From positions 1 through 20,773 of the IMG/VR virus record IMGVR_UViG_3300034172_000006: a stretch of DNA of 20,773 nt. One strand, written 5' to 3'. Under the pieces are notes generated by a model that worked only from the letters and a program-made list of their open reading frames with translations, was not told the origin of the DNA and searched no databases. A program made the translations under genes and the position numbers. Shown here piece by piece: positions 1 through 20,773 of this stretch. Numbering within the stretch: the first letter of the stretch is position 1; each line of letters starts with the position of its first letter. Source of the DNA: a virus.

Positions 1-1962
1 ATAATTGCCAGGGCCACTAAGAGACTGCTGCAGTGGACAGCTAATGAGGAAGCAGTTGCCAAATCGCTGCGTGATCACGCTGCCGGCGGCGACCTGACCA
101 TCGGAGCTTCGGCGGCTGTCGTGACCACCAGGTCAGGCAACACAGCGCGTCTCTTCAAGAAACGACACGTCCACGTGCTTCGCAACTCTGCCGAGTTTTC
201 GACGATTGTTCGCTCGGCCATTGACATTTACCGGAATTGCATTGCTCAGGCTAAATGGCAGATTGTTCCGCACGATCCTAAGCGCCCAATTAATGAGCGA
301 GTGCGAGACGAAATCACAGATTTGTTGCAAGCGCCGAATCCCGCTGGCGAGTCATACAGCGTAATGATAGAGAAGTTCGTCGAGGACTATCTCGTCATCG
401 GCCACGGCGCGCTGGAAAAGGCCATCCATCGAGACCTCACTCCATATTTGATTCTTCCGCTCGATGCTGCCCGCATCGCCCTCTCTCAGGGTTGGGACGG
501 AACTGACCCGGAGATGCCTCGCTACGCTGAATTGACGGAGTCAGGGATGATTAAGAGATGGATTCCCGACCCGATGGCGATGGTTCTCGTTAACCGCCCG
601 CGCTCGTATGACTCCCTGGGACTTTCCCATGTCGAGGCGCTGGACATCGCTGTGCGGGCGCTGCTTGAAGGTGATGACACTTTCTTACAACAGATGATTG
701 ACCGCACGCCAGGCGGGGTGTTTGACCTGGGCGAAGGGGTAACACAACCACAGGTAGACCAGTTCAGGCAGGAGATTCAGGCGCTACGCAAAGCGTTCGC
801 GGTAATGGGCGGCAGCAAGAATCCGAAGTTCCATAAGTTCGATGCTTCCGAGCGCGACGTGCGCGCGCTCGATAAACTCCTCTACTTCAAACGCCAGGTT
901 GCCGGCATCTTCCAATTGCCAATGGCTGTGCTCGGCGAGTTGGTGGACGCTTCTCGTGCCAATACCGATGCCATGCTGGAGAACTCGGATAAGGGGCCGG
1001 GCGCGCTCCTCTGGCGCATCTGCGAAATGCTGAACGCTCAGGTCGTTCTCAAGTGGGGGGCATATAAAGAGCACAACTGCGTGATCGATTTCCCGATCAT
1101 GTCGCGCAAAGATGAAAAGCAGCAGGCCGACGTGAGCAAGACCCAGACAGCCGGGCTCCCCTGGGTGACTATCAACCAGGCCGCACGCGATGCGGGAAAG
1201 CCTACCTTCGACCTGCCGATTGCGGATGAGCTTTTAATCGCTGTCGGCAAAACTGGATATATCCCTTTGTCGGTACTGAACGCACAATACTATGACGGCC
1301 AGAAATTGAGAGAAGTGGACAGCCCGGGCGCGAAGGGAAAAATAAAGGATGAATCTTCTCAGCCGGCTAAAGCCTTAAAAGCTGTTCTGCCTTTTGAGCA
1401 TCTTCGTAAATCTGCACATAAGTTCAGCACGACGCAGGTTGATCTTAGAGACGAACTGGCCGAGCAGCTCTTAGAGTTTGCCGCCGGAATCCCGGATGAG
1501 GATTTGTCTGAAGACGGTCGCGAAGATAAGCCGCATGTCACAATTAAGTACGGTCTGCACACCAACAACCCGGACGACGTGCGCGAGGTTCTCAAGGGTG
1601 AAAAGCCTGTTACGGTGCGGTTCGGCGAGACCTCCATTTTCGAGGCAGACGGTTATGACGTAATCATCGTCGAGGTCAAGAGTCGTGACTTGGCTCGGTT
1701 GAACAAAAAGCTTTCAGAGGCGCTGGAGCATACTGACACGCATGATAAGTACATTCCCCATGCGACCATCGCCTATGTCAAATCCGGCAAAGGTGCCCTG
1801 TACGCAGGCGATGATTTTCTCTCAGGCTCTAAAGTAACTATTGATCGCGTAGTTTTCTCCTCAAAATCGAAGAAGCGAACGGTCATCGAGTTGACGGGCA
1901 CGGAAGCGAAATGCTTATCGAAAACTGAATTTGCTGCTCCGCTCGAGGAGTTACACATTTAA
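1..1962 (+). CDS. HK97-type portal protein with C-terminal 2H phosphoesterase domain (5' end cut by window)
   Basis: The portal forms the twelve-subunit ring at the capsid vertex through which DNA is packaged and ejected. The frame is open from base 1 through the GTG at 121 with no stop, so the gene almost certainly starts outside the window and 121 is not the true start. Counting from 121, residues 1 to about 400 read as an HK97-family portal: the AKWQIVPHD region, the long helical part with LLYFKRQVAGIFQLP, then the ANTDAMLENSDKG segment. A lysine-rich linker follows (about 405-425). The C-terminal part (about 430-600) carries two HxT motifs of the 2H phosphoesterase superfamily: HVT (His codon 1534-1536, residue 472) and HAT (His codon 1759-1761, residue 547), spaced about 75 residues apart as in that fold. 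2H enzymes act on 2',3'-cyclic or 2'-5' phosphodiester bonds; the substrate here is unknown. The next gene is the prohead protease, as expected. The portal call is firm; the 2H call is strong from the motifs. Confidence 0.88.
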   Translation: MIARATKRLLQWTANEEAVAKSLRDHAAGGDLTIGASAAVVTTRSGNTARLFKKRHVHVLRNSAEFSTIVRSAIDIYRNCIAQAKWQIVPHDPKRPINERVRDEITDLLQAPNPAGESYSVMIEKFVEDYLVIGHGALEKAIHRDLTPYLILPLDAARIALSQGWDGTDPEMPRYAELTESGMIKRWIPDPMAMVLVNRPRSYDSLGLSHVEALDIAVRALLEGDDTFLQQMIDRTPGGVFDLGEGVTQPQVDQFRQEIQALRKAFAVMGGSKNPKFHKFDASERDVRALDKLLYFKRQVAGIFQLPMAVLGELVDASRANTDAMLENSDKGPGALLWRICEMLNAQVVLKWGAYKEHNCVIDFPIMSRKDEKQQADVSKTQTAGLPWVTINQAARDAGKPTFDLPIADELLIAVGKTGYIPLSVLNAQYYDGQKLREVDSPGAKGKIKDESSQPAKALKAVLPFEHLRKSAHKFSTTQVDLRDELAEQLLEFAAGIPDEDLSEDGREDKPHVTIKYGLHTNNPDDVREVLKGEKPVTVRFGETSIFEADGYDVIIVEVKSRDLARLNKKLSEALEHTDTHDKYIPHATIAYVKSGKGALYAGDDFLSGSKVTIDRVVFSSKSKKRTVIELTGTEAKCLSKTEFAAPLEELHI

Positions 1963-2187
1963 GACAGCAGGTCAAACATTGTAATTCCCCCTTTCAATCC
2001 CGCCGTTAGCGAGGGGTGAAGCGAAAACTTCACCCCTCCCGCCTCTTAACATTTGCACTTCCGCCGTTAGAAAAATTCCGCGTGTTAGTTTCTCTCACGT
2101 TGCTGCTATGGGCCGCGACGAGCGACGGCAAGGTGGAAGTCCAACAAGAGATCGTGGCGGTCGCGGCGGCCCACCCAACACAATTTG
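1963..2187 (+). other. Intergenic stretch between portal and protease, with a perfect hairpin and a short direct repeat
   Basis: This is the longest non-coding stretch in the window. It holds the 11-bp hairpin at 2011-2038, two copies of CCGCCGTTAG (2000-2009 and 2061-2070), and a weaker long-range pairing of GGGCC+GCGAC (2110-2119) with GTCGC+GGCCC (2160-2172, with a 3-nt bulge) just before the protease start. A weak frame of 83 codons (2016-2267) crosses the hairpin and runs into the protease in another frame. It has no domain signature and I do not call it a gene. I see no clear -35/-10 promoter. Confidence 0.5.
2011..2038 (+). terminator. Perfect 11-bp stem-loop after the portal gene
   Basis: The arms GAGGGGTGAAG (2011-2021) and CTTCACCCCTC (2028-2038) are exact reverse complements around the 6-nt loop CGAAAA. 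It lies about 50 bases after the portal stop. No run of T follows, so it is not a canonical intrinsic terminator. It could be an attenuator, an mRNA-processing or stability stem, or a terminator of a host that does not need a U-tract. Confidence 0.45.
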
Positions 2188-3633
2188 ATGAGCGAAGAAT
2201 CGAACGAGACAAACCCTGGCGAAGAGCATATGTCTTCCGGTATCCCGCGCTGGACGCCGGACTTTGACGTTAAGCGGCTCGACATCCAGACCGTACTCCG
2301 TGAGGCGATGGCGCAGAAAAAGAGCGCCTATAAAGTCCTCAAGGCCGCAGGCTACCCGGTCGCCAAGTTCATGTCGAACGAAGTGCTGGAGTTCAAAGCT
2401 GCGGCTGACGGGTCTGAACTCGCTACCGTCACAGTCACAGCTTCGAGCGATGCAACAGACCTCTCTGGTGATGAATTTGGCGAATCAGCGATTAATCAGA
2501 TGGAAGCTGCTGTCCGTGGCATGTCCGTCTTCCTTAATCACAGCTACAACCTCCCGGAAGACCTCTTCGGTACGGTAGAAGACGCGCACCTGGTGAGACG
2601 CACGGTCACAAACAATGTGACCGGTGAAACGCGGGAAATCCTCTGTCTCGATCTGGACATCCGCCCGGTCACCGAAGAGGAGAATCCGCGGGGCGTGCGA
2701 GTCTACAACATGATTCGCAAGGGCAAGCGCAAGCTCGGCAGCTCTGTGACTGTACTCGTTCTGAAGACGAAAAACCTCTCCAACGGCAGGCGACAAATCA
2801 CCGACGTTTTGATTCTCGAAGACTCCATCGTCGGCATCCCCTGTAACCAGACGGCATGGGCGCATACCGCCAAATCAATCGAGGTGAGTGAAACATCAAT
2901 GTCCACTACTAACAATGACACCGTTGCTGCTGACAATGCTTCACAAACCCCCGTTGAAGAGGCCCTAACTGCTTTGATCGAAGCGGATGAGGCCAATGCA
3001 AAAGGCATGTTCGCCGATGCGCTAACCGAGCGACAGTCATCCATTTATCTCGTTTGGGACGTTTTTTGGACTTGCTTTTACAAACTCCAGCGTGCTGCTG
3101 AGTCCGGCGAGGAAATGGGCTTTGATGCCAATACTGCCGCCGAGTCTCTCGTTAATGAAACCGCCGCTGCTTTGCTCTCAGCTGTTCAGTCGGCACTCGC
3201 TGATCCTGATTTGACTAATGGCTGGGAGATGTACGCGGCTCAGCTTGAAACGCTGTCGGGCGTGATTCAGAAATCCGGCGCACGGAACTCGAAGCTCGAC
3301 CAGACGACGATCGAGAAGATTCATGCGTTGAGCCTTGAACTCGGCGCGAAGTGTGAAACGAAGGAGGCCGACGGCGGTGACGCAGCTCAGAAACAAGCGT
3401 CAGTCACTTCCGCCGCCCTCGCCGACGCGACCAGCAAAGCGGCCACGCTGGAAGCCGAGAAGCAAACACTCATCGAGGAGAAGGCCGCCCTCCAAACGCA
3501 GTTAAGCGAAACGCAGGAAGAACAGGGAATTCTGGAAGCTACCTGTATCGGCATGTTGGCAGTGCTGAAGGCTTATAGCCGTGAGCGTCTGCCGCGCGCC
3601 GGACATACGGGCAGCGTCAGTCACTCCCGCTGA
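2188..3633 (+). CDS. Prohead serine protease (HK97-type, S78-like) with scaffold-like C-terminal extension
   Basis: The capsid maturation protease cleaves the capsid pro-domain, and probably itself, inside the prohead. With the ATG at 2188 the protein is 481 residues. The protease core spans about residues 55-230: candidate catalytic His118 lies in FLNHSYN, Ser185/Ser186 in KLGSSVTV, and an acidic residue at Glu211/Asp212 in LEDSIVGIPCN, which matches the family pattern of a glutamate before the PAN-like turn. The remaining 250 residues are alanine- and glutamate-rich, with a likely coiled coil at about 412-451. This looks like a scaffolding domain fused to the protease, and no separate scaffold gene is present. 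The start is uncertain: no clear Shine-Dalgarno precedes 2188, TTG at 2185 is also in frame, and ATG at 2230 has only a weak GAAGAG upstream. Position between portal and capsid genes fits. Confidence 0.85.
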   Translation: MSEESNETNPGEEHMSSGIPRWTPDFDVKRLDIQTVLREAMAQKKSAYKVLKAAGYPVAKFMSNEVLEFKAAADGSELATVTVTASSDATDLSGDEFGESAINQMEAAVRGMSVFLNHSYNLPEDLFGTVEDAHLVRRTVTNNVTGETREILCLDLDIRPVTEEENPRGVRVYNMIRKGKRKLGSSVTVLVLKTKNLSNGRRQITDVLILEDSIVGIPCNQTAWAHTAKSIEVSETSMSTTNNDTVAADNASQTPVEEALTALIEADEANAKGMFADALTERQSSIYLVWDVFWTCFYKLQRAAESGEEMGFDANTAAESLVNETAAALLSAVQSALADPDLTNGWEMYAAQLETLSGVIQKSGARNSKLDQTTIEKIHALSLELGAKCETKEADGGDAAQKQASVTSAALADATSKAATLEAEKQTLIEEKAALQTQLSETQEEQGILEATCIGMLAVLKAYSRERLPRAGHTGSVSHSR

Positions 3634-3690
3634 TGGCTCCTGCCACATTAGGAAAGTAACCACAGCAAACGAAAGGACTGACCAGAAATC

Positions 3691-5151
3691 ATGAAAGCCG
3701 AAGATATTCGCAAAGAGTTTGAGGGCCTGATGGCCCGGATGGCTGGTGGCGACGCTGCCTCTGCCGCCGCCAGCACAGACACCACAAATGGAGCGCCGCC
3801 CGTTGAATCCAAATCCGCAGAGGTGCTTGAGGCCGAAGCGAAGGAAGCGCGCATTGGCGGGAACGCATTGGCTAAGTCGCTGCACACGGTCGCGCGGGTC
3901 AATAAAGAATTCCGCCACCTCGACGCCGATAAGGTGCTCGATGACCCGCGCGGGTACTTGCGCCGCAAGCAGGCAGGCTCCGACCAGTACGTCGTCTCTG
4001 ACGCCGACCTGGAGACGATGATCCAGACGGTGCTCTCGCAGAAGGCTGCCGAGCAAGAAGGTATCGCGGACGACCGCGTGCGCGGCAAGCTGATTGACGC
4101 GGCCAGCAAGGGGATGTTTGGCGGGCAGAGTGGCCTTCTCGTGAAAGCACTCGACACAGCCAGTGGCGCGGCGTTGATTCGCACCGACGTTGAGCCGTTG
4201 CTGTACGAAGCCTACCTGCGCGAGTTCCCTGCTGCCGAGCAGATCGGTAGCGTCAAGGCTAACGGTCTCGTTCACAATTATGACGTTCGCACCGCCATCC
4301 CGCAGGCCGTCACGCTCAACAACATCGGCGATTTCGGGGCCGCGTTCACGAACAGCACCTTCGTTCGGAACACCAATTCGAACATCGCCATCATCGCGTC
4401 TCCGGTCGCTATCGGCCTGAAGCTCGCGCTCGCCGTCGAGCAGTCCGGGATGACCAGCTTCAAGCTGGAGGGCAACGACAATCTCGAAGTGATAGGCGCG
4501 ATGACGGCTATCGCCCGCAAGAACCAGTCGCTGGTATTGCAGGGCAACTTCTCGACCGCAGGGGGCACGCTCGATACCGAAGACGGGTTGTACGATAACA
4601 AGGCGTTCGATGGCCTACGCACCATCCTGAAGGGCGCGGGAACCTCCATCACGAAGGGCGGCGGGGATACCTTCCGCAGCCTGTTGAACCGTGCCGGCGC
4701 GCAGATTCGCAATAGCGGCGGCAGCGAGCGCAACATGATCATCCTGTGCTCGTCAGGCGCTGAGATCGCCATCAACGACGAGTTCTTCGCCACCTTCTAT
4801 CGCATCAACGACACGGCCCCTGCGGGCGGCGTTGACACTGTTCCGGCTGCAAACGGTATCCGCACCGTCGGCAAGTACCTGTCAAAAATTGTTTCGGTTC
4901 CGTCGGACGCGCAGGACGCGGGCGTCGGTCACTACACCTTCGGCGGCAACCCGACCGAAGACATGTATGTCTCGGACGCGAACGGTATGAAGTTGGCGTA
5001 CCTCGGCAGCCCCAGCCCGACGATGCTGGAATTGCCGATGGGTTACAACAACCAGCTTTCGCGGGTGTTCGTGCCCTTCCTGATGAACGGCCTGGTCGTT
5101 CACATCGCAGGCTTCCATCGGAAGATTCGCATTGCCAAGCAGACCGTGTAA
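3691..5151 (+). CDS. Major capsid protein (HK97 fold)
   Basis: This is the main shell protein of the head. It has 486 residues, longer than the mature HK97 core. The first 130-160 residues are polar, alanine- and charge-rich, and look like a scaffolding delta/pro-domain to be removed by the upstream protease. The conserved body begins near the DTASGAALIRTDVEPLLYEA segment (about residue 155), the usual entry to the HK97-fold N-arm. It continues through NNIGDFGAAFTNSTF, the E-loop-like region and a C-terminal part ending near LVVHIAGFHRK. The start is ATG 3691, with GAAAGGA at 3671-3677 at a rather long spacing. A strong GC stem-loop follows the stop. The call rests on position (protease before, adaptor after), size and general sequence character. 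The cleavage site cannot be fixed by eye. Confidence 0.85.
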   Translation: MKAEDIRKEFEGLMARMAGGDAASAAASTDTTNGAPPVESKSAEVLEAEAKEARIGGNALAKSLHTVARVNKEFRHLDADKVLDDPRGYLRRKQAGSDQYVVSDADLETMIQTVLSQKAAEQEGIADDRVRGKLIDAASKGMFGGQSGLLVKALDTASGAALIRTDVEPLLYEAYLREFPAAEQIGSVKANGLVHNYDVRTAIPQAVTLNNIGDFGAAFTNSTFVRNTNSNIAIIASPVAIGLKLALAVEQSGMTSFKLEGNDNLEVIGAMTAIARKNQSLVLQGNFSTAGGTLDTEDGLYDNKAFDGLRTILKGAGTSITKGGGDTFRSLLNRAGAQIRNSGGSERNMIILCSSGAEIAINDEFFATFYRINDTAPAGGVDTVPAANGIRTVGKYLSKIVSVPSDAQDAGVGHYTFGGNPTEDMYVSDANGMKLAYLGSPSPTMLELPMGYNNQLSRVFVPFLMNGLVVHIAGFHRKIRIAKQTV

Positions 5152-5190
5152 GCGGTCAGCATTGAGACAACAAAGTCAGAGCCGTCAACC

Positions 5191-5215
5191 GGGGCGGGCT
5201 ATCAAGGCCCGCCCC
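5191..5215 (+). terminator. GC-rich 9-bp stem-loop after the capsid gene
   Basis: The arms GGGGCGGGC (5191-5199) and GCCCGCCCC (5207-5215) are exact reverse complements around a 7-nt loop, about 40 bases after the capsid stop and 35 before the next start. There is no T-run after it. A strong stem right after a highly expressed capsid gene could be a partial terminator or a 3'-end stabiliser that sets capsid expression above the genes that follow. Confidence 0.5.
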
Positions 5216-5250
5216 CAACATGAACTCAAAATCCTTATCTCGGAGGCAAC

Positions 5251-5478
5251 ATGTCAGAAGAAACGAAAACGCCCCCCCAGGTTAAACAGGGAGCAGTCAC
5301 TCCCAGGAGTTTACGCGTCGAGGGCTTCCGCGGCGCTTACCTGGATACACGCTTTAATGATCAGGGCCTCAGTGAAGGCCCGGTTTCAAGCGCGACCGAA
5401 AAGGCGCTGCGCGAGCAGTTCCCAGGTGCCAAGATCGAAGCCGTTCGTGAGAAGAGTGGGCCGGAAGAGACGAAGTAA
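5251..5478 (+). CDS. Small unknown head-module protein (75 aa)
   Basis: I do not recognise this protein. It is short, soluble and charged, with no signal peptide or membrane segment. A central GFRGAYLDTRFNDQG stretch looks structured, followed by a likely helix (SSATEKALREQF) and a polar tail. Translation looks real: GGAGG at 5242-5246 sits just upstream of ATG 5251, and the gene ends in tandem stops (TAATAA). It is the first gene after the capsid stem-loop and lies 17 bases before the adaptor gene. Small genes in this place are often capsid decoration or head-completion proteins, but that is only an inference from position. Confidence 0.75.
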   Translation: MSEETKTPPQVKQGAVTPRSLRVEGFRGAYLDTRFNDQGLSEGPVSSATEKALREQFPGAKIEAVREKSGPEETK

Positions 5479-5495
5479 TAAGAAGCGGAGGGGCG

Positions 5496-6158
5496 ATGCC
5501 GTTAGAGGCCGACAACATTCTCGGCGTGTGCTACCTCGCACCTGAGGAATTCCTTTCACGGGCGCGCCTCTTCGGTGCCGGGATGAGTATCAACGGGTTG
5601 AATGCCGAGGGCGTTAAGCCGGTGCTGGCAATGGCCTCGCGCGCCATTGACGCACACTGCGGTCGCAGCTTTACCCCCGATGCCATCACGGAAAATCACA
5701 GGTGGAACGGCGCAACGCGGCGCATCTCGGTCAACCAGCCACCGGTGATGACGCTCTCAACGTACCGGCTAAGAACTGCGCCCTCTCAAGTACAGAGCTT
5801 CAATGTCGCGGACGTGCTGATCAACAACCAGGAGAATTATCTGGAATTAGCCACCTTGGCGGCAGCCGTAGGGATGACCGGTGACTTACTCGGTCTTGGT
5901 CTTTGCGAAGCACAAGTCGAGGTCACCTACCTGAGCTACCAGGCGATTCCGCAGGCGGTTGCCGCAGCATGCGGCTTTACCGCGGCGAAGATGGCCAATA
6001 TGGGTTATGTCAGCGCTCAGGTACCGGATGGCTTCCAGAAAATCAGTCTCGGCGGATTCAACGCCACGCGCGCGGGGTTGGGTGCCGGTGACGCTCTGGA
6101 AATCCCTCCCATGGCACAACAACTATTGAGCGCCTACAGGCGGATCGCACTCGGGTGA
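5496..6158 (+). CDS. Head-tail adaptor (gp6-like connector)
   Basis: The protein is 220 residues and should form the first ring docked under the portal. The N-terminal half is mostly helical and includes the pattern VKPVLAMASRAIDAHCGRSF, which matches the 'helix, then cysteine/glycine-arginine-phenylalanine' signature of gp6-like connectors. A beta-rich middle follows (WNGATRRISVNQPPVMTLS, the usual place for the family's strand pair). The C-terminal helices (about 150-220) start with YQAIPQAVAAACGF. It is longer than HK97 gp6 (about 110 residues) and closer to the size of the larger adaptors of GTA-like phages. GGAGG at 5487-5491 precedes ATG 5496. It is followed after 3 bases by the head-closure gene. 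Confidence 0.8.
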   Translation: MPLEADNILGVCYLAPEEFLSRARLFGAGMSINGLNAEGVKPVLAMASRAIDAHCGRSFTPDAITENHRWNGATRRISVNQPPVMTLSTYRLRTAPSQVQSFNVADVLINNQENYLELATLAAAVGMTGDLLGLGLCEAQVEVTYLSYQAIPQAVAAACGFTAAKMANMGYVSAQVPDGFQKISLGGFNATRAGLGAGDALEIPPMAQQLLSAYRRIALG

Positions 6159-6161
6159 GAG

Positions 6162-6563
6162 ATGAGCTTCGGACCGCTCTTTGAATCAATGGGCCAGATG
6201 GCCACCGCGATACTTGAGGAGTGTCCGGATAGATGCGTCGTGATGGCGCGCTCTCAGTCCGTGGATACTCGAGGCGGCAAGAGGGATCAATGGGCGGCAC
6301 CACGCACACCCGACTATGACTTGCCGTGTACTTATGACCTGTCGAGCGGTCACAGATTTCAAGCAGCTGATCGCGAGCAGGCAATAACCGTGATGAAAGC
6401 GTGGGTGCCGGCAATGTACAGGGGCGCAGTAGTAGTCGTGATTGCAGGTGACAGGCTGGTGATTCGTGCGCGCCCTCCCCTTCCCGTTCTCACCTGGCAG
6501 ATTGAATTCGTCGGGCGGCGTGAAGGCGTTCAAATCGAACTGCTCTGCACGGAGGTCAACTAA
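6162..6563 (+). CDS. Head-closure / head-tail joining protein
   Basis: The protein is 133 residues and probably the stopper ring that sits between the adaptor and the tail and holds DNA in. The sequence is mostly beta: SVDTRGGKRDQWAAP, then PCTYDLSSGHRFQAADREQA, then GDRLVIRARPPLPVLTWQIEFVGRREG. The order 'basic loop, glycine, W, central hairpin, then a final strand pair with GDRL' is typical of the SPP1 gp16 / HK97 gp7-like joining proteins. Start ATG 6162 lies 3 bases after the adaptor stop and the gene ends by overlapping the next start (TAATG), so the three proteins are translationally coupled. The call is by general pattern and position. Confidence 0.72.
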   Translation: MSFGPLFESMGQMATAILEECPDRCVVMARSQSVDTRGGKRDQWAAPRTPDYDLPCTYDLSSGHRFQAADREQAITVMKAWVPAMYRGAVVVVIAGDRLVIRARPPLPVLTWQIEFVGRREGVQIELLCTEVN

Positions 6564-7018
6564 TGGCCTGGGAGTTCGACGCAGTTGAACAGTTAATCAA
6601 GTCGCGAACGGCGACCGACGAAGGTCTTATCGCGCTTCTCGACGACGGTGACCCGCTCGGCTTTGTCTTCAATCTGGAAGCGCCCGCCGGACACCGTAAA
6701 ACTTGCATCGTCTTTTCGATGCTGCCCGGTGAAGACACGCCGGGGCAAGGGCGAGTTAGGCTCAGGGCCAAGCCCCGCTATCAATTGAAGGTTTATACAC
6801 TCGGTCCTCCGGACGACACGAGTGAGCAGGCCGTGAACCTGCTTGATGATCTCTGGCAAAAAGCACGCCGCCTGACAACCGCAGATGGCCTTTGGCGCGT
6901 CGCGTCGCGCCGCATTGCACCGCTCTCAGGCAAAGAACGTGGAGCGGCCGAGAGTGATCTTTTTTATTACCGCGGCGGAATCTTCCAATTCTGGATTTCG
7001 CCCGCCGTGCTTGGATGA
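6563..7018 (+). CDS. Tail terminator / tail completion protein
   Basis: The protein is 151 residues and likely the ring that caps the tail tube and joins it to the head. It starts with a helix (AVEQLIKSRTATDEGLIALL), then strands (CIVFSMLPGED, YQLKVYTLG), a helix (TSEQAVNLLDDLWQKARR) and closing strands (WRVASRRIAPLSG, FYYRGGIFQFWIS). The alternation of strand, helix and closing strands is that of the lambda gpU / SPP1 gp17 family. ATG 6563 overlaps the previous stop by one base and GGAGGT at 6551-6556 precedes it. The gene lies directly before the tail tube gene, as expected. Confidence 0.7.
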   Translation: MAWEFDAVEQLIKSRTATDEGLIALLDDGDPLGFVFNLEAPAGHRKTCIVFSMLPGEDTPGQGRVRLRAKPRYQLKVYTLGPPDDTSEQAVNLLDDLWQKARRLTTADGLWRVASRRIAPLSGKERGAAESDLFYYRGGIFQFWISPAVLG

Positions 7019-7030
7019 GGTGAAAAAATT

Positions 7031-8047
7031 ATGGACAGAGTTGCAGCAAATATCCTGACCCAGTGGGGTACGGAAGTCACTCCGGGCACGGCCGTCGCGG
7101 CCAACCGTTTCGTGACGGCGGTTGACGTGATGATTGACATGGACATCGAGAACCGGCCCCGACGCTCGCGCGGCTCGAACGTCGAGACCTCATCCATCCG
7201 GGGCAAGAAGCTGGCGAAGGGCAGTTATGACGGTATCCTTTGCTACAACTCCCTGCCGCTTATCCTTAACGGTCTGCTTCCCGTCGCCGCGTCGCAGCAG
7301 ATTGGTGCTATCGAAGCCTACCGCTATCGCTATCAGCCGCCCTCCAAACAGCAGCACGCGTCGCGAAAGACCTATACCTGGTCGGTTGGCGACGACGTGG
7401 CGCGGGAGATTTTCGCTTACGGTCAGATTGCCGGGATGCAGTGTGAGCTGACCCAGGACGACTCAAAAGTCACCGGCCCGGTCTTCGCTCGCTTCCCAAC
7501 GCTTTCAGAGACGGCGCAGCCCGCCATCACCAGCGAGATTCTTGAGCGCGCCGTCGAGCGCGACGACATCAACATCTACCTGTCAACCGATTTGGCGACG
7601 CTCTGGGACGCCGACTCACAGCTTCTCGATACCGACCAGGAGATGCTCTCTATCGGCGAAAAATGGACGCCGCGTCACGTTCATAACCGCGCGCTCTCGT
7701 CATTCAAGAAGGCGGTCGGCAAGCCCTACACTCTGGACTTTTCCTACACGACCGAACACGAATCGGTATCGCGCGCTTTTCTCGCCTCGCTCATCGCCAG
7801 TAACGTCGAGGTCTTCATGGGCATTGAGTGCCAGGGCTTGCTGCTCGGCAACAACGGCGGGACTGACGTGTTCGAGTTAATCCGCTACACGATGGCCGGC
7901 AAACTCACCTCTCCCGAATCGCAACGCGATGACGAGGGCGGCAATGGCGGCGTCTTCGGTAAGAAGTACAACTTTAAGGGTCTGCACTCGCCGACCCTCG
8001 GCACGGCCTACGAAATCGAGGTCATCAACTCAATCGCAGCTTACTAA
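7031..8047 (+). CDS. Major tail tube protein
   Basis: The protein is 338 residues and likely stacks as rings to build the non-contractile tail tube. The start reads like typical tube proteins (WGTEVTPGTAVAANRFV, then a DxDIENRPRRSRGS region). The middle has the paired repeats of a two-domain tube protein (MQCELTQDDSKVTGPVFAR and the parallel LDFSYTTEHESVSRAFLASL). A GAGGTGA Shine-Dalgarno at 7017-7023 precedes ATG 7031. No tail sheath gene is present, so the tail is long and flexible (siphovirus) rather than contractile. It stands between the tail terminator and the tail assembly chaperone, the invariant place of this gene. Confidence 0.8.
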   Translation: MDRVAANILTQWGTEVTPGTAVAANRFVTAVDVMIDMDIENRPRRSRGSNVETSSIRGKKLAKGSYDGILCYNSLPLILNGLLPVAASQQIGAIEAYRYRYQPPSKQQHASRKTYTWSVGDDVAREIFAYGQIAGMQCELTQDDSKVTGPVFARFPTLSETAQPAITSEILERAVERDDINIYLSTDLATLWDADSQLLDTDQEMLSIGEKWTPRHVHNRALSSFKKAVGKPYTLDFSYTTEHESVSRAFLASLIASNVEVFMGIECQGLLLGNNGGTDVFELIRYTMAGKLTSPESQRDDEGGNGGVFGKKYNFKGLHSPTLGTAYEIEVINSIAAY

Positions 8048-8072
8048 CAGCTGCTAATTTTTGGAGATATCC

Positions 8073-8645
8073 ATGCAACCGACGGAACAGAAAATTGAAA
8101 GTCTCTCCACGCTCGGCGACGTGGCCGAACTACTGACCGGCGAGAGTAAGGCGAGCTTAACTCGTCTCGAAATCCCGCTCACATTTAATGTGCAGGGTGG
8201 AAAGGTCGACAGGTCTATCGTCGTTCATTATCGCTTCGACGAACAGACGGAAGAGACAATCATCGCAGGAACATACGCCGAACCCCTCGTTCTGCCCGCC
8301 GAGCGCGAAAAGCTTCTGGAAGCCGAAGTGGCGCTCGATGCGATTGAAGAAGCGCCGGAGACCGCAGATTCACTCTCGATAATCAGCAAGCACCCTGTTC
8401 CGCACTGGCGCAATTACACGACCGCCGAGCAGCTTGCGTTCATCGTTAAGCGCATCGAGGGCGTCGAACGCCAGCTCGACGTTCAATTCTTTTTCAGTTT
8501 CGATAAGCGTCACCAGGCGCAAATCGTAAAAGCCATCCGGGCTGATGTGTACCCAAACGATACGCCCTCCGCAGCCTCAAGCGCTGGTACATCCACGGAG
8601 GGAACCCCCGGTACGGCGAGCCGCCGCGCGACATCAAGGTCTTAG
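8073..8645 (+). CDS. Tail assembly chaperone, short (zero-frame) form
   Basis: This corresponds to lambda gpG in function: it coats the tape measure protein and recruits tail tube subunits. Start ATG 8073 is chosen because GGAG at 8063-8066 lies just before it; the in-frame TTG at 8061 has its own start inside that site. The protein is 190 residues: a beta-rich first half, then helices around WRNYTTAEQLAFIVKRIEGVERQLDVQFFF. Its last 28 residues, after the frameshift site, are low-complexity serine, threonine and alanine, as expected of a tail read only when no frameshift happens. The frame shifts at 8552-8558 in a fraction of ribosomes to give the long form. The function is inferred from position, the frameshift and the adjacent tape measure gene. 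Confidence 0.82.
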   Translation: MQPTEQKIESLSTLGDVAELLTGESKASLTRLEIPLTFNVQGGKVDRSIVVHYRFDEQTEETIIAGTYAEPLVLPAEREKLLEAEVALDAIEEAPETADSLSIISKHPVPHWRNYTTAEQLAFIVKRIEGVERQLDVQFFFSFDKRHQAQIVKAIRADVYPNDTPSAASSAGTSTEGTPGTASRRATSRS

Positions 8646-8806
8646 AACTGGCGCTGATCTTGAAAATGGCGCCGGAGGATGTCCGGCGCATCCCGTTACG
8701 CGACAGAAACCAACTGCTGCTAGTCCATAGGGCCAACGAGCAGGCGCGGCTTGAACTTGGTAGGCGACATCGAGTCCCGCTGGCTGCCGTGCCAACCCTG
8801 ATGTGA
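8546..8806 (+). CDS. Tail assembly chaperone, -1 frame extension (gpGT-like long form)
   Basis: This frame has no start of its own and is reached only by -1 slippage from the preceding gene. The long product is 8073-8558 joined to 8558-8806: 162 residues plus 82, or 244 in total. The extension reads RYALRSLKRWYIHGGN, then PRDIKVLELALILKM, MAPEDVRRIPL, and a final helix VHRANEQARLELGRRH. It is coherent, helical and protein-like, with no stop until 8804-8806, while the zero frame ends in low-complexity sequence. In lambda the T part of gpGT binds the tail tube protein while the G part binds the tape measure; this extension should do the same. It ends just before the next gene. Confidence 0.82.
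   Translation, partial: CVPKRYALRSLKRWYIHGGNPRYGEPPRDIKVLELALILKMAPEDVRRIPLRDRNQLLLVHRANEQARLELGRRHRVPLAAVPTLM
8552..8602 (+). promoter_or_regulatory. Programmed -1 ribosomal frameshift signal: CCCAAAC heptamer, 6-nt spacer, stem-loop
   Basis: C CCA AAC (8552-8558) is a perfect X XXY YYZ heptamer in the zero frame, so both tRNAs can re-pair on CCC AAA after slipping back one base. After a 6-nt spacer (8559-8564) comes a 7-bp GC-rich stem: CCCTCCG (8565-8571) pairs exactly with CGGAGGG (8596-8602). A smaller inner stem pairs CAGC (8572-8575) with GCTG (8583-8586). Spacing and structure fit the classic stimulatory arrangement. The heptamer differs from lambda's GGGAAAG. Efficiency cannot be judged from sequence. 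Confidence 0.85.
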
Positions 8807-8818
8807 GGCGTGCGACGA

Positions 8819-9187
8819 ATGCCAGTCTATGCGGCGAAGCTTAGTAATAACGGGGCTGGATTTAGGTCGCGCCGGAGAGCAACGCGCAGGAACCTTGCGC
8901 GCGAGTTAAAAAAGTGGGGGCGCGATGCTGCCGAATTGGCCCGGCAACTCGCGCCCAAAGACACGGGGGCGATGGCCGATTCCATTGCCGTGGAAACGAG
9001 CGCCGACGGGCTCGTGGTTAGCATCGTTGTCGGCGCAAGCTATTCGATTTTTGTGGAGAGGGGCACTCTGTACGTCGCGCCACAGCCATTTCTTACGCCA
9101 GCGTATGCCATTGTCAAACCTGAGCTGATACGTGCCCTGCGAAATATCTTGAAGCGGCACAGTTATACGCTCGCAACTGTGGAGTAA
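8819..9187 (+). CDS. HK97 gp10-like tail/neck protein
   Basis: The protein is 122 residues from ATG 8819. A GTG at 8810 is also in frame but lies one base after the GAGG at 8805-8808, so it is a poor choice. It carries the clear family pattern: a basic helical start (RNLARELKKWGRDAAELAR), then APKDTGAMADSI, VVGASYSIFVERGT and PQPFLTPA. This is the HK97-gp10-like fold, small proteins that act at head-tail joining or tail completion. In most phages this gene lies between head closure and tail terminator. Here it is between the tail chaperone and the tape measure, an unusual order. Its stop lies 6 bases before the tape measure start. Confidence 0.8.
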   Translation: MPVYAAKLSNNGAGFRSRRRATRRNLARELKKWGRDAAELARQLAPKDTGAMADSIAVETSADGLVVSIVVGASYSIFVERGTLYVAPQPFLTPAYAIVKPELIRALRNILKRHSYTLATVE

Positions 9188-9193
9188 CGGTCA

Positions 9194-12100
9194 ATGTCGG
9201 AAATCGAGAGACTTGTCGTTACTTTCGTCGGCGACGATCGCAATCTCAATAGAGCCTACTCGTCAGCTGAAACAGGCGCGCGGCGGACGGCCAGAAATAT
9301 ATCCTCAACCTTAGGCGATAAAAATATCTTCGGGGGCTTCGCCTCCAATTTCCAGTCACAGCTACGTGATGCCCAGGGCAGATTTGTCAGTAGCGGAGCG
9401 TCGTTCCTCCGCGACTCATTGACTGTCACCGCCGGCGACATTCTGACAGGCGGCATCTCGAAAGTCTCCGGTCTGACGAAAGACCTCGTTATCCGTGGCG
9501 TCGAGTACAACAATCTGCTTGAACGCTCCAACATCAGCTTTGAAGTGCTGCTCGGCTCGCAGGAAAAAGCCAAGCAGCACATGAAGGATTTAGCCGCGTT
9601 CGCTGAGAAGGCGGGCAGCTTTCAACTCACTGATGTCATACGCGGCTCGCAGCGCCTTCAGGCGATGGGCTTCGATGCGCGCAACGTCGTCTCGGTTTTG
9701 ACGGACGTTTCAGATGCAGCCTCGGCGATGGGCGGTGGGCAGGAGATTCTCGACGGCATTGTCACGGCTCTTGGTCAGATGAAGGGCAACGGTCGTCTGG
9801 CTGCTGAAGAGATGAACCAGTTGACCGAGCGCGGCATTCCGGCGTGGCGCATGCTCTCGGAATTAACTGGTAAAACTCAGTCCGAGTTACGCAAACTCTC
9901 GGAGCAGGGCAAGCTCAACGGTGGCGTTGCCGTCGAGGGCTTCCTCCGCAAATTCCGAGAATACTACGGCGGCCTGGGCGACAAGCTGTCGGATACGTTC
10001 GATGGGCGAATGTCGAACTTTAATGATCGGCTCGACCGCAGACTCGCCGAAGGTACGCTGAGCGTCCAGCAGCGTACCGGCGAGTTGGTTCAGGCGGCGT
10101 CCGATGTTCTCAACTCGCCGCAGGGCGAGGCTGTTGCAAAAGGCTTCGACTCGATTGCTAATCTCGCCATGAAGCCCGTTGAGCTGCTCATTAAGGGAGC
10201 GACGACCGGATTTGACCTCAAGGCGCTAATGTCTCAGCTGGCTTGGGATATGGTCGGCGGCATCAAGGAGGGTCTAGAGAATAAAGCTGGAGAGTTAAAG
10301 GACGAAGGCAAGAAAGTTGTTACCAACATCTACGGTGCGATAAAGCAGGAAGCTGGCATTAACTCTCCGGCGAAAAAGTTTATCCCGCTCGGCGAAGGCA
10401 TTGCCGAGGGTCTGCAGGTTGGCTTTACCAGCTACATGCTCTCGCACGCCGGCTCTTTCGTGCAGGAGGGGCTGGCAACAATCCGCGTCCGCACGGAAAA
10501 GACGCTCCGCGAGTTGGCAGAGAAATTCAATCTCGACCTCGACCGGCTGGCAGCAACGAACGGAATAGGTAAAGACACGCCGCTGCAAATCGGTCAGGAA
10601 ATCATTGTTCCCGCGACGACCGCCGTGCCTCGCAATAAGCAATCACGACGCAGCACTAATCCTTCGCTCGCCGATAAAGCGCGCGGCAACTATGCCGACC
10701 TGCTCAAGCGCGAGCCGGGCTTCGAGCGGCGCTTGAATCAGGTCGCCTCTTATCTCGGCATCGAGCCCGAATGGCTGCTCAATACGATGGCCGTCGAAAC
10801 CATCGGCACATTCTCGCCCAAGATCGAGAACGGCAAAGGCTATACGGGGCTGATTCAGTTCGGACCGGATGCACGAAAAAGTCTCGGTGTCTCCAACGAC
10901 CAACTGAAGAAGATGACGGCCACCGAACAGCTCGATTACGTGCAGCAGTATTACGAGATGTTTAAGGCGGTCGGCCAGATGAAGTCGCAGGCCGACGTGT
11001 ATAACGTCGTCACCGGTGGTCAGAACCTCCTGTCGGGATTTCCTCTTGATCCAAATTCCATCGTCTACGGGCGCGGCTCGAAAGCGATGAAAGTCAAAAG
11101 TAATCGTGACCTGTGGGACGTAAACGGCGACGGGCAGGTGCAGAACTTCGAGTTGGGCACGGCGGCTGCGAAGGGCGGCTTTACCTCGACAAACCCGATG
11201 CCCGTCAGGATTGTGAGCGCAGGCTCGGATGACACAGCAGAGCGCATCACCTCAGCACAACGTGAAATCGACGCGCTGCGCGAACAGCGCGCGGCCATAG
11301 CGCGTCGCGCTGAAACGCTCTTGGAGATGCCGCTCAATGATGAACCTCAGAGCGCAGTCGTCGCCGAGGTCGGCGTAGACCCGGAGGTCGCCGCCAGGCG
11401 CGCACAGTCAATGTTGCAGATGCGCGCGCGCCTCGCCGAACTGGATACGCTCATCGAGCAAAAGCAGCAGGAAATCGAACGGCTCGTTACTGCGTTGCCG
11501 GACGCGGTTGATCGGACGAATGAACTGGCCGACGCGGCGCGGCGCTCAGCTGATGCAGCACGCGAGCAGGCCGAGGCGCAGAAGGAACAACGAGTCGAGT
11601 TGACGAAAGCAGAGCAGGCGGCGCTCGACGCCCGCAAGGACACAGATGACCTCAACACCTCATACGACCGCACGGCTGTCGCTGCGCGACAGGCGGCGCG
11701 TGAAATCCGTGAGCTTGATCTGACCATCGCAAAGAAGCCGTCATTTACCATCACAGGCTCATACACATCCTCCACTACTCCCGCGCTGTCCACTGGCCCA
11801 GCAGAGTCGCAGGAAGATTATTTTAAGCGCCTCACTGACATGGGTGGTGACAAGGATAAGTACAGAGGGGTACGCGATGCGTTCGTGAACTCCATGAAAG
11901 AGGGATTTACGGATGTCGAGCATCTGTTCGACGGGACGCTTTCTCGCATGGCGATTAGTTTCACCCAGGCCATAGAGGACATGGCCATCAACAGGCTGGC
12001 GAATATCGCCGGTGCCCTCATATTTGGTGACGGCAAATCGGGCGGCCTCTTTGGTAAGCTGGAAGGCTGGCTGACGAATGCCATTTACGGCCAGAGCGCC

Positions 12101-12952
12101 GCCTCTCAGCTTCACCCTTCAGCAGGAAGCGGCGGCTTCGGCTCACCCGGGGGCGGCACACCGGGGGCGCTTCCCTGGCTTGGCCAGCGCTGGGACACAC
12201 CTCCCACGTCGCCCTTCAGCGACAGTAACCAAATCAATCAGACGATTACGAGCACGTCTCAAGCTTCGACGCGCAGCATTACGACGAAGATTGAGACCTC
12301 ATCTGACAAGATTACCGCTTCCGTCACGGCAGCCGAGCGAGACATCACCGCGAGCGTTGATAGCGTCGGGCAGACCGTCCAGCAGCTCGTCCCCGTGCAG
12401 GACGGCTTTTGGAGCGGACTGGGTAAAGCGTTACTCGGCAGCACAATCAGCACTCTCGTCGGCGGTTTCGTCGGCGACATCTTCACTCCGACTGAAGACT
12501 CCGGCGAGACCGGGCCGCAGCCGACGCACGCGCCCACGCTTAAATCCGCGCAGAAGAAAGCACGCGGCGGGCCCATCTTCGGGGCGGGCACTGGCACATC
12601 TGACGACATTCCCATCTGGGCGAGCAACGGCGAGCACATGATTACGGCTCGCGCCGCCGACTACTACGGCCATGACTTCTTCGATAGAGCGAACCGGCTG
12701 GAACTGCCGCGCCAGGCTTACGCCGAGGGCGGCGCCATCTACGACGACGTGCTCTATCGCCCGCAATCTATCGGCTCGCTCTCGCTTGAGCACGCTCGCG
12801 CCGGTGCGGCTGAGGGCGGCTCGAAAATAGTTAATTTTCATTATGCGCCACAGTTGCCGACGCCGACGGGGAGCGTCCCCGTGGAGTCCAGCGCTCAGGC
12901 TGCCACCCGTGGCGCGCAGGAGTTGCAACATCTATTAGCGAGGAATAGTTAA
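9194..12952 (+). CDS. Tape measure protein with LysM, lytic transglycosylase-like and EF-hand elements
   Basis: The protein is 1252 residues, sets tail length and is ejected ahead of DNA. Residues 100-290 carry the conserved tape-measure N-terminal region (NLLERSNISFEVLLGS, then the long helical MNQLTERGIPAWRMLSEL segment). Residues about 430-473 read as a LysM peptidoglycan-binding domain (TLRELAEKFNLDLDRLAATNG ... LQIGQEIIVP). Residues about 505-640 look like a lytic transglycosylase: FERRLNQVASYLGIEPEWLL, candidate catalytic Glu535 in AVETIGTFSP, then TGLIQFGP (551-558). At 642-653 a perfect EF-hand loop follows (DVNGDGQVQNFE; ligands D642, N644, D646, Q648, E653). A long coiled-coil-like region spans 680-850. 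The C-terminus has the usual glycine-rich GEHMITARAADYYG end (1122-1170). GGAG at 9181 precedes ATG 9194. Confidence 0.9.
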   Translation: MSEIERLVVTFVGDDRNLNRAYSSAETGARRTARNISSTLGDKNIFGGFASNFQSQLRDAQGRFVSSGASFLRDSLTVTAGDILTGGISKVSGLTKDLVIRGVEYNNLLERSNISFEVLLGSQEKAKQHMKDLAAFAEKAGSFQLTDVIRGSQRLQAMGFDARNVVSVLTDVSDAASAMGGGQEILDGIVTALGQMKGNGRLAAEEMNQLTERGIPAWRMLSELTGKTQSELRKLSEQGKLNGGVAVEGFLRKFREYYGGLGDKLSDTFDGRMSNFNDRLDRRLAEGTLSVQQRTGELVQAASDVLNSPQGEAVAKGFDSIANLAMKPVELLIKGATTGFDLKALMSQLAWDMVGGIKEGLENKAGELKDEGKKVVTNIYGAIKQEAGINSPAKKFIPLGEGIAEGLQVGFTSYMLSHAGSFVQEGLATIRVRTEKTLRELAEKFNLDLDRLAATNGIGKDTPLQIGQEIIVPATTAVPRNKQSRRSTNPSLADKARGNYADLLKREPGFERRLNQVASYLGIEPEWLLNTMAVETIGTFSPKIENGKGYTGLIQFGPDARKSLGVSNDQLKKMTATEQLDYVQQYYEMFKAVGQMKSQADVYNVVTGGQNLLSGFPLDPNSIVYGRGSKAMKVKSNRDLWDVNGDGQVQNFELGTAAAKGGFTSTNPMPVRIVSAGSDDTAERITSAQREIDALREQRAAIARRAETLLEMPLNDEPQSAVVAEVGVDPEVAARRAQSMLQMRARLAELDTLIEQKQQEIERLVTALPDAVDRTNELADAARRSADAAREQAEAQKEQRVELTKAEQAALDARKDTDDLNTSYDRTAVAARQAAREIRELDLTIAKKPSFTITGSYTSSTTPALSTGPAESQEDYFKRLTDMGGDKDKYRGVRDAFVNSMKEGFTDVEHLFDGTLSRMAISFTQAIEDMAINRLANIAGALIFGDGKSGGLFGKLEGWLTNAIYGQSAASQLHPSAGSGGFGSPGGGTPGALPWLGQRWDTPPTSPFSDSNQINQTITSTSQASTRSITTKIETSSDKITASVTAAERDITASVDSVGQTVQQLVPVQDGFWSGLGKALLGSTISTLVGGFVGDIFTPTEDSGETGPQPTHAPTLKSAQKKARGGPIFGAGTGTSDDIPIWASNGEHMITARAADYYGHDFFDRANRLELPRQAYAEGGAIYDDVLYRPQSIGSLSLEHARAGAAEGGSKIVNFHYAPQLPTPTGSVPVESSAQAATRGAQELQHLLARNS

Positions 12953-13707
12953 TGCTCACTCTCCATCAGGTTCTACTCAATCCCGAATACTCGAATCTCG
13001 CGCGCGGCGGGCCGGAGAACAATAACGCCTTCTCGTTGACCAGCAACAACGTGCCGCAGGTCAACATCTCCAGCCCGAACTACGTCGGTAAATACACCAT
13101 CGAGTATGAAGAGATGGAAGAAGAGGAGCGCATCGCGCTCCGCGAATTCATCATCCTGCGTCGCAATAACGCCTACGCTTTTCTCTTCCTCGCGCCAGAT
13201 GATTTCGAGGACAACCAGCGCGGAGTCTTTCTCAAGGCCGACCGCTCGGTGGCGACGGTCGTCGAGGCCGGAGTGCTTTCCTATTACATGGCGAAGCTCT
13301 ACCAGGACGCCGCCACCAGCTATAAACGCCGCATCACGAAGCCGAGCCCGGGCGCGAACTACGAGGGCGACCTGGGAACGATTGTCTATCTCAATGACAA
13401 CCCGGTGAGCCTGACGCCCGCGCCCGGACTCGAAGACGTGCCGCTCTATGCGCAGGCCCTCTACGGCCAGTCGTTAATGGAAGACACCGGCATCTCTATG
13501 GACTTCGCCCAGGGCAAGCTCATCCTGACCGAAGCTGCCGCAGTCGCCTACGCCGGCCAGACTCTTCGCTGGACAGGCTCGTTCTTTATTCCGGCCATCT
13601 TCACGTCCAAATTCAACGAGGTCGCGATTGATACCTCGGCGGTTTCAAGCGGCAAAGGAATCAATCTCATGGAGGTGCTACCTATCGGCATCGGCATCAC
13701 GATATGA
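12952..13707 (+). CDS. Distal tail protein, DUF2460 family (GTA gp12-like)
   Basis: The protein is 251 residues and likely forms the ring at the tail tip that links the tube to the baseplate hub. The sequence is beta-rich throughout and has the DUF2460 features: an early NPEYSNLARGGPENNNAFSL, a helix with EEMEEEERIALREFIILRRNN (cut here for length) and FLFLAPDDFED, then YKRRITKPSPGANYEGDLGT and a closing LRWTGSFFIPAIF. In the Rhodobacter-type gene transfer agent this is gp12. ATG 12952 overlaps the tape measure stop by one base and GAGGAA at 12940-12945 precedes it. The stop overlaps the start of the next micro-ORF (ATGA), so translation is coupled on both sides. Confidence 0.82.
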   Translation: MLTLHQVLLNPEYSNLARGGPENNNAFSLTSNNVPQVNISSPNYVGKYTIEYEEMEEEERIALREFIILRRNNAYAFLFLAPDDFEDNQRGVFLKADRSVATVVEAGVLSYYMAKLYQDAATSYKRRITKPSPGANYEGDLGTIVYLNDNPVSLTPAPGLEDVPLYAQALYGQSLMEDTGISMDFAQGKLILTEAAAVAYAGQTLRWTGSFFIPAIFTSKFNEVAIDTSAVSSGKGINLMEVLPIGIGITI

Positions 13708-13805
13708 TAATTGCACTCCTGACATATCTGCTCGTTCTCGTGACCGTCTTCGGTGCCGTCGCGCTCATGTTGCGCTCGTGCTCGCGGGCGAGGGGGCGTG
13801 ACTGA
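13704..13805 (+). CDS. Small single-span membrane protein (33 aa), coupled on both sides
   Basis: The 34-codon frame lies exactly between the distal tail and hub genes. Its ATG (13704-13706) overlaps the upstream stop as ATGA, and its own stop (13803-13805) overlaps the next ATG as TGATG. The peptide has one hydrophobic stretch of about 20 residues (IIALLTYLLVLVTVFGAVAL) after the initiator Met, then a basic tail (RSCSRARGRD), which predicts one membrane helix with the tail on the cytoplasmic side. There is no recognisable domain. The exact double overlap argues that it is translated rather than chance. Its role is unknown: small holin-like, membrane or tail-related proteins are possible, and none is shown. 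Confidence 0.7.
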   Translation: MIIALLTYLLVLVTVFGAVALMLRSCSRARGRD

Positions 13806-14695
13806 TGGGCGTCTCACCCGCAATGCAGGCGCACCTTCAAGGGACGACCTCGCTCTGCACGCTGGTCAAGCTCACCGAGCGCCGCCTCGACGGCACGCTC
13901 GGCGAAAGCATTAGCGTCTGCAACAACGATTTTGATGTCGCCTATCTCGGCGACACCTACCGCGCCATTTATCTTGAGCCGTCGCAGCTTCAATCAACCG
14001 CAGGGCTGACGCCCGACAACGCGGAGATAACCACTCCCGTCAGCGAAGAGTTTTCCTCGGCGGACGTGCGCGGCCATCGCTGGCTCGGCGCGCGCGTCGA
14101 AATTAACGTCATCAATTATGAAGATGTCTCGATGGGGCCCGCGCTTCGCAAAATCGGAAGCCTGGGCGAATCCACGGTCGGGCGCTTTGCCATCAAGACC
14201 GAGTTGCGCTCGCTCGCGCAGATGCTCAACCAGACCATCGGCGACATGGTGACGGAACACTGCCGCTGCTCGGAGCTGGGCGAACCTCTCTGCGGCGTCC
14301 ACCTCGACGGTCTTACCGCCCAGGGCGACCCCATCACGGCGGCAGGGATTGTCACCGCCGTCACCGACAAGCAGCAATTCACCGTCTCGCTCAACTCAGG
14401 AACATTTAACCCGGCGAATGATTTTTACCTGAAAGGTCGCGCGCTCTGGACGAGCGGAGCCAATGAAGACTTGCGCGAGTCTGTCCTCTGGAACACGGGC
14501 AACCAGGTCACGCTCTTTCTTCCCATGCGTCGCGCCATCCAGGTCGGCGACACGCTTTCGCTCATCGCCGGTTGCGACCGCAAGCGCGCGACGTGCCGCG
14601 ACAAGTTTGCGAACGCCAAAAGATTTCGCGGCTTTCCCGACCTCCCAGGCCGCGACCGGCTCTTTACCTTTCCGCAGGGGGCGACGCAGACATGA
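13805..14695 (+). CDS. Tail hub protein, DUF2163 / GTA gp13-like
   Basis: The protein is 296 residues and likely part of the tail-tip hub between distal tail ring and tip protein. It shows the DUF2163 pattern: CNNDFDVAYLGDTYRA near the start, then LGARVEINVINYED in the middle, and at the end the hallmark GCDRKRATCRDKF...NAKRFRGFPDLPG. Conserved cysteines Cys155, Cys163, Cys257 and Cys264 (with Cys153 nearby) are spaced like the iron-sulfur ligands described for related hub proteins (lambda gpL type); that this one binds a cluster is inference. ATG 13805 shares a base with the stop of the micro-ORF and GAGGGG (13790-13795) lies upstream. Its end overlaps the next gene as ATGA (14692-14695). 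Confidence 0.85.
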   Translation: MGVSPAMQAHLQGTTSLCTLVKLTERRLDGTLGESISVCNNDFDVAYLGDTYRAIYLEPSQLQSTAGLTPDNAEITTPVSEEFSSADVRGHRWLGARVEINVINYEDVSMGPALRKIGSLGESTVGRFAIKTELRSLAQMLNQTIGDMVTEHCRCSELGEPLCGVHLDGLTAQGDPITAAGIVTAVTDKQQFTVSLNSGTFNPANDFYLKGRALWTSGANEDLRESVLWNTGNQVTLFLPMRRAIQVGDTLSLIAGCDRKRATCRDKFANAKRFRGFPDLPGRDRLFTFPQGATQT

Positions 14696-15168
14696 GCGCA
14701 GACCGCATCGTCACACGCCTCGACGTGGTGCGCTCGCTGGAGAAGATTCTCGGCCAGCCCTACGCGCACCAGGGGCGCTTACAAGAGGTTGGCGGGCGCA
14801 TCACGGGACCCGGCACTGACTGCTGCGGGACGCTTCTCTTCGCCGGCCATGACCTCGGAGTAACCAGCTTCGAGATGCTCGGCTATGCCGCCGACCCGGA
14901 CGGCTCGTTCGAGCAGATTCTGGAAAGCCAGTTAATTCGCCTGCCGCACTTTAGAGACGCGCAGGTCGGCGACGTGCTCGCGCATGACTTCGGGGAAGGC
15001 ATTCAACATTGTTCGGTCGTCGTCTCCGTGCATCCGACGCGCCGCGACTGGCAGCAATTCAAAGTCATCCACGCGACCAGAAGCAACGGCGTCCATCGCG
15101 GTGTATTTGAGTTGAAATATTACAAGGCGCTCGTGCGCGCCTATCACATACCGGGGGTGCAGTACTGA
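14692..15168 (+). CDS. NlpC/P60-family tail-tip peptidase (GTA gp14-like)
   Basis: The 158-residue protein starts at ATG 14692, which overlaps the hub stop as ATGA. An upstream in-frame start at 14572 would lie inside the hub gene and is rejected. NlpC/P60 enzymes cut peptide or amide bonds in peptidoglycan cross-links. The catalytic set is visible: Cys44 in GTDCCGTLLFAGHD (aspartate then cysteine, with Cys45 next to it), His106 in GIQHCSVVV, and His127 in VIHATRSNG. The length is normal for a phage tail cell-wall peptidase. It probably opens the murein for the tail and is carried in the tip complex between hub and tip protein, as in GTA gp14. Its stop overlaps the next start (TGATG). Confidence 0.85.
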   Translation: MSADRIVTRLDVVRSLEKILGQPYAHQGRLQEVGGRITGPGTDCCGTLLFAGHDLGVTSFEMLGYAADPDGSFEQILESQLIRLPHFRDAQVGDVLAHDFGEGIQHCSVVVSVHPTRRDWQQFKVIHATRSNGVHRGVFELKYYKALVRAYHIPGVQY

Positions 15169-18100
15169 TGATTCGTCGCACCCTCCATCCACTCGCGCGC
15201 GTCGTGACGTTGCTCTGCTTCGTCAACCTGTGCGCGCTCGTCGCTCACGCCGATCCAATATCGGGTTCGGTGATTCTCACGAGCCTGGTTGTCTCGGCGG
15301 CCACGACCGCCGCCAGCTTTATCACGCAACGCCTGTTGACGCCGAAGCCCAAGGGTGTGATTCGCGGCCAGCAGCAGGGTTCGATGCAGCTCTCGGATTC
15401 GACCTACAACGTCCCGATCAAAGAGATTTACGGCGCGCGCTACGCTTCCGACAACATCGGCGGCTCAAAGGTCGGTTGTAATTTCATCTGGGCCAACCGC
15501 GAGGGAATTAGAGAAGTCAGAGAGACCGTCCCAGCTTCGGGTGGAGGCAGCGGCAAAGGCCCGCCGAAGCCGCCGCCTGAGACGCGCGTCAGCTATAACC
15601 TTGACCTTGCGGGACTCGTCGGCCACGGGCCTTTGAACGTCCTCAAAATCAAGTTTGACCAGGATACGGTCTATGACATGACGCGCGCTGGAGTTGCGGC
15701 AGTCTCCCGCTTTTACGAGGGCGAGACGGCGCAGCTCGTGGACGCCGAGGTTATCTCCGGCGAAATCTATTCGAGCGGGCAGGCGGCGGAGATTGAGGCC
15801 GGAGGCTCGGCCTTTTTCGGCGACGTGCGCGCGACGACTGCGGGCGAGCACGAGCTGAGCATCTACTTCAATGCTTCGCCCGGCACAGAGTTGACCGTCG
15901 AAACCAATGGCGGCGCGCCACAGGTCGTTACTCTCTCTGACAGTGAGGCGGCGCTCGGCATCGTGTCTCTCTCTGTCATCCTGAACGCGAGCGAGACCAA
16001 CGAGATTCTACTGACGGTGACGGGCGCCGCTGCTGCCCGGCTCGACCGCATTTTCGTCTATGACCTCGACGGCGGCGGCATTACCGGCGTGCTCGATGAC
16101 TTCTTCCCGGCAGACGCGGCCATTGATAACTACCTGCTGCCAGACCCCTACGAACTCGACTCGCGCCCGCGCCTGCGTCACAGCTTCGTGCCGACGCCGA
16201 ACGAGACGGACGGCTCTGTCTCGGCGCAGATTGTCGGCGGCGTCTACGCCAGCATGACCATCTACGAAGGCAACTCCACGCAAGAGCCTGACCCGGTGAT
16301 GGCCGCGGACGTGGACGCTCGTGAGGGAGTTGAGAATTCCTGCCCGGCGTATCTCGATGAGTGCTATATCCGGTGGACGCAACTCAACATCTCGAAATAC
16401 AACCGCGTGCCGCAGGTCACAGTCACCGCCGAGCATAAGACCATCCGGACGGTGGCCGACATTATCAATCATCGCGCGCAGCGCTCAGGCCCCGTGGCCG
16501 ATGACCTGGACATGACGGAAGCCAGCAACACCTACGTGCGCGGCTTCGTCATTGACGAGCTTCAGCCGGTCAAGCGTGACATGGATGACCTGGCGGCGTT
16601 CTTCAATCTGACCTTCGTCGAAGACCTGACGGGAAAGATTGTCGCGCGAGACCTCTCGTCGCGCGCCATCGCGGCCACGCTTACGGAAGACGACCTCGGC
16701 GCTTACATCCTGGGCGACCAGAAGGCTTCACCCGATTTGGTGTCCTCACGCGTCGTTGACCCGCCGCAGTTGTGGGAGCGCGTCGGCATCTCGTACTTCA
16801 ACCCGGACCCGAAATCAGACTTTCAAATCGGTCGCGCCGAAGACGTGCGCTCGATGTACGGGGCGAAGACGCACGAAACATTTGAATTCAACATCACGGC
16901 CACCGATGCCGAAGCCATGCACGTCGCCCGCCGTCTCATGCAAAAGCACTGGATGGAGAGTGACCCTGACACGTTCACCGTGCAGCATCGCTTTGCTTAC
17001 CTGACTCCGGCGCAGCGCATCCAGATTCCGAAGGACGGCGAGCTACAGACGGTTCGCATCATGGAGATTACGGGCTACGCGCCGGGGCTTCTGACCATCA
17101 AGGCCGTGCCCGACGACCTCTCGGTCATCGCCGCGCCGCGCGTCGGCGTCATCGGCGCACCGGCGCGCACCTATTATCCGGGCAACACTGTCGCCACCTT
17201 CATGGACATTCCACTGCTGCACCCGCAGGCGCTGGCCGGAATGTATGTCGCGGCCACGCCGCGCGATTTACGGAGCGGCGTCTGGAACGGCGCTGTCGCA
17301 TGGCGCTACAAGGGCAACGAGTGGCAGCAGATGACCACGTTCACGCAGATGGCGACCATGGGGCGCTGTGTAACGGCTCTGCCGGAAGTGCCCGGTGGAT
17401 GGGTCGAGGGCGAGTTCGACACAACCAGCACCGTCACGATGGATTTGTTTGCGAACCTTGAGCCGCCGACCTTCACCGACGAGCAGATTGCAGACGGCCT
17501 CGGCGTCTGGGTCATCGGCGATGAAGTCTGTCAGGTCGCCCAGTGGACGCGCGATAACTCGCAGCCTAACCGTTGGGTCGGCTCGCGCATCATGCGCCGC
17601 CTGAAGGGCACAGAAGCGGCCAGCGCATGGCACGTCGAGGGAGAGCGTTTAGTGCTGATGAACTCCGCCGTGCGCTTTATCGAACTGGACGTGACCGAGA
17701 AAGACATCCCTCGCACCTGGAAAGTACAGACCGCAGGCGCGCGTCTTTCCGATGCCGGGCCGATTTCGGTGACGTGGACTGGCCGTAACATCCGCTCTAT
17801 CCCGGCTGGCGGCAGCGCTGACTCCGGCGTGCCCATCCTCCAAGACCCTTCGACGCCGACCGTAACCGAGACGGCGGGCGGCAACTGGGTCGTGCGCTAC
17901 CCGATGCCGCAAGACCAGGCGAAGACGCTCATGAAGTCACGGGTGCGATTTACGCGCATCTCTGACGGCGTGGTCGTGGCATTAGAGTCTAACGGGCTGA
18001 ACACCAGTTACACGCGCGAGGCTTTCGCCTTCGACTGCTTGGCCGAATATGGCTGGCAAAACCAGTGGCGCGGCGCAACCGGTACAGAATCGGACGGTTG

Positions 18101-18236
18101 GTCTGAGTGGTCAACGGGGGCGACGCTGCACGCCATTGGCGGCCCAACGCCCAACCCGGCAGATGACACTATTACCAGCTTCGATGATGACCCGTCAGAT
18201 TCACGCGGTTACACCGAACAATATAACTATCAGTAG
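15168..18236 (+). CDS. Large tail tip protein (GTA gp15-like) with Sec-type N-terminal signal
   Basis: The protein is 1022 residues and is likely the tail-tip/baseplate protein that finishes the tube end. The N-terminus is unusual: RR, a hydrophobic core at 12-26 and a VAHA|D cleavage-like site (after residue 28), then a second hydrophobic stretch at about 33-52 of the kind found at the N-terminus of GTA gp15-like proteins. A glycine/proline-rich linker lies at about 120-140. Residues about 182-298 look like an inserted beta-sandwich, CBM6/35-like (ending in RLDRIFVYDLDGG). Residues about 437-660 match the Phage-tail_3 type region (VIDELQPVKRDMDDLAAFF; WERVGISYFNP; MEITGYAPGLLTI). Residues about 890-1010 are fibronectin-III-like. 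ATG 15168 overlaps the peptidase stop. Tip function is firm; export of the signal is inference. Confidence 0.8.
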   Translation: MIRRTLHPLARVVTLLCFVNLCALVAHADPISGSVILTSLVVSAATTAASFITQRLLTPKPKGVIRGQQQGSMQLSDSTYNVPIKEIYGARYASDNIGGSKVGCNFIWANREGIREVRETVPASGGGSGKGPPKPPPETRVSYNLDLAGLVGHGPLNVLKIKFDQDTVYDMTRAGVAAVSRFYEGETAQLVDAEVISGEIYSSGQAAEIEAGGSAFFGDVRATTAGEHELSIYFNASPGTELTVETNGGAPQVVTLSDSEAALGIVSLSVILNASETNEILLTVTGAAAARLDRIFVYDLDGGGITGVLDDFFPADAAIDNYLLPDPYELDSRPRLRHSFVPTPNETDGSVSAQIVGGVYASMTIYEGNSTQEPDPVMAADVDAREGVENSCPAYLDECYIRWTQLNISKYNRVPQVTVTAEHKTIRTVADIINHRAQRSGPVADDLDMTEASNTYVRGFVIDELQPVKRDMDDLAAFFNLTFVEDLTGKIVARDLSSRAIAATLTEDDLGAYILGDQKASPDLVSSRVVDPPQLWERVGISYFNPDPKSDFQIGRAEDVRSMYGAKTHETFEFNITATDAEAMHVARRLMQKHWMESDPDTFTVQHRFAYLTPAQRIQIPKDGELQTVRIMEITGYAPGLLTIKAVPDDLSVIAAPRVGVIGAPARTYYPGNTVATFMDIPLLHPQALAGMYVAATPRDLRSGVWNGAVAWRYKGNEWQQMTTFTQMATMGRCVTALPEVPGGWVEGEFDTTSTVTMDLFANLEPPTFTDEQIADGLGVWVIGDEVCQVAQWTRDNSQPNRWVGSRIMRRLKGTEAASAWHVEGERLVLMNSAVRFIELDVTEKDIPRTWKVQTAGARLSDAGPISVTWTGRNIRSIPAGGSADSGVPILQDPSTPTVTETAGGNWVVRYPMPQDQAKTLMKSRVRFTRISDGVVVALESNGLNTSYTREAFAFDCLAEYGWQNQWRGATGTESDGWSEWSTGATLHAIGGPTPNPADDTITSFDDDPSDSRGYTEQYNYQ

Positions 18237-18247
18237 AGGGAAAGAGA

Positions 18248-19966
18248 ATGAACCGTCTATTCATCGGATTGCTTTTGCTGCTGGCTCTCTGGCCGGCGAG
18301 CGCGCACGCGCAGGTTTCCGGCTCGACGCAGTATCCGGGGGCTCTGGATAACAGCATCTCGACACCGCAGGCCGCCGATAATAAATACACCAGCCTCACG
18401 GTCGCGCTCACGGCGTCGGCCTCAACCGTTACCGTCGCCTCGACGACAGGCTTTCCCACAGCCGGGCTGTTCTACGTCGGCAACGAGCAGGTGCAGTACA
18501 CCGGGACGACCGCAACGACTTTTACGGGTTGCACGCGCGGCGCATCGAACACGGTCGCCACCGAGCACCCCGTCAATTCAACCGTGCGAGAGCAACTCGC
18601 AGCGCCGCACGTTAACGGCATTCGTGGCGCTGCTCTCGCGCTTGAAGCTAAGGTCGGGGTGGGCGCGAGCAATGCTTCGGCAGCCGCGACCGGCCAGTGT
18701 ATCGTCAAGCAAGCGGACGGCTCGACGGCTTGGGCGACCTGCGGCAGCGGGACATCGGGCACAGTGACGAGCGTCGGCGTCTCAGCGCCTTCGTCCATCT
18801 TCAGCGTCTCCGGCTCTCCGGTCACAACTAACGGGACTATTAACCTCACGCTTCAGACGCAGGCCGCCAACCGCGTCTTCGCAGGCCCGGCCTCCGGCGC
18901 TGACGCGCAGCCCTCGTTTCGCGCTCTCGTCGCCGACGACATCCCCGCGCTCGATACCTCGAAGCTGACGACGGGTGCGCTCGCGGATGCGCGGATCGCG
19001 TCGGCCGCGACGTGGAACGGCAAGCAGAATGCCCTCGGCTACACGCCTCTCAATCCAAGCAACAATCTGTCGGACGTGGCGGCCGCCGCGACGGCCAGGT
19101 CAAATCTCGGACTGGGCACGGCAGCGACTCGCAACGTGCCCCCCAGCGGCAACGCAGCGAGCACAGAGGCCGTGATAGGGAGTGATACCCGGCTGACTGA
19201 TGCGCGCACGCCCCTCTCGCATACGCACACCGCTTCGCAGGTCACTGACTTCAGCGCGGGCGTCGAGACGGCGCTCGGCAACCTCGGCTTCAGGTCGCTG
19301 CGCACCAATCTCGCCGGCTACTGGAAGCTGGACGAAGCGTCAGGCAACGCCACCGACTCAACCGGCGCTTCCACCCTGACCGACATCAACACCGTGACCT
19401 CGGCGGCGGGCAAGCGCGGCACGTCTCGACAGTTTACGCACGCCAACAATGAATATTTCTCGGCGGCAGACTCGGCCACGCTCTCAACCGGCGACATTAG
19501 TTTCACCATTTCGGCATGGGTCTATCTCGACTCCAAAACCAACGGGATGATTATCGTCGCTAAGGATGATTATCCGGAGCGGGAGTTTATTCTCCAATAT
19601 GATTCGACGATAGATAGATTCGTCTTTTTCGTCTTCAACTCTGCGGGCGCTTCAGTCTCGGTGCAGGCCACAACCACAGCCCCGTCACTCTCGACCTGGT
19701 ATCACCTGTTGGCCTGGCACGACGCCGAGGCCGACACCATCAACATTCAGGTCAATAACTCCACTATTGACACGACCGCGACCGCAGGGCTGGTCGTCTA
19801 CAATTCAACTGCCGCCTTCACCGTCGGCGGGCGACTGGTCTTCGGCAGCCCGAACGGCACTTTCGACGGGCGCATTGATGAACTCTTATTCACGAAGCGG
19901 GTGCTCTGGGCTTCTCAACGCACGGACTTATATAACTCCGGCCTGGCTCTTACCTACCCGTTCTAG
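18248..19966 (+). CDS. Tail fibre with signal peptide and C-terminal LamG (lectin-like) domain
   Basis: The protein is 572 residues. The start has a Sec signal: NR, a leucine-rich core (4-15), and ASAHA|Q cleavage after residue 21. Residues about 38-100 hold a small beta domain common near the base of tail fibres (SLTVALTASAST, then VGNEQVQYTG, CTRGASNTVATEHP). The middle (about 180-330) is low-complexity fibre-like sequence with elements such as LGYTPLNPSNNLSDVAAAA and HTHTASQVTDF (325-335). Residues about 353-572 form a LamG-like jelly roll: AGYWKLDEASGN, then ISFTISAWVYLDS, STWYHLLAWHD and FDGRIDELLFTKRVL. LamG domains often bind glycans, so it may bind the host receptor. GAGGG (18236-18240) precedes ATG 18248. 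A second, related fibre gene follows after 25-64 bases. Confidence 0.82.
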   Translation: MNRLFIGLLLLLALWPASAHAQVSGSTQYPGALDNSISTPQAADNKYTSLTVALTASASTVTVASTTGFPTAGLFYVGNEQVQYTGTTATTFTGCTRGASNTVATEHPVNSTVREQLAAPHVNGIRGAALALEAKVGVGASNASAAATGQCIVKQADGSTAWATCGSGTSGTVTSVGVSAPSSIFSVSGSPVTTNGTINLTLQTQAANRVFAGPASGADAQPSFRALVADDIPALDTSKLTTGALADARIASAATWNGKQNALGYTPLNPSNNLSDVAAAATARSNLGLGTAATRNVPPSGNAASTEAVIGSDTRLTDARTPLSHTHTASQVTDFSAGVETALGNLGFRSLRTNLAGYWKLDEASGNATDSTGASTLTDINTVTSAAGKRGTSRQFTHANNEYFSAADSATLSTGDISFTISAWVYLDSKTNGMIIVAKDDYPEREFILQYDSTIDRFVFFVFNSAGASVSVQATTTAPSLSTWYHLLAWHDAEADTINIQVNNSTIDTTATAGLVVYNSTAAFTVGGRLVFGSPNGTFDGRIDELLFTKRVLWASQRTDLYNSGLALTYPF

Positions 19967-19980
19967 GGGCGCGCGAGGCT

Positions 19981-20058
19981 TAGAGGAAACGATGAAAACA
20001 CGTACCACAGTATTTCAATCGGAGGAAGTGATGAAAACACGTACCACAGTATTTCAAT
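19981..20058 (+). repeat. 39-bp tandem duplication of ribosome-binding site and start
   Basis: Unit 1 (19981-20019) and unit 2 (20020-20058) are directly adjacent and agree at 35 of 39 bases. The last 29 bases are identical and all four differences are transitions. Each unit holds its own GAGGAA Shine-Dalgarno and an ATG (19992 and 20031) 39 bases apart, so both starts are in the same frame with no stop between. The second start places the signal peptide at the N-terminus; the first adds 13 residues containing two glutamates. This could be recent slippage, a deliberate dual start, or an assembly artefact. Confidence 0.85.
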
Positions 20059-20773
20059 TCGCGCTGCTCTTCATGCTGCTCTTTCTGAGCATGGCTGCCG
20101 CCAGCGCTCAGGATCAACCCTTCAGCTCAAAATATCCTCCGGCGCTCGATTCGGACGACTCGCTGGGGCGGACAAAGGACTTGTCCAGGACAACGCTCTC
20201 GGTGGCGCTGACCAGTAGCGCAGGCTCGGCTACGGTCGCCGATACTTCCAGCTTTCCGTCAAGCGGCTCGCTCAAGATTGATAATGAGAATCTGACCTAT
20301 ACGTCGAAGACCTCGACGCAGTTTCTAAACCTGGCGCGCGGAGTGGGCGGCACAGCCGCCGCTTCGCATAACATCGGCGTGGCCGTGCTCAGTCCTCAAC
20401 TCTCGTTCCAGCGTGACGTCTTAGTCGCCGCCATTAAAGCCCTGCAAGCCAAAACAGGATTTGGAACTTCGACGGCTGCCGGGGCGGTCACCGGGGCGGT
20501 GCTGCAAAAGAACTCGGACGGCTCGACCGGATGGGGCGCGCTCAATTCAAGCGTCGTCTCGACGGCGCTCGGCTTTACACCGCAACCGGCTGATGCGGAT
20601 TTAACGGCGCTGGCCGCGCTCTCGACCACAGGGCTGGCGAGGCGCACCGGCGCGGGTACGTGGATGACCGTGCCTGCGCCTGCTGGTGATGTGGTGGGAA
20701 CGAGCGACCCGCAGACGCTCAGCCAAAAGACTCTCTTGAACGCCCTGCTGCAAAACGGCACGCTCAATTATGC
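20031..20773 (+). CDS. Second tail fibre with signal peptide, paralogue of the first (3' end cut by window)
   Basis: The frame is open from ATG 20031 (or ATG 19992, in frame) to the last base without a stop, so the gene continues beyond the window; 247 codons are seen. From 20031 the protein starts with a Sec signal: KTR, a hydrophobic core (about 7-21) and ASA|Q cleavage after residue 26. Residues about 50-115 match the small beta domain of the upstream fibre (LSVALTSSAGS; IDNENLTYTS; LARGVGGTAAASHN), so the two genes share a base-attachment-like domain. Later sequence has fibre-type motifs (LQKNSDGSTGWGALN, ALGFTPQPADADLTALAAL). The receptor-binding end lies outside the window. GGAGGA (20021-20026) precedes 20031. 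I chose 20031 because it places the signal peptide at the very N-terminus. Confidence 0.78.
   Translation, partial: MKTRTTVFQFALLFMLLFLSMAAASAQDQPFSSKYPPALDSDDSLGRTKDLSRTTLSVALTSSAGSATVADTSSFPSSGSLKIDNENLTYTSKTSTQFLNLARGVGGTAAASHNIGVAVLSPQLSFQRDVLVAAIKALQAKTGFGTSTAAGAVTGAVLQKNSDGSTGWGALNSSVVSTALGFTPQPADADLTALAALSTTGLARRTGAGTWMTVPAPAGDVVGTSDPQTLSQKTLLNALLQNGTLNY

Follow-up and report, generated by a model that had tools for sequence, protein, structure and literature searches.

Enzyme domains of the 2H phosphoesterase superfamily have been reported on phage head proteins before. Iyer et al. (2017, PMC5512222; 2022, PMC9503650) described 2H domains fused to MuF or portal domains and proposed that they are packaged in the head, injected, and act on defense nucleotides or RNA; the first of these papers also remarked that RNA ligases do not accompany such 2H domains. 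Enzyme domains joined to head proteins are likewise known from MuF and polyvalent virion effectors, and the 2H subfamily studied here is present among them. The best-known phage enzyme with this fold is Acb1 (T4 gp57B, FBB1, and the protein of Burkholderia phage BCSR5, 9q2g), in which, according to published work, E141 contacts adenine and W147 is a lid residue.

We analyzed a 20,773-nucleotide stretch of viral DNA (the window) whose first gene encodes a portal joined to a 2H domain. The fusion is a further member of the 2H-portal fusions already reported, with which it shares the union of portal and 2H domain in a single polypeptide, a predicted place in the virion, and RNA or a defense nucleotide as the proposed target. 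An earlier note on this DNA had not regarded a virion-borne 2H enzyme as an established system, a view that the two papers overturn. Whereas Iyer et al. mention the fusion briefly, here we trace the module over several portal families, and we add evidence for its exchange, a census of its active site, and a junction peptide. In the open-access PMC literature we found no experiments on any 2H-portal protein.

Domain architecture of the fusion protein

The reading frame at the beginning of the window has 653 visible residues, contains no internal stop, and is open at the 5' edge (Table 1). The window is a fragment cut within the portal gene. The homologues at two loci on other contigs (L010 and L100) start a few residues upstream of the first residue in the window and align across it; together with the open frame, this makes the GTG at position 121, which the earlier note took as the start, an unlikely initiation codon.

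The portal part matched Pfam Phage_portal over profile positions 2 to 316 of 321 (E = 9.2e-15; 55.1 bits against a cut-off of 39.1), and in PHROGs the portal match of the open reading frame (ORF) was phrog_2662 (E = 2e-23). The C-terminal part matched Pfam 2_5_RNA_ligase2 (PF13563) with a score of 52.7 against a cut-off of 27 (E = 1.4e-12 for the whole protein and 6.5e-14 for its C-terminal 210 residues), as well as a PHROG named "RNA ligase" (E = 1e-12 and 1.3e-13), while the LigT_PEase and Acb1 profiles of Pfam gave weaker matches. On these E values and the AlphaFold2 model, the 2H assignment is far beyond chance. Portal, linker, and 2H domain thus stand in one frame, as had been proposed. 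Of the stretch from 1330 to 1962 that had been called the 2H region, the folded domain takes up about 1402 to 1908, and positions 1330 to 1400 belong to the linker instead. Portal and 2H were the only domains recognized by Pfam and PHROGs; unlike MuF and polyvalent effectors, the latter defined as large proteins with several disparate effector domains, the protein has two recognized domains, of which the portal itself is the structural one.

Table 1. Features of the fusion gene and of the two genes that follow it in the window
Feature	Position (residues)	Strand	Basis
Portal-2H fusion protein	1..1962	+	One open frame; aligned to L010 and L100
Portal domain, divergent branch	205..1182 (aa 69-394)	+	Pfam Phage_portal PF04860
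Poorly conserved linker, predicted disordered	1267..1419 (aa 423-473)	+	pLDDT <50 in the full-length model, which is weak overall
Junction peptide LPFEH	1387..1401	+	Pattern [LV]P[FLM][EQ][HY], seen only at portal-2H junctions of HK97-type fusions
2H phosphoesterase domain	1402..1908 (aa 468-636)	+	Pfam, AlphaFold2 model, fold comparison
First HxT motif, HVT	1534..1542 (aa 512-514)	+	Conserved among relatives
Second HxT motif, HAT	1759..1767 (aa 587-589)	+	Conserved among relatives
Putative prohead protease and scaffold	2188..3633	+	Conserved FLNHSY, LGSSV, and IVGIPCNQTAW motifs; position
Putative major capsid protein	3691..5151	+	Position; gene order kept in L008 and L100

The product of the first gene downstream had no protease profile match in Pfam or PHROGs and gave no alignment to the protease portion of another 2H-bearing locus (L066), and its protease identity is a putative one, read from its motifs. 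The product of the second had no profile match. Farther along, the window encodes a tape measure protein (9194-12952), in which a LysM domain and a peptidase- or hub-like stretch were noted, and three tail- or fiber-like ORFs (15168-18236, 18248-19966, and 19767-20771), each with an apparent secretion signal near its start; the last two have a similar N-terminal region.

Fold of the 2H domain

Modeled in isolation by AlphaFold2 with 60 relatives, the C-terminal domain adopted the bilobal 2H fold that the earlier note had predicted (pLDDT 92, pTM 0.84), with Z scores of 12 to 16 to solved 2H enzymes. The best solved matches in Foldseek were CPDase 5h7e, 1iuh, Acb1 9q2g, YjcG, and Usb1, and all top solved matches were 2H enzymes. 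VIA-align gave a Z score of 15.9 to 1iuh (rmsd 2.8, 156 aligned), 14.3 to LigT 5ldm, 13.8 to Usb1, and 12.9 to Acb1 7t26. To the extent that a prediction can do so, this settles the fold. The full-length AlphaFold2 model (pLDDT 49.6, seven sequences) can be read for the 2H domain and the low-confidence linker only, not for the portal.

The closest folds are thus those of LigT/ThpR and bacterial CPDase (5ldm, 5h7e, and 1iuh; Z 14 to 16). These are free-standing cellular proteins, whereas the window domain sits on a portal and is 15 to 16% identical to them over the structural alignment; it also falls under the cut-off of the LigT/ThpR equivalog TIGR02258 (27.6 versus 65.7 bits). In structure the domain lies closer to CPDase and LigT, which are RNA or cyclic-phosphate enzymes, than to Acb1; by sequence, its nearest solved relative is Acb1 (9q2g).

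Recurrence of the 2H module on head proteins

A profile search with the 2H domain returned 469 viral loci, and we retained the 80 best; merging these with later searches gave 101 distinct 2H ORFs. Of these, 18 were fused to portals, 23 stood alone, and the other 60 were longer proteins, many exceeding 2,000 residues. The same portal-2H protein is encoded on a 59-kb contig (L008/L010) and a 46-kb contig (L100), where it is 57 to 62% identical to the window in the portal and is followed by the same two genes. Between the window and L100, portal and 2H domain are each 62% identical. The order terminase-portal-protease-capsid is found in L008 and L100, the terminase lying outside the window.

The same 2H subfamily is fused to portals of at least four Pfam families: Phage_portal, Portal_Mu, Phage_portal_3, and a lambda-type portal whose assignment to Phage_portal_2 is just below the Pfam cut-off. 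Some of the 2H-fused portals additionally bear MuF. The subfamily also occurs on MuF, on a head-maturation-protease-like protein, and in giant polyvalent ORFs alongside ART-PolyVal, ddrB-ParB, RelA_SpoT, and methylase domains. Matches in viral contigs came from queries with the capsid gene and with an alignment of 2H domains; the 2H domain, the entire fusion, and the portal core gave none when searched as single sequences. PADLOC gave no match either.

Several individual loci were observed along the way. In L066 (4959-6749), the 2H domain is at the N terminus of the head-maturation-protease-like protein, the remainder of which resembles profiles of head maturation proteases (E = 1e-4), and a separate portal gene lies just upstream. 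The huge phage LR756511.1 (L003:2488-8716) has, on our reading of its ORFs, a free 2H gene between terminase-like and portal-like genes, and there may be an intein-like insert within the portal-like ORF. A Portal_3-type 2H fusion ORF (L104:1001-4000) has a pterin-4a-carbinolamine dehydratase domain. In Tunturiibacter phage Tunturi_5, gp321 (L002:6702-10790; 1,362 residues), annotated as a MutT/NUDIX hydrolase, holds a 2H domain, resembles a polyvalent protein, and adjoins head-tail genes.

Exchange of the module and the junction peptide

The window 2H domain is 44 to 54% identical to 2H domains on portals that have no BLAST similarity to the window portal, which argues that the 2H domain is an exchangeable module. 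In a tree of the domains, 2H sequences from two HK97-type portal groups fell into one supported clade (100/97), while other 2H domains of those two groups were placed elsewhere; the deep branches are weak. Among 70 related HK97-type portal loci only 4 carry the domain, and most of the 70 stop shortly past the portal core; the 2H domain is therefore dispensable for the portal.

The junction pattern (Table 1) precedes the 2H domain in all four of these HK97-type 2H portals and is absent from every 2H-less portal among the 70 loci (Fisher p = 1e-6, a value that ignores relatedness and near-copies); it also precedes the 2H domain in the three window-type fusions. LPFEH as a general feature of HK97-type portals was rejected on these counts. 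The peptide sits in a low-confidence stretch of the models; it could mark a site of processing, or it could just belong to the 2H module. A fuller scenario, in which a cassette of 2H domain and LPFEH-type peptide would be transferred among unrelated portals, cut at the junction by the maturation protease in the head, and ejected against a nucleotide messenger other than that of Acb1, strikes us as a long shot. Many HK97-type portals (L208-L220 and L228-L236) end in a peptide near YDELRDWWEKFGPEDAQGILDAE, and a second group (L190-L198 and L247) has the C-terminal end AIPWLLALGEDEAAKMLKAKP.

Active site and comparison with Acb1

Both HxT motifs pointed out in the earlier note were confirmed, with 75 residues between the histidines. 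Both histidines are kept in 101 of 101 2H relatives (the best 80 of 469 viral loci plus later searches). The third residue of the first motif is T in 100 of these and S in one, and that of the second is T in all 101; the search pattern included the second motif, which biases its conservation, while the first was not used in the 2H profile search.

In a sequence alignment, the two window histidines coincide with the catalytic histidines of Acb1, and the HxT tetrad corresponds to H44/T46/H113/T115 of the T4 protein. The W74 position is F in 59 of 60 relatives, and the F107 position is mostly H, Y, or F. Most relatives have I at the E141 position, and W147 falls on a variable position and lacks a counterpart, the alignment being uncertain in that region; Y12 is unmatched in the window domain on the same sequence comparison. 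The Acb1 profile (PF23474; cut-off, 27) scored 20.9 with the whole protein and 24.3 with its C-terminal part; it matched 39 of 58 longer 2H relatives, with E values up to 1e-3.

Proposed role and alternative explanations

We see an even chance that the window encodes a portal-borne accessory 2H phosphoesterase that is carried in the virion and acts on nucleotide signals or RNA. Each portal subunit would bear the domain at its C terminus via a flexible linker, as an accessory outside the portal machinery, and portal structure suggests that up to twelve copies would sit on the inner side of the portal vertex. The published structure of the SPP1 portal shows the C-terminal crown as the capsid-side part of the channel, so the window 2H domain should face the packaged DNA. 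The enzyme would then enter or meet the cell together with the genome. Since the portal itself is not ejected, delivery would need cleavage or action from the vertex. From the superfamily and from the virion-effector company that the domain keeps elsewhere (MuF, ART-PolyVal, ddrB-ParB, and RelA_SpoT), we infer metal-independent phosphodiester cleavage in a small nucleotide or RNA. The aim would most likely be to blunt, at an early stage of infection, nucleotide-signal defense with messengers of the CBASS or CRISPR type. Signal degradation, the role we favor, would have a little under an even chance of being the actual one, and a role of another kind, for example on ADP-ribose cyclic phosphate, is unlikely.

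Action on RNA is possible, if doubtful. The domain could be a Usb1-like RNase or a LigT/CPDase-like enzyme that opens 2',3'-cyclic phosphate ends, and it would then alter host RNA or aid the repair of tRNAs cut by host nucleases. The structure search, which puts CPDase, LigT-like proteins, and Usb1 highest, speaks for such cleavage or end processing, and RNase action would be consistent with PBECR-portal fusions of like design (Iyer et al. 2017, PMC5512222). RNA ligase (PF09414) and KptA were not found in 11 portal-2H contigs, which is weak evidence because all are fragments, and none of these genes is among the listed co-domains of the 58 longer relatives. The absence fits the remark on RNA ligases in PMC5512222 and counts against repair but not against an RNase. 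A search of the portal-2H contigs with PF09511 gave no match, and its control gave none either.

That the domain is a true Acb1, a strict anti-CBASS nuclease placed on a portal, is rather improbable. The closest solved sequence, the aligned tetrad, and the near-invariant F at the W74 position favor it, and the fold and an aromatic residue at that position are shared. Against it stand the lack of conservation at E141 and W147 and a score that stays below the Acb1 cut-off while that of PF13563 is well exceeded. Acb1 also differs in being a free protein. On the residues and the profile score, we do not class the domain as Acb1 proper. The Acb1 analogy in the earlier note thus stands as to the nearest solved sequence and fails as to key substrate residues, and the domain may work on molecules similar to those cleaved by Acb1. 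A 2H fold that lacks enzyme activity and gives the portal just a structural or binding element would suit a structural fusion partner, and some 2H folds do serve as binders (AKAP7-type); the intact HxT pair throughout the relatives and the rarity of the domain on related portals make this very improbable. An assembly or frame artifact is conceivable for a metagenomic fragment cut within the fusion gene, but its probability is practically negligible given that two contigs from different samples have the same fusion and that many other phages have related ones.

If the portal-borne phosphoesterase is active, it would reach the cell ready-made on the DNA gate, ahead of any phage gene expression, and this would matter against fast nucleotide-signaling defense. 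The presence of one module on unrelated head proteins provides a concrete set of candidates.

Follow-up and report, generated by a model that had tools for sequence, protein, structure and literature searches.

Why would three neighbouring genes for the tail tip and fibres of a phage each begin with an apparent signal for export, when the textbook view is that tailed-phage virions assemble in the cytoplasm? The genes lie at the end of a 20,773-base IMG/VR virus record, which was analysed over its whole length and is referred to here as the window. It has a siphophage gene order: portal, protease position, major capsid protein, connectors, tape measure, DUF2460 protein (the distal-tail position), hub (Phage_BR0599), NlpC-like peptidase position, tip, fibre 1 and fibre 2. 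Two scans of genome contigs returned no relatives. The features on which the argument turns are as follows.

13704..13805, + strand: micro-ORF for a 33-aa membrane peptide, coupled to the hub gene; none like it found in L014, L087 or G001
15168..18236, + strand: tail-tip hub, a GTA/roseophage-type megatron by domains, fold and gene order
15168..15251, + strand: Sec-type signal of the tip, 28 residues, VAHA/D (the slash marks predicted cleavage); score 12.13; kept in the relatives L014 and L087; AlphaFold2 helix 2-26
15267..15338, + strand: second hydrophobic tip helix, residues 34-57, from the AlphaFold2 model and N-terminal alignment with signal-less megatrons
18248..19966, + strand: fibre 1, with signal, 55-aa phage structural domain (residues 48-106; phrog_2885 / phrog_708 baseplate wedge) and LamG lectin fold (residues 400-555; Pfam Laminin_G_3)
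18248..18310, + strand: Sec-type signal of fibre 1, 21 residues, AHA/Q; score 11.68
19986..20063, + strand: 39-bp tandem duplication at the fibre 2 start, 34/39 identical
20031..20773, + strand: fibre 2, cut by the contig end, with signal, PPALD linker and fibre-1-type 55-aa domain; 39% identical to a fibre of the related phage G001 (L085:7072-9549)
20031..20108, + strand: Sec-type signal of fibre 2, 26 residues, ASA/Q; score 12.33

Two other genes of the window have unusual domain content. The portal gene (1-1962) encodes a fusion with a phosphoesterase domain of the 2'-5' RNA ligase/LigT type at the C-terminus (Pfam 2_5_RNA_ligase2, 1e-12, and a weak Acb1 match), and the tape measure (9194-12952) contains a LysM domain and a stretch, residues 500-640, that matches peptidase and baseplate-hub families.

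Sec-type N-termini of the tip and fibre genes

By their sequence all three N-termini are Sec-type signals, for which export and attachment are predicted. The tip opens with MIRRTLHPLARVVTLLCFVNLCALVAHA/D, fibre 1 with MNRLFIGLLLLLALWPASAHA/Q and fibre 2 with MKTRTTVFQFALLFMLLFLSMAAASA/Q, and in each the n-, h- and c-regions are all present, as a basic n-region, an uncharged hydrophobic h-region and small residues at -3/-1. Cleavage is predicted after residues 28, 21 and 26, respectively, in agreement with the sites named in a preliminary description of this DNA. We scored N-termini with a home-made, rule-based measure that combines n-region charge, the best 9-residue hydrophobic core and the -3/-1 residues, calibrated on E. 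coli K-12, where 11 exported Sec/SPase I proteins scored 8.7-11.9 and 38 of 39 cytosolic proteins scored below 6; as 6 of 22 inner-membrane proteins reached at least 8, the score reports a Sec-targeting N-terminus and does not separate a cleaved signal from a membrane anchor. The tip and fibres scored at or above the known exported proteins, while the top score among the remaining 15 genes of the window was 3.3. Of 319 genes that lie upstream of the tip in related loci, 1 reached a score of 9, as did 14 of 855 ORFs of at least 200 aa across all loci, several of the latter being relatives or wrong starts. At these two background rates the chance of finding at least 3 such genes among 18 is 2e-5 and 3e-3, which supports the earlier view that three in a row are unlikely to have arisen by chance.

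Other types of N-terminal signal fit poorly. The cores are Leu/Phe-rich and followed by A-x-A, not the weak Gly/Ala-rich h-region without a cleavage site of a SAR domain; the +1 residues are D, Q and Q, with no lipobox Cys for SPase II; and there is no S/T-RRxFLK motif of a Tat signal, RR being found in the window tip only and absent from the L014 and L087 tips and from the fibres.

The annotated starts hold up. The tip's ATG and the preceding gene's stop codon overlap (TGATG), an arrangement shared by the L087 tip, and ribosome sites precede both fibre 1 (AGGGAAAGAGA-ATG) and fibre 2 (GGAGG-AAGTG-ATG). The 39-bp duplication repeats the fibre 2 ribosome site, ATG and first nine codons, in frame and 39 bases upstream (ATG 19992 / 20031); a start at ATG 19992 would add 13 residues, and the signal score is then lost. 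The membrane micro-ORF, once proposed to belong to the same pathway from a position just upstream of the tip, in fact sits upstream of the hub gene and has no counterpart in L014, L087 or G001, and is probably not part of the signal-bearing set.

The tip protein and its megatron relatives

By domains, gene order and fold, the tip is a GTA/roseophage-type megatron. It matches NCBIfam GTA_megatron at 4e-46, below that model's curated cut-off, and Pfam Phage-tail_3 and Rcc01698_C, both above cut-off; Foldseek matched it to 8gtc_M, 6tba_8A and 8rk3_b; and it lies behind the hub and peptidase in the order DUF2460, hub, peptidase, tip. It departs from other megatrons at its very start, where in place of a Gly-rich, uncharged iris/penetration segment a 28-residue signal-like helix precedes the hydrophobic segment.

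Used alone as a query against viral contigs, the tip returned no matches, and L014 and L087 were the only two close tip relatives found (44-46% identity). Each opens with a signal-like segment ending HADP, so that the signal is retained in 3 of 3 close members, with HADP invariant. The segment diverges faster than the rest of the tip (pairwise 35, 36 and 52% identity versus 44, 46 and 62%), and despite this divergence its charge, core and A-x-A stay in all three. Among 62 loci with megatron-like matches, a credible signal was seen only in L014 and L087; four other high-scoring megatrons owed their scores to wrong upstream starts overlapping the preceding gene, and one more had a Gly-rich start. 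The tip of G001, whose capsid protein is 58% identical to the window's, is without a signal. The signal-less megatrons of Bajun and L088 start MADP; because these starts align with the HADP of the window tip, the signal looks as though it was added before an old N-terminus, a correspondence that is suggestive, from few sequences.

Side features of these tips were also observed. The two closest tip genes (L014:10323-13808 and L087:9974-13984) both contain a DUF4214 insert; the C-terminus of the L014 tip is an intein-like Hint domain, and L087 has a similar stretch there in the alignment. A 277-aa gene upstream of the L087 tape measure (L087:4193-5026) has a plausible Sec signal, MKTLPALFLLSFLFCFSSVFS/Q, with a score of 8.5. 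The G001 tip (L085:3051-5727) seems split, possibly by a frameshift, with an FN3-like continuation ORF at 5248-5727.

For the tip, export has to be weighed against a role in membrane penetration. RcGTA and roseophage R4C megatrons have a hydrophobic 'iris/penetration' N-terminus of ~46 residues, for which insertion into the outer membrane has been proposed (PMC7296036, PMC10276861), and the signal-like helix of the window tip could be a remodelled first half of that domain, never cleaved, which would enter the target envelope as a hairpin. The AlphaFold2 model, of low to moderate confidence, has two helices of membrane length (2-26 and 34-57) with a short linker between them and is also compatible with a membrane hairpin; helix 34-57 is read as the counterpart of the megatron iris/penetration N-terminus, and the total N-terminal length is near that of long-type megatrons. 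Other megatrons, however, start Gly-rich and uncharged, whereas the window, L014 and L087 tips share Arg/Lys n-regions, Leu-rich cores and [AV]HA/D; the sequence after HA/DP reads like the MADP start of the signal-less megatrons, as if the helix had been added; and in a 2026 preprint the iris helices that had been observed are assigned instead to the tape-measure protein. We consider an uncleaved penetration helix a serious possibility, somewhat short of even odds. Since the RcGTA and R4C megatrons already carry such an N-terminus, penetration is nearly as likely as export for the tip, and the two are near-equal readings.

Signals on the fibres and in cultured phages

The case for the fibres is stronger than that for the tip. 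Both fibres share the 55-aa domain after the signal, and their position behind the tip together with phage fibre/baseplate structural domains predicts that they are siphophage tail fibres present in the virion. The AlphaFold2 model of fibre 1 was unusably poor (pLDDT 37). Because the same 55-aa domain is found without a signal in marine T4-like baseplate/structural proteins, the fibre signal appears to be an add-on; a scan with the fibre domain, which serves as a negative control, recovered mostly marine phages without signals. In G001, Sec signals are present on both fibres behind the tip (MRRFLLLPLLLLMASAQAEA/Q and MCKLITRLLLLLVLAAAAAPRAAA/Q), and the second of these has the PPALD linker and domain of window fibre 2 and a C-terminal GDSL esterase. 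Sec signals were also found on the 1253-aa fibre of MW202444, an uncultured spring phage, and on the L088 fibre.

The G001 fibre at L085:7072-9549 combines a LamG-like region with its C-terminal GDSL/SGNH esterase, likely a sugar deacetylase. Directly behind the G001 capsid gene, L080:11748-12305 encodes a signal-bearing 185-aa protein with four Cys that resembles the start of G001 fibre 1 (TCDPSTGDVY / SCSPTSGKVY).

Five cultured phages of Acidobacteriota are public, and a text search of the paper describing them found signal peptides nowhere mentioned (PMC11924767). We found Sec signals on five fibre-region genes of the podophages Tunturi 1/2 (gp12, gp13, gp14, gp16 and gp17) and on two genes of the siphophage Tunturi 4 (gp113 and gp114); two of the five were without such signals, in the structural genes of Tunturi 3 and in the fibres seen of Tunturi 5. 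In Tunturi 2 (L174:9802-22744), 5 of 6 consecutive fibre-region genes bear signals, one with a pectate-lyase fold and one with 33 Cys. An acidobacterial host for the window is only suggested, by the Tunturi parallel alone. The expectation that relatives would carry the same N-termini was thus upheld for the fibres (G001, Tunturi 1/2, Tunturi 4, MW202444 and L088), and for the tip in L014 and L087 only.

The six large signal-bearing Tunturi proteins contain 1.5-2.6 Cys per 100 aa, versus a median of 0.45 for 29 virion genes of these phages that lack a signal (Mann-Whitney p = 1e-4, by a test picked after the pattern was seen). Signal proteins of G001, L088 and L080 have four mature Cys each, several closely paired. 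A need for disulfides as the motive for export is supported for the Tunturi phages and agrees with G001, but not with the window fibres, which are Cys-poor (3 in fibre 1, none in the visible part of fibre 2); because of this, oxidative folding cannot be the whole reason.

The main rival to fibre export and docking is that these genes encode secreted non-virion proteins, such as lectins, esterases or lyases, which would act on the surface or matrix of the infected or lysogenic cell to block superinfection or release depolymerase. LamG, the GDSL esterase of G001 fibre 2, the pectate-lyase fold and chitobiase-type domains are all usual in secreted enzymes, and exported phage-coded proteins are known (Lom, Cor lipoproteins). 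Nevertheless, the genes occupy the fibre position directly behind the tip, no other fibre candidate is found there in the window or G001, baseplate/fibre-type domains are present, and the Tunturi counterparts are annotated, by prediction, as fibre, tailspike or virion structural proteins. We regard such a non-virion role as rather unlikely. Docking peptides that are held in a pocket of the tip and are merely signal-like would have a precedent in the RcGTA head fibre, which docks via an Ile/Leu-rich N-terminus, but would not explain why unrelated fibres have basic n-regions and, suitably spaced, A-x-A with Q, D, S or T after it, and we consider them improbable. Chance, wrong starts or annotation artefacts are very hard to credit: in-frame alternatives exist for the tip (GTG 15204 and GTG 15270) and four other megatrons scored high through wrong starts, but the starts here are coupled or have ribosome sites, the signals recur in relatives and the 15 other genes are negative.

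A possible assembly route and its relation to known systems

The preliminary description offered three options: export with attachment outside the inner membrane, a kept membrane anchor, or cleavage by host peptidase during assembly. For the fibres, the sequence evidence makes export followed by late attachment the likeliest of these. We propose, at a probability of roughly 45%, that distal tail parts leave the cytoplasm in this phage lineage, with Sec export of the fibres, periplasmic folding and a late docking step at lysis. The fibres would be made in late infection and carried across the inner membrane by host Sec, their signal would be removed at A-x-A, and they would fold and trimerise in the periplasm, probably with disulfides in some phages. 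Once lysis mixes periplasm with cytoplasm, they would dock on the tail tips. In other phages, fibres and tailspikes can attach late, outside the cell. For the tip signal, export, a kept membrane anchor and a helix that enters the membrane at the next host are alternatives.

This proposal starts from the signals, their starts, their recurrence in relatives, their absence from other virion genes and the Cys enrichment in cultured examples; export, cleavage, periplasmic folding and late docking are what we infer from them. Against it, tip export would starve tail assembly, because tail assembly starts from the tip, and the tip signal is absent in G001 and nearly all other megatrons. The window fibres are not Cys-rich, and signals are lacking in the structural genes of Tunturi 3 and in the fibres seen of Tunturi 5. 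A wider statement, that certain tailed phages, among them several that infect Acidobacteriota, finish their virions outside the cytoplasm, with fibres (and in one clade the tip hub) Sec-exported, processed by signal peptidase, oxidatively folded and joined at lysis, is one that we advance with considerable doubt.

If true, export-signalled, disulfide-prone fibres would amount to a second compartment of virion assembly, and would account for phages using secreted-type enzymes and lectins as fibres. Fibre export is directly testable with the cultured Tunturi phages. The signals also advise caution in annotation pipelines for which a signal peptide suffices to assign a gene to the host.

Our search of open-access papers found no Sec signal described for the tip or a fibre of any tailed phage; those reported belong to lysis or host-surface proteins only (endolysins, Lom and Cor-type lipoproteins), and one set of phage variable proteins is stated to have no signals. 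Like fOg44 Lys44, SAR endolysins, Lom and Cor lipoproteins, the proteins described here are predicted to use host Sec, but their signals stand on tail-tip and fibre genes, and their cores are Leu-rich with A-x-A, unlike the Gly/Ala-rich SAR type or a lipobox. The window tip resembles the megatrons of RcGTA (Rcc01698, gp15) and roseophage R4C (8gtc_M) in its hub-peptidase-megatron order, its Phage-tail_3 and Rcc01698_C domains and its fold, and differs from them in the charged, Leu-rich N-terminal helix with an AHA/D site before the hydrophobic segment. The closest parallels to the window as runs of fibre-region genes with Sec signals are gp12-17 of Tunturi 1/2 and gp113-114 of Tunturi 4, although these phages have backbones unrelated to that of the window and far more Cys.
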